A stretch of DNA of 49,439 nt from Pseudodesulfovibrio pelocollis (GTDB lineage Bacteria > Desulfobacterota > Desulfovibrionia > Desulfovibrionales > Desulfovibrionaceae), in assembly GCF_030282845.1 (NCBI RefSeq), contig NZ_JASTWE010000029.1, forward strand, positions 1 through 49,439, given 5' to 3'. The notes below the pieces were generated by a model. That model was not told where the DNA came from, searched no databases, and saw nothing but the letters and a program-made list of their open reading frames with translations. The stretch's first letter is position 1; the number at the start of each line of letters is the position of its first letter. Position numbers and translations under genes: made by a program. Shown in pieces: positions 1 to 49,439 of the stretch.

Positions 1-43
1 CCAATCATATCCTTGTGCTTCATGGGAAAATCTCGATTTGCAT

Positions 44-1471
44 TTATTTCTTCACTCGTCCGTAGACGTCCTCGAAGCGCACAATGTCGTCCTCTTCAAG
101 GTACGGGCCGCTCTGGATCTCGATGATATCCAGAGGGACCTTGCCCGGATTGGCAAGCCGGTGCTGCGAGGCCTTGGCGATGTCCACCGACTGGTTTTCG
201 ACCATGATCCTGACCTCGCCGTCCACCTCCACCTCGGCTGTTCCGTCCACCACCACCCAGTGCTCGCTGCGGTGATGATGCATCTGTGAACTCAACCGCG
301 CCCCGGGATTCACCTGGATACGCTTGATCTTGTAGTGCGGGCCCTCCTCGAGGACGCAGTAGCTGCCCCAGGGGCGGACCACTGTCGGGTGGCTCTCCAC
401 CAGCCTGCTGCCCTCGGCCCTGAGGGCGTCCACCACGCCGCGCACCGACTGCACCTGCTTCATGGGGCAACTCAGGGTGGCGTCGCGGGTCTGGACCATT
501 ATCATATCCTCAAGTCCCACGGCCGCGAGCTTGCCGCCCTGGCTGATGAGCAGCGAATTGCGGCAGTCCATGGCCAGCACGTCGCCCATGATCACGTTGC
601 CGTTTTCGTCCTTGTCGCCCAGGCGGTACATTGCCTCCCAGCTGCCCAGGTCATCCCACTCGAAGCTGGCGCGGACCACGTCGATGTTGTCGATCTTCTC
701 GACCACGCCGTAATCGACTGAAATATTTGGAATATCCCGGTATCCCTGGACAAGGGGACGCTCTGCCCTGGCCATCCACCAGTCCCACAGATCGGGCTGG
801 CACCGGGCCACCTGTTTCAGAAAATCCCTGGCCCGGAACAGGAACATGCCGCTGTTCCAGAGATGGCTGCCTTTACGCAGAAAATCCTGGGCCGTCGCCA
901 GGTCGGGCTTTTCGACAAAGCCGTCCACGGCGAACACGCCCTCCTCCAGCGACTGGCCGAGCGTGATGTAGCCGTAGCCCGTCTCCGGCTTGGATGGCTC
1001 CACGCCAAAGGTGACGAACCGGCCCCGGGCCGCAAGCCGGGACGCCTTGACCAGATCGCCGATCCAGGCCTCGCCATTGCCTATCAGGTGGTCCGACGGG
1101 AACACTGCGGCCAGCACCTTTTCGTTGTTGCCGACGACTTGGTCCAGACCGAGCATGATGGCCGGGAGGGTGTTGCGGCTCAAGGGCTCGGCCAGCACCT
1201 GTCCGGCCAGTCCGGGGTCAATGGCCGCCACCTGTTTGCGCACCTCAAAGAGGTGCTCCTCGTTGGTCACGACCCAGACTCGGGCGGGCGCAAAGGCGGT
1301 CAATACGCGCCGCACGGTCTGCTGGAGCAGGGTCAACTCGCCACCAAGCACCAGCAGTTGCTTGGGCAGCAGGTTGCGGCTCAGGGGCCATAGCCTGGTG
1401 CCGGACCCGCCAGCCAGAACGACGGCGTGGCACTCCTCGGCAAATCCGGCCCCGGGATTGGACTCGGGCAT
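44..1471 (-). CDS. manC: Mannose-1-phosphate guanylyltransferase / mannose-6-phosphate isomerase
   Basis: Bifunctional enzyme of GDP-mannose synthesis for surface polysaccharide. It would interconvert fructose-6-P and mannose-6-P and join mannose-1-P to GTP. The N-terminal nucleotidyltransferase domain shows GGSGTRLWPLSR near residue 20 and the FVEKPD sugar-binding motif. The C-terminal cupin (type II phosphomannose isomerase) has RPWGSY and a metal-binding MHHHRSEHW stretch. At about 475 aa it has the usual length for the fused family. The frame stays open further upstream, but the ATG at 1471 lies one base after the rfbC stop (TGA-C-ATG), which implies translational coupling and fits the family N-terminus. 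It is the second gene of an rfbC-manC pair. Confidence 0.95.
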   Translation of the reverse strand: MPESNPGAGFAEECHAVVLAGGSGTRLWPLSRNLLPKQLLVLGGELTLLQQTVRRVLTAFAPARVWVVTNEEHLFEVRKQVAAIDPGLAGQVLAEPLSRNTLPAIMLGLDQVVGNNEKVLAAVFPSDHLIGNGEAWIGDLVKASRLAARGRFVTFGVEPSKPETGYGYITLGQSLEEGVFAVDGFVEKPDLATAQDFLRKGSHLWNSGMFLFRARDFLKQVARCQPDLWDWWMARAERPLVQGYRDIPNISVDYGVVEKIDNIDVVRASFEWDDLGSWEAMYRLGDKDENGNVIMGDVLAMDCRNSLLISQGGKLAAVGLEDMIMVQTRDATLSCPMKQVQSVRGVVDALRAEGSRLVESHPTVVRPWGSYCVLEEGPHYKIKRIQVNPGARLSSQMHHHRSEHWVVVDGTAEVEVDGEVRIMVENQSVDIAKASQHRLANPGKVPLDIIEIQSGPYLEEDDIVRFEDVYGRVKK

Positions 1472-1472
1472 G

Positions 1473-2045
1473 TCAGTTTTCCTCGTGAATGAAGGGGGAA
1501 TCAAAATCGGCAAAGGAGCCGAGCCTGCGGTCCTTTTCGGACAATATGGGCGGTCGCTCCCCGAGGGCGGGGGTCCAGTCAAAAGCGATGTCCGGGTCGT
1601 TCCAGGCGATGCCGCGCTCGTGATCGGGCCTGTAGGGGGCATCCACCTTGTATTGGAACTCGGTGTCCGGCATGATGGTCACATAGGCGTGGCCGAACCC
1701 CCTGGGGATATACATGCGCTTGAAGTTGGCGGCACTGAGGATGACGTGCTGGCATCTGCCAAAGGATGGCGCCCCCTTGCGCAGATCCACCACCACGTCG
1801 AGCACCGCCCCTCGGGACACCCAGACGAGCTTGGCCTGGGCAAAGGGCGGCAGCTGGAAATGAAAGCCGCGCATCACGCCCGCATCGCGCGAATAGGCGT
1901 GGTTGTCCTGCACGAACTCACAGTCGATCCCGACCAGATGAAAGGCTTCCCGGTTGTAGCTTTCCAGAAAGAACCCGCGCTCGTCCTGGAAGACGCGCGG
2001 TTCCAGGATCAAAAGGCCGGGGCATTCGGTCTTGTGGACCAGCAT
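1473..2045 (-). CDS. rfbC: dTDP-4-dehydrorhamnose 3,5-epimerase
   Basis: RmlC-type cupin epimerase that converts dTDP-4-keto-6-deoxyglucose to the L-lyxo form in dTDP-L-rhamnose synthesis (cytoplasm). Visible family signatures are the N-terminal DERGFFLESYN, RGFHFQ carrying the catalytic His, PRGFGHAY, and YRPDHERGIAWNDP. The length, 190 aa, is normal. A clear ribosome site (GGGAGGAG) precedes the ATG at 2045. It lies directly upstream of manC, so both supply activated sugars for O-antigen or exopolysaccharide. The other rhamnose genes (rfbA, B, D) are not in the window. Confidence 0.95.
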   Translation of the reverse strand: MLVHKTECPGLLILEPRVFQDERGFFLESYNREAFHLVGIDCEFVQDNHAYSRDAGVMRGFHFQLPPFAQAKLVWVSRGAVLDVVVDLRKGAPSFGRCQHVILSAANFKRMYIPRGFGHAYVTIMPDTEFQYKVDAPYRPDHERGIAWNDPDIAFDWTPALGERPPILSEKDRRLGSFADFDSPFIHEEN

Positions 2046-2236
2046 CCACTCCTCCCTTGGGTATTATCGTGCGGTTGGTCGTATCAATTAGCCGAGTTCC
2101 GGGGCAGACACAAGCCCGCACCGGCAAAACACGGCGACCGCCGGAAAAAAATCGTTCCGGCCAGTTCACATTTCCCCGGCAGTTTGCTAGTGGCATCAGC
2201 AGAGAGGGCACCGACACAACCAGCAAGGTAGCACGC

Positions 2237-2806
2237 ATGAATTTTCTGGATTTTCTTCTCATCGGCATAGCCGCCATCTTTCTCATCCGCGGCCTCGTCA
2301 GGGGGCTGGTCAGAGAGGTGCTCTCGCTGTCGGCGATCATTCTGGGCGTGTTTCTCGCGTCCCGGTACCAGCATCTGCTGGTGCCCCATCTGGAAATGTA
2401 CATCAAGAACGAGATGACCGTGGACGGGCTGGCCTATGTCTGCGTGTTTCTTGGCACAGTGACCGTTTTCTGGGCACTGGCCAAGCTCCTCAGATCAGCC
2501 CTGGACATCTCCCTGCTCGGCTGGGTGGACAGGACGACTGGTGGCGTCTTCGGCCTCATTGAGGGCGTCCTGGTGGGCCTGATATTCCTGACCTTCATCC
2601 AGGCCTTCGCCCCGGAATCGGCCTGGCTCAGGGAATCGACCATCGCCCCGCGCTCGCAGCACATGGTGGGCCTGATGGTGGACCTGGTGCCGGAATCCAT
2701 GCGCGACACCCTCAAGGGCAAGGGATTCGAGCTGCCCACGGCCCAGGACACCCTCGACGCCGCTCGTGAGGCCCTCGGCCTGCCCGACGAAGGCGAGCCG
2801 CAATAA
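2237..2806 (+). CDS. cvpA: CvpA family membrane protein
   Basis: Small inner-membrane protein of the CvpA (colicin V production) family, about 189 aa with about four hydrophobic segments. The N-terminus MNFLDFLLIGIAAIFLIRGL and the following RGLVREVLSLSAII are typical: a first helix, then a conserved Arg-Gly rich turn. The C-terminal 60 residues are soluble and charged. The frame is open far upstream, but the ATG at 2237 gives the canonical N-terminus and the upstream part looks non-coding. Its exact role is unknown; in other bacteria it is linked to biofilm, envelope and bile tolerance. It is divergent from rfbC and followed 50 bases later by mazG. Confidence 0.88.
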   Translation: MNFLDFLLIGIAAIFLIRGLVRGLVREVLSLSAIILGVFLASRYQHLLVPHLEMYIKNEMTVDGLAYVCVFLGTVTVFWALAKLLRSALDISLLGWVDRTTGGVFGLIEGVLVGLIFLTFIQAFAPESAWLRESTIAPRSQHMVGLMVDLVPESMRDTLKGKGFELPTAQDTLDAAREALGLPDEGEPQ

Positions 2807-2856
2807 CCACGCCGGACAGCCCCCCGCGGCCCGGTCCCACGCAAGGAACACTCGCC

Positions 2857-3657
2857 ATGAGCGAACACGACACCGCCGCCCCATCGGCGGCCCTCCAGGA
2901 ATTGCGCGACGTCATCGACGCCCTGCTGGGACCCGGCGGCTGCCCCTGGGATCAGGCGCAGACCCCGCAGAGCCTGTGCGACTACCTCGTCGAGGAATCC
3001 TTCGAACTCATCGACGGCATCCGCCGGGGCGACAGCGGCGAGGCCATGGAGGAACTCGGGGACGTCTTCTTCATCCTGCTCTTCATCGCCGCCCTGTACG
3101 AACGCGCCGAAAGCTTCACCCTGGCCGACTCCCTCAGGCACAGCGCGGCCAAGATGATCCGCCGCCATCCCCACGTCTTCGACGACAAGACCTTTGGCTC
3201 GATCCAGGAACTGTGGGACAACTGGGAGCGCACCAAGCGCCGGGAGAACGAAGGCACCGGCCGCAGGCGCGTCTTCGACTCCCTGCCCGCCGGGCTCCCG
3301 CCCCTGCTCAAGGCCTATCGGATCAACTCCAAGGCCGCGCGCAACAACTTCACATGGAAGACGGATGAGGATGTGGAGACCCAACTGCGGGCCGAGTGGT
3401 ACGAATGGCGGCAGGCCATGATCGAGAAGGATGAGGAGGCCGCAGAGCGAGAATTCGGCGACTACCTCTTCACCCTGGTGGAGCTGGGCAGGCGCAAGGG
3501 AATCAAGGCCAACGCGGCCCTTGATTTCGCCAACCAGAAGTTCCTGCGCCGTTTTGCGGCCATGGAGGACCTGGCCGAGATACGCGGCCTGGACTTTTCG
3601 GAACTGGAGCTTGAGGCCATGAACGTCCTCTGGGACGAGGTCAAGACCGGAGAGTGA
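2857..3657 (+). CDS. mazG: Nucleoside triphosphate pyrophosphohydrolase MazG
   Basis: All-alpha NTP pyrophosphatase that hydrolyses NTPs and dNTPs to monophosphates and clears aberrant nucleotides. At 266 aa it is a full two-domain MazG. The first domain carries the metal-binding EESFELIDGI and EELGDVFFILLF helices (EExxE...ExxD pattern). The second repeats the pattern with EREFGDYLFTLVELGR. GGCPWDQAQTPQSL near residue 27 is the usual family opening. The ATG at 2857 follows an AAGGA-containing ribosome site. It probably shares a transcript with cvpA. Confidence 0.95.
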   Translation: MSEHDTAAPSAALQELRDVIDALLGPGGCPWDQAQTPQSLCDYLVEESFELIDGIRRGDSGEAMEELGDVFFILLFIAALYERAESFTLADSLRHSAAKMIRRHPHVFDDKTFGSIQELWDNWERTKRRENEGTGRRRVFDSLPAGLPPLLKAYRINSKAARNNFTWKTDEDVETQLRAEWYEWRQAMIEKDEEAAEREFGDYLFTLVELGRRKGIKANAALDFANQKFLRRFAAMEDLAEIRGLDFSELELEAMNVLWDEVKTGE

Positions 3658-3668
3658 CCGCTCCCGAC

Positions 3669-3690
3669 CGCCCCTTCCCCTTCCGGGGCG
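3669..3690 (+). terminator. Possible terminator hairpin after mazG
   Basis: Perfect 6-bp stem CGCCCC/GGGGCG around a 10-base pyrimidine loop, 12 bases after the mazG stop. No T-tract follows on either strand, so it is only a weak candidate for intrinsic termination between the convergent mazG and the small minus-strand frame. Confidence 0.3.
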
Positions 3691-3699
3691 AGGGGGCCG

Positions 3700-3861
3700 T
3701 CAGCGCAACAGGCCAAGCAGGAAGTACACGGCGAAACCTCCGCCGAGGGCGAGATAGATGAAGACTCACGGCGCGCAACGCTCCCTGAGTTTCCAGGCCG
3801 CCAGCCCGGCCAGCCCCAGGCCGATAATGGCCGAAATCACGATGAATCCGATCTCTTCCAT
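3700..3861 (-). CDS. Candidate two-transmembrane selenoprotein (Cys-Ala-Pro-Sec), in-frame TGA
   Basis: A minus-strand frame of 54 codons runs from ATG 3861 to TGA 3700 and is interrupted only by TGA at 3766-3768 (codon 32). Before it come MEEIGFIVISAI..., one hydrophobic helix (residues 4-23), then WKLRERCAP. After it, in the same frame and with the local codon preference, comes VFIYLALGGGFAVYFLLGLL, a second hydrophobic helix. Read through, the joint is Cys-Ala-Pro-Sec, a CxxU redox motif between two membrane helices. A hairpin at the expected distance could act as a bacterial SECIS. It starts 57 bases after the M14 peptidase stop, so it may be co-transcribed. No strong ribosome site is seen; GTG 3876 is an alternative start. 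Other explanations are a nonsense mutation of a CxxC protein, a sequencing error, or a 31-aa peptide. I do not recognise the family. Confidence 0.5.
3729..3745 (-). promoter_or_regulatory. Candidate bacterial SECIS hairpin
   Basis: Twenty bases after the in-frame TGA at 3766-3768, the minus strand reads CGGCG-GAGGTTT-CGCCG: a perfect 5-bp stem with a 7-base loop containing GGT. Bacterial SECIS elements lie within the coding sequence just 3' of UGA, with a short stem and a G (often GGU) in the apical loop, as in E. coli fdhF. Here the loop begins 26 bases after the UGA. Position, stem and loop all fit; SelB binding is inferred, not shown. Confidence 0.45.
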
Positions 3862-3917
3862 GAAAGCAGCATACACCCGCCGCCAAGGTCTGTCACGCGG
3901 CCCGGGACAGGTGGTCG

Positions 3918-4844
3918 CTACTTGGCGAAAAACGCCTCGTCCAGCAGGGGGCCGGGCTTGTGGGCCTCGATCACACCCCAGGACGGCAGCGGCGTGGAGT
4001 CCACCAGCCAGCGCACGAGGTCGCGCCAGATGGCGGAGATTTCGGTCTGGGAAGGCATGCGCCCGGCTGAATCCAACTCGATGGTGAGCACCGGCACCCC
4101 GAACTCGGACGCATAGTTGCCCAGTGTTCCCGGATAGTTGCCCAACTTGCGCAAGGGCAGGCTCCCCAAGCCCTGGGGCGGCACGCCCGGGCCGTCATAG
4201 TCCACAAGCCCGAGGGGTGCATGAACCGAAACAATGGCATGGGGCCGAAAGCGCTGAATGAGTTCCACAAGGAACTGCGTCTCAGGCTCGCTCATGGCCC
4301 GGGGGCCAGGATAATAGCGCGGGTTGCGCCTGACCGAATCGACCCAGCGCTGGTAGCCGACCTCAAGCCAGAGGGGCGAGGGGAAATTCCGGTTGATATC
4401 CACGCCGCGATGATTGGTGCGGGTGGAGTTATCCCGAAGCAATCCATCCGGGTTGAGCAGCGGTACAAAGACCCAGTGGAACAAGCCGGAATGATGAACA
4501 TCGAGAATCTGCATCCACTTGAACACGATGCTGATGGACGAATACTCGTCGCCATGGGTGCCACCGAGCACCAGAACGCGCGACTGCGGCTGCCTGTTCT
4601 CCAGCGGCGGATACTCCTTGACCATCAGGGGGAACCCCTCGGAGGAGAATGCGTGTGTGCAGAGCATCCCGCTGCCCCGGCACTCGTCGTAATCGACGCT
4701 GGCCAGCTTGGAGGAGATGGCGCGGCACGCCTGATCAAGGCTGACCGGGGCCGGAAGCTCCGTCTCCGCCCGCCCCAACCCGGCATGCAGCACGAGGCTC
4801 ACGGCCAGGACGCATGATACCGCCCAAACTCTGTATATCTTCAT
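3918..4844 (-). CDS. Exported M14-family zinc carboxypeptidase / murein peptide amidase-like
   Basis: Probable periplasmic M14 metallopeptidase of the MpaA/DpaA-like type, acting on peptidoglycan peptides or related substrates. Residues 1-26 form a signal peptide (MKIYRVWAVS... cut after GLGRA). Zinc ligands are His97 and Glu100 in GGTHGDEYSS, with the third His in VSVHAPLG. DINRNFPSPLW is the conserved substrate-carboxylate motif, and Glu in LTIELDSAG is the likely catalytic base. The length from the ATG at 4844 is 308 aa. The frame is open upstream, but that part lacks any signal sequence and reads as non-coding. The small TGA-interrupted membrane frame follows on the same strand. Confidence 0.85.
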   Translation of the reverse strand: MKIYRVWAVSCVLAVSLVLHAGLGRAETELPAPVSLDQACRAISSKLASVDYDECRGSGMLCTHAFSSEGFPLMVKEYPPLENRQPQSRVLVLGGTHGDEYSSISIVFKWMQILDVHHSGLFHWVFVPLLNPDGLLRDNSTRTNHRGVDINRNFPSPLWLEVGYQRWVDSVRRNPRYYPGPRAMSEPETQFLVELIQRFRPHAIVSVHAPLGLVDYDGPGVPPQGLGSLPLRKLGNYPGTLGNYASEFGVPVLTIELDSAGRMPSQTEISAIWRDLVRWLVDSTPLPSWGVIEAHKPGPLLDEAFFAK

Positions 4845-5239
4845 TTGCCCGCCGTTCGTGATCCTGTGTGCCGCCAACGCGCCGACCGCATCGCGCAAAC
4901 ACTGTTTGCCCGCCACCCATGCGGGCCGCCTCAATCCGCAGGGCACACCCCTGTCCGTCCGGGCCGCCGCCATGAATGCCCCCGCCAAGCCGACCGTTCA
5001 ACCCCAAGCAAAGCCCGGGCCCTGTCCATCCCTGTGCGTACGATTGCCGACCATGCAGGAGAATTGTTTCGGGAAGCAAGCGCAAAATGGCGCTCAAAAC
5101 CATAACAGAACTCCCCAGACGAGACAATACGTCAATCCGGCCTCCATGCGGGAAACGGCGGGCTAGGACGCCACGGGCATTGGAGCAGGCGCGCGGCGCA
5201 TCTCAAGCCCCGGGCTGCGCATTTTTCGCGGGCACCATC
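4845..5239. other. Intergenic stretch without recognisable gene
   Basis: About 395 bases lie between the divergently transcribed M14 peptidase and the sigma-28 promoter at 5240. Short open frames exist on both strands but have neither convincing ribosome sites nor family-like sequence. It must hold the promoter of the M14 gene, which I could not pick out. No repeats or RNA genes are seen. Confidence 0.6.
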
Positions 5240-5266
5240 TAAAGACATGCGGATTCCGGCCGATAA
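5240..5266 (+). promoter_or_regulatory. Sigma-28 (FliA) promoter
   Basis: TAAAGACA-N11-GCCGATAA. The -10 is a perfect match to the flagellar sigma-28 consensus GCCGATAA, the -35 keeps the TAAAG core, and the 11-base spacing (N15 counted from TAAA) is exact. The start would fall near 5273, about 128 bases before the small gene at 5401, the only gene it can serve. Confidence 0.85.
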
Positions 5267-5272
5267 GGCTGA

Positions 5273-5400
5273 TGGAGGATCATTTCGTCCGCAGTCCGGG
5301 GAGAGGCTGGCCAGGGCGAACATCCCGTCAAGGCGAAAGAATTTCCATTCACGGCGAATGGAGAGGCGTTGTTTCCGGCCAGAAGGCGGGAGGGTAGACT
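5273..5400 (+). promoter_or_regulatory. GGA-rich 5' leader, candidate CsrA target
   Basis: The predicted leader has GGA motifs at its 5' end (ATGGAGGA, 5272-5279), at 5298-5302 (GGGGA), at 5360-5362 (ATGGA) and within the ribosome site itself (GGGAGGG, 5388-5394). A perfect 7-bp hairpin, TCCATTC-ACGGC-GAATGGA, lies at 5344-5362. Multiple GGAs, one over the Shine-Dalgarno, are the usual pattern of CsrA-repressed leaders, and csrA is encoded at 28360-28602. Binding is inferred. Confidence 0.45.
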
Positions 5401-5691
5401 ATGACCATGGCAATCGGCGGTTTCGGGGGCTTCTCGCCCTTCGACCAGCAGACGTTTGGCGCTGCCGTGGTATCGAAGACCATGGATTACATGAACAATC
5501 AGGGCGGCAGCCCGGGCTTCGCCCCGGTGGACAAGGCGTCCACCGGCGGTGCCCTCGTCAGCAAGACCCTGGATTACATGAACTCCGGGCCTTCGTTCAG
5601 CGACAGCACGGGCATGGCCCAAAGTTACGACTTCCAGACCAGCGTCCTCGGCGCACACGCCAAGGGCTCCATCATCAACACCATGATCTGA
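5401..5691 (+). CDS. Small hypothetical protein, sigma-28-controlled
   Basis: A 96-aa soluble protein with no signal peptide or membrane helix. It contains two similar segments, AAVVSKTMDYMNNQGG (residues 21-36) and GALVSKTLDYMNSG (50-63), which suggest an internal duplication. Each could form a short amphipathic helix, loosely like the YjfB-type putative motility peptides. That resemblance is only a visual impression. A strong ribosome site, GGGAGGG, lies six bases before the ATG; a second in-frame ATG is at 5407. The sigma-28 promoter makes a late-flagellar or chemotaxis-related role likely, although the main flagellar cluster is 21 kb away. I do not recognise the family. Confidence 0.8.
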   Translation: MTMAIGGFGGFSPFDQQTFGAAVVSKTMDYMNNQGGSPGFAPVDKASTGGALVSKTLDYMNSGPSFSDSTGMAQSYDFQTSVLGAHAKGSIINTMI

Positions 5692-5715
5692 CGGCCCGGA
5701 AACGACGCCAACAAA

Positions 5716-5749
5716 GAACCCCGCCCCCTGAAAACGGGAGGCGGGGTTC
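5716..5749 (+). terminator. Terminator-like hairpin after the sigma-28 gene
   Basis: Perfect 10-bp stem GAACCCCGCC/GGCGGGGTTC with a 14-base loop, starting 24 bases after the stop at 5691. No long T-run follows. It lies between convergent genes and could serve either. Confidence 0.55.
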
Positions 5750-5841
5750 CGAGTGTTCAGGTCATACCTGTCTCACTACCCACTTAAAACCACATTCTTT
5801 CCGACGGCGAAGCACGCCGCGTCCCGCTGCGAAAAAAGTTT

Positions 5842-7749
5842 CTACTTGGTCTTTTTCAGCCGTATCTTGTTGTCGATGATCAGCATTCCCTTCTCAAGCT
5901 GCCATTTCATGGAAGTGGGCGGAGCGCCGACAGGGGCCCAAATCATGGTATCGCCGTTGAAGGTGTACGTTCCCTTCTGCGCAGCGATTGTCTCGTTCAT
6001 GGTGCCCTTGGGGAATTGTTTCATGACCTCCGGCGTCAATTTCGAATTGAAATCAAAGGTGCCGTTCTTGTTCAACACAATCGTGTACACGGCCTGCGGC
6101 ATCCCGTCCTGAAAGCCTTTCCATGTGCCGAGCAGCGCGTCCACGATGACGCTCTTGCGGACAATGGGAGCCTCCGGCTTGACGCCTTGTGATTCGAGCA
6201 GCGACACGCTGCCCGCGTTGCCCGCCCGGTTGGCGTAGCTCATGACCGTTTCGCCTGCGCCGTTTGTCTTCTGGGCGTCTGCGCCCTTCTCCATGAGGAG
6301 CTTCACGAGTTTTTGATTGCCTGCTCCGGCCGCAAGCATCAGTGCGGTTTCGCCCTTGTCATTCACCATGTCGAGGTTCGCGCCCTTGCTGATCAGCAGG
6401 GCAGCCCGTTCGTATCCCTGCCCGATGTTGGACTGTTGGGCAGCGGCCATGAGCGCGGTCCAGCCGTTTGCGGCCTGGAAATCGACGTTGCCCCGCCCGG
6501 ACAAGAGGTGCTTGATGATTGTAAGGTTGTCCTTGTTCTTGAATGGATCAGGATTCGTGGCCGCTGCAACCAGCGGGGTCACGAGAATGTTCACAGGCGA
6601 CTTCACATTTATCTCCGCGTCGGCATCAACCAGGGTCTTCACCATGTCGGCATGGGTTTGATGCACGGCAAGCATGAGCGCCGTGGAGCCCGATTTGTCA
6701 AAAATATCGAGCTTTGCCTTGCTCTTGATCAGATATTTGGCCGCAGCGATCTGGTTTGCCCCTGCCGCGTAATGCAGCGGCGTTCCGCCCGTGGCCAACC
6801 CCTCGAGGTCGATGGCCGCACCATTGTCCAGCAGCAGCCTGGCGGCATCGACAAAGCCGAATTGTGAGGCCAGGTGCAGGGCGGCCATGCCGCCGCCGTC
6901 CTGCCCGATCTTCTGCAAATCGAGTTGTGGCTTGAAGGTGATGAATTTTTCCATAAATTTGAAAATTGTCTTTGAATCATCGCCGCCGAGGCTGCTGATG
7001 GCCGTCATGAGCGTCGTGCTTCCGCCATTATCCACATGGTTGATGTCCGCTCCATTGGCCACGAGGTAGTCGAGCACTTCGCGTTGCTTGTGCAGAAATA
7101 CCGTCGTCAGTACGGACTTGCCGGAGTTGTCAGCAGTATTGATGGTCGCTCCGTGCTTGTGCAGGAACTTCAGCGTCTCGAAGTCTTCGTACTCAGAGAT
7201 GAACCAGAGTGACGACTCACCGTCCTTGGTCCGTGCGTTGATGTCGAGGCCCTTTCCCTGGGTGACGAGCACCTGGATCACGTCCGCATGGTCCCTCTGC
7301 GCGGCCTTGATGAGCGCCGTATTGCCCCTTGATTCCGGGGTGCTGTCCGTCCGGTCCTTGGCGTTCACCTTGGCGCCCATACGCAACAGGATGGCGACGA
7401 TGTCCGCCTGCCCTGTGTGCGAGGCGAGGATGAGCGGCGTGCGCTCCCAATCGCCCCAGGCATCATAACTCACGCTGCGTTTGTTGACGTCCACTCCGGG
7501 AGATTGCAGAATCAATCTGGTGATGTCCGGGTTTTGGCTCCGCAGCGCCCAGCACAGCATGGAGTCGTGGTCGTATATGGCGTTGACGTCGGCGCCGCGC
7601 CCTATCGCGTCTCTGACCTTGGCTAAATCGTTCCTGTAGATGGCTTCATACAACGGTGGCCAGGGGACTTTCTCCGAGTATGCGAGAGCCGGGACTGACG
7701 TACTCAACACCAACAAAACCACCACGGCGATCTGGAACGCGGCCTTCAT
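5842..7749 (-). CDS. Exported ankyrin-repeat protein
   Basis: A protein of about 635 aa. Residues 1-24 form a signal peptide (MKAAFQIAVV... SVPALA), followed by roughly a dozen ankyrin repeats with TPLHYAA-, TALMLA- and GADIN-like signatures. The last 100 residues are a separate beta-rich segment starting LLGTWKGFQDG that resembles lipocalin or copper-resistance-type folds (GTYTFNGDTMIW). It is likely periplasmic and protein-binding. The frame is open to 7995, but the ATG at 7749 begins the signal peptide and follows GAGGGG. Base composition is visibly more A/T-rich than the neighbours, with codons such as AAA, TTG and ATT common. That and its position next to a tRNA hint at acquisition. The partner is unknown. 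Confidence 0.88.
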   Translation of the reverse strand: MKAAFQIAVVVLLVLSTSVPALAYSEKVPWPPLYEAIYRNDLAKVRDAIGRGADVNAIYDHDSMLCWALRSQNPDITRLILQSPGVDVNKRSVSYDAWGDWERTPLILASHTGQADIVAILLRMGAKVNAKDRTDSTPESRGNTALIKAAQRDHADVIQVLVTQGKGLDINARTKDGESSLWFISEYEDFETLKFLHKHGATINTADNSGKSVLTTVFLHKQREVLDYLVANGADINHVDNGGSTTLMTAISSLGGDDSKTIFKFMEKFITFKPQLDLQKIGQDGGGMAALHLASQFGFVDAARLLLDNGAAIDLEGLATGGTPLHYAAGANQIAAAKYLIKSKAKLDIFDKSGSTALMLAVHQTHADMVKTLVDADAEINVKSPVNILVTPLVAAATNPDPFKNKDNLTIIKHLLSGRGNVDFQAANGWTALMAAAQQSNIGQGYERAALLISKGANLDMVNDKGETALMLAAGAGNQKLVKLLMEKGADAQKTNGAGETVMSYANRAGNAGSVSLLESQGVKPEAPIVRKSVIVDALLGTWKGFQDGMPQAVYTIVLNKNGTFDFNSKLTPEVMKQFPKGTMNETIAAQKGTYTFNGDTMIWAPVGAPPTSMKWQLEKGMLIIDNKIRLKKTK

Positions 7750-8153
7750 TCTCACTTGATACCCCTCAAGATTTCGCTTGGTGCTGGATCGCTCTCGCTC
7801 TCCCGCCTGCGTCCCGTGGCTTTGGTTTCCACAGAGGGCATCTGGAGTGAGAGTGTGCCGAGGTCGGCTGAAACATGATGGACAGGCGAAGCATAACGGC
7901 CGGAAAAACTGAAGCAGGTGTTTCATGACGTCCCAGCAGCGATTGCCGCCAAAGTCGCCTTGCTGCCTGCAACACCCGTGTTGGGAGATTTTCACGCTAC
8001 GGACTTGAGCGCAAGCACAATAACGAATTCGTAGAGCTTCGTGCGTAGAAAACGAGATTTGGCACAGACCATCACCCTGCTGTTTCGTGGCCTGGAATCT
8101 TCCGAAGAATTGTCAGGCCCTGGAATAACTCATCAAGACGTGCCAAACACAAC
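7750..8153. other. Intergenic stretch upstream of the ankyrin gene
   Basis: About 400 bases between the ankyrin start and the tRNA-Ser terminator. The minus-strand frame continues to 7995 but reads as Cys/Arg/Ser-rich low-quality sequence with no ribosome site at its far start, so I treat it as non-coding. No repeats, att-like duplications or RNA genes are visible. Confidence 0.55.
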
Positions 8154-8178
8154 AAAAAAGCCCTCATTTTGAGGGCTT
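8154..8178 (-). terminator. Rho-independent terminator of tRNA-Ser(UGA)
   Basis: On the minus strand AAGCCCTC-AAAAT-GAGGGCTT is followed by a T run: an 8-bp stem with a 5-base loop, 35 bases after the tRNA 3' end. Confidence 0.9.
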
Positions 8179-8212
8179 AAGACACTTCTTGGCATGAAGC
8201 GATTTTTTAGAA

Positions 8213-8304
8213 TGGCGGAGAGGGAGGGATTCGAACCCCCGGACGGGTTGCCCCGCCTCTGGTTTTCAAGACCAGCGCATTAAACCGAGCTCTGCCACCT
8301 CTCC
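8213..8304 (-). tRNA. tRNA-Ser(UGA)
   Basis: Class II tRNA of 92 bases including an encoded CCA (8213-8215). The acceptor arms GGAGAGG and CCTCTCC pair. The anticodon stem CTGGT/ACCAG carries a loop CTTGAAA with anticodon TGA. A long variable arm and a GGTTCGAATCC T-arm are present. It reads UCN serine codons. Confidence 0.97.
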
Positions 8305-8348
8305 GTGGGGGCCGACATCCAGCGCGGGGAGCCGGAAACAGGCAACTG

Positions 8349-8377
8349 GTTGTAGGAACCGGGCCCGGGAATGTCAA
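8349..8377 (-). promoter_or_regulatory. Sigma-70 promoter of tRNA-Ser(UGA)
   Basis: TTGACA-N17-TACAAC on the minus strand, with a perfect -35 and four of six bases in the -10 (8354-8349). It ends 45 bases upstream of the tRNA 5' end. Confidence 0.7.
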
Positions 8378-8423
8378 GCCGGTGAATCAAAATCGATAAG
8401 ACCGGGCAGGGACACAATGGCAT

Positions 8424-8452
8424 TTGACATGGAACCCGGCATCCCGTATGGG
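8424..8452 (+). promoter_or_regulatory. Sigma-70 promoter of fur
   Basis: TTGACA (8424-8429), a 17-base spacer and TATGGG (8447-8452). The -35 is perfect and the -10 weak, as expected of a regulated promoter. The start would lie near 8459, inside the possible Fur box. Confidence 0.5.
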
Positions 8453-8457
8453 GAAGA

Positions 8458-8472
8458 TGAAAATGATATTCA
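8458..8472 (+). promoter_or_regulatory. Possible Fur box (autoregulation)
   Basis: TGAAAAT-G-ATATTCA is a near-palindromic 7-1-7 element that differs at three positions from the Fur consensus TGATAAT-N-ATTATCA. It overlaps the predicted transcription start of the adjacent fur-family gene, so feedback repression is plausible. Confidence 0.5.
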
Positions 8473-8493
8473 AACAAAACGACCGGATATAGT

Positions 8494-8931
8494 ATGAAAT
8501 CTCCGCAAGAAGTGTTCGCCGACTTTCTGGCCGACAGGAATCTGAAGACAACGCCCCAGCGTCGTCTGATCCTGGATACCCTGCTCAAGCAAAACGACCA
8601 CCTCTCGCCGGAGGAACTTTACGCCAAGGTCAAAAAGCGCGACAAGTCCATCGGGCAGGCCACGGTCTACCGCACGCTGAAGCTGCTCAACGAATCCGGG
8701 CTCATCGAGCCGCTGGATTTCGCCGACGGCGTGACCCGCTACGAGCCGAGCTACGGCGAGGAACACCACGACCACCTCATCTGCGAGCGGTGCGGCAAGA
8801 ACATCGAGATTCTCGACACGGTCATCGAACGCCGTCAGGAGGAACTCGCCGCCGAGCACGGCTTCACCCTGCTGCGGCACAAGATGTATCTCTACGGCAT
8901 GTGCGGGGAGTGCCGAAAAAAGAAACAATAG
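8494..8931 (+). CDS. Fur-family metal-dependent transcriptional regulator
   Basis: A 145-aa Fur/PerR-type repressor. The winged helix includes LKTTPQRRLILDTLL and the recognition helix GQATVYRTLKLL. The dimerisation domain has the HHDH metal site (residues 91-94), and the structural zinc cysteines form two pairs, Cys97/Cys100 and Cys137/Cys140. Whether it senses iron (Fur), peroxide (PerR) or zinc cannot be decided from sequence alone; the upstream box resembles a Fur site. The ATG at 8494 lacks a strong ribosome site but gives the normal N-terminus. It converges with the PilZ gene with only 14 bases between stops. Confidence 0.92.
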   Translation: MKSPQEVFADFLADRNLKTTPQRRLILDTLLKQNDHLSPEELYAKVKKRDKSIGQATVYRTLKLLNESGLIEPLDFADGVTRYEPSYGEEHHDHLICERCGKNIEILDTVIERRQEELAAEHGFTLLRHKMYLYGMCGECRKKKQ

Positions 8932-8945
8932 ACCGAAAGCCCGCC

Positions 8946-9932
8946 CTACTGGACCTTCTCCAGAAATTCCGCCAGGGAGGATATCTCCCCCTGCACGGGC
9001 TTCCACAGGAAGCCGCCGCCCCCCTGCTCGCCCTCGGCCGTGAACTGTATGCCCATGCCGAGGGCTCCTCCACCGCCCTTGAAGCGGCTGCGTATCGTCC
9101 CTATCACCGTGAAATAGGTGAACTTCCTTGACTGCGGATTCCACACGCTCACCCGCAGGACCAGCTGATTGCCCACCGCGACGGGCGGTATCTGCCCCTT
9201 GGGATTGATGATTAGCAGACGGATGCCGCCGGCCGAGATATTCTCTACACTCAAGCGCATCTTGTCGCCGTAGTGCGCGGGATTGTTAATTGTCTGCAAG
9301 TCCGGCTTGACCAGCCAGAAGGATTTCCGCTTGCGAGCATCCCAAGCCTTGACGCGCACCGCACCCTCCATGGCGACCTTCTTGCGGTCGTGCCTGCGCC
9401 GGATGATGAAGCGGTAGCGGATGGGCGTGAGCAACATCAGCTCCTTGATCACCGAGCCGCGCTTTTTCACATTGCCGATCAGGGTGATGAAGGAATTGAT
9501 CTTGCGGCCCGAGTAGGCAAAGGGCTTGACGAAACAGACCACGTGCATGTTCTTGAGCTTCAGGGTCGTGGGTTTGACGTTGACCAGCTCAAGCTGCATC
9601 CTGCCGCCCACCACGGCCGAGATGCGCGCGTTGCACAGGAATTTGCCCACCACGCCGCCCGAGTAGAGGTAGATGTCGAGCATGACGCCCTTGGACACGA
9701 GGTAGTTCTCGACGATGGTCTGACTGCGACCGGCCAGCAGGCGCGAAAAGAAGCGCAGAAAGGCGAAACCCAGGGTGTGGCGGTAGTACCAGAGGGCCAT
9801 GACCAGCACCACTGGCGCGACAAAGGCCAGGATGGTCGCAAAGACCTCTATCAGGTCCAGCCGCGACGAGCCGCTGCCAAAGGTGCGCTGCACGTCGCGC
9901 AGGTAGTCCAGTTGCACATGGAAATCGAGCAT
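8946..9932 (-). CDS. PilZ-domain membrane protein (cyclic di-GMP effector)
   Basis: A 328-aa protein with one clear membrane helix (residues 30-50) followed by a soluble part. Residues 178-310 form a PilZ domain with both cyclic-di-GMP signatures: R179xxxR183 in RRRHDR and N231xS233xxG236 in NISAGGI. Residues 75-165 look like a YcgR-type N-terminal beta domain. It is probably a membrane-anchored c-di-GMP receptor that acts on motility or surface polysaccharide. A Gly-rich linker (GGGGALGMGI) is part of the PilZ C-terminal strand region. It stands alone between fur and thiM. The target is unknown. Confidence 0.85.
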   Translation of the reverse strand: MLDFHVQLDYLRDVQRTFGSGSSRLDLIEVFATILAFVAPVVLVMALWYYRHTLGFAFLRFFSRLLAGRSQTIVENYLVSKGVMLDIYLYSGGVVGKFLCNARISAVVGGRMQLELVNVKPTTLKLKNMHVVCFVKPFAYSGRKINSFITLIGNVKKRGSVIKELMLLTPIRYRFIIRRRHDRKKVAMEGAVRVKAWDARKRKSFWLVKPDLQTINNPAHYGDKMRLSVENISAGGIRLLIINPKGQIPPVAVGNQLVLRVSVWNPQSRKFTYFTVIGTIRSRFKGGGGALGMGIQFTAEGEQGGGGFLWKPVQGEISSLAEFLEKVQ

Positions 9933-10073
9933 TGTCCCGCCGTGAACCGTTCAGTGACCCGGTGACACTTGCCGCCGGTCAGAGCCTTGCAATTTCGATA
10001 CCTTCCGAGAGCCGGGAGCTTTCCTTCATCCCTATACGTCCCCCACGGCCCGATGGCAAGGCGCGGTCCGGGC

Positions 10074-10877
10074 TCACGATCCTTCGACCCGGAAGAGCCG
10101 CCCGGCATCGGCGGCGTCGAGGGCATGGAGGGCGTCGAGGAAATGCAGCTGCATGGTGCCCGGCCCTGTGGCCCTGGCACCGGCCAACGCTCCGGCCATG
10201 GCCATGCAGGCCATGCCGTGGACAGTGGCCTCGAAGGGGTCCGGGTTGACGGCCGCAAAGGCGGCGCACAGGGCCGTGGCCGTGCAGCCCAGCCCGGTGA
10301 CGCGCGGCATGAGGGCATGGCCCCCGAAAACCCGGCACACACGGTGGCCGTCCGTGACCACGTCCGATTCGCCGCTGACGCAGACCACGCAGCCCCGCGC
10401 CCGGGCCAGTATCCGGGCACTGTCCAGCGCCGCGTCCGTGGAGCGGGTGGAGTCCACGCCCTTGGCCCCGCCCGACTCCCCGGCCAGGGTCAGCACCTCT
10501 GAGCCGTTGCCCCTTATGATCGTTGGCCGGTGCGCGTCGAGCAGGGAGAGGGAAGTGGCCGTGCGCAGGCCGGACGCGCCCGCGCCCACCGGATCGAAGA
10601 CCACCGGGATGGGCCTGGCCGCAGCAGCCGCCCAGGCGGCGCGCATGGCGCGGATGTCGGGCTGGTTGAGGGTGCCGATGTTGACCACCAGGGCATGGCT
10701 GATGGCCACCAGATCAACGGCCTCCTCCTCGGCGTGGGACATCAGCGGCGAACCACCCAAGGCCAGCAGGGCGTTGGCCGTGGGGTTGGCCACCACCACG
10801 TTGGTGATGTTCAGCACCAGCGGGCCTGTCTCACGTATCAATTTGAGATCATGAAGAAAAGAATCAACATTCGCCAT
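10074..10877 (-). CDS. thiM: Hydroxyethylthiazole kinase
   Basis: Phosphorylates 4-methyl-5-(2-hydroxyethyl)thiazole, a salvage step in thiamine synthesis. At 267 aa it has the family length. Visible motifs are the opening LVLNITNVVVANPTANALLALG, here followed by SPLMSHAEEE, then PVVFDPVGAGAS in the middle and the ribokinase-like GLGCTATALCAAF with the catalytic Cys/anion-hole region. Ribosome site GGAGGA precedes the ATG at 10877. No thiE or thiD neighbours and no TPP riboswitch signature are seen upstream, so it may be a stand-alone salvage gene. Confidence 0.95.
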   Translation of the reverse strand: MANVDSFLHDLKLIRETGPLVLNITNVVVANPTANALLALGGSPLMSHAEEEAVDLVAISHALVVNIGTLNQPDIRAMRAAWAAAAARPIPVVFDPVGAGASGLRTATSLSLLDAHRPTIIRGNGSEVLTLAGESGGAKGVDSTRSTDAALDSARILARARGCVVCVSGESDVVTDGHRVCRVFGGHALMPRVTGLGCTATALCAAFAAVNPDPFEATVHGMACMAMAGALAGARATGPGTMQLHFLDALHALDAADAGRLFRVEGS

Positions 10878-10944
10878 CGCGTCCTCCAGGTTGCCGCCGC
10901 CCAGGCGGCATGATCAGGCTACACCGCACCTTGAAAAAGCACAA

Positions 10945-10976
10945 CGCCCCGGGCGCGAATGAACGCGCCCGGGGCG
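10945..10976 (-). terminator. Rho-independent terminator of the helicase gene
   Basis: Perfect 13-bp stem CGCCCCGGGCGCG/CGCGCCCGGGGCG with a 6-base loop, starting 21 bases after the helicase stop on the minus strand and followed by TTGTGCTTTTT. It also insulates thiM. Confidence 0.9.
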
Positions 10977-10997
10977 GGGATTGGTGTGAATGAACGC

Positions 10998-12245
10998 CTA
11001 GCGGGAGGCGCGCTGTCCGCCCCGGCGGCCCCGCTGCGCGCGGCGGCCCTGGCTCTCTGCCGGGACAGCCCCGCCCCGGGGGCGGCCCTGGCTCACGCCG
11101 GGCTTGGCCGTGAAAGGCTGGTCGTAGTCGAAACCGTCCATGGTGCGCACTTCCACACGACGGCCGAGCACCCGCTCGATGTCGCGCACCACGAGGTGGT
11201 CTTCGCGGGTGATCAGGCTCAGGGCCTCGCCCGTGCGCCCTGCCCGGCCGGTGCGGCCGATGCGGTGGGTATAGGTCTCGGCCGTGTCCGGCGCATCGAA
11301 ATTGATGACATGGGAGATGCGCTCGCAGTCAATGCCCCGGGCCGCGATGTCGGTGGCGACCATGATGTCGAAATCCCCGCAGCGGAAGCCGTCGAGGGCG
11401 CGCTGGCGCTGATTCTGGCTCATGTTGCCCTGGAGAAAGGTGGTGTTCAGCCCGCTCAGGCCAAGCCGCTTGGCCAGGTTTTTGGCCTTGTGCTTGGTGC
11501 GGGTGAAGATGAGCACGCTTTCACGGTTGAGAGAGCCGATGAGGGCCTCGAGCAAATTCGCCTTGAGGTGGTCGGACACCGGGTAAAAGGCCTGGGACAC
11601 GCTCTTGACCGGCTCGGTGTTGGACACCTGGACCCGGGCCGGGTCCACCAGGATGGTATCGGCCAGCTTGCGGATGTCGGCGGGCATGGTAGCCGAGAAG
11701 AGCAGGTTCTGCCGCTTGGCGGGCAGCCGCTCCATGATCCTTTTGAGATCGGGCATGAAGCCCATGTCGAGCATGCGGTCCGCCTCGTCCAGGACCAGGG
11801 TGTCCACATGGTCGAGCCGGATGTCGCCCTGGCGCAGCAGGGCCAGGAGTCGGCCCGGGCAGGCCACCACCACGGTGGACCGGCGGGCGGCGTTGATCTG
11901 CGGGTTGAAACCCACGCCGCCGAAGACGCAGGCGCTGCGGATGCCGGTCTGCCGACCGAGGACATCAAAGGTCTCCTGGATCTGGAGGGCCAGCTCGCGG
12001 GTGGGGGCGAGCACCAGGGTGCGCACCGGACCCTGGCCGCGGGCGTCCGAGTCGAGGAGGCGCTGGAGAATGGGCAGGGCAAAGGCAGCGGTCTTGCCGG
12101 TGCCGGTCTGGGCTAGGCCCATGACATCGCGCCCCTTGAGCACTTCGGGGATGGCAACGGTCTGGATGGGGGTGGGGACGGTAAAGCCACAGGACTTGAT
12201 GCCAGCGTTGATACGCTGGTCAAAAGAGAAACAATCAAAGGTCAC
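10998..12245 (-). CDS. rhlE: DEAD-box ATP-dependent RNA helicase, RhlE type
   Basis: RNA-unwinding ATPase for ribosome assembly or RNA turnover. Motifs in order are the Q motif (GFTVPTPIQ), I AQTGTGKTA, Ia PTRELA, Ib CPGR (usually TPGR), II DEAD (VLDEADRML), III SAT, V ARGID and VI HRIGRTGRAG. The tail is short, basic and Arg/Gly-rich. I place the start at GTG 12245 because AGGA sits six bases before it and the resulting VTFDCFSF matches the RhlE N-terminus; the longer open frame upstream reads as leader. Length 415 aa. The Cys in motif Ib is a minor oddity. A promoter about 160 bases upstream implies a long leader. Confidence 0.92.
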   Translation of the reverse strand: MTFDCFSFDQRINAGIKSCGFTVPTPIQTVAIPEVLKGRDVMGLAQTGTGKTAAFALPILQRLLDSDARGQGPVRTLVLAPTRELALQIQETFDVLGRQTGIRSACVFGGVGFNPQINAARRSTVVVACPGRLLALLRQGDIRLDHVDTLVLDEADRMLDMGFMPDLKRIMERLPAKRQNLLFSATMPADIRKLADTILVDPARVQVSNTEPVKSVSQAFYPVSDHLKANLLEALIGSLNRESVLIFTRTKHKAKNLAKRLGLSGLNTTFLQGNMSQNQRQRALDGFRCGDFDIMVATDIAARGIDCERISHVINFDAPDTAETYTHRIGRTGRAGRTGEALSLITREDHLVVRDIERVLGRRVEVRTMDGFDYDQPFTAKPGVSQGRPRGGAVPAESQGRRAQRGRRGGQRASR

Positions 12246-12562
12246 AAAATATCCTAGGGTGAAAAGAGGAAATCTACGACTGCGCGTGACGGCTGTCGCA
12301 TTCCGGCTGCGCCGGATGTCATTGCAGGTCTCTGGGACGAGGTGGATCATATGCCCGATGGGGCAGGGAGGATTTTCGTGCGTCCAGTCACGCTGAGTAG
12401 GGCCTTATATACGCATCCCTGCGCGATTGTAAAGGGGTAAGGCGACATGTGCCCCGCCCGCCCCGCCCACCGGCTGGAAATCATTTGCCGCAGCGTCCGC
12501 TTGCATCCAGCGGCGCGGCCATGCTACCACACCAGTCACTGGAGTGCGCAGGAGGTGTTGCC
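12246..12562. other. Helicase leader and divergent promoter region
   Basis: It holds the long untranslated leader of the minus-strand helicase (about 12246-12400), including a small TCCGG-CGCAG-CCGGA hairpin near 12310-12325, and the helicase promoter at 12406-12433. The rest must promote the TauE-type transporter on the plus strand. No gene is seen. Confidence 0.5.
12406..12433 (-). promoter_or_regulatory. Sigma-70 promoter of the RNA helicase
   Basis: TTTACA (12433-12428), a 16-base spacer and TATATA (12411-12406); a TATAAG hexamer two bases on gives an 18-base alternative. The start would be near 12399, leaving a leader of about 155 bases. Confidence 0.6.
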
Positions 12563-13504
12563 ATGTATTTCCCGGTCGCAGGCATCGAGGTTTCGCCGTG
12601 GGTTCCGCCGCTGGTGGCCATGGCGGTATCCTTCTTCACCTCCATGGGCGGCGTGTCGGGCGCGTTCCTGCTGCTGCCGTTCCAGATGTCCTTTCTCGGC
12701 TATGCCTCGCCTTCGGTCAGCGCCACCAACCATCTCTTCAACATCGTGGCCATCCCGAGCGGCGTGCTGCGCTATCTGCGCGAGGGGCGCATGGTCTGGC
12801 CCCTGACATGGATCGTCATCGCAGGCACCCTGCCCGGGGTGCTCATCGGCGCGGTCGTCCGCGTCACCTGGCTACCGGACGCCAGCAATTTCAAACTGTT
12901 CGCCGGGGCGGTGCTGCTCTATATCGGCATCAAGATGGTCCGCGACCTGACGGGCCGGTCCAACGGATCGGCCAAGGCCGCGTCCGAGCACCGATTCCAG
13001 GAACTGGTCAGAAAGCACCGCAGCAAGGCCGGTTCCGGCGAGCCGCTGCCCGTGGTGAGGACCATCGCCTTCAACCTGCGGCGCACCTGCTACGAATTCT
13101 ACGGCGAGCGCCACGATGTGTCCACGCCGGGCATCTTTGCCCTGAGCTTTTTCGTGGGCATCGTGGGCGGCACCTACGGGATCGGCGGCGGGTCCATCGT
13201 GGCCCCGTTCTTCGTCACGGTCTTCGGCCTGCCTATCTACACCGTGGCCGGGGCCGCACTCATGGGCACCTTTGTCACCTCGGTGGCGGGCGTGGCTTTC
13301 TACCAGTTCCTGGCCCCGTTCCACCCGGACATGGCCGTTGGCCCGGACTGGCTGCTGGGCATCCTCTTCGGCCTGGGCGGCATGGTCGGCATGTATCTGG
13401 GCGCGCGCTGCCAAAAGCACGTCCCGGCCCAGGTCATCAAGTGGATGCTCGCCGTCGTGGTCCTTGGCACGGCCCTCAAATATGGATATGGGGCGCTGTT
13501 TTAA
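12563..13504 (+). CDS. TauE/SafE-family sulfite or anion exporter
   Basis: A 313-aa multi-pass inner-membrane protein. About eight hydrophobic segments form two homologous halves, each with a glycine-rich signature: TSMGGVSGAFLLLPFQ near residue 30 and GGTYGIGGGSIVAPFF near 210. A soluble loop of about 60 residues (130-190) separates the halves. Family members export sulfite, sulfoacetate or related anions, or take up taurine products; the substrate here is not determined. The frame is open upstream, but GGAGGT lies seven bases before the ATG at 12563. selO follows after 38 bases. Confidence 0.9.
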   Translation: MYFPVAGIEVSPWVPPLVAMAVSFFTSMGGVSGAFLLLPFQMSFLGYASPSVSATNHLFNIVAIPSGVLRYLREGRMVWPLTWIVIAGTLPGVLIGAVVRVTWLPDASNFKLFAGAVLLYIGIKMVRDLTGRSNGSAKAASEHRFQELVRKHRSKAGSGEPLPVVRTIAFNLRRTCYEFYGERHDVSTPGIFALSFFVGIVGGTYGIGGGSIVAPFFVTVFGLPIYTVAGAALMGTFVTSVAGVAFYQFLAPFHPDMAVGPDWLLGILFGLGGMVGMYLGARCQKHVPAQVIKWMLAVVVLGTALKYGYGALF

Positions 13505-13542
13505 CCCCAGCTCCCCTTTCTTAATCAAGACAAGGAATACAA

Positions 13543-15030
13543 GTGGCTATTACTGACACCATCAGTGTGGCGAGTTCCGATATGGGCTGGAACTTCGATA
13601 ACAGCTATGCCCGGTTACCCAATTCATTATATACCCTAATCGACCCGGTTCCGGTGCGCGAGCCACGCCTGGCCGTGCTCAACCGAGCGCTCTGCGAGTC
13701 TCTTGGCCTGGACGCCGGGGCGCTGGACTCTGACGCCGGGGCCGCCATCTTTTCCGGCAACATGCTCCCCGAGGGCGCCCAGCCCCTGGCCCAGGCTTAC
13801 GCCGGGCACCAGTTCGGGTCTTTCACCATGCTCGGCGACGGCCGGGCCATCCTGCTGGGCGAACAGATAACACCTCAGCGCGAGCGCTTTGACATCCAGC
13901 TCAAAGGATCGGGCCGGACCCCCTTCTCCCGCAGTGGCGACGGACGCGCGGCCCTCGGCCCGATGCTGCGGGAATACATCATCAGCGAGGCCATGCACGG
14001 GCTTGGCATTCCCACGACCCGCAGTCTTGCCGTTGTGGTTACCGGGGAGCCGGTGCAACGCGAGACCTCCCTGCAGGGGGCAATCCTGACCCGCGTTGCG
14101 GCCAGTCACATTCGGGTTGGCACCTTTGAATACCTCTCGACCCGGGGCGACCTTGAGGGCCTGCAGGCCCTTGCCGACCACGTCCTGGACCGGCACTTCC
14201 CTGCGCTCAAGGAGGATGCGAACCCGTATCTGGGGCTTTTCCATACTGTCATGCAACGGCAGGCCTCGCTGGTGGCCAAGTGGCTGCATGTTGGCTTCAT
14301 CCATGGGGTCATGAACACCGACAACATGTCGATTTGCGGTGACACCATCGATTATGGCCCGTGCGCCTTCATGGACGCCTATGATCCGGCAACGGTGTTC
14401 AGTTCCATCGACCAGGGCGGGCGCTACGCCTATGGCAACCAACCGCACATGGCCCAGTGGAACCTGGCGCGCTTTGGCGAAACGCTCCTGCCCCTGCTGC
14501 ACAAGGATACGCACAAGGCCGTCGAGCTGGTCCAGGAGGCCATCCAGACCTTCCCGGAGCTGTTCCGCAGGGCATGGCTCTCCGGGATGCAAGCCAAGCT
14601 CGGGCTGTTCACCCAGGAGCCTGACGACCTCTCCCTGGTCAAGGATCTGCTTACGGGCATGCAGGAAGGCCGGGCAGACTACACCAACACCCTGCGCGCG
14701 CTTGCGTCGGCAGCGATGCAGCGGGCTCCGGCGCTTCAGATCCCGGCCTTGACGGAATGGCTGAGCCGTTGGCAGGCGAGGCTGACACGACAGCCGCAAG
14801 ACCTGGACGCGGCCCGCAGCGTGATGCGCGCGCACAACCCTGCGCTCATCCCGCGCAACCACATCGTTGAAGAAGTCCTTGAGAAAGCCACAAGGCACGG
14901 GGATTACGCTCCACTGAAGCGGCTGCTGGCCGCTCTGTCCAGCCCCTACGAGGAGAGGCCGGAAGACGCCCCCTACCGCCAGCCTCCCGACCCGTCGGCA
15001 CAGCCCTACCAGACCTTCTGCGGCACCTGA
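13543..15030 (+). CDS. selO: Protein adenylyltransferase SelO (YdiU family)
   Basis: Pseudokinase-fold enzyme that transfers AMP to protein Ser/Thr/Tyr and is linked to redox stress. At 495 aa it is full length. Conserved blocks are QPLAQAYAGHQFGSF, LKGSGRTPFSRSGDGRAALG, NTDNMS with the catalytic Asp, DYGPCAFMDAY with the metal ligand, and DQGGRYAYGNQP. It ends in FCGT, the usual bacterial C-terminus with Cys where animal homologues have a CxxU. GTG 13543 has AAGGA upstream; ATG 13582 is an alternative nearer the typical family start. It is probably co-transcribed with the TauE-type gene. Confidence 0.93.
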   Translation: MAITDTISVASSDMGWNFDNSYARLPNSLYTLIDPVPVREPRLAVLNRALCESLGLDAGALDSDAGAAIFSGNMLPEGAQPLAQAYAGHQFGSFTMLGDGRAILLGEQITPQRERFDIQLKGSGRTPFSRSGDGRAALGPMLREYIISEAMHGLGIPTTRSLAVVVTGEPVQRETSLQGAILTRVAASHIRVGTFEYLSTRGDLEGLQALADHVLDRHFPALKEDANPYLGLFHTVMQRQASLVAKWLHVGFIHGVMNTDNMSICGDTIDYGPCAFMDAYDPATVFSSIDQGGRYAYGNQPHMAQWNLARFGETLLPLLHKDTHKAVELVQEAIQTFPELFRRAWLSGMQAKLGLFTQEPDDLSLVKDLLTGMQEGRADYTNTLRALASAAMQRAPALQIPALTEWLSRWQARLTRQPQDLDAARSVMRAHNPALIPRNHIVEEVLEKATRHGDYAPLKRLLAALSSPYEERPEDAPYRQPPDPSAQPYQTFCGT

Positions 15031-15215
15031 CATCCCTTTGCGGCGCGAATTCATGCGTTTTTCCGGCTGCCACCGGCCTGACTGACGGTGAGCCTTCCGG
15101 GTGGGACCGCAGGAGGGATGCCGCTGGCGTCCGGCCTCGCCCCAAGGCATCGCAGCGTGATTCTGCACAACTGTTAACACCTTGTTCCACACTTCCCGAT
15201 TCTCACCCACGCGAA

Positions 15216-15245
15216 AAGGGCTTGCGACATTCATCGCAAGCCCTT
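15216..15245 (-). terminator. Rho-independent terminator of tRNA-Ser(GCU)
   Basis: Perfect 12-bp stem AAGGGCTTGCGA/TCGCAAGCCCTT with a 6-base loop followed by TTCG on the minus strand, six bases after the tRNA 3' end. Confidence 0.88.
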
Positions 15246-15251
15246 GAAATC

Positions 15252-15345
15252 TGGCGGAGAAGGAGGGATTTGAACCCTCGATACGGCTCTACACCGTATA
15301 CACGCTTAGCAGGCGTGCGCCTTCAGCCAACTCGGCCACTTCTCC
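15252..15345 (-). tRNA. tRNA-Ser(GCU)
   Basis: Class II tRNA of 94 bases with encoded CCA. The acceptor arms GGAGAAG and CTTCTCC pair. The anticodon loop CTGCTAA gives anticodon GCT, reading AGC/AGU. A long variable arm (TATACGG/CCGTATC region) and GGTTCAAATCC T-arm are present. Confidence 0.97.
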
Positions 15346-15389
15346 TGGCTCGAATCCGGGCCGCAAGGCGGGCCGGGTCGAGGAAGAAC

Positions 15390-15419
15390 GCTCTACCCTT
15401 TTCCGTCGGTCCTTGTCAA
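15390..15419 (-). promoter_or_regulatory. Putative sigma-70 promoter of tRNA-Ser(GCU)
   Basis: Perfect -35 TTGACA (15419-15414), an 18-base spacer and TAGAGC (15395-15390), 45 bases upstream of the tRNA and just after the der stop. The -10 is weak. Confidence 0.45.
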
Positions 15420-15429
15420 CACGCCGGTC

Positions 15430-16923
15430 CTATTTCTCTTTCTTGTCCCGTTCATCGCGGCGGCGCTTGCTCTTGAGGGCCTTGAACCTGTCCTCGTGGC
15501 GGCGCGTCTTGGCCCCGCCGATGCGCTCGCGACCGGGGCCGCGCTTGCCCAGGGCAGAGATACCCCGGCTCTTCTCCCACTCCTTCTTGTCGTGGCTGGA
15601 ACGGAAGACGACATCGACCGGCGCGGAATTGATGCCCAGCAGCTTGCGAAACTGGTTCTCCAGGTACCGGGCGTAGGACTCCTTGACCAGGGTATGGTCG
15701 TTGCAGAAAAAGACAAAGGTCGGAACCGCCTCGTCGGCCTGGGTGACATAGAAGAACTTGGGCCTGCGGCGCTTGACCACCGGGGGCTGGAGCTTTTCCA
15801 CCACCTGGGCCAGGGCGCGATTGAGTATGCCGGTGCCGATGCGGATTTCGCACTCGCGGCGCAGGGTCTCTGCCACGGGAATGATCTTGCCGATGCCCAC
15901 GCCCTTGTTGGCCGAGGTCATGATCAGGGGCACATGCGGGATGATGCGCAGTTCCTCGCGGAAGGCCTCCAGGGCGCGCTTGGTCTCGCCTCGCGGGATG
16001 AGGTCCGCCTTGTTGACCACGACCATGAACGGCGTCTTTTCCTTGGACAAGAACTCGATGAGCCGCTTGTCCTGCCTGCCCACGCCCAGGGTGATGTCGA
16101 TGACCAGGATGGTCACGTCCGAGCGCTTGGAGTTCTTGAGTGCCCGGATGACGCTGATCTTTTCCAGGTGTTCCTGGATGTTGGCGCGCCTGCGCACGCC
16201 AGCGGTGTCCACGAAGGTGTAGCGCTTGTCCTGGCGCTCGAAGGTCACGTCGATGGAGTCCCGGGTGGTGCCCGCCACATCGCTGACAATGAGCCGGTCG
16301 GTGCCGATGATGCGGTTGATGAGGGACGACTTGCCCGCGTTGGGGCGGCCGAGCATGGTCAGGCGCAGCCCCCGCTCGGTGGTGTCCTCCTCGTCGGTGT
16401 CCATGCCCAGGTCGAGGACGAACCGGCGGACCTTCTCGCGCACCTCGTGCAGATTGTAGCCGTGGGCCGCCGAGACCGGAATCACGGGCAGCCCCAGGGC
16501 GTGGAACTCCGCCGTTCTCTGGGCCGCGAGCTCATGGCTGTCCACCTTGTTCACCAGGACCATGACCGGTTTGCCGCTGCGGCGGACGAACTCGGCGGCC
16601 TGCTCGTCCAGGGGGCTCATGCCATGCTTGCCGTCAACCACGAAGAGGATGGCGTGGGCCTCGTTGATGGCCTCGCGCGCCTGCTCGAAAATCTCGTCCT
16701 CGAAATCCTTGCTCAGTTCCGGCGTGGCCTCGGATTCGAGGACCATGCCGCCAGTGTCCACCAGATCGAACTTGACATCGCCCATCTGACATTCACCATA
16801 GATGCGGTCGCGCGTCACACCGGGCAGATCGTGGGTAATGGCTCGCGACTTCCGAAGCAGCCGGTTGAAAAGGGTGGACTTGCCAACATTGGGGCGTCCC
16901 ACGAGGGCGACGATGGGCAGCAT
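15430..16923 (-). CDS. der: Ribosome biogenesis GTPase Der
   Basis: Essential double-GTPase for 50S subunit maturation. The first G domain has GRPNVGKST (residues 8-16), DTGG and NKVD. The second has GRPNAGKSS, DTAGVRR and NKAD. A C-terminal KH-like domain follows. The 497-aa protein ends in an Arg/Lys-rich tail (RRRDERDKKEK) longer than in E. coli Der, a common extension in this group. The start at ATG 16923 gives the standard LPIVALVGRPNVGKST N-terminus. Confidence 0.96.
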   Translation of the reverse strand: MLPIVALVGRPNVGKSTLFNRLLRKSRAITHDLPGVTRDRIYGECQMGDVKFDLVDTGGMVLESEATPELSKDFEDEIFEQAREAINEAHAILFVVDGKHGMSPLDEQAAEFVRRSGKPVMVLVNKVDSHELAAQRTAEFHALGLPVIPVSAAHGYNLHEVREKVRRFVLDLGMDTDEEDTTERGLRLTMLGRPNAGKSSLINRIIGTDRLIVSDVAGTTRDSIDVTFERQDKRYTFVDTAGVRRRANIQEHLEKISVIRALKNSKRSDVTILVIDITLGVGRQDKRLIEFLSKEKTPFMVVVNKADLIPRGETKRALEAFREELRIIPHVPLIMTSANKGVGIGKIIPVAETLRRECEIRIGTGILNRALAQVVEKLQPPVVKRRRPKFFYVTQADEAVPTFVFFCNDHTLVKESYARYLENQFRKLLGINSAPVDVVFRSSHDKKEWEKSRGISALGKRGPGRERIGGAKTRRHEDRFKALKSKRRRDERDKKEK

Positions 16924-16972
16924 GGGTACAGACTCCAGGGATGATGTGACAGCGGGCCGGGGCAGCGCGAAA

Positions 16973-17003
16973 CCCGCGCCTCCCGATATGTGGGAAGCGC
17001 GGG
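16973..17003 (-). terminator. Terminator hairpin after the chemoreceptor gene
   Basis: On the minus strand CCCGCGC/GCGCGGG closes an imperfect inner stem (TTCCC/GGGAG), followed by TTTCGCG. It sits between the chemoreceptor stop at 17063 and der. Confidence 0.65.
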
Positions 17004-17062
17004 CTTACCTTACCTTCAATCAAATGTCGAGTCCATTGTTCCCGGCATCGGGCATTCGATCA

Positions 17063-19390
17063 TCAATCCCTGGCCGACATTCGCTCGATGACGGTGTTGA
17101 GCCGCGAGGCCATGGACGCCACCTCCTGGATAGCCTGGGAGGATTCGAGCATGACCTGCGAGGTCTCGGTGGAGATGCGATTGATGTCCTCGGTGGCGCG
17201 GTTGATCTCCTCGCTGGTGGCCGACTGCTCCTCCGAGGCGGTGGCGATGGAGCGCACCTGATCGGCGGCGTTGTCCACCCGGTCGACTATCTCCGTGAGA
17301 GCCCGGCCGGACTCGTTGGCCAGCTCGGTGCTGCGGGCCACGGCCTTGGCCGCGCGCTCGGTGGCGGCCACGTTGTCGCGGGTCATGGTCTGGATGCGCT
17401 CGATGGCCCCGCCCACCTCGCTGGTGGCGGACATGGTCTTTTCTGCCAGCTTGCGCACCTCGTCGGCCACCACGGCGAAACCGCGCCCGGCCTCGCCAGC
17501 GCGCGCCGCCTCGATGGCCGCGTTGAGCGCCAGAAGGTTGGTCTGGTCCGCGATGTCGGTGATCACTTCCAGCACATTGCCGATGCCTGCCGCTTGCCGC
17601 CCCAGTTCCTCCATGGAGGTCTTGAGGCTCTCGGCCTGCCGCTGCACATCGGCCACGGCCGCGATGACCTGGCCCACGCTGGCCTCGCCCAGCTTGGCGT
17701 TATCCTTGGCCTTGTCCGCGTCCTCGGCAGCCTGGCTGGCGCTCCTGGCCACTTCGAGCACGGTGGAGTTCATCTCCTCCATGGCCGTGGATGTCTCTGT
17801 CACCCGGGCCTTCTGCTCGTCAGCGCCCCGGCTGGCCTGCTCGATCTGGGCCGAAAGCTCCTCGGCAGCGCTGGAGAGGTATTGCGATATTTCCTCGGCC
17901 TCGGTCACGGCCTGGGCGATGCGCGCGTTCTGCTCCTCGATGACGCGCTGCTGGCTGCGGATGTCGGTCATGTCGATCCACACGGCCAGGGAGCCGAGCA
18001 TCATCCCGTCCATGTCGAAAAACGGCGTGGACGTACACAAGACGTGGCGGGTCTGGCCCGAGCGCGTCTCGTACTCGATTTCGTTTGAAAGCTGGTTGCG
18101 CTCCTTGATGGCCCGGTCCGAAAGGGTCTCGCGTCCGGGTTCGTCGTAGAAGAACCGTCCGGGCGACATGCCGATGAAGCTGTCAGGTTCGCCGTCGCGA
18201 CCCAGAAGATCGCACATCTGGCGGTTGACCCAGAGCAGCTTGTGATCGCCACCCACCAGGGCGCAGGGCAGAGTCAGCCCCTTAAGCACGCCCTCGGAGA
18301 AGCCGAGCTTGGTCTTGAGTTCGGCCACCATCACCGCGATCTGCCCGGCCAGTTCCTTGAACTCGAAACGGTAGACCCCTTCCAGCTTCGCGTTGAGATC
18401 ACCGCCTGCCACCTGGGTGGCGAAGCCGAGAATTCCCTGCACCGGATGGGTGACCAGAAGCCGGATGATGACCACCAGCACGCCGGCCAGGAGCACGGCC
18501 ACCATGGCCCCGCCCACGGCCAGATAGTTGCGCTGGGTAATGGCCGGGGCGGCCATGTCGTCCTCGTAGGCACTCATGACCATGACCCAGCCGTTCCTGG
18601 ACATGGTGTCGAATACCATGTATTTTTTGCGATTCTCCCACGTGTAGGGGGTGCTGCCGGTTTTTTGCGACAAGGCGGTGCGAACAAAATCCAACTCACT
18701 CAAATCTTTGAGGTAGAGATCCTTGTTCACAGCATGGGCGATGATGCGCCCCTTGGCGTCGAGCATGAAGCCGTAACCGTTCACGGCCACACGGAAGGGG
18801 TCAATAAATCTCCCGGTGAAGGTCTCCCAGTTGGGAAAGAGGCCCACTCCGCCGATGACCTTGCCGTCCGGGCCGTAAACCGCGCTGGCCACCGCGAAAA
18901 TGAGCAGGTTGTCGCTGCCGCTCTTGGCGATGAGGATGTCGTTTGAAAGATAGCTCTTGTGGCGACCGTCGAGGATGACCTTGACGTATTCACGCTCGCT
19001 GCGATCCGCGCCTGCCATGTTATCGCCCTTGGCGTTGTACCCGGCCACCACCTTGCCATTGGTGTCAAAGGCGAAGGCGGCCCAGTAACCACGGGTGTTT
19101 TCGAGCAGGTCCCTGAACAGCCAGTCGGCGCTGAGCAGGTCGCGCCCCATAAGGGCGTCGCTGATGGACTGCTGCGAGGCGAGCATGGCGGCCATGCTCT
19201 CGGTCTGCTCCATGTAGGCGTCAAGGGCGGCCATGGACTGCTCGACCATGTTGTGCATGGCCACGGACTCTTCCTTGAGCACCGTCTCGTAGGTATGGCT
19301 GCTCACCCACCAGACGCCCGCACCAACCGCGGTCAGGATGACCACCGAAATCAGCGCGGCGATGACCGTATTGACGCTTCGTACTTGCAT
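17063..19390 (-). CDS. Methyl-accepting chemotaxis protein with dCache sensor and PAS domain
   Basis: Membrane chemoreceptor of about 775 aa. Transmembrane helix 1 covers residues 8-30. A periplasmic double-Cache-type sensor covers about 31-285 ([35 protein letters not shown]). Helix 2 covers 290-313, followed by HAMP and a PAS domain (about 375-475, [20 protein letters not shown]). The cytoplasmic coiled coil carries the conserved tip [20 protein letters not shown] near residue 630. No CheR/CheB-binding pentapeptide is seen; it ends in MSARD. The ATG at 19390 follows AAGGA and begins helix 1; the ligand is unknown. The isolated locus has its own promoter. Confidence 0.93.
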
Positions 19391-19456
19391 TGGCTTGTCC
19401 TTTGTTCCGCCAGGATGGCGACGCTCCCCTGCGCCGCAACACTTCACAAGTAATAA

Positions 19457-19484
19457 TTGTTACAGAAACAAGCAATTTTGTCAA
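19457..19484 (-). promoter_or_regulatory. Sigma-70-like promoter of the chemoreceptor gene
   Basis: TTGACA (19484-19479), a 16-base spacer and TAACAA (19462-19457), in a locally A/T-rich stretch about 67 bases upstream of the start codon. No sigma-28 motif is seen here. Confidence 0.6.
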
Positions 19485-19503
19485 ATTTATGCGCTGACTA
19501 CGA

Positions 19504-19528
19504 CAAAAGTCGACGGGCTCAGCCGTCG
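19504..19528 (-). terminator. Terminator of the nadK-to-mtnA run
   Basis: Minus-strand CGACGG-CTGAGC-CCGTCG followed by ACTTTTG, 56 bases after the mtnA stop and just before the chemoreceptor promoter. Confidence 0.65.
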
Positions 19529-19583
19529 GCTTCATGAAACGCTGTCTCAAAATCGGGGAGGGTGACACCCGCCGCCGGCTGGG

Positions 19584-20627
19584 TCAATCGTCGGCGAAGA
19601 GCTTGCGGATGGCCTCGGAATACGGCGGATAGAGGACGCCCTTTTCCGTGATGATGCCGGTGATCAGCTCGTTTGGCGTGGGGTCGAAGGCGAGGTTGTA
19701 GACCTCGACACCCTCTGGCGGGATGCGGTGGTCGCCGATGTGGGTGACCTCGCGCGGGTCGCGGTCCTCGATGGGCACGTCGTCGCCGGTGGGGGTTTCG
19801 GGGTCGATGGTATAGACCGGGGCGGCCACATAGAAGGGAATGCCGAAACGCTGGGCCATGATGGCCACGCCGAAGGTGCCGATCTTGTTGACCGCGTCGC
19901 CGTTGGCCGCGATGCGGTCCGCGCCCACCACCACCTTGTCCACCAGCCCGCGCTTCATGAGCAGGGCGCAGGCGTTGTCGCAGGCCACCTTGACCGGGAT
20001 GCCGTCCTTGTGCAGCTCGTAGGCGGTCAGGCGCGCGCCCTAGAGAAAGGGCCGTGTCTCGTTGGCGATGACCGAGACCCGCTTGCCCTGGTCCACGGCC
20101 CCGCGCACCACGCCCAGCGCGGTGCCGTACCCGGCCGTGGCCAGCGCGCCCGCATTGCAGTGGGTCATGATGGTGTCGCCGTCGTCCATGAGCGCGCCGC
20201 CGAACCGGCCAATGGCCTCGCACATGGCGATGTCGCCCTCGTGAATCTCCCTGGCCCGGGCCAGCCAGGTGGTCAGCAGGGACTCAAGGGAGACGTCCCC
20301 GGCCTCCAGCCAGACGCGGCGCATCTCGCGCACGGCCCAGCGCAGGTTCACGGCCGTGGGCCGGGCCTTCTCGATCTGGTCGAGCTTGTCGTTCAGGTTC
20401 GCCTTCCAATCGCTGTCCATGGCCTGGACCTCGCGGCCCGCCAGATAGCAGCCGTAGGCCGCAGTCACGCCGATGGCTGGCGCGCCGCGCACCACCATGA
20501 CCACCAGGGCGAAGCATATGTCGTCCGTGGTCCGGCACTCGAACCACTCCTCGCGGTTGGGCAGGTAGCGCTGGTCGAGCAGGATCAGGGCGTCCTTGTC
20601 GGGAGAATACTGGATATGTTCGGTCAT
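19584..20627 (-). pseudogene. mtnA: S-methyl-5-thioribose-1-phosphate isomerase, interrupted by in-frame TAG
   Basis: Methionine-salvage isomerase converting methylthioribose-1-P to methylthioribulose-1-P, homologous to eIF2B-alpha. Reading from ATG 20627 (ribosome site GGAGG) gives a full 347-codon protein except for TAG at codon 196 (20040-20042). The context is ETRPFL[17 protein letters not shown], where the family has a conserved Gln (RPFLQGARLTA), so one CAG-to-TAG change explains it. Both halves are otherwise intact: [25 protein letters not shown] with the catalytic Cys, then [10 protein letters not shown] with the catalytic Asp. Either the gene is dead, the stop is suppressed, or it is a base-call error. 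GTG near 19988 could allow a useless internal restart. Confidence 0.9.
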
Positions 20628-20718
20628 GGGATCGCCTCCGAAAAGCTGTGGGTCTGGAACATGGCCACGCCCCGGCACATGGCCGGTGTCGTGCCGACAA
20701 AGCCGCAACTGGCCGCGG

Positions 20719-22152
<1,434 letters not shown>

Positions 22153-22174
22153 GCAGGGCGTCTCCTTGCGGCCG

Positions 22175-22816
22175 CTAGCCGTTTTTTCCGTACAGTTCCG
22201 GGTTGAGGCTCGGGTCGTTGTACATCTTGAACTGATAATAGACCTTGGGCCGCTTACTGCCCGCCGCGTACTCGTCAAGGAGTTCGAGCACGGCGTTCTC
22301 AAGGTCGGCGTGCTGGCGCGTGAGCACCCCAAGCTTGGCCTGGCACTGCTCCACGTGGGCCGCGTCCACGCCGCGACGGGTGCACTGCTCCTGCATGTGG
22401 TAGATTTTCAACGCCTGGATGGAGAGTCTGTCCAGGGCCGCGCCCACGGTCTCGGTGTTGTAACGCCCGGCCGCGTCGGGCGGCAGCATCGGGGCCAGCA
22501 CGCCGTTGAGGCAGGCGTCCACGCGCTCGATGAGATCGTTGCGCTTCTGATTGAGCTTGTCGATGGCGTACTTGCAGTTGGCGATGACCTCGGCGTCCAC
22601 ATCCGTACGGCGGGCGCGGTCCTCCACATGCCAGAGCTGGAAATTGGTCCAGTGCTGGCGGGCCACCAGTTCGCGAAAGCCTTCGATGCCTGCGAGTTCG
22701 CCCGGTTCGCCCTCGTAAACGGGATCGCCGAAGTGCCAGTCGGTGACGGAACGGATCTGGTGCGCCACGGCGTCGCGCACAGCCCCCTTGACAGTGTCGA
22801 ATGATGTCTCAGCCAT
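22175..22816 (-). CDS. DUF4254 domain-containing protein
   Basis: A 213-aa soluble, mostly helical protein of the uncharacterised DUF4254 family. Recognisable stretches are [13 protein letters not shown], the Asn/Asp-rich helix [18 protein letters not shown], and [20 protein letters not shown]. It has no signal peptide or known catalytic motif. Its ATG overlaps the end of mltA by eight bases (ATGGCTGA), so the two are translationally coupled. It lies upstream of gatB. In other bacteria the family is sometimes found near LPS or cell-wall genes; the coupling to a murein hydrolase gene here fits an envelope-related role, but this is inference. Confidence 0.8.
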
Positions 22817-24170
22817 TGATCAGTGCTTCTTTGCTAATGAGGAGGTAGACGGTGGCCTCGGTCATGATGTTGTTGGCGATGGGCTCCACCTGATTGCCCT
22901 CGCCGATGTAGTAGTCGAGCCTTGGGCCGCGAATGGCCGTGCCCACGTCCTGGGCCAGTCCGATGCCGGCCACGGTCCGCTTGCCCACGTTCCTGCCGTT
23001 CTCGGACCGGGGAATCTCGGCCTCGAAGGCGAGCAGGCTGCCAAGCGGAAGGAGTTCACGGTCTGTAGCCAGCGAAACCATCGGCGTCAACGGCTTTCCC
23101 ATGGCTCCCTCGGGCGGCGAGTCCTCCATGCGGAAGAAGACATAGCTGCGGTTCTCGGCCATCAGCTCGAACATCGTCTCGGGATGCTTGGCAAAAAATT
23201 CCTTCACATGGGCCTTGGACAGCCGGGCGCGCGGGAGCAACCCCCTGGCGTGGAGGATGAGCCCCAGGCTACGGAACTCATGGCCGTTCTTGGCCCCGTA
23301 GAGCACGTTGCGGGTGGTGCCGTCGGGCAGGAGCAGCCGCCCGGCCCCCTCCACCTGCATGTAGAACACGTCGACGGGGTCCTTGGCCCAGGCGATCTCC
23401 AGCCCGCGCCCGGCCAGAACGCCGCGCACGTCCACATCGCCCCGGTCGTGATAGGGCAGCACCCTGCCCCGCTCCACACGGTAGACAGCCCGCTTGCCGC
23501 GCACCAATCCGCTTCGCAGATCGTCGGGCACGCCGTAGATGGGAAACTCGTAGCCGGGCTTTTTGGTCAGGCTGGCCTGGATCTCCGGCGTGTAGTAGCC
23601 GGTCATGAGTGGCTTCTGACGCATGCCGAACCAGACGAACCGGCTGGCCAGCAGGTGCGGATTCTCGTCAAGATGCGGCAACAGCTCCAGGAATTCCTCC
23701 AGGCTGCGCACCACCTGCCCCCAGGTCAGGGTCATGCCGGGCCGGGTCAGGGCGAGCCTGTCCCGGGGCATGTTCATGGCATATTCCAGGCTGCGCTGCG
23801 CCGGTCCGGCGAGATCGGCCCAGGAGGAGAGCCCCTGGCTGGCCAGGTCGATGCGTGCGTTGCTCTGCGCTCCCTCGGTGTTCGAGAGGGGGAAGAACAG
23901 ATCACAGGTAGGCAGGTTGCGCAGGTCGGTCAAGGGCTTGAGGGTCAGCACACCCGTGGCCCGCGACCGTTGCAGGCCCACCTCGGATACCGACCCCGCC
24001 ACCTTGTCGCAGGCGGCCACGGTCCCATTGCCTTCCGCCCTGCTGGCGGTGCCGCCCGTCCCGAAAAATGGGCCGCCCTTGACGCACGCGGCCAGGCCCG
24101 CCGCGCACAGCACGACGAGAACAAGCCCGGCCGCTCTCAAGGCCGTCGCGTCACGCCACAGTATTGTCAT
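22809..24170 (-). CDS. mltA: Membrane-bound lytic murein transglycosylase A (lipoprotein)
   Basis: Peptidoglycan lytic transglycosylase of about 453 aa. A lipoprotein signal precedes the lipobox LAAC (Cys29), so it should be membrane-anchored. MLTG_A features include LTGYYTPEIQAS (here MTGYYTPEIQAS), VFYMQVEGAGRLLLPDG, a PEIPRSE-like segment, and the 3D domain near the C-terminus with the catalytic Asp region (GLAQDVGTAIRGPRLDYYIG). The usual GGAIKG is replaced by GTAIRG. The start at ATG 24170 puts the signal first. It overlaps the DUF4254 gene downstream and follows the ARMT1-like gene. Confidence 0.93.
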   Translation of the reverse strand: MTILWRDATALRAAGLVLVVLCAAGLAACVKGGPFFGTGGTASRAEGNGTVAACDKVAGSVSEVGLQRSRATGVLTLKPLTDLRNLPTCDLFFPLSNTEGAQSNARIDLASQGLSSWADLAGPAQRSLEYAMNMPRDRLALTRPGMTLTWGQVVRSLEEFLELLPHLDENPHLLASRFVWFGMRQKPLMTGYYTPEIQASLTKKPGYEFPIYGVPDDLRSGLVRGKRAVYRVERGRVLPYHDRGDVDVRGVLAGRGLEIAWAKDPVDVFYMQVEGAGRLLLPDGTTRNVLYGAKNGHEFRSLGLILHARGLLPRARLSKAHVKEFFAKHPETMFELMAENRSYVFFRMEDSPPEGAMGKPLTPMVSLATDRELLPLGSLLAFEAEIPRSENGRNVGKRTVAGIGLAQDVGTAIRGPRLDYYIGEGNQVEPIANNIMTEATVYLLISKEALING

Positions 24171-24224
24171 GTCTTGATTCGCACTTTCCTTTGCAGCCCG
24201 ACGAAAGGCCCACTCCACGTCGCG

Positions 24225-25991
24225 TCAATTGGTGCAGGAATCCACGGCCACATCGCAGAACTTGCCCACGCCATACTCCCGCCTGCGGAAGAACTTCTCG
24301 GCGCTGGGGCCGATGATCTGCAACTCCGGCGAGGTCTTGAGCACATCCAGGGCGATGTGCATCTCCTTGGTGCAGCCGGTGGAGTAGGTGGCGTCCTTGC
24401 CGGTCCAGACCGGGGGCACCTTCCTGCCCATCAGGGCGAAGCTCTTCTCGATGTCGAAATGGGTCTGGAAGCGCCAGACGTTGATGTAGCCACTTCGCTG
24501 CACCTTCTCCCACATGAACATCAGGTCGTCGCCGTCCATGCCCTCCTCGAAGTGCTCGCCCGGGTTGATGATATACACGTCGTCGAGCTGGGAGCGCAAG
24601 TGGGCGACAAAGGTGGTCATGATTTCGATGGCCGCCTTGGTCTGGCCGGGCACGCTGCCGATGATGCCGGAATAGAACATGACCGTCTTGCCCTCGCGCC
24701 GGGCGCGGCGCATCTCGGTAATGATCTCGTCCGCCTTGCCGTTGATGTAGCGCTCGCTGAACTTGCGCACCCACTCCGGCTTGGGGCGGTGATAGAGGTG
24801 AAAGGTTCCGGCCTCGTCACGGAAGAAGTTGACGATGTCCCTTGTAAATCCGTGGCTGCACTGGATGAGTCGGTTGTAGAGTTCCGAGCCCCGGGCCAGG
24901 ATCAGGTCGCACTCCTTCCACGCCCTAGCAAAGGTTACGGAACAGCGATACGGGTTGAACCGCTCGCGCGTGCCCTCGGAGATGACCACGAACCGGTGCT
25001 TGCCCATGATGTCGAGCAGCTCGTTCTTGGTGAGCCGGTCCTCGTTGACGAACTTGGCGCCCTCGAAGGCCCCGGCCAGCGCCGGATCAAAGTCGCGGTC
25101 CCAGAAGGTCGAGTGGTCGAAGAAGAACCCCTCCTTGAGGGCCATGACCACGCGATGTCCCAGGCGCAGCAGGCTCCTGACCACCTGGAGATCGAAAATG
25201 ATGCCGCCAGCCCGGCTGGGGATGTAGAGAATGCGCTTCTCCCCGCCCCCGGCCTGGCTCAGGGCCTCGTAGACCGGCGCGAACAACTCGGACGACCCGG
25301 CCAGTTCCTCGGTCACGCCGGTGGATTTGAGGGCCTCGGCGTCGAAAGTGCCCACGTCCCAGTTGTCGCACAGGGTGGCGACGCGCATGAGCCGCTCCAC
25401 TTCCAGCATGTCGAGGGAAAAGCGCTTGGTGTCGATGCGGTCGCACGGGCCGCAGTTCTCGGCATAGGCGTTGATCACGCTGTCGAAGGTCTCGCTTCGA
25501 ACCACCTGGGTGGCCTGGCGGTTGAGGTCGCGCCGCACCTGCCGATAGGGGTCGTCGATGCCGCTTTGGGTCATGAAGATGGTCATGAACCGCTTGAGCA
25601 GCCGTGAGGGGATGACAATGGGCGAGGCCAGGGCCATGCGGAACTTGTGGCGCGCCAGCTGGATGAAGCGGCTGGACACGGAGCGGTCCGGACAGTACTC
25701 GCGCGACAGGCGGATGAACGCCCGCCATTGCAGGATGTATTCATGCAGCAACAGGCGCGGCAGCCCCTCCTTGAGCAGCATGAGGAACATCCAGTCCGAG
25801 CACGGGGCGTAGAACTCGCCCGGCTGGAGGGCCACCATGAACTTGAGCTGCTCCATGGAGGCGTTCTTGGTCGGGTCTATGGTGTATTCGAGGTTGTTCT
25901 CGGTCATGAAGTGCAGCAACAGTGCGTCGAGGGAAGCATCGTCGCCGTACTTGACATCAAGTACGGAATGGAAGTGCCGGTTGAAAGCCAT
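24225..25991 (-). CDS. ARMT1-like (DUF89-related) protein, degenerate metal site
   Basis: A 588-aa soluble protein. Residues 250-380 follow the DUF89/ARMT1 damage-control phosphatase pattern: a Rossmann-like strand ILYIPSRAGGIIFDLQVVRSLL, then VVMALKEGFFFDHSTFWD, and CDLILARGSELYNRL (family: DLVIAKGQ-N). Where active members have a metal-binding Asp-Asn (DNAGE), this one reads SRAGG, so the canonical metal site looks lost. The N-terminal 200 residues are helical with a CGPC motif at 180-183. The C-terminal 150 (KTVMFYSGIIGSVPGQ onward) form a second apparent domain ending in several cysteines. It starts two bases after nadK, so it is tightly coupled to NAD(P) metabolism. Function is unknown. 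Confidence 0.65.
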   Translation of the reverse strand: MAFNRHFHSVLDVKYGDDASLDALLLHFMTENNLEYTIDPTKNASMEQLKFMVALQPGEFYAPCSDWMFLMLLKEGLPRLLLHEYILQWRAFIRLSREYCPDRSVSSRFIQLARHKFRMALASPIVIPSRLLKRFMTIFMTQSGIDDPYRQVRRDLNRQATQVVRSETFDSVINAYAENCGPCDRIDTKRFSLDMLEVERLMRVATLCDNWDVGTFDAEALKSTGVTEELAGSSELFAPVYEALSQAGGGEKRILYIPSRAGGIIFDLQVVRSLLRLGHRVVMALKEGFFFDHSTFWDRDFDPALAGAFEGAKFVNEDRLTKNELLDIMGKHRFVVISEGTRERFNPYRCSVTFARAWKECDLILARGSELYNRLIQCSHGFTRDIVNFFRDEAGTFHLYHRPKPEWVRKFSERYINGKADEIITEMRRARREGKTVMFYSGIIGSVPGQTKAAIEIMTTFVAHLRSQLDDVYIINPGEHFEEGMDGDDLMFMWEKVQRSGYINVWRFQTHFDIEKSFALMGRKVPPVWTGKDATYSTGCTKEMHIALDVLKTSPELQIIGPSAEKFFRRREYGVGKFCDVAVDSCTN

Positions 25992-25993
25992 TG

Positions 25994-26845
25994 TTATCTC
26001 TCCGTCAGGAAGCCGTGATTCTTCAATTTATCGAAATACGTGCCCTGCCCCATGTCGGCCACCAGGAGGTCCGAGGGGCTGCGGCCCACCCGCACCTCGT
26101 CGCCGGGTTCGAGGACAAAGGAGAACTGCCCGTCCTCGGTCAGGGAGATGCCTGTGGACGCGTCTTCGACACGGATCACGCACTCGTCCCCGGCCGGGAG
26201 GACCATGGGCTTGAAACCGCTCAGGAAGGGACACACCGCCGTGACGCTGTAGGCGAACAGGTCGGCATGGACCAGCGGACCGCCAGCCGACGCGCCGTAG
26301 GCGGTGGAACCCGTGGGCGTGGAGATGATCAGGCCGTCGGCCCTGACCGAGGCGATCCGCCTGCCAGCATAGGAGAGCCCCAGCCGGACCAGCCGGGCCA
26401 GCACGCCCCGGCCCACCACCACGTCGTTGACCGCCAGCCCGGAGCGCACCACGCTTCCCTTGCGGACCACGTCGTAGGCAAGGGCCAGCCGGCGCGCCAC
26501 CGGGATGTTACCGCCCAGGGCCTCGGCCAGCCAGGGCTTCCACCCTGTCCTGTCCAGCTGGGCCAGGAAACCCACCCGGCCCAGGTTGATGCCCACAAGG
26601 GGCGCGCCCAGGTGGAGCATCCGACGGGCCACGCCGATGAAGGTGCCGTCGCCGCCGAGGATCACGATCAGATCCAGCCCGGGCTGGTCGGAACCGTCCG
26701 GACCGCAGGCGTCGGGCCGATGCTGGCAGACCTCGGCCTCGACACCGGAATCGGCCAGGAAAGCGGCCACTTCGGCCCCGAGGGCCGCAGCTTCCGGAGC
26801 GTCTGGCCGGATGACCACGAGAACTTTTCGCAGATGGATGGACAT
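25994..26845 (-). CDS. nadK: NAD kinase
   Basis: Phosphorylates NAD to NADP. At 283 aa it has the family length. Diagnostic motifs are LGGDGTF (about residues 63-69), GINLGRVGFLAQL, NDVVV with the adenine-site Asn-Asp, TPTGSTAY, and the C-terminal beta-sandwich. It is the first gene of a minus-strand run (nadK, ARMT1-like, mltA, DUF4254, gatB, mtnA). The ATG at 26845 has only a weak GAAGA ribosome site. The upstream 160 bases are A/T-rich and shared with the divergent unknown gene-flgM unit. Confidence 0.96.
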   Translation of the reverse strand: MSIHLRKVLVVIRPDAPEAAALGAEVAAFLADSGVEAEVCQHRPDACGPDGSDQPGLDLIVILGGDGTFIGVARRMLHLGAPLVGINLGRVGFLAQLDRTGWKPWLAEALGGNIPVARRLALAYDVVRKGSVVRSGLAVNDVVVGRGVLARLVRLGLSYAGRRIASVRADGLIISTPTGSTAYGASAGGPLVHADLFAYSVTAVCPFLSGFKPMVLPAGDECVIRVEDASTGISLTEDGQFSFVLEPGDEVRVGRSPSDLLVADMGQGTYFDKLKNHGFLTER

Positions 26846-26955
26846 GTCTTCAATGAGTAGCTAAAATTTTAAAACCATTCAACCTTTTTCCGTTTGCAGG
26901 ATGAGCCGGTCGTAGCGCGCGGCAAGGTTTCCTGGATTTTTTCTCCGTTTACCCC

Positions 26956-26982
26956 TAAAGTAACCTTGACGAAGGACGATCT
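26956..26982 (+). promoter_or_regulatory. Sigma-28-like promoter upstream of flgM unit
   Basis: TAAAGTAA-N11-GACGATCT. The -35 TAAAGT is strong, the spacing is exact, and the -10 keeps the CGAT core of GCCGATAA (five of eight). It lies 24 bases before the GTG at 27007. flgM genes are commonly transcribed by the sigma factor their product inhibits. Confidence 0.6.
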
Positions 26983-27006
26983 ATACAATCAAGGAAGGGT
27001 TTGCGC

Positions 27007-27417
27007 GTGAATACTTCGTCGGCCAATGTTCGCACCATGCTGCGCACCTACGGGAAGCAGCTCACCAACGCGAAACGTCTGGCACGGTTCAGACAGGCCC
27101 TGGGAGAAGCCAGGCCCCTGGACGAAGTGGACCGGCAGACCAAGCGCCGCGAGCTGGTGGAGCGCATCGCGAGGGAGGTCATCGAAAACCTCATCGTCAG
27201 TTCGACCCCCTCGCCCGTGGTCACGGCCATCCTCGACCAGATTGAAGGGGAGTTCGGGTATCCGTTCCTCTTCGAGTACCCGGTGGACGGGACGGACGTG
27301 ATCATATTGCGAAACACACCCGGCGGGCCGCAGGAAGTCACCGGCCCGGAGCGCAACCGGGTCATGCGACGGCTCTGGGAGATAGCGCTTTCGAAGGTTG
27401 ACGACACCATGCTCTAG
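27007..27417 (+). CDS. Hypothetical protein upstream of flgM
   Basis: About 136 aa, soluble, with no signal peptide. The N-terminal half is helical and very basic (KQLTNAKRLARFRQALGEA, VDRQTKRRELVERIAREV). The C-terminal half contains the strand-rich EGEFGYPFLFEYPVDGTDVI. GTG 27007 follows AGGAAGG at proper spacing; TTG 27001 is too close to it. The stop precedes flgM by 28 bases, and the pair shares the sigma-28-like promoter. A motility role is inferred from context only; I do not recognise the family. Confidence 0.8.
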   Translation: MNTSSANVRTMLRTYGKQLTNAKRLARFRQALGEARPLDEVDRQTKRRELVERIAREVIENLIVSSTPSPVVTAILDQIEGEFGYPFLFEYPVDGTDVIILRNTPGGPQEVTGPERNRVMRRLWEIALSKVDDTML

Positions 27418-27445
27418 TACAGGATTATGGTTCCGGGAGGGAAAC

Positions 27446-27769
27446 ATGGTCATCAAGAACATCGCGGGGGACATGACCCCGTACAGCAACAGGAAGATCG
27501 AGAACCAGCGCACGGCCGAACAGCAGCGCCGGGGCCAGGAGTCCGCCAGGACCTCGGGCGAGCCCGCCGACAAGGTGGTGCTCTCCTCCGAGGCCAGGCT
27601 GCGCGGCGCCGCCCTGCAGGCAGCCAATGACGCGCCCGACGTCCGCCGCCGCAAGATCGACGACCTCAAGCAGCAGATCAAGGACGGGACCTACAAGCCC
27701 GACCTGAAAAGGGCGGCGGCCAACCTCATCCGCGACGACCTCGACCTGCTTTCCACACAGTCGGAATAG
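27446..27769 (+). CDS. flgM: Anti-sigma-28 factor FlgM
   Basis: A 107-aa FlgM that binds and inhibits FliA until it is exported through the completed hook. The N-terminus is polar and likely disordered. The C-terminal half carries the sigma-binding pattern DKVVLSSEARLR, then RRRKIDDLKQQIKDGTYKPD and AANLIRDDLDLL (family: V..ik..I..G.Y..d...iA..ll). Ribosome site GGGAGG precedes the ATG. It follows the small unknown gene behind a sigma-28-like promoter and ends at the bidirectional terminator shared with fliW. Confidence 0.92.
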   Translation: MVIKNIAGDMTPYSNRKIENQRTAEQQRRGQESARTSGEPADKVVLSSEARLRGAALQAANDAPDVRRRKIDDLKQQIKDGTYKPDLKRAAANLIRDDLDLLSTQSE

Positions 27770-27829
27770 ACCCGGCTCACCCTGCCCGCCTTGCGCGGAC
27801 AACGAACCGTCGCGCCTGCGCGATCGGCC

Positions 27830-27881
27830 AAAAAAGAACCCCTGCGCGGGCTGTCGCCCGAAACCGCAGGGGTTCTTTTTT
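27830..27881. terminator. Bidirectional terminator between flgM and fliW
   Basis: AAAAAAGAACCCCTGCG and CGCAGGGGTTCTTTTTT form a 17-bp stem whose A- and T-tracts make it work on both strands. The inner CGGGC/GCCCG can extend the hairpin. It ends the flgM unit (plus) and the flgF-to-fliW operon (minus). Confidence 0.95.
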
Positions 27882-27940
27882 GCCAAAATTCGGGGGATAA
27901 CTGCCGGACCGCCCGGCCACCCCGTGTGGCGAAAAGGGGA

Positions 27941-28387
27941 TCAGCCCCGGATGGGATTGTAGTGCGTGGGATACCCGCTCTCGGTCTGCGGCACCTGCAC
28001 ACCGATCCTCGCCTCGGTGTTGATGACGATGGGACCCTGAAGGTTGAGGGTGGTCTCCTCGGGCCTGCTCTGGGGGATGGTCACCGTGACCAGGACGGCC
28101 AACTGCTTGATGCTGGTGAGCTTGAGGGTCTTGCGATCCAGGTTTTCGAGCTTGACGTCGTAGTTTTCGAGAAAGGAATAGGGATCGGCCACGAGCAGGC
28201 CCAGCCCGGGATCGGTCACGCATTGCAGGAGCAGGAACGGCGAATCCCCCTCGCGCACGCTCAGGAGCGCGAACTCGCGCTTGTCCTCAAGACCAATGAG
28301 ACCGCGGGGGAAATAGACGATGCCGTCCAGGCTCACTTCCCGCTCGCCCAGCCTGGTCATTATTTTCTTGGTTCTTTCTTTTCCCAT
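27941..28387 (-). CDS. fliW: Flagellar assembly factor FliW
   Basis: FliW binds CsrA (relieving repression) and flagellin, linking filament assembly to translation. It is 148 aa from ATG 28387; an alternative ATG at 28360 overlaps the csrA stop as TAATG and would remove nine residues of the first strand. Family signatures are [23 protein letters not shown] and the C-terminal [14 protein letters not shown] (family: PivIN...r.a.Qvi). The overlap or near-overlap with csrA implies coupled translation. It is the last gene of the flagellar operon. Confidence 0.95.
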
Positions 28388-28602
28388 AGCGCAGCCGCCG
28401 CGAGCAGGTCCTGCTGGCTTGTTTCCAGCGCCTGCTTGTTCTGTTCCTTGATCTTCAGATACACCTCTTCCCGATAGACAGTCATGTCCTCGGGCACCTG
28501 AAGGCCGATCTTTATCTGCTTCCCCTGAACGCTCAGGATTTTCAGCTTGATCGTATCGCCCAGGTACAGGCTCTCTCCCGGTCTCCGGGTCAGTATCAGC
28601 AT
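28360..28602 (-). CDS. csrA: Carbon storage / translational regulator CsrA
   Basis: An 80-aa RNA-binding dimer that represses translation by binding GGA motifs. The N-terminus [20 protein letters not shown] is the usual first strand region, with Leu4 and Arg6. [16 protein letters not shown] includes the second RNA-contact Arg. The tail after residue 55 is helical ([15 protein letters not shown]), longer than in E. coli and typical of the flagellar, FliW-controlled class. It lies 123 bases after flgL and overlaps fliW. Confidence 0.97.
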
Positions 28603-28725
28603 AATGCCACCAAATGAGTCATCCTACGGCTTGAGTCCGCATGCTCGCGGGTTCTCCCTGGCGACTACATCACCTTGCCCGGGAAGTCCAGCGCACAGAA
28701 GAAATCGCACAGGCATTCCGGGGTC
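28603..28725 (-). promoter_or_regulatory. flgL-csrA intergenic leader with repeated GGA
   Basis: The minus strand between the flgL stop and csrA ATG has at least five GGA triplets (CCGGAATG, CTGGACTT, AGGGAGAA, GCGGACTC, TAGGATGA) and a small CCGC-GAGCAT-GCGG hairpin. The ribosome site is weak (GGTGG). This could permit CsrA autoregulation. It lies inside the operon and no promoter consensus is seen. Confidence 0.35.
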
Positions 28726-30390
28726 CTAGATGAACTTGCTCAGGTTGAGCTGCATGATCATGGAGGTGGAACGCAGCACGGCCTCGTAGACGATCTGCTG
28801 CTGGACCAGATCGGTCATCAGTTCGCTGACGTCGGCATCCTCGATGGAACTGAGCAGCGCCTCCTCGTTGAACTTGAGCCCACCCAGAATGTTCTCGCTG
28901 ACGAGGAGCCGATTCTGACGGCCGCCCACGTCGGCGATCTTGTTCAGGATCTGGGCCTGGGCGTTGTTCAGGTTCTCCAGCATCTGCTGCACGCCGGTCT
29001 GGTTGTTGGTCTCGGTGAAGGCCACCAGGTTGCCCATGACCTCGAAGAGGTTCTTGGAAAACTCATCGTCGCCCTGGACGGTCAGGGCCATTCTGGGGGC
29101 TCCATTGGAATGAAATACCCGGTTCGCGTTCTCGCTGCTCAGGGTGACGATGGCACCGCCTGCGGCCAGCACCGCGTCCGGGTCCATGTAAATGCCGCCG
29201 AAGATGTCCTTGCCCACGTCGTTGACGCGCACCCGCTCGCTGGACGAGATGTCGAGCTTGATGTCCGCGGACCTCGGACGGATGACGAACTGCTGGCCCG
29301 GCTGCAGGGTGTTGCCGCCGTTGGAGGCGAGGGTGAGGATGCCGCCGTTGGCGATGCTCAGGACCGAGGCGTTGCTGGTGGTGTCGGCCTGGGCCACGTT
29401 GCCCGTGACCCAGCTGATGCCGCCGTCCATGCTGTAGGAATAGCGGATGGCCTCGTTCATGGCCACGGCCGAGGTGTTGTCGATGCGCACGGTGACGTTG
29501 GTGCTCAGGAACGAGCCCGAGGCGGTGGCGGACACCGTGGCGCTGCCGATGCCGAGCTTGTCCACCATGGGCGGGGCATCCTTGTCGTCGCCCACATATC
29601 TGACCGAGGGGCGCACCCACAACCAGGTGCCGTCGGCCACGGACGGATCGTCGGGGTCGTTGACCTTGACCGTGGCGTCGGAATGAAAGACCACATTGGT
29701 GCCACTGGCCGGCAGGCTGAGGTTGGCCTGCCCGGCATTGAAGGTCAAGGCACCGTTGGTCAGCCAGGTGCGGCCGCCGTCGATGCTGTAGCGCACCCCG
29801 AGGTTGGGGTCGGAAAGGTCCATGGTGTCGCCCGCCGGGGTCGCGCCCGTGGTGTCGATGAACTGGACCAGCACGGTGGTGTCCGACGACCCCTGGATGG
29901 TGAAATCGGTGCGCCCGAAATTCTCGTCGTTGGTGGTCAGCCACATGATCTGCTCAAAGGCGTTGCCATCCACCTTCTGGCCCGCAAAAAGGCTCTTGCC
30001 CTCAAAGCTGCTGTTGGCCAGCCCGACCATCTGCTCGAAGATGCTGCGCAGCTCGTAGCTGATCTGCTCGCGGTTGTTGCCGTCCACGGTGCCTGTGGCG
30101 GCCTGGGTGGCCAGCTCCTTGGCGCGGGTGATCAGGGTCGAGACCTGCCTGAGCGCCTCGTCGGCCCCACCGAGCCACCCCTTGGCCGTGGAGATGTTCT
30201 CCGCATACTGATCCAGCGAGCGCAGGGTATCGCGGTGGTCGAGAATCCGCGTCATGCCCGTGGGATCATCACTTGGCTTGTTGATCTTCTTCTGCGTCTG
30301 GGCCTTGGTGTTCAGGTCCATCAGCGTGGTCAGCGAGGTATTGAGGTTATGGATATACCTGCTGAAGAGCATTTGCTGCGATACGCGCAT
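28726..30390 (-). CDS. flgL: Flagellar hook-associated protein 3 (FlgL), enlarged
   Basis: Hook-filament junction protein. The N-terminal coiled region (MRVSQQMLFSRYIHNLN... INKPSDDPTGM) and the C-terminal helix (VSELMTDLVQQQIVYEAVLR) are flagellin-like and typical. At 554 aa it is far longer than the roughly 300-residue enterobacterial FlgL, because residues about 165-420 are an inserted beta-rich region. Two Asp-box motifs, SIDGGRTW (202-209) and SMDGGISW (320-327), mark repeats in this insert, which should face outward. It follows flgK by 16 bases. Confidence 0.95.
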   Translation of the reverse strand: MRVSQQMLFSRYIHNLNTSLTTLMDLNTKAQTQKKINKPSDDPTGMTRILDHRDTLRSLDQYAENISTAKGWLGGADEALRQVSTLITRAKELATQAATGTVDGNNREQISYELRSIFEQMVGLANSSFEGKSLFAGQKVDGNAFEQIMWLTTNDENFGRTDFTIQGSSDTTVLVQFIDTTGATPAGDTMDLSDPNLGVRYSIDGGRTWLTNGALTFNAGQANLSLPASGTNVVFHSDATVKVNDPDDPSVADGTWLWVRPSVRYVGDDKDAPPMVDKLGIGSATVSATASGSFLSTNVTVRIDNTSAVAMNEAIRYSYSMDGGISWVTGNVAQADTTSNASVLSIANGGILTLASNGGNTLQPGQQFVIRPRSADIKLDISSSERVRVNDVGKDIFGGIYMDPDAVLAAGGAIVTLSSENANRVFHSNGAPRMALTVQGDDEFSKNLFEVMGNLVAFTETNNQTGVQQMLENLNNAQAQILNKIADVGGRQNRLLVSENILGGLKFNEEALLSSIEDADVSELMTDLVQQQIVYEAVLRSTSMIMQLNLSKFI

Positions 30391-30406
30391 GACCGTCCCC
30401 TTGTTC

Positions 30407-32521
30407 CTACGACTTCAGCGACAGGATCGTCTGAAGCATCTGGTCGGCGGTGGTGATGAGCCTGGCCGCCGCGGTGTATGAGGCCTGATAGCGGATCAGG
30501 TTGCTCATTTCCTCGTCGAGGTTCACGCCAGACACCTGCTGCTGGCGCTCGTTGAGGTCCGTGGCCAGGGTGTTGTAGAAGTTCTGGTTGAACTTGGCCC
30601 GGTTGGTGTCAGAGCCCACATTGCCCACAAGCCCGTTGTAGTAGCTGAGCAGGGTCGTATTGGTGGTGCCCTCGACCACCGAGGAGATGGCCACCTGGAC
30701 CTCGCGCAGGGCGTACATGGCCAGGGCCGTGGTGTTGTCGCCCACGTTCATCTCGCCCGCACCGTTGACATGGCCGGTGGCCAGATAGTCGAGGTCGCCG
30801 GAGATCTTCTCGTTCACCTGAAAGTCCATGGGCGACGACCCCTTGAAGAAGGTGTTGATGCCCAGGGCGGCCATGAGCCCGGCGCTGTCGTTGCCAAAGG
30901 CGAAGGTACACCCTTCCTCGGCTTCGAGCCGCAGCTTGTTGTTGACGATGCTGGCGTTGATGGACCCGGCAAAACTGGTGTTGACGGCGTTCATCACGTC
31001 GGTGAGCGAATGGATTTTTGGGTCGAAGGTCGCGCCGCCGCCGAAGTCCAGTGACGCGGACGAGGCGAGCAGCCCGGTGCTCTCGTTGTAGACATAGATG
31101 AAGGCGCTGCCCGCCTGAAGCTTGTCGCCAAAGACGAGCCCCGTGGAGTCCGAGCCGAGGGCCTTGGTGGTCGAGGTCACGCCGTAGGTTCCATCCACCA
31201 CGCTGAAGGCCTGGAGCCCCGCTCCCTGGCTGTGTCTGCGGTTGGTCTCCCAGATCAGGGTTTCTGTCAGGTTTTCCAGCTTCTCGCGATACTTGCCGAC
31301 ATAGTTGTCGCGAAAGGAGAGCAGCGCGGCCAGGCTGCCGCCGGTGAGCCGCGTGGTGTTCTCCTCTCCGTTGAAATGAATCTGGGGCGTGATCTCCATC
31401 TTGCTCGACGTGTTTTCGACCCAATAGAGCCCCTGGTGCGGACTGATGGTGAAGCGGTCGCCAGCCACGAACTGGCCAGTGGGATCGCCCTGCGCGCTGT
31501 TGGCCGAGCCGAACCAGATCTGAAGCCCCTCGACATTGACCCGCGATTCGTACTCCCGGGCGTAAAAGTGGCGCTCCTTGCCGCTATCGTCGGAAACCCA
31601 GGTGACGCCGCCGTCCAGGGAGACGCGGAACTGCGCGGCCGAGCCGTCCGATGTGGCTGGCCCGCCGTTCACGAACTCGATGGTGTACTCGAAGTCGTCG
31701 TTGCCGTCGAAATAGATGTCGCCCGCAAAGGTGGAATTGAGCCGCAGGTCCGAATTCTTCTGCGGGGCGAGGAATTCCAGGCTGAAGTGGCTGGCCCCGT
31801 CCACCAGGGTGTGTCCGGCCTTGGTCAGGACCGTGAACTTGCCGCCGCCGTTGTCGATGGTAGTGATGTCCATCAGTCCGGCCAGTTCGCGGACCTTGCG
31901 CGCCCGCTCGTCGAACAGGGAATTGGCGTTATTGGAACCCTCGATGTGGTGGACCTGGATCTCCTTGTTGAGTTCCGAGATTTCCACCATCAGGGTGTTG
32001 GCCTGCTTGACCTGGGCGGTGACCGTGGTGTTGATGCGCTGCTGCATCAGCGAAAGATCGGTGTCCACCTGACGCAGGGTCGAGATGAGGGTGGCCGCGT
32101 CATTGATGACAGACTGGCGCGCGCCATAGTTGTCCGGCCGCTGGCTGACCTCGTTCCAGGAGTTGAAGAACTGCGACAGGGTGTTGCTCACCCCGGTACC
32201 GCTCGACTCGTTGAGCAGGTTCTCGACACCCTTGAGCTGCTCCCACAGCGTCCCCCACTTGTCGCGCATGGTCGATTGACCGAGGTACATGGACTCGACC
32301 ATCTCGTCGAAGTGGCGCACCACTTCCTTGGCCTTGACGCCGGTCCCGAGCTGCCCCGGGGAATAGTCGATGTATGGCCCTTCCTGAAGGGTCACGGACT
32401 GGCGCGAGTACCCCACCGTGTTGACGTTGGAGATGTTCTGGCCGGTGACCTGGAGCTGGACCTGGGACGCGAACAAGGCCCAGCGCCCCATGTCGAGGAT
32501 GGAGTTGGCGCCAAAGGACAT
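30407..32521 (-). CDS. flgK: Flagellar hook-associated protein 1 (FlgK), enlarged
   Basis: Junction protein joining hook to FlgL. The N-terminus (ILDMGRWALFASQVQLQVTG, NISNVNTVGYSR) and C-terminus (GVNLDEEMSNLIRYQASYTA) are canonical rod/hook-type helices. At 704 aa it is about 150 longer than E. coli FlgK. Residues about 270-345 contain an Asp-box SLDGGVTW (301-308) like those in FlgL. The ATG directly follows the flgN stop (TAG-ATG). A second variable domain (about 440-590) is beta-rich. Confidence 0.96.
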   Translation of the reverse strand: MSFGANSILDMGRWALFASQVQLQVTGQNISNVNTVGYSRQSVTLQEGPYIDYSPGQLGTGVKAKEVVRHFDEMVESMYLGQSTMRDKWGTLWEQLKGVENLLNESSGTGVSNTLSQFFNSWNEVSQRPDNYGARQSVINDAATLISTLRQVDTDLSLMQQRINTTVTAQVKQANTLMVEISELNKEIQVHHIEGSNNANSLFDERARKVRELAGLMDITTIDNGGGKFTVLTKAGHTLVDGASHFSLEFLAPQKNSDLRLNSTFAGDIYFDGNDDFEYTIEFVNGGPATSDGSAAQFRVSLDGGVTWVSDDSGKERHFYAREYESRVNVEGLQIWFGSANSAQGDPTGQFVAGDRFTISPHQGLYWVENTSSKMEITPQIHFNGEENTTRLTGGSLAALLSFRDNYVGKYREKLENLTETLIWETNRRHSQGAGLQAFSVVDGTYGVTSTTKALGSDSTGLVFGDKLQAGSAFIYVYNESTGLLASSASLDFGGGATFDPKIHSLTDVMNAVNTSFAGSINASIVNNKLRLEAEEGCTFAFGNDSAGLMAALGINTFFKGSSPMDFQVNEKISGDLDYLATGHVNGAGEMNVGDNTTALAMYALREVQVAISSVVEGTTNTTLLSYYNGLVGNVGSDTNRAKFNQNFYNTLATDLNERQQQVSGVNLDEEMSNLIRYQASYTAAARLITTADQMLQTILSLKS

Positions 32522-33001
32522 CTAGAGCCTCCCGGTCAGCAACCGGGCCGAGCTGGGAGCCCGGGCCAGACGCCCCGAGGGGGCATAGGCTCCCGAATTC
32601 TTGGGCTTGATCTGATTGTGCATGAAGGTCAGCAGCTTGCTGCTCTGCTCGAAGAGAGCCATGGCCATCTCATTGTTCTTGGCAGCCTGGACAGCGCATT
32701 TCTGCTCGGTATCGTCCAGCATTTCAAGCATCTTCTCGAAGGATTCCCGGCACTCGCCATCCAGAGTCGCAAACAGCTCGCGCACGCGCTGCGCGCCCGG
32801 CACCAGGGAGCCGATCATGGCCCGCAACGACCGGCGCTCGGCAGCCACCTGACGCATCAGCTCCTGGATGGAAAGCTCTATCTGGGAAACCCCCTGGGGC
32901 TTGCCCTGGTTGAGCCTGGAAAATTCTTCCTCCAACAGGACGAGGAGGAGCATCATGGCTTTGTTCTGGCGGACCAAATTTTCCTCTATGAGACGAATCA
33001 T
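32522..33001 (-). CDS. flgN: Flagellar export chaperone FlgN
   Basis: Cytoplasmic chaperone that delivers FlgK and FlgL to the export gate. About 159 aa, all-helical, with the FlgN-like pattern of Leu-rich amphipathic helices (MLLLVLLEEEFSRLNQG, the LSIQELMRQVAAERRSLRAM region). I choose ATG 33001 because AGGTGA lies five bases before it; ATG 33022 has no ribosome site. It immediately precedes flgK (adjacent stop and start), the usual location for this chaperone. Confidence 0.85.
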   Translation of the reverse strand: MIRLIEENLVRQNKAMMLLLVLLEEEFSRLNQGKPQGVSQIELSIQELMRQVAAERRSLRAMIGSLVPGAQRVRELFATLDGECRESFEKMLEMLDDTEQKCAVQAAKNNEMAMALFEQSSKLLTFMHNQIKPKNSGAYAPSGRLARAPSSARLLTGRL

Positions 33002-33077
33002 GCCCGTCACCTGCCTCTGCATACTGCTAAGAAGATTAAAGAAATGTTAGAATTCTCCGACGCGCGAACACTTTCGC

Positions 33078-33794
33078 TCAGCCGTTTCTTGCAATACTCC
33101 GGCCAACCTTGACGGTTTCGTCCTCGCCGGTTTCGCGGCCGTAGGTTCTGGCCCGCTCCCGCGATCCGGCGACCAGTCCCTCGCGGATGCGCTCGGCGTC
33201 CAGCCGACGGGTCAGGGCCTCAAGCCGCGCCTTGACGTCCACATCGCTCATGGGCGCGTGGGGCATGGCTCCCCCGCCGCCCTGCCCGGTCGAAACGGCC
33301 TCGCCGCCCGTACCCGATCCGCCCCAGTCCTCCAAGGTCTTGCCCTGGTTGCGGTTCAGGGCGATGGGCTCTTGACCGGAGAGTGAGATGGGCTGGGCCG
33401 TGAGCGGCCGGATCGACACCGCGCCCGGCAGCGCGTCGCGGCTGGTTTCCTTGAGCTTTTCGCTGAGCTGATCGTAGATCAGGTCCGCCAGCCCGATGCC
33501 GCCGGCCTGGGCCATGGTCTCGGCGAAGTCCTTGTCGAACATGGACAAGTACATGTCTTCCTGCTTGCTCTTGGTATACCCGTCCTTGGGTACCGTGTTG
33601 CGCATCTCCTGCCAGAGCTTGCTGATGAACACGGCCTCGAAGTTCTGGCAGGCCTGACGCAGCTGCTTGGACTTGTCGCCCGCGTCCCCGGCCATGCGCT
33701 CCTTGAGCCCGTCCATCTCCTGCTTGAAGCGGACGAGGTCGCTGGTGTCGGCCTGTTTGGCGAGGAGCTGCGGGTCTATTCCTGAACCGAGCAT
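33078..33794 (-). CDS. flgJ: Rod-binding protein (FlgJ N-terminal domain type)
   Basis: A 238-aa protein with the rod-binding domain of FlgJ (LRQACQNFEAVFISKLWQEM, DMYLSMFDKDFAETMAQAGGIGLADLIYDQL). It lacks the C-terminal muramidase domain of the enterobacterial two-domain FlgJ. The last 110 residues are low-complexity and polar. It caps the growing rod in the periplasm; the peptidoglycan-cutting activity must come from another protein. It directly follows flgI, with one base between. Confidence 0.9.
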   Translation of the reverse strand: MLGSGIDPQLLAKQADTSDLVRFKQEMDGLKERMAGDAGDKSKQLRQACQNFEAVFISKLWQEMRNTVPKDGYTKSKQEDMYLSMFDKDFAETMAQAGGIGLADLIYDQLSEKLKETSRDALPGAVSIRPLTAQPISLSGQEPIALNRNQGKTLEDWGGSGTGGEAVSTGQGGGGAMPHAPMSDVDVKARLEALTRRLDAERIREGLVAGSRERARTYGRETGEDETVKVGRSIARNG

Positions 33795-33795
33795 G

Positions 33796-34935
33796 CTAGA
33801 TCACCTCCACTTCCGCGTGCAGCGAGCCCGCGGCCTTGAGTGCGCGAATGATGGATATCAGGTCGCGGGGGGTGGCCCCGATGGAGTTGAGGCCGTCCAC
33901 CAATTCATGAAGGGTGGCACCCTCCATGAGCATGAGCGGGTTGTTCTGCTCCTCGATGGCCAGATCGGTCTGCGGGGTGATCACGGTCTCGCCGTCGGAG
34001 AAGGGGCCGGGCTGGCTCACGTTCTGGGTTTCGGCGATGACGATCTGCAGGTTGCCGTGGGCCACGGCCACCCGGCTGAGGCGTACCTCGTGACCAAGGA
34101 CCACGGTGCCGGTCTTTTCGTCCACCACCACCCTGGCCCTGCCGTCGGGCGCGATGTCGAGATTCTCAAGGGAGGCCATCAGGGGGACCATGTTGCCCAG
34201 ATACCTTTCGGGCAGGTTGAGATCCACGGTGGAGATGTCCCGGGCCGAGGCATAGTTTCCGCCCATGGTGGCGTTGATCTTGTTGACCACCTGCATGGTG
34301 GTGCCGAAATCTTGCACCATGAGGTTGAGGGTCATGGTGTCCTGGTTGTTGAACCGGAAGGGCACGCCGCGCTCCACAGACGCCCCGCTCGGAATGCGGC
34401 CCACGGTGGCGATGTTCTTCTGGGCCGTGGCCGCCTCGCCCTCGATGGCGAAACCACCGATGGTCAGAGCCCCCTGGGCCACGGCATAGACACGGCCGTC
34501 GAGTCCCTTGAGGGGCGTTAGCAGGAGGACGCCGCCCAGCAGGCTCTTGGCGTCGCCCAGAGACGAGACCGTGACGTCGAGCATGGAGCCCGGCTTGGAC
34601 GACACGGGCATCTTGGCCGTGACCATGACCGCGGCCACGTTCTTGGGCTTGAGCTTGTCTGGGCTGGCCTCAACGCCCATCTTCTCCAGCATGTTGGACA
34701 TGGACTGAAGGGTAAAGGTGGACGAGGTGCCGTCGCCGGTGCCGGAGAGGCCGACCACCAGGCCATAGCCAACCAGGTCGTTGTTGCGCACGCCGCTGAA
34801 GCTGGCAATGTCCTTGAGCCGGGCCGCCGAGGCGTCGCCCGGGGCGACGGCCAGTGATGCGGCCAGGACCAGCGCGCCGACCAGGGACGCCAGCGGGACG
34901 CGCAGCGCCCGCGCAAACCGAATGTGCATCGTCAT
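33796..34935 (-). CDS. flgI: Flagellar P-ring protein FlgI
   Basis: Periplasmic ring subunit around the rod in the peptidoglycan layer. About 379 aa with a cleavable signal ([20 protein letters not shown], cut near [10 protein letters not shown]). Signatures are [31 protein letters not shown] and the C-terminal [20 protein letters not shown]. The frame runs to 34965, but ATG 34935 gives a normal signal peptide and has GAGGA upstream. It sits between flgH and flgJ. Confidence 0.97.
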
Positions 34936-34974
34936 GATTCCCGTCCTCGTGCCTTGGGTGTGCATCGTGCCCGC

Positions 34975-35685
34975 CTAGAAGGGATAAATGTTGTCCAGAA
35001 TCCGCGACAGCCAACCCGGACGCTGCTTGTCGGCCAGGACGCCCTGCCCGAATATCTCGATCTGCGCCTCGGCAAGGCTGGTGGAGGGAATGGTGTTGTT
35101 GGAGGTGATGTCGCGCTGGCGGATGAGCCCGCGCACCACCAGGAACTGGGTCTCGTTGTTGACGCGGATGCGCCGCGCGCCCTCCACCTGGAGCAGGTTG
35201 CCCGGCAGCCTGCGCACGATGCGTGTGGCCACCACGGCCTCAAACTCGGACTCCTGCTTGGTCTCGCCGTTGGACTTGAGGTCGGTCACGGTGGAGGTGT
35301 CCAGTTCCATGCCCGCCTTGGCACCCAGGGTGCCGGCCAGGGGCATGTTGCCGATGAGCCCGGTGCTGGGCATGGCCGTGACCGAAATGTTGTTGGAATT
35401 GTCCTTCTTGGCCTTGGTCTCGGACTTGATGCGCGAGTTGGAGGCCTCGGCCACCTTGACCAGGACAATGTCGCCCACCCTGCTGGCCCGGTTGTCGTCG
35501 TAAAGGAATTCCGACCGGTTGGCGTCGAACAGGGAACCGGGATTCAAGGCCGGGTCCTGCTCCTCGTAGACCGGCTCCGTCAGCACCGGCATGGGCATCT
35601 CCTGATACTTGGAGGCGCACCCGGCCATCAGGGCGAGGGAGGCCAGCATCACGGCCGCCACAGCGATCAGAAATACACGTCTCAT
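34975..35685 (-). CDS. flgH: Flagellar L-ring lipoprotein FlgH
   Basis: Outer-membrane ring lipoprotein of 236 aa. The lipobox is LMAGC with Cys23. Family motifs are SLFDANRSEFLYDDNRASRVGDIVLV and NLLQVEGARRIRVNNETQFLVVRG, then GLIRQRDI and the C-terminal segment ending in NIYPF. Together with FlgI it shows that the organism has a Gram-negative envelope with periplasmic and outer rings. Confidence 0.97.
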   Translation of the reverse strand: MRRVFLIAVAAVMLASLALMAGCASKYQEMPMPVLTEPVYEEQDPALNPGSLFDANRSEFLYDDNRASRVGDIVLVKVAEASNSRIKSETKAKKDNSNNISVTAMPSTGLIGNMPLAGTLGAKAGMELDTSTVTDLKSNGETKQESEFEAVVATRIVRRLPGNLLQVEGARRIRVNNETQFLVVRGLIRQRDITSNNTIPSTSLAEAQIEIFGQGVLADKQRPGWLSRILDNIYPF

Positions 35686-35699
35686 GACATTCTCCTTGG

Positions 35700-36716
35700 C
35701 TACCTGACCACGACCGTTTCGCCGTCCACCACGGTCGCCACGATCACCTTGTTGCTTTGCATGTTTCGCACCGACACCTGCTGTCCCATGTCCGCGTCGG
35801 CCAGGGCCTCGGCCTTCATGGTCAGCTGGACCCGCTTGCCCTGGTAGACCAGGGTGACCACATCGCCCTTCTCAATGGGAGGCACCCGCTCCAGATGAGC
35901 CATGGAAAACGGCTGGTTGCGGCCCAGGGGCCGGGTCATGCGCCAAGGACCGCCCTTGCCGTCCCACACTTCCTGGTTGTAGGCCAGGTTCATGCGCATG
36001 AAGGTGATGTTCTCCCGGCTCAGGCGCTCGAAGCGGTTGAGGGGCTTGGCGGCCACGGGCACGGCCTTCCAGACGTCCACGAACACGGAGCCCGCCTTGG
36101 TGGACACGGTCCGCCCATCGGGCGACACGCCCCGAAGCCTGACCTGGTTGCTGCCGGGCCTCAGGTCGCCGTCAAGCTCCACCGACAGCGTGTCGTAATC
36201 GTTCGGGAAAAAATAATGCAGGGGCAGCCGCAGATTCCGGAACTCGAAGTCGTCGCTCAGGTCCCTGGCGCGCAGCGTCAAAAACGCGACAACAGCCGCC
36301 TCCAACTCCTCGCCCGAGACCACGGTTCCCCCGGTCTGGACCGTGAGTTGGCTGGGCAGCACGAGGTTGCGCACCATGTCGCCCATATAATAGCGCAGCA
36401 CGCCGAGCAGCTTGTCGCGGTCGATGGTCACGGGCCGACCGAGCCGGTCCGAGGCCTTCCACAGCTTCATATTCCTCACTGCCTCCCAGGTGCGCTGGTC
36501 GATGGAGCCCACCGGGTCCGCGATCTCGCCCAGAAGCACGTCCGGCCCGCGCACGCAGGCCACGCTGCGGACCAGGAGCTTCCAGTTGTCGCCGACGACC
36601 GGGCCTGTGCCCGCGCCGGGCATGGTGGCCGAAACCGCGACCAGAGCGACCGCCAACACCAAAGCGCGGACCATTTGTCCGAAGCGGCTGTTCCGTTTCC
36701 GTGTCGTGCCTGCCAT
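35700..36716 (-). CDS. flgA: Flagellar basal body P-ring formation protein FlgA
   Basis: Periplasmic chaperone for P-ring assembly. About 338 aa, longer than the roughly 220-residue E. coli protein because of an extended N-terminal region. The signal-like helix is MVRALVLAVALVAVSATMPG. The C-terminal SAF domain is recognisable (RPLGRNQPFSMAHLERVPPI, KGDVVTLVYQGKRVQLTMKA, GQQVSVRNMQSNKVIVATVV). The ATG at 36716 has AGGAAGGGA upstream. It lies between flgG and flgH, as in other Desulfovibrio-type clusters. Confidence 0.95.
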   Translation of the reverse strand: MAGTTRKRNSRFGQMVRALVLAVALVAVSATMPGAGTGPVVGDNWKLLVRSVACVRGPDVLLGEIADPVGSIDQRTWEAVRNMKLWKASDRLGRPVTIDRDKLLGVLRYYMGDMVRNLVLPSQLTVQTGGTVVSGEELEAAVVAFLTLRARDLSDDFEFRNLRLPLHYFFPNDYDTLSVELDGDLRPGSNQVRLRGVSPDGRTVSTKAGSVFVDVWKAVPVAAKPLNRFERLSRENITFMRMNLAYNQEVWDGKGGPWRMTRPLGRNQPFSMAHLERVPPIEKGDVVTLVYQGKRVQLTMKAEALADADMGQQVSVRNMQSNKVIVATVVDGETVVVR

Positions 36717-36748
36717 GTGTCGTCCCTTCCTCGCTGCGGACAATGCCG

Positions 36749-37531
36749 CTAGCGCTTGATATTGATGGCCGTCTGGAGCATGCCGTCCGAGGTGGTGATG
36801 GCCTTGGAGTTGATCTCGTAGGCGCGCTGGCCCACGATGAGGCCGACCATCTCGTCCACCATCTCCACGTTGGACCCTTCCAGAAAGGCCTGGGCCAGGG
36901 TGCCGAAGTTGTCGTCGCCGGGCGTGCCTGCCACGGCCGCGCCGGACGCCTCGCTCTCGCGGTAGAAGTTGCGCCCGATGGCGGTCAGGCCAGCCGGGTT
37001 CTGGAAGCGGTAGATGTCGAGGTCCGCCTCGGCCAGGGCTGCTCCCTCGCGGTCCAGGGCGGCGATATGCCCGGTCTCGGTGATGACCACGCTGACGGTC
37101 TCGGGCGGCACGGTGAACTCGGGCTGAAGCGCGTGCCCCCCTGCGGTGACCATCCGGCCCTCGTTGTCGAGCTTGAAGGAGCCATCGCGGGTGTAGACAT
37201 CCTCGCCGTTCATATCCACGAGGAAGAAGCCCTCGCCCTCGATGGCGATATCAAGCGGGTTGCCCGTGTTCTTGAAGTCGCCCTGGGTGAAGAACTTGTG
37301 TACCGTCACCGGCCGCACGCCCATGCCGATCTGCATGCCCACGGGCAGCCGACCGCCGTTCTGGGTCTCTGTGCCCGCGATCTGGAGAGTCTGGTACATC
37401 AGATCCTCGAACTCGGCGCGGCTCTTCTTGAAGCCCGTGGTGTTCACGTTGGCCAGGTTGTTCGAAAGGGTGTCGATGTGTGTCTGCATGGCGACCATGC
37501 CGGTCGCGGCAGTCCAAAGTGAGCGCATCAT
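36749..37531 (-). CDS. flgG: Flagellar distal rod protein FlgG
   Basis: Distal rod subunit of 260 aa. The N-terminal rod motif is MRSLWTAATGMVAMQTHIDT, continuing SNNLANVNTTGFKKSRAEF; the centre has GNPLDIAIEGEGFF; the C-terminal motif is EGSNVEMVDEMVGLIVGQRA with YEINSKAITTSDGML. All are canonical for FlgG rather than FlgF. It follows flgF after 20 bases and has a normal length. Confidence 0.97.
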   Translation of the reverse strand: MMRSLWTAATGMVAMQTHIDTLSNNLANVNTTGFKKSRAEFEDLMYQTLQIAGTETQNGGRLPVGMQIGMGVRPVTVHKFFTQGDFKNTGNPLDIAIEGEGFFLVDMNGEDVYTRDGSFKLDNEGRMVTAGGHALQPEFTVPPETVSVVITETGHIAALDREGAALAEADLDIYRFQNPAGLTAIGRNFYRESEASGAAVAGTPGDDNFGTLAQAFLEGSNVEMVDEMVGLIVGQRAYEINSKAITTSDGMLQTAINIKR

Positions 37532-37551
37532 TGGCTATTGCCTCCTGGTTA

Positions 37552-38325
37552 TCATAAGAGCTTGCCGATCTTGACGATCATGTTCTTGTCGAGACTGTCG
37601 GTGTTCTGAAGCACCTTGGAATACATTTCAAAGGCGCGCTGGGTCTCGATCATCTGGACCATCTCGGTGACCACCTCGACGTTTCCCTTTTCGAGGAACC
37701 CCTGCTGCACGGCCAGATCCTCGGGCGGGATCTCCTCCGCACCGGGCGCAGCGCGGTAAAAATTGCTGCCCACCCGTTCGAGGGCACCGATATTCTCGAA
37801 GGTGACCAGGTCAAAGGCCCCGGCCGGTTCACCGTTGATGGAGATCATGCCGCCATATTCCACGCTCAGCGTGGCTCCGGGCGGCACCACCAGCGGCCCG
37901 CCCTCCACCATGACCGGATGGCCGTCCTGGGTGACAAGGGTTCCCGTGTTGTCCACCAGAAAATTGCCCGCCCGGGTGTAGAGCACGTCGCCCCCCACCT
38001 GGGCCCGGAAGAAACCCTCGCCCGCCAGGGCGAAGTCGAGCTGGTTGCCCGTCTGGTGCATGCCCCCCTGGGAGAAGTCCACGGTCTGCTCAGAGAGCCG
38101 GGCCTTGGCCATGATCTTGGGGTCGGGAAACATGTCCTTGTCGCGCAGGAACGACTTGGTGGTCACCACGTAGTCGTGGGCAAAGCGCGTGAAGACGTCA
38201 TGGAACGCCATGTGGTCTTTTTTGAAGGCCGTGGTGTTCACGTTCGCCAAATTATTGGCAATGGATGACATCCTCATTTCATTGGACAAAGCGCCGAACA
38301 ACGCGCTCAAGCTGCTGTCTCGCAT
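37552..38325 (-). CDS. flgF: Flagellar proximal rod protein FlgF
   Basis: A 257-aa rod protein of the FlgF/FlgG family and first gene of the operon. It has the N-terminal SSIANNLANVNTTAFKKDHM and the central GNQLDFALAGEGFFRAQ, and a C-terminal EKGNVEVVTEMVQMIETQRA-type helix. FlgF is chosen over FlgG from position (preceding flgG) and divergence from the FlgG consensus. Ribosome site AGGAGGT lies just upstream, with a sigma-54 promoter 30 bases before the ATG. Confidence 0.9.
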   Translation of the reverse strand: MRDSSLSALFGALSNEMRMSSIANNLANVNTTAFKKDHMAFHDVFTRFAHDYVVTTKSFLRDKDMFPDPKIMAKARLSEQTVDFSQGGMHQTGNQLDFALAGEGFFRAQVGGDVLYTRAGNFLVDNTGTLVTQDGHPVMVEGGPLVVPPGATLSVEYGGMISINGEPAGAFDLVTFENIGALERVGSNFYRAAPGAEEIPPEDLAVQQGFLEKGNVEVVTEMVQMIETQRAFEMYSKVLQNTDSLDKNMIVKIGKLL

Positions 38326-38354
38326 GGTGCGGACCTCCTGTCTGCCCGATGATT

Positions 38355-38370
38355 TGCACTATGCATGCCA
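38355..38370 (-). promoter_or_regulatory. Sigma-54 (RpoN) promoter of the flgF operon
   Basis: Minus strand TGGCATGCATAGTGCA: the invariant GG and GC are separated by exactly ten bases, and 11 of the 12 defined consensus positions of TGGCACR-N4-TTGCW are close or identical. The start would be near 38343, giving an 18-base leader with the AGGAGGT ribosome site. It is positioned only for flgF. Confidence 0.75.
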
Positions 38371-38416
38371 ACGCAAATCGGGCTGACGGCCGTTTTTTTT
38401 CACCGGGTTGCGGCTG

Positions 38417-38443
38417 TTGACATTGGTGTGGGTTGTGTATAAA
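38417..38443 (+). promoter_or_regulatory. Sigma-70 promoter of tRNA-Gly and possibly the rimP operon
   Basis: TTGACA (38417-38422), a 15-base spacer and TATAAA (38438-38443), 15 bases before the tRNA. The hexamers are strong and the spacing slightly short. No other promoter fits between the tRNA terminator and rimP. Confidence 0.7.
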
Positions 38444-38458
38444 TAGGCTCGTTTCCGA

Positions 38459-38534
38459 GCGGGTGTAGCTCAGCTGGTAGAGTACAAGCTTCCCAAGCTT
38501 GGTGTCGCGGGTTCGACCCCCGTCACCCGCTCCA
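38459..38534 (+). tRNA. tRNA-Gly(CCC)
   Basis: A 76-base tRNA with encoded CCA. Acceptor GCGGGTG/CACCCGC, D-arm GCTC...GAGT, anticodon stem CAAGC/GCTTG with loop TTCCCAA (anticodon CCC), T-arm GCGGG-TTCGACC-CCCGT with one weak pair. It reads GGG glycine codons. Confidence 0.97.
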
Positions 38535-38582
38535 ACGCCTTTCGCAGGGTCCGTCGAGGACCCTGCGGGGTTCGCACAACAG

Positions 38583-38606
38583 GGTGAGCTCGGGCTCGCC
38601 TTTTTT
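38583..38606 (+). terminator. Terminator/attenuator between tRNA-Gly and rimP
   Basis: GGTGAGC-TCGG-GCTCGCC (7-bp stem with one G-U, 4-base loop) followed by six T. It ends 19 bases before the rimP ATG, leaving no room for another promoter, so downstream genes may depend on read-through. Confidence 0.8.
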
Positions 38607-38625
38607 ATTGGTATCGGGAGAAACC

Positions 38626-39084
38626 ATGCGTCCGACATTCGAGGAAACACTCGCGGAACTCATCCGCCCGGAGGTGGAAGCCCTCGGTTGCCGCCTGTGG
38701 GGACTCTCCTCGCCAAGCAAGGGCCAACGGCGTATAATAAGGATATACATCGACGGACCCGACGGCGTGACCATCGACCAGTGCGCCCAGGTCAGCCGAC
38801 AGGTGAGCCTGCTGCTTGAGGTGGAAGACATCATCCCCGGGGCGTTCATTCTCGAAGTTTCCTCGCCCGGTCTTGACCGGAGGTTCTTCGACACCGCGCA
38901 GATGGCCGACTACGTGGGCAGCCCGGTCACCGCCCTGCTCCACGAGGCCCGCGACGGCAGACGCAAGGTGACAGGCACCCTCGTCCGGGTGGGCGACGGC
39001 GAATTCACCGTGAGCGAAAACGGACAGGAAACGACCCTGGCCTGGATCGACCTGAAGGAAGTCAGGCTTGTCCCTGAATTTTAG
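38626..39084 (+). CDS. rimP: Ribosome maturation factor RimP
   Basis: 30S assembly factor of 152 aa. It has the N-terminal domain (IRPEVEALGCRLWGLSSPS, IIRIYIDGPDGVTIDQCAQVS) and the family motif LEVSSPGLDRRFF, with a C-terminal SH3-like domain. The ATG at 38626 follows GGGAGA; the longer upstream frame crosses the terminator. First protein gene of the rimP-nusA-infB operon. Confidence 0.95.
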   Translation: MRPTFEETLAELIRPEVEALGCRLWGLSSPSKGQRRIIRIYIDGPDGVTIDQCAQVSRQVSLLLEVEDIIPGAFILEVSSPGLDRRFFDTAQMADYVGSPVTALLHEARDGRRKVTGTLVRVGDGEFTVSENGQETTLAWIDLKEVRLVPEF

Positions 39085-39144
39085 AGCATATCAGCAATAT
39101 ATACCGGGACGGCGACTGACCCCGGATGAAGCGGAGGTTTGATC

Positions 39145-40509
39145 ATGTCGGAGCTGAAAAGAGCCATCGACCAGATTAGCAAGGACAGGGGCATTGACCG
39201 AGACCTGCTCATCGACACCCTTGAAGAGGCCGTGCGCTCCGCCGTGGCGCGCAAGCACGGCGAGACCATGGACATCGAGGTCGCCTTCAACGAGGACAGC
39301 GGCGAGATCGAGGTCTTCGAGTTCAAGGTGGTGGTGTCCGAAGTCCACGACCCCATCAGCGAGATTTCCCTCGAAAACGCCCGGGAGCACGACCCCAACG
39401 CCCAGCTCGACGACGAGATGGGCTTCCCCGTCAAGATCGAGGATCTGGGCCGCATCGCAGCCCAGTCGGCCAAGCAGGTGATCATCCAGCGCATGCGCGA
39501 CGCGGAGCAGGAGATCATCTACGAGGAATACAAGGACCGCATGGGCGAGATCGCCAGCGGCATCGTCCAGCGGCGCGACCGCACCGGCTGGATCATCAAC
39601 CTCGGCCGCACCGAGGCCCTGCTGCCCAAGGACGAGCAGATCCCGCGCGAGCGCTACAAGCGCGGCGACCGCGTCCAGGCGTACATCATCGACGTGCTCA
39701 AGGAATCCCGCGGGCCGCAGGTCATCGTGTCGCGCTCCCATCCCGACTACATGGTCGAGCTGTTCAAGCGCGAGGTGCCCGAGGTGGCCGACGGCACGGT
39801 CAAGATCATGGGCGTGGCCCGCGATCCGGGCCTGCGCGCCAAGGTGGCCGTCATGTCCCGCGAGCGCGATGTGGACCCGGTGGGCGCCTGCGTCGGCATC
39901 CGGGGCTCGCGCATCCAGAACGTGGTGCAGGAGATGAAGGGTGAACGCATCGACATCGTGGTCTGGAGCCCGGACATCGCCATGTACGCCCAGCACGCCC
40001 TCTCCCCGGCCGTCATCACCCGGATCACCGTGGACGACGAGGAAGAGGCGCTCGAGGTGGTCTGCCCCGACGACCAGCTCACCCTGGCCATCGGGCGCAA
40101 GGGCCAGAACGTCAAACTGGCCGCCAAACTGCTCGGCTGGAAGATAGACATCTTCACGGAATCCCGCTACGGCGAACTCAACGCCTCACGCAAGGGCATG
40201 GATCAGATCGCCAGCGTGGCCGAGATCTCCATGGAGAGCTTCTTCAACGCGGGATTTGAGTCCCTGGAATCCATCGTTCGCGCCAGCGACGAGGAACTGC
40301 TCGCCGTAAACGGCCTGACCGAACGCAAGATCGCCGATATCCGTCTGGCCATCAACATGCTTGCGCCCGAGATCGCCGCCGCAGTGGCCGAGGCCGACGC
40401 CGAAGCGACTGAAGGGGAAGCGACCGATATCGGAAGCGACGGCGAGACCAAGGCCGACAATGAAGACGAAATGAACGACACTCCCGCACAAGGCGAGGAG
40501 ACGAAATAA
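39145..40509 (+). CDS. nusA: Transcription termination/antitermination factor NusA
   Basis: RNA-polymerase-binding factor of about 454 aa. The N-terminal domain (residues 1-125) is followed by S1 (GIVQRRDRTGWIINLGRTEA), KH1 and KH2 (GACVGIRGSRIQNVVQEMKG, AIGRKGQNVKLAAKLLGWKI), then a helix-hairpin-helix segment (SLESIVRASDEELLAVNGLT) and an acidic tail. Ribosome site GGAGG precedes the ATG at 39145. It probably autoregulates the operon through the hairpin upstream of rimP, as NusA does elsewhere; here that is inference. Confidence 0.97.
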   Translation: MSELKRAIDQISKDRGIDRDLLIDTLEEAVRSAVARKHGETMDIEVAFNEDSGEIEVFEFKVVVSEVHDPISEISLENAREHDPNAQLDDEMGFPVKIEDLGRIAAQSAKQVIIQRMRDAEQEIIYEEYKDRMGEIASGIVQRRDRTGWIINLGRTEALLPKDEQIPRERYKRGDRVQAYIIDVLKESRGPQVIVSRSHPDYMVELFKREVPEVADGTVKIMGVARDPGLRAKVAVMSRERDVDPVGACVGIRGSRIQNVVQEMKGERIDIVVWSPDIAMYAQHALSPAVITRITVDDEEEALEVVCPDDQLTLAIGRKGQNVKLAAKLLGWKIDIFTESRYGELNASRKGMDQIASVAEISMESFFNAGFESLESIVRASDEELLAVNGLTERKIADIRLAINMLAPEIAAAVAEADAEATEGEATDIGSDGETKADNEDEMNDTPAQGEETK

Positions 40510-40535
40510 GGGCCGGTCAGCAAGGATACGCGGAC

Positions 40536-40780
40536 ATGATGAACACAGGACACCAACCCGTCCGCATGTGCATCGTCTGCCGCCAGCGGTTCCCCAAGGG
40601 GGAGCTGACGCGGCACGTCCGCCCGGCCGACATGGAGAAACCGGAAACGAACGATCCGGTTTCCGACCCGGAGCAGATCAAGCCGGGGCGTGGGTTTTAC
40701 GTATGCGTCCAGGCCCGGTGCAGGGAATTATTCCCAAAAGTGTTCAAGGGCCTGATGAAGAAACGCAAGGGGGAAAGTAG

Positions 40781-40784
<4 letters not shown>
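40536..40784 (+). CDS. ylxR: YlxR/RnpM family RNA-binding protein (DUF448)
   Basis: An 82-aa basic protein of the YlxR family, found between nusA and infB in many bacteria; in some it binds RNase P RNA. Motifs are [17 protein letters not shown] near the N-terminus and [16 protein letters not shown] (family: GRGaYvC....C...a). The cysteine spacing CxxC is visible at CIVC. It overlaps infB by four bases (ATGA), so the genes are coupled. ATG 40536 or 40539 may be used. Confidence 0.92.
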
Positions 40785-43690
<2,906 letters not shown>

Positions 43691-43704
43691 AGACACGGCA
43701 TTCA

Positions 43705-43747
43705 CGGCGGGCGGCCCATCACCCATGGGGCCGCCCGCCGCCTTTTT
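43705..43747 (+). terminator. Strong hairpin with T-tract between infB and DUF503 gene
   Basis: CGGCGGGCGGCC/GGCCGCCCGCCG forms a 12-bp perfect stem with a 12-base loop, followed by CCTTTTT, 15 bases after the infB stop. It looks like an intrinsic terminator in the middle of the operon, so it probably attenuates the distal genes. Confidence 0.8.
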
Positions 43748-43757
43748 CGGACCAGAC

Positions 43758-44051
43758 ATGATCATCGGCGTCCTGACCCTCGAATTCCGGCTCCACGGCA
43801 ATCGCTCCCTCAAGGAGAAGCGCCGCGTGGCCCAGAGCCTGAAGCAGAAGCTGCGCAACACCTTCAACGTGGCCGTGGCCGAGGTGGAGGCCATGGACGC
43901 GCACGACAGGCTGGTGCTCGGGGTGGTCACGGCGGCAAACCGCACGGACAAGGTCGAAAGCCGCCTGAGCAAGGCGCTGGCCATGGTGGAAGCCATCGCC
44001 CCGGTCGAGCTGACCCGGTGCGACACGGAAATATTCAGCGACAGCGAATGA
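43758..44051 (+). CDS. DUF503 domain-containing protein
   Basis: A 97-aa small protein of the DUF503/YlxP family, regularly found between infB and rbfA. Typical sequence is MIIGVLTLEFRLHGNRSLKE, continuing KRRVAQSLKQKLRNTFNVAV with alternating strands and a Lys/Arg-rich helix. Function is unknown; the context suggests a role near ribosome assembly. It starts about ten bases after the T-tract of the hairpin, with a poor ribosome site. Confidence 0.9.
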   Translation: MIIGVLTLEFRLHGNRSLKEKRRVAQSLKQKLRNTFNVAVAEVEAMDAHDRLVLGVVTAANRTDKVESRLSKALAMVEAIAPVELTRCDTEIFSDSE

Positions 44052-44061
44052 GGACACATCC

Positions 44062-44403
44062 ATGAAGGCATCCAGTTCCCGCCGGGCCGTGCGCATGGGC
44101 GACCAGATCATGCGCGAGGTCGCCATCCTGCTGGTGGAAGAAGCCCAGGACCCGAGACTCAACCTGGTTACTCTCTCCGGGGTGCGCATGAACGCAAACC
44201 TGCGCATCGCCGAAATATTCTACACCGTCTCCGGCGACGCCGAGCACCGCCGCGAGGTCCAGGCCGGGCTTGAGAAGGCCACCGGATTCCTGCGCTCCAA
44301 CGTGGGCAAGCGGCTCAAGCTCCAGTTCACCCCGGAGCTGCGCTTCACCTTCGACGAATTCCTTGAGGACGTGGTCTATGCAAAACCCGATGCGTCGCGT
44401 TAG
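44062..44403 (+). CDS. rbfA: Ribosome-binding factor A
   Basis: 30S maturation and cold-adaptation factor of 113 aa with a single KH-type domain. Signature sequences are RMGDQIMREVAILLVEEAQD, LSGVRMNANLRIAEIFYTV and the C-terminal LRSNVGKRLKLQFTPELRFT. It starts ten bases after the DUF503 stop and overlaps the nrnA start by 26 bases. Confidence 0.95.
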   Translation: MKASSSRRAVRMGDQIMREVAILLVEEAQDPRLNLVTLSGVRMNANLRIAEIFYTVSGDAEHRREVQAGLEKATGFLRSNVGKRLKLQFTPELRFTFDEFLEDVVYAKPDASR

Positions 44404-45346
44404 CGAGATCATCCGAGGCGGCGACGACTTCCTGGTGGCCGCCCACGTCAACCCTGACGGCGACGCCATCGGCTCCACCTGCGCCATGGGCCACATCCTG
44501 GCCCGCCTTGGCAAGCGTTTCCGGCTCTACAATCCCTCGGGCCTGCCCACCAGCTACGACTTCGTCACCATGCCCGCGCCCCTTGAGACCGCCCTGCCCG
44601 CGACCATGCCCGCCTGGACCATCATCCTCGACTGCGGCGCGGCCGAGCGCATGGGGCCGGAGCTTCTGGACCGCATAGGCGAGACCCGGATCATCAATAT
44701 CGACCACCATCTGGGCAACGGCGACTACGGCGACGAAAACTGGGTGGCCGTGGACCAGCCCGCCGTGGGGTCCATGATCGCCCTGCTGGCCAAGGACCTG
44801 GGACTCGCCCTTGACGGCGGACTGGCCGAGGGCGTCTACCTGGCCGTGTCCACGGACACCGGCTTCTTCACCTACGGCTCCACCACGCCCGAGTCGCTGG
44901 AACTGGCGGCCGAGATGCTGCGCGGCGGGCTCGATCTGGCCCGCATGAACATGCTCATCAACAAGCAATGGACCGAGGCGAGGCTGCGCCTGTGGACCGA
45001 AGTCATGGGCAGCGTCGGTCTCTTTGCCGACAAGCGGGTGGCCGTCGGCGTCATCACCCGCGACATGTTCCGGCGCACCGGCACCGACTCGCAGGACACC
45101 GAGAACCTGATCAACACCATCCGCCGCCTCAAGAGCGTGCGCGTGGCCGTGATCCTGCGCGAGGAGAAGCCGGGTGCCTACAAGTTCAGCCTGCGCTCCT
45201 ACGGCGACGACAATGTCCAGGCCATCGCCGCCCTCTTTGGCGGCGGCGGCCATCGCAACGCCTCTGGCGGCATCATCGCCGCCCCGCTCGACGAGGCCCG
45301 CCGCCAGATGGTGGACGCCATCACCAAATCCCTGGAGCTTGCCTGA
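44378..45346 (+). CDS. nrnA: DHH-family oligoribonuclease/pAp phosphatase NrnA
   Basis: Degrades short RNA oligonucleotides and 3'-phosphoadenosine 5'-phosphate. About 322 aa. DHH-family metal motifs are HVNPDGDAIGS (I), DCGAAERMG (II) and INIDHHLGN (III), and the DHHA1 domain ends with the substrate motif FGGGGHRNASGG. The ATG at 44378 has TTGAGGA upstream; ATG 44390 is an alternative. It lies between rbfA and truB, overlapping both, and in sulfate reducers pAp removal also matters for sulfur metabolism (inference). Confidence 0.95.
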   Translation: MQNPMRRVSEIIRGGDDFLVAAHVNPDGDAIGSTCAMGHILARLGKRFRLYNPSGLPTSYDFVTMPAPLETALPATMPAWTIILDCGAAERMGPELLDRIGETRIINIDHHLGNGDYGDENWVAVDQPAVGSMIALLAKDLGLALDGGLAEGVYLAVSTDTGFFTYGSTTPESLELAAEMLRGGLDLARMNMLINKQWTEARLRLWTEVMGSVGLFADKRVAVGVITRDMFRRTGTDSQDTENLINTIRRLKSVRVAVILREEKPGAYKFSLRSYGDDNVQAIAALFGGGGHRNASGGIIAAPLDEARRQMVDAITKSLELA

Positions 45347-46287
45347 TGGGTCGCCGCAGAAGAAAACGCGGCCCCGAGCAGCTCGACGGCCTGCTGGTGC
45401 TCAACAAGCCGTCCGGCCCCACCTCGGCCGCCTGCCTCAACGACATCAAGTTCCGGCTCAAGCAGTTCAAGATCGGCCACGCCGGAACCCTGGACCCCCT
45501 GGCCGAGGGGGTCTTGCTGGTCCTGCTCGGCCATGGTACCAAACTGGCAACGTACTTGAGCGGCGCGGTCAAGACCTATCGCGGGACGCTCAAGCTCGGC
45601 GTTGCCACCGACACCTATGACATTCAAGGAGAAATTGTCTCCCAGTCCCCGGTAACGGCCAGCGCCAAAGATGTCGAAAATGAAATTTTGCATTGGAATC
45701 AGTTGACAGAGCAGGAAGTTCCTGCCTATTCGGCTGCCAAACACGAGGGCACGCCGCTGTACGCCATGGCCCGCGAGGGTCTGGCCACACCGGTCAAGAC
45801 AAAGCCCATTGTTGTTTCCCATGTGGAAGTGCTGGACGTGCGAATGCCGGAGGCGGTGTTCAGGGTCAGCTGTTCCGCAGGCACGTACATACGATCCCTG
45901 GTCCACAGCTTGGGGATGCGAATGGGGTGCGGCGCGGTGCTGACCAGCCTGACCCGCGAGCGCAGCGAGCCCTTCGGGCTTGATGCGGCTCACGACCTCT
46001 CGGACGTTCTGGAGAATCCGGACTCGTTTCCGGATAGGGTGATCCCCCTTCGGGACACCCTGCCCCACTGGCCCCGCTTCACCCTGACCCGGCCGCTGGC
46101 CGGCCTTGTCAGGAACGGGGCATGGCTCCCGGTCGCGGACGACCCGGCGCGGGAGCTTTGCGGAACCATCGGCGATCGGGCGTTTCTGCTCGATGACGAC
46201 GGCGAGCCGCTGGCCCTGGTGGAGGCGAAAATCCAGGATGGCAAGCCCAAGTGGGCCATTCTCAGAGGTCTGTGGGGCGAGGACTGA
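45346..46287 (+). CDS. truB: tRNA pseudouridine(55) synthase TruB
   Basis: Makes the T-loop pseudouridine of tRNAs. At 313 aa it has GLLVLNKPSGPTS, the catalytic Asp50 in GHAGTLDPLAEGVL, VPAYSAAKHEGTPLY and CSAGTYIRSLVHSLG, and a short C-terminal domain. The ATG overlaps the nrnA stop by one base (TGATG). The region 45600-45740 is slightly A/T-richer than the rest of the gene but keeps the frame. Confidence 0.97.
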   Translation: MGRRRRKRGPEQLDGLLVLNKPSGPTSAACLNDIKFRLKQFKIGHAGTLDPLAEGVLLVLLGHGTKLATYLSGAVKTYRGTLKLGVATDTYDIQGEIVSQSPVTASAKDVENEILHWNQLTEQEVPAYSAAKHEGTPLYAMAREGLATPVKTKPIVVSHVEVLDVRMPEAVFRVSCSAGTYIRSLVHSLGMRMGCGAVLTSLTRERSEPFGLDAAHDLSDVLENPDSFPDRVIPLRDTLPHWPRFTLTRPLAGLVRNGAWLPVADDPARELCGTIGDRAFLLDDDGEPLALVEAKIQDGKPKWAILRGLWGED

Positions 46288-46347
46288 CCCGCCCGACGAC
46301 GCACGGAAGGCTATTGATATGAAACACCCAACTAGGAGGATACCGCT

Positions 46348-46617
46348 GTGGTCATGACTGCCGAAGACAAGCAGAAGATCGTTGAAGAGTACAAGACCTG
46401 CGAGGGCGACACCGGCTCCCCCGAGGTCCAGGTGGCGCTGCTGACCGCCCGCATCCAGTACCTGACCGACCACTTCAAGACCCACAAGAAGGATTTCCAC
46501 TCCCGCAACGGCCTGCTCAAGATGGTCGGCCAGCGCAGGAAGCTTCTGAAATACCTTCAGAACAAGGACGTCCAGCGCTACCGCGACCTGATCGGTCGCC
46601 TCGGCCTGCGCAAGTAG
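46348..46617 (+). CDS. rpsO: 30S ribosomal protein S15
   Basis: An 89-aa primary 16S rRNA-binding protein. Conserved [40 protein letters not shown] and [20 protein letters not shown] are present. GTG 46348 is favoured because AGGAGG lies eight bases before it; the in-frame ATG at 46354 is the alternative. It is located between truB and pnp as in many bacteria. Confidence 0.97.
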
Positions 46618-46637
46618 TTCTTTGAAGCACTGATGTC

Positions 46638-46659
46638 GGGGGAGGCGCCAGCCTCCCCC
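46638..46659 (+). terminator. Hairpin after rpsO (terminator or processing site)
   Basis: Perfect 9-bp stem GGGGGAGGC-GCCA-GCCTCCCCC, 21 bases after the rpsO stop, followed by a modest GTTGTTTGT stretch. It may partially terminate or mark the rpsO 3' end. Confidence 0.65.
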
Positions 46660-46679
46660 GGTTGTTTGTCACTTTCTGC

Positions 46680-46769
46680 GGCGGAGCCGACTTTTCGCTC
46701 CGCCAATGCCCTCACGCGATGTTTAGTTGGCTGCGGAAGGCGTTTTTGGACACGAATTTCTGGTCCAAA
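46680..46769 (+). promoter_or_regulatory. Structured pnp leader
   Basis: Two further hairpins lie upstream of pnp: GGCGGAGC/GCTCCGCC (8 bp, loop 9, 46680-46704) and TTTGGAC/GTCCAAA (7 bp, loop 11, 46745-46769). In enterobacteria a pnp leader hairpin is cut by RNase III for autoregulation; these are positional analogues. No clear promoter was found. Confidence 0.4.
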
Positions 46770-46863
46770 CTCTCCAAAAGCTCCTCCCCAAGCCGGCTAA
46801 CCCCAGAGAGGGTCTATCGCAGGAAGTGATCCACCCATTACCTCATTAAAGGTAGGATTACCC

Positions 46864-49110
46864 ATGCTGAAACCTTTTGACAGCACAAGCCTGACCACCA
46901 CGGTCGGCGGAATCGACATCACCATCGAATCGGGCAAATACGCCCGGCAGGCCAGCGGCGCCGTGACCATCCGGTCCGGCGGCACCGTCATCCTGGTCAC
47001 GTCCACCACCCAGCCCATCGAGGTTGACCGTGGCTTCTTCCCCCTGACCTGCAACTATCAGGAAATGGCCTACGCCGCCGGGCGCGTGCCGGGCAACTAT
47101 TTCCGCCGCGAAGGCCGCCCGTCCGAGCGCGAAACGCTCATCTCCCGGCTCATCGACCGGCCCATCCGCCCCCTGTTCGCCAAGGGCTTTGGCGACGAAG
47201 TGCAGATCATCGCCACGGTCCTTTCGGCCGACAAGGACGTCAACCCCGATGTGCTGGCCCTGACCGGCGCCTCGGCCGCCACCCACATCTCCAAGATGCC
47301 CTTCCTCGGCCCAATCGTGGGCGCGCGCGTCGGCTATGTGAACAATGAGTTTGTTCTCTACCCGTCCTACAAGGGCATGGAGAGCCTTTCCAGCCTCAAC
47401 CTGATCTTCGCCGCCACGCGCGACGCCATGGTCATGGTCGAGGGCGGTGGCGACTTCGTCAGTGAAGAGCTGGTGGCAGACGCCCTGGCCTGGGGCCATG
47501 AGCAGGTGCAGCCGCTTTTTGACATTCAGGACGAGCTGCGCGCCAAGGTAGGCGTGCCCAAGATGGAAGTCACCCCGCCCAAACAGGACGAAGAGCTTAT
47601 CGCCTTCCTGGGTGAAATCATCACCGACGACCTGCGCGCCGCCGTGACCACGTCCGAAAAGATGACCCGTTACGCGGCCAAGGACGCCGCCAAGCAGAAG
47701 GCCAAGGAGGCCGTGGCCGAGAAGTTCCCCGACGACGAGGCCAAGCTCAAGGCCGTTGGCGGTGTGGTGGGCGACCTGACCAAGAAGATCGTGCGCGAGC
47801 GCATCGTCAAGGAAGGGCTGCGCATCGATGGCCGAGATACCACCACGGTGCGCCCGCTCTCCATCGAGACCGGCGTGCTGCCCATGACCCACGGCTCCAG
47901 CCTGTTCCGCCGCGGCGAGACCAGCGCCCTGGCCGTGGCCACCCTGGGTTCCACCCGTGACGAGCAGCGCTACGACTCCCTGCTGGGCGACGCCACCAAG
48001 CGGTTCATGCTCCACTACAACTTCCCGCCCTATTGCGTGGGCGAGGCCCGCATGCTGCGCGGCACCAGCCGCCGCGAGGTGGGCCACGGCGCCCTGGCCG
48101 AGCGCGCCATTGCGCCTGTGCTGCCCAACCAGGACGAATTCCCCTTCACCATCCGCGTGGTGTCCGAGATCATGGAGTCCAACGGCTCCTCGTCCATGGC
48201 CTCGGTCTGCGGCGCGACCCTGTCGCTGATGGACGCGGGCGTGCCCATCTCCGCCCCGGTGGCGGGCATTGCCATGGGCCTGTGCAAGGAGGGCGACCAG
48301 TTCTTCGTTCTCACCGACATCCTCGGTGACGAGGACGCCCTGGGCGACATGGACTTCAAGGTGGCCGGCACCCGTGACGGCATCACCTCCATCCAGATGG
48401 ACATCAAGATATCGGGCATTCCGTCCGACGTCCTGAAAAAGGCCCTCAGCCAGGCCAGGGACGCGCGCCTGCACATCCTCGACCACATGGCCGAGGTGCT
48501 GGCCGAGCCCCGCGCCGAACTCTCGGACCTGGCCCCGCAGATGGCCGTGGTCTACATCGACCCGGAGAAGATCCGCTCGGTCATCGGTCCCGGCGGCAAG
48601 AACATCAAGGCGATCACCGCCGAAACCGAGGCCGACATCGACATCGAGGACTCCGGCAAGATCTCCATCTTCGCCCCCACCCTCGCCTCCATGGAAAAGG
48701 CCAGGGAAATGGTCCTCTACTACGACCAGAAGCCCGAGCCGGGCAAGAACTACCACGGCACCGTGCGCAAGGTGCTCGAAGTGGGTGCCCTGGTCGAAAT
48801 CCTGCCCGGACAGGAAGGCATGCTCCACGTCTCCCAGCTCGACATCGAGCGCGTGGAACGCGTGGAGGACGTGGTCCAGCTCGGCCAGGAGGTCTGGGTC
48901 AAGTGCATCGCCCTTGAACCCGGCGGACGCATCCGCCTCTCCCGCAAGGCATACCTCATGGAGCAGGCCGGGCAGGAGGTTGACCTCGAAGAGTTCAAGC
49001 GCCCTGCCCCGCGCAGCGGCGACCGGGACGGCGGACGCCGCGACGATCGCGGACGCGGACCGCGCCGCGATGACCGCGGTGGCGACCGTGGAGGCCGTGG
49101 CCGCCGCTAG
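46864..49110 (+). CDS. pnp: Polyribonucleotide nucleotidyltransferase (PNPase)
   Basis: Phosphorolytic 3'-5' exoribonuclease. At 748 aa it has two RNase PH domains (first: [20 protein letters not shown]; second: [17 protein letters not shown] and [20 protein letters not shown]), the helical linker, a KH domain (about 560-600, [20 protein letters not shown]) and S1 (about 630-700). A 40-residue tail of Arg/Asp/Gly repeats ([20 protein letters not shown]) may bind RNA or degradosome partners. The ribosome site is TAGGA. Confidence 0.97.
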
Positions 49111-49134
49111 ATCGAACAGTTCAAGAAAGAAAAG

Positions 49135-49176
49135 CGACCCAGTCAGACGATTTGTCTGGCTGGGTCGAATTTTTTC
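49135..49176 (+). terminator. Rho-independent terminator of the rimP-pnp operon
   Basis: CGACCCAG/CTGGGTCG with an inner CAGAC/GTCTG stem and a 5-base loop, followed by AATTTTTT, 24 bases after the pnp stop. Confidence 0.93.
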
Positions 49177-49282
49177 TTTCTTTCAAATTACTCAAGAGGA
49201 TTGAAACATTGCATAAACGGAATTTAGTATAACATAATTCCAGCCAGAACATAAAACCGAAAACATCTCTTAGAACCACATT

Positions 49283-49439
49283 CTATTTTTCAATTATTTT
49301 ACCCTGCTTAAATGACAACCACCTTAATTTGCTGTTAAAATAGTCAACTGCATTCGTGCCCATTATTCCAACCCCACTTAACACAGCTCCAGTGGTGAGA
49401 AAATCAGGGACGCCCGAAACAGCTCCACAAGCGACAGAC
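49283..49439 (-). CDS. 3' end of an unidentified gene, cut by the window edge
   Basis: The minus strand has an open frame from the window edge to TAG 49283-49285. The last 51 residues read SVACGAVSGVPDFLTTGAVL and then SGVGIMGTNAVDYFNSKLRW, ending in a Lys-rich tail (FKQGKIIEK). The small-residue Gly/Ala/Val pattern suggests a membrane or glycine-zipper segment. The region is clearly A/T-richer than the rest of the window. It converges with pnp across the terminator. The family is not recognisable from this fragment. Confidence 0.5.
   Translation of the reverse strand, partial: SVACGAVSGVPDFLTTGAVLSGVGIMGTNAVDYFNSKLRWLSFKQGKIIEK

Follow-up and report, generated by a model that had tools for sequence, protein, structure and literature searches.

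The minus-strand frame at positions 3700–3861 of the window, the whole 49,439-nucleotide stretch of Pseudodesulfovibrio pelocollis DNA that was analyzed, very probably encodes a real selenoprotein and, judging from sequence comparison, belongs to a new family found across many sulfate-reducing bacteria. The UGA at codon 32 is almost certainly decoded as selenocysteine (Sec, U). The first-pass annotation had proposed a two-transmembrane CxxU selenoprotein, and this proposal is supported by the conserved TGA, the second helix, selection downstream of the TGA, a family-wide hairpin, and the Sec machinery.

The frame starts with an ATG at 3861, runs for 30 more codons ending in Cys-Ala-Pro, reaches the TGA, and continues for 21 codons to a stop at 3700–3702. 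Translation of the minus strand gives the read-through product MEEIGFIVISAIIGLGLAGLAAWKLRERCAP*VFIYLALGGGFAVYFLLGLLR, where the asterisk marks the TGA. The coordinates, the codon number 32, the Cys-Ala-Pro motif, and the flanking hydrophobic stretches described in the first-pass annotation were exact on re-reading, as was its hairpin, CGGCG-GAGGTTT-CGCCG, which begins after 20 bases 3′ of the TGA. The features of the gene are as follows.

3700–3861, minus strand: proposed selenoprotein gene, 53 residues plus stop, TGA as selenocysteine (family conservation, selection)
3766–3768, minus strand: in-frame TGA, proposed selenocysteine codon, residue 32 (column common to 84 of 86 profile matches)
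3766–3777, minus strand: C-A-P-Sec motif codons, residues 29–32 (Cys in 80/80 and Pro in 76/80 curated members)
3729–3745, minus strand: SECIS-type hairpin CGGCGGA-GGT-TTCGCCG, loop 27 nt past the TGA (fold and family-wide controls)
3787–3858, minus strand: helix 1, residues 2–25, membrane-spanning by hydrophobicity (AlphaFold2 model, mean pLDDT 70.8)
3706–3774, minus strand: helix 2, residues 30–52, membrane-spanning by hydrophobicity, conserved Tyr and GxG (AlphaFold2 model and conservation)

There is no clear Shine-Dalgarno sequence at the gene, and an Rfam search there gave a single sub-threshold SNORD35 match that was judged to be chance. An M14/AspA-type carboxypeptidase, assigned via its relative L070, is encoded by the upstream ORF, whose end is separated from the ATG by 56 nt. 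A convergent mazG gene, assigned via its relative L090, ends at 3657.

Homologs conserve the in-frame TGA

The family consists of two-helix proteins of 51–58 aa arranged as helix 1, a K/R-rich turn, C-x-P-U, and helix 2. The first query was the read-through protein with Cys standing for the TGA, so the search was biased toward Cys forms. Fourteen of 119 genomes from the same taxonomic family were matched, each with one TGA (14/14) followed by 21–23 open codons. Profile A1 was built from these 14 homologs and carries Cys at the TGA column. With this profile, 67 of the 348 class genomes gave 72 matches: 69 with one TGA, one with two, and two with none. The same profile matched 16 of 395 genomes of the phylum, a set that overlaps the class set; 14 of these were new and had one TGA each. 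A TGA occupies the motif column in 84 of the 86 profile places from class and phylum genomes. At one of the two TGA-less places, in G322, a Sec-less sister sits next to a normal copy; the other, in G339, is a partial match that covers helix 1 only and was judged to be chance. No sense codon takes the place of the TGA in the 84 TGA-bearing matches. Relatives keep both the TGA at the codon-32 column and an open second helix beyond it, the outcome of the homolog comparison that had been suggested for this frame. The profile match was absent from four of the 36 genomes of the host's genus.

Cys-form orthologs were not found in the 348 class and 395 phylum genomes (overlapping sets), even though the profile carried Cys, nor in a profile search of the 196 and 199 genomes of the class and phylum of a Clostridiales MAG described below. 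The family stands an even chance of being a widespread one that exists solely in the Sec form, with Sec kept even where the partner Cys is lost. As judged by these searches, the Sec-only status apparently holds for the genomes covered and not for all of life.

A curated alignment of 80 members was prepared without L071b and L149 (no TGA), L127 (decayed), L125 and L128 (no Cys), and L130 (unclear start). Cys and Sec are present in 80/80 members, Pro in 76/80, Tyr in 77/80, and the two GxG glycines in 73/80 and 79/80. The stop lies 21 or 22 codons past the TGA in 72/80. In 57/80 the distance from start to TGA is exactly 31 codons, a figure that is partly by choice because the start rule prefers 31.

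A DNA pattern scan of genome contigs matched at least 118 stretches. The pattern demands a TGA, so the scan cannot weigh TGA against Cys. Among the 80 pattern matches listed, 72 were intact members as defined by profile score and open frame; the matches left out were six chance matches, one member cut by a contig edge (L155), and a one-helix form (L168). The 72 intact genes among the matches listed come mainly from Desulfobulbales and Desulfovibrionales records, titled mostly Desulfobulbaceae, Desulfobulbus, Desulfocapsa, Desulforhopalus, Desulfofustis, Desulfoprunum, Desulfogranum, Candidatus Electrothrix (the cable bacteria), Desulfonatronum, Desulfonatronovibrio, Desulfonatronospira, Desulfovibrio, and Pseudodesulfovibrio. 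Genome G313 also bears a family member. A plasmid search with two queries, the P. pelocollis protein and L135, gave no match. A single-sequence scan of genome contigs returned 593 pattern matches, none of them confirmed; it missed true relatives too and is hence uninformative on absence.

Selection was compared on the two sides of the TGA in 27 independent pairs. The dN/dS was 0.198 before the TGA and 0.189 after it, and by this estimate purifying selection is equal on both sides. As calculated from the alignments, the comparative signal (the 84/86 TGA column together with equal selection) exceeds chance; the hairpin of the P. pelocollis gene alone does not.

A SECIS-type hairpin follows the TGA

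Bacterial SECIS elements are described in the available part of PMC13188914 as having a small loop 16–37 nt past the UGA in which G occupies position 1 or 2 and G/U often comes next. The hairpin of the P. pelocollis gene has a stem of 7 bp and a GGU loop and fits this loop and distance rule. Taken singly it is unremarkable: comparison with 200 dinucleotide shuffles gives z = −0.23, and among 60 synonymous versions of the gene 17% have a hairpin that is at least equally stable.

The family-wide analysis used 152 genes (80 curated plus the 72 among the pattern matches listed), which reduced to 141 distinct genes and to 85 after thinning. The most stable hairpin per gene satisfied the SECIS rule in 112/141, at 17–28 nt, and departed from it in loop or distance in 29/141. 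A rule-fitting hairpin of −8 kcal/mol or below was present in 65% of the 141 genes compared to a mean of 8% and a maximum of 13% in the synonymous controls, which were 60 sets encoding identical proteins with random synonymous codons. The thinned set of 85 genes gave 65% compared to 8% (maximum 18%). The folding excess of the SECIS region had a mean z of −1.16 against synonymous versions, and the helix 1 control region was also at −0.57.

Covariation was examined in 111 genes from outside the host's genus using shuffles that leave relatedness in. The third-base pair 18/33 across the stem is paired in 74/111 genes, and 1000 shuffles gave a mean of 44.6 and a maximum of 58; after thinning, 40/64 are paired (shuffle mean 25.1, maximum 36). 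In the 70 genes where both codons encode Gly, the commonest combinations are A-T (20) and C-G (19), which is a two-sided synonymous exchange. Pair 22/29 is also above every shuffle (69 versus 60; thinned, 35 versus 33). These are the only two of eight stem pairs above every shuffle; the remaining six are not. The six inner stem pairs are paired in 77% of cells compared to 47–59% when the stem is slid one or two bases. In 30 genes of the host's genus the stem codons are near-fixed at the third base: +7 ATC (17/17 Ile), +8 GGC (28/30 Gly), +11 TTC (10/10 Phe), and +12 GCC (26/26 Ala). Neighboring four-fold codons are looser (+9, 0.64; +10, 0.63; +13, 0.42), and outside the stem, near-fixation is also seen at a few two-fold codons.

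Decoding of the TGA

A complete set of Sec genes, which the first-pass annotation had named as a check, is present in the P. pelocollis genome: tRNA-Sec (82 bits), selA, selB (374 bits, cut-off 242), and selD. The selD gene at G000:C73:6726–7655(+) (locus L276) holds one in-frame TGA, and SelD is probably a selenoprotein itself. Across the class, selA is found in 278/348 genomes and in 64/67 family-matching genomes (Fisher p = 1.4e-4, uncorrected for kinship and with the chance match G339 counted among the 67). The three matching class genomes without selA are 67, 73, and 77% complete. When 246 better genomes were considered, all 57 matching genomes had selA and 0/27 selA-less genomes matched (p = 5e-4, uncorrected for kinship). 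All 14 hosts outside the class have selA above the cut-off. Two matches in the window resembling RF01852, at 8217–8304 and 15256–15345, were rejected as tRNA-Sec and are tRNA-Ser. The tRNA genes of the window are listed below.

8213–8304, minus strand: tRNA-Ser (TGA), explains a weak tRNA-Sec model match
15252–15345, minus strand: tRNA-Ser (GCT), explains a weak tRNA-Sec model match
38459–38534, plus strand: tRNA-Gly (CCC)

Two other readings of the TGA were weighed against selenocysteine insertion. The codon could be an ordinary stop, leaving a short peptide, a decayed gene, or a chance frame. In favor of this reading, the G308 relative contains an additional TGA and lacks a good start, and the hairpin of the P. 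pelocollis gene alone is unremarkable. Equal purifying selection on both sides of the TGA and the recurrence of both the TGA (84/86) and the downstream stop (21 or 22 codons later in 72/80) argue strongly against it, and we regard an ordinary stop as extremely improbable. The UGA could also be passed by another route, plain read-through or insertion of Trp, to give a full-length product without Sec; the comparison shows that the codon is passed and not which residue is inserted. Such a route is very improbable given that the Cys three residues before the TGA is invariant (80/80), a Trp codon never replaces the TGA in the 84 TGA-bearing matches, and the family has both the SECIS-type hairpin and the selA association. 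Selenocysteine insertion remains the preferred reading of codon 32.

Variant copies and a Sec-less sister

G161 contains three copies of the gene, and two of these (L125 and L128) keep the TGA/Sec without the Cys and have a C-terminal extension. These Sec-without-Cys copies are not consistent with a simple CxxU couple. A one-helix form, MKEILKSFLTHCPPU plus one helix, was matched at 5802–5855(+) of L168 in a Clostridiales MAG. It has a GGAGG ribosome site, and its hairpin keeps the usual register; the selA of its genome is incomplete, lies at the end of a contig, and scores below the cut-off. Profile searches of its class (196 genomes) and phylum (199 genomes) revealed no other convincing member, and the Clostridiales occurrence may reflect misbinning or transfer. 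Two weak Clostridia matches, L278 and L279, were rejected; the frames displayed have no CxPU.

In 21/348 class genomes, all of the host's genus (Pseudodesulfovibrio-type), the selenoprotein gene is immediately preceded by a gene for a Sec-less protein. The adjacency was verified by coordinates in 21/21 with gaps of −4 to 52 nt. The protein has two helices, is 62–72 aa long in the 15 aligned sequences, and ends in YYIL-x-V-x-x-G-x-GR-[TI]-GWP (GRTGWP/GRIGWP). Its profile finds four selenoprotein genes and the selenoprotein profile finds one of these proteins; this cross-matching identifies the GR[TI]GWP protein as a diverged sister. The 15 aligned rows have no invariant Cys and no TGA, and scans of four members against Pfam and NCBIfam gave no useful match. 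The sister is absent from the P. pelocollis genome itself. Two rows of the sister alignment (A5) are given below.

L031:1316–1501, plus strand: Sec-less sister gene
L016:1675–1860, minus strand: Sec-less sister gene

Predicted structure and function

In the AlphaFold2 model (pLDDT 70.8, pTM 0.36), residues 2–25 and 30–52 are helical and the CxPU motif is located at the turn. A deeper alignment lowered the pLDDT to 66.8, and at this low confidence the helix packing in the model is not reliable. The family gave no useful match in NCBIfam (best E 0.0086) or Pfam (best E 0.017) and no match among PDB sequences, and Foldseek found no fold match in the PDB for the two-helix model. The model consists of two helices only, with no thioredoxin fold around the CxxU and no Pfam match. 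Over the 80 members the eight residues before the Sec carry a mean net charge of +2.04 compared to −0.35 for the N terminus and +0.79 for the C terminus, and by the positive-inside rule this positive K/R-rich turn suggests that the motif is cytoplasmic.

Decoding of codon 32 by the SelB/SECIS route would yield a protein of 53 residues whose two helices form a hairpin in the inner membrane, with C-x-P-Sec at its turn. The turn would face the cytoplasm, placing the Sec at the start of helix 2 on the cytoplasmic membrane surface. The protein would most likely be a membrane-anchored selenol/thiol redox center in which the selenolate attacks a substrate (oxidized sulfur, selenium, or peroxide) or else trades electrons with a partner in the membrane; Cys29 would resolve the intermediate. 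Close packing of the helices is suggested by the GxG of helix 2, and the likeliest partner in Pseudodesulfovibrio-type genomes would be the Sec-less sister encoded just upstream. A redox function, suggested by the motif, is about evenly poised between being right and wrong.

The main rival to the redox function accepts a real selenoprotein and makes the selenolate a ligand for a metal or metalloid such as Hg, Cu, or As, with the protein acting as a small carrier, sensor, or chaperone in the membrane. A short Cys/Sec pair at a membrane turn with no enzyme domain would suit such a role, as would the two G161 copies that keep Sec without Cys, and a mercuric transport selenoprotein (PF02411) is known from the available part of PMC13188914. 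However, none of the 14 members scanned matched PF02411 at E values up to 1, there is no useful Pfam match to another transporter family, and no metal-resistance gene recurs among the 10 neighbor families scanned. Metal ligation is a possible but unlikely function, and the redox center is the preferred reading.

Relation to known selenoproteins

SELENOK and SELENOS are small eukaryotic membrane selenoproteins without a classical enzyme domain. The resemblance to the P. pelocollis family is a likeness only and no homology is claimed; SELENOK and SELENOS differ in being single-pass, in having the Sec near the C terminus, and in using eukaryotic decoding. The bacterial CxxU selenoproteins SelW-like, GrdA, and AhpD-like, as covered in the available part of PMC13188914, share with the family the CxxU, a UGA with a downstream hairpin, and hosts with SelA, SelB, SelD, and tRNA-Sec. 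They are larger, with known domains and Cys homologs, whereas the family is a two-helix hairpin with no domain match and no Cys form found. The YeeE/YedE transporter, PF02411, SaoP, and SO_0444 Cu/Zn efflux entries of the same source are, by their names, likewise membrane selenoproteins, but these are transporter families and the P. pelocollis family has no Pfam or NCBIfam match.

The first-pass annotation suggested that the protein might be undescribed, and no NCBIfam, Pfam, or PDB counterpart was found. The 119-family selenoprotein inventory (Table 1 of PMC13188914, in the part available) has no fitting entry, the available parts of PMC9312934, PMC8318568, PMC2398784, and PMC1794560 contain nothing resembling the family, and searches of the open-licence literature, taken without supplements, brought up no such family. 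In view of these results, a prior report of the family under another name is quite unlikely.

Selenoprotein searches lean on Cys homologs and gene callers, and a 53-aa gene that is cut at codon 32 and has no Cys relatives escapes both. The available part of PMC12013277 states that its own method may miss selenoproteins without Cys homologs and that such homologs now seem to exist for every known selenoprotein; the same part lists 10 known and 0 new selenoprotein genes for Salidesulfovibrio onnuriiensis IOR2 (3,886,744 nt). If confirmed, the family would add one more selenoprotein to many sulfate reducers, would offer a very small protein on which to test why some proteins cannot dispense with selenium, and would suggest that further small Sec-only genes await discovery.

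Gene neighborhood

Neighbors were surveyed at 145 loci with ORFs chosen by length and one representative identified per family. The M14 peptidase, proposed earlier as a possible co-transcription partner of the selenoprotein gene, is the upstream neighbor in just 2/145 loci, so this arrangement does not extend to the family. BipA/TypA lies directly upstream on the same strand in 43/145 loci, within 40 nt in 32 of the 43 and often within less than 10 nt. Der/EngA holds the same position in 5/145, and a gene for an IF-2B-family, MtnA-like protein is downstream in 17/145. A function drawn from the neighbors was rejected because no neighbor is common across clades, and the neighbors point to no shared pathway.

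The BipA/TypA GTPase adjacency belongs to Desulfobulbales-type loci, for example L208:2439–4238(+). Small ORFs near the selenoprotein gene in 15/145 loci, whose representative L088:4340–4627 has no Pfam match, resemble a 96-aa ORF of the window at 5401–5691(+) that starts MTMAIGG.
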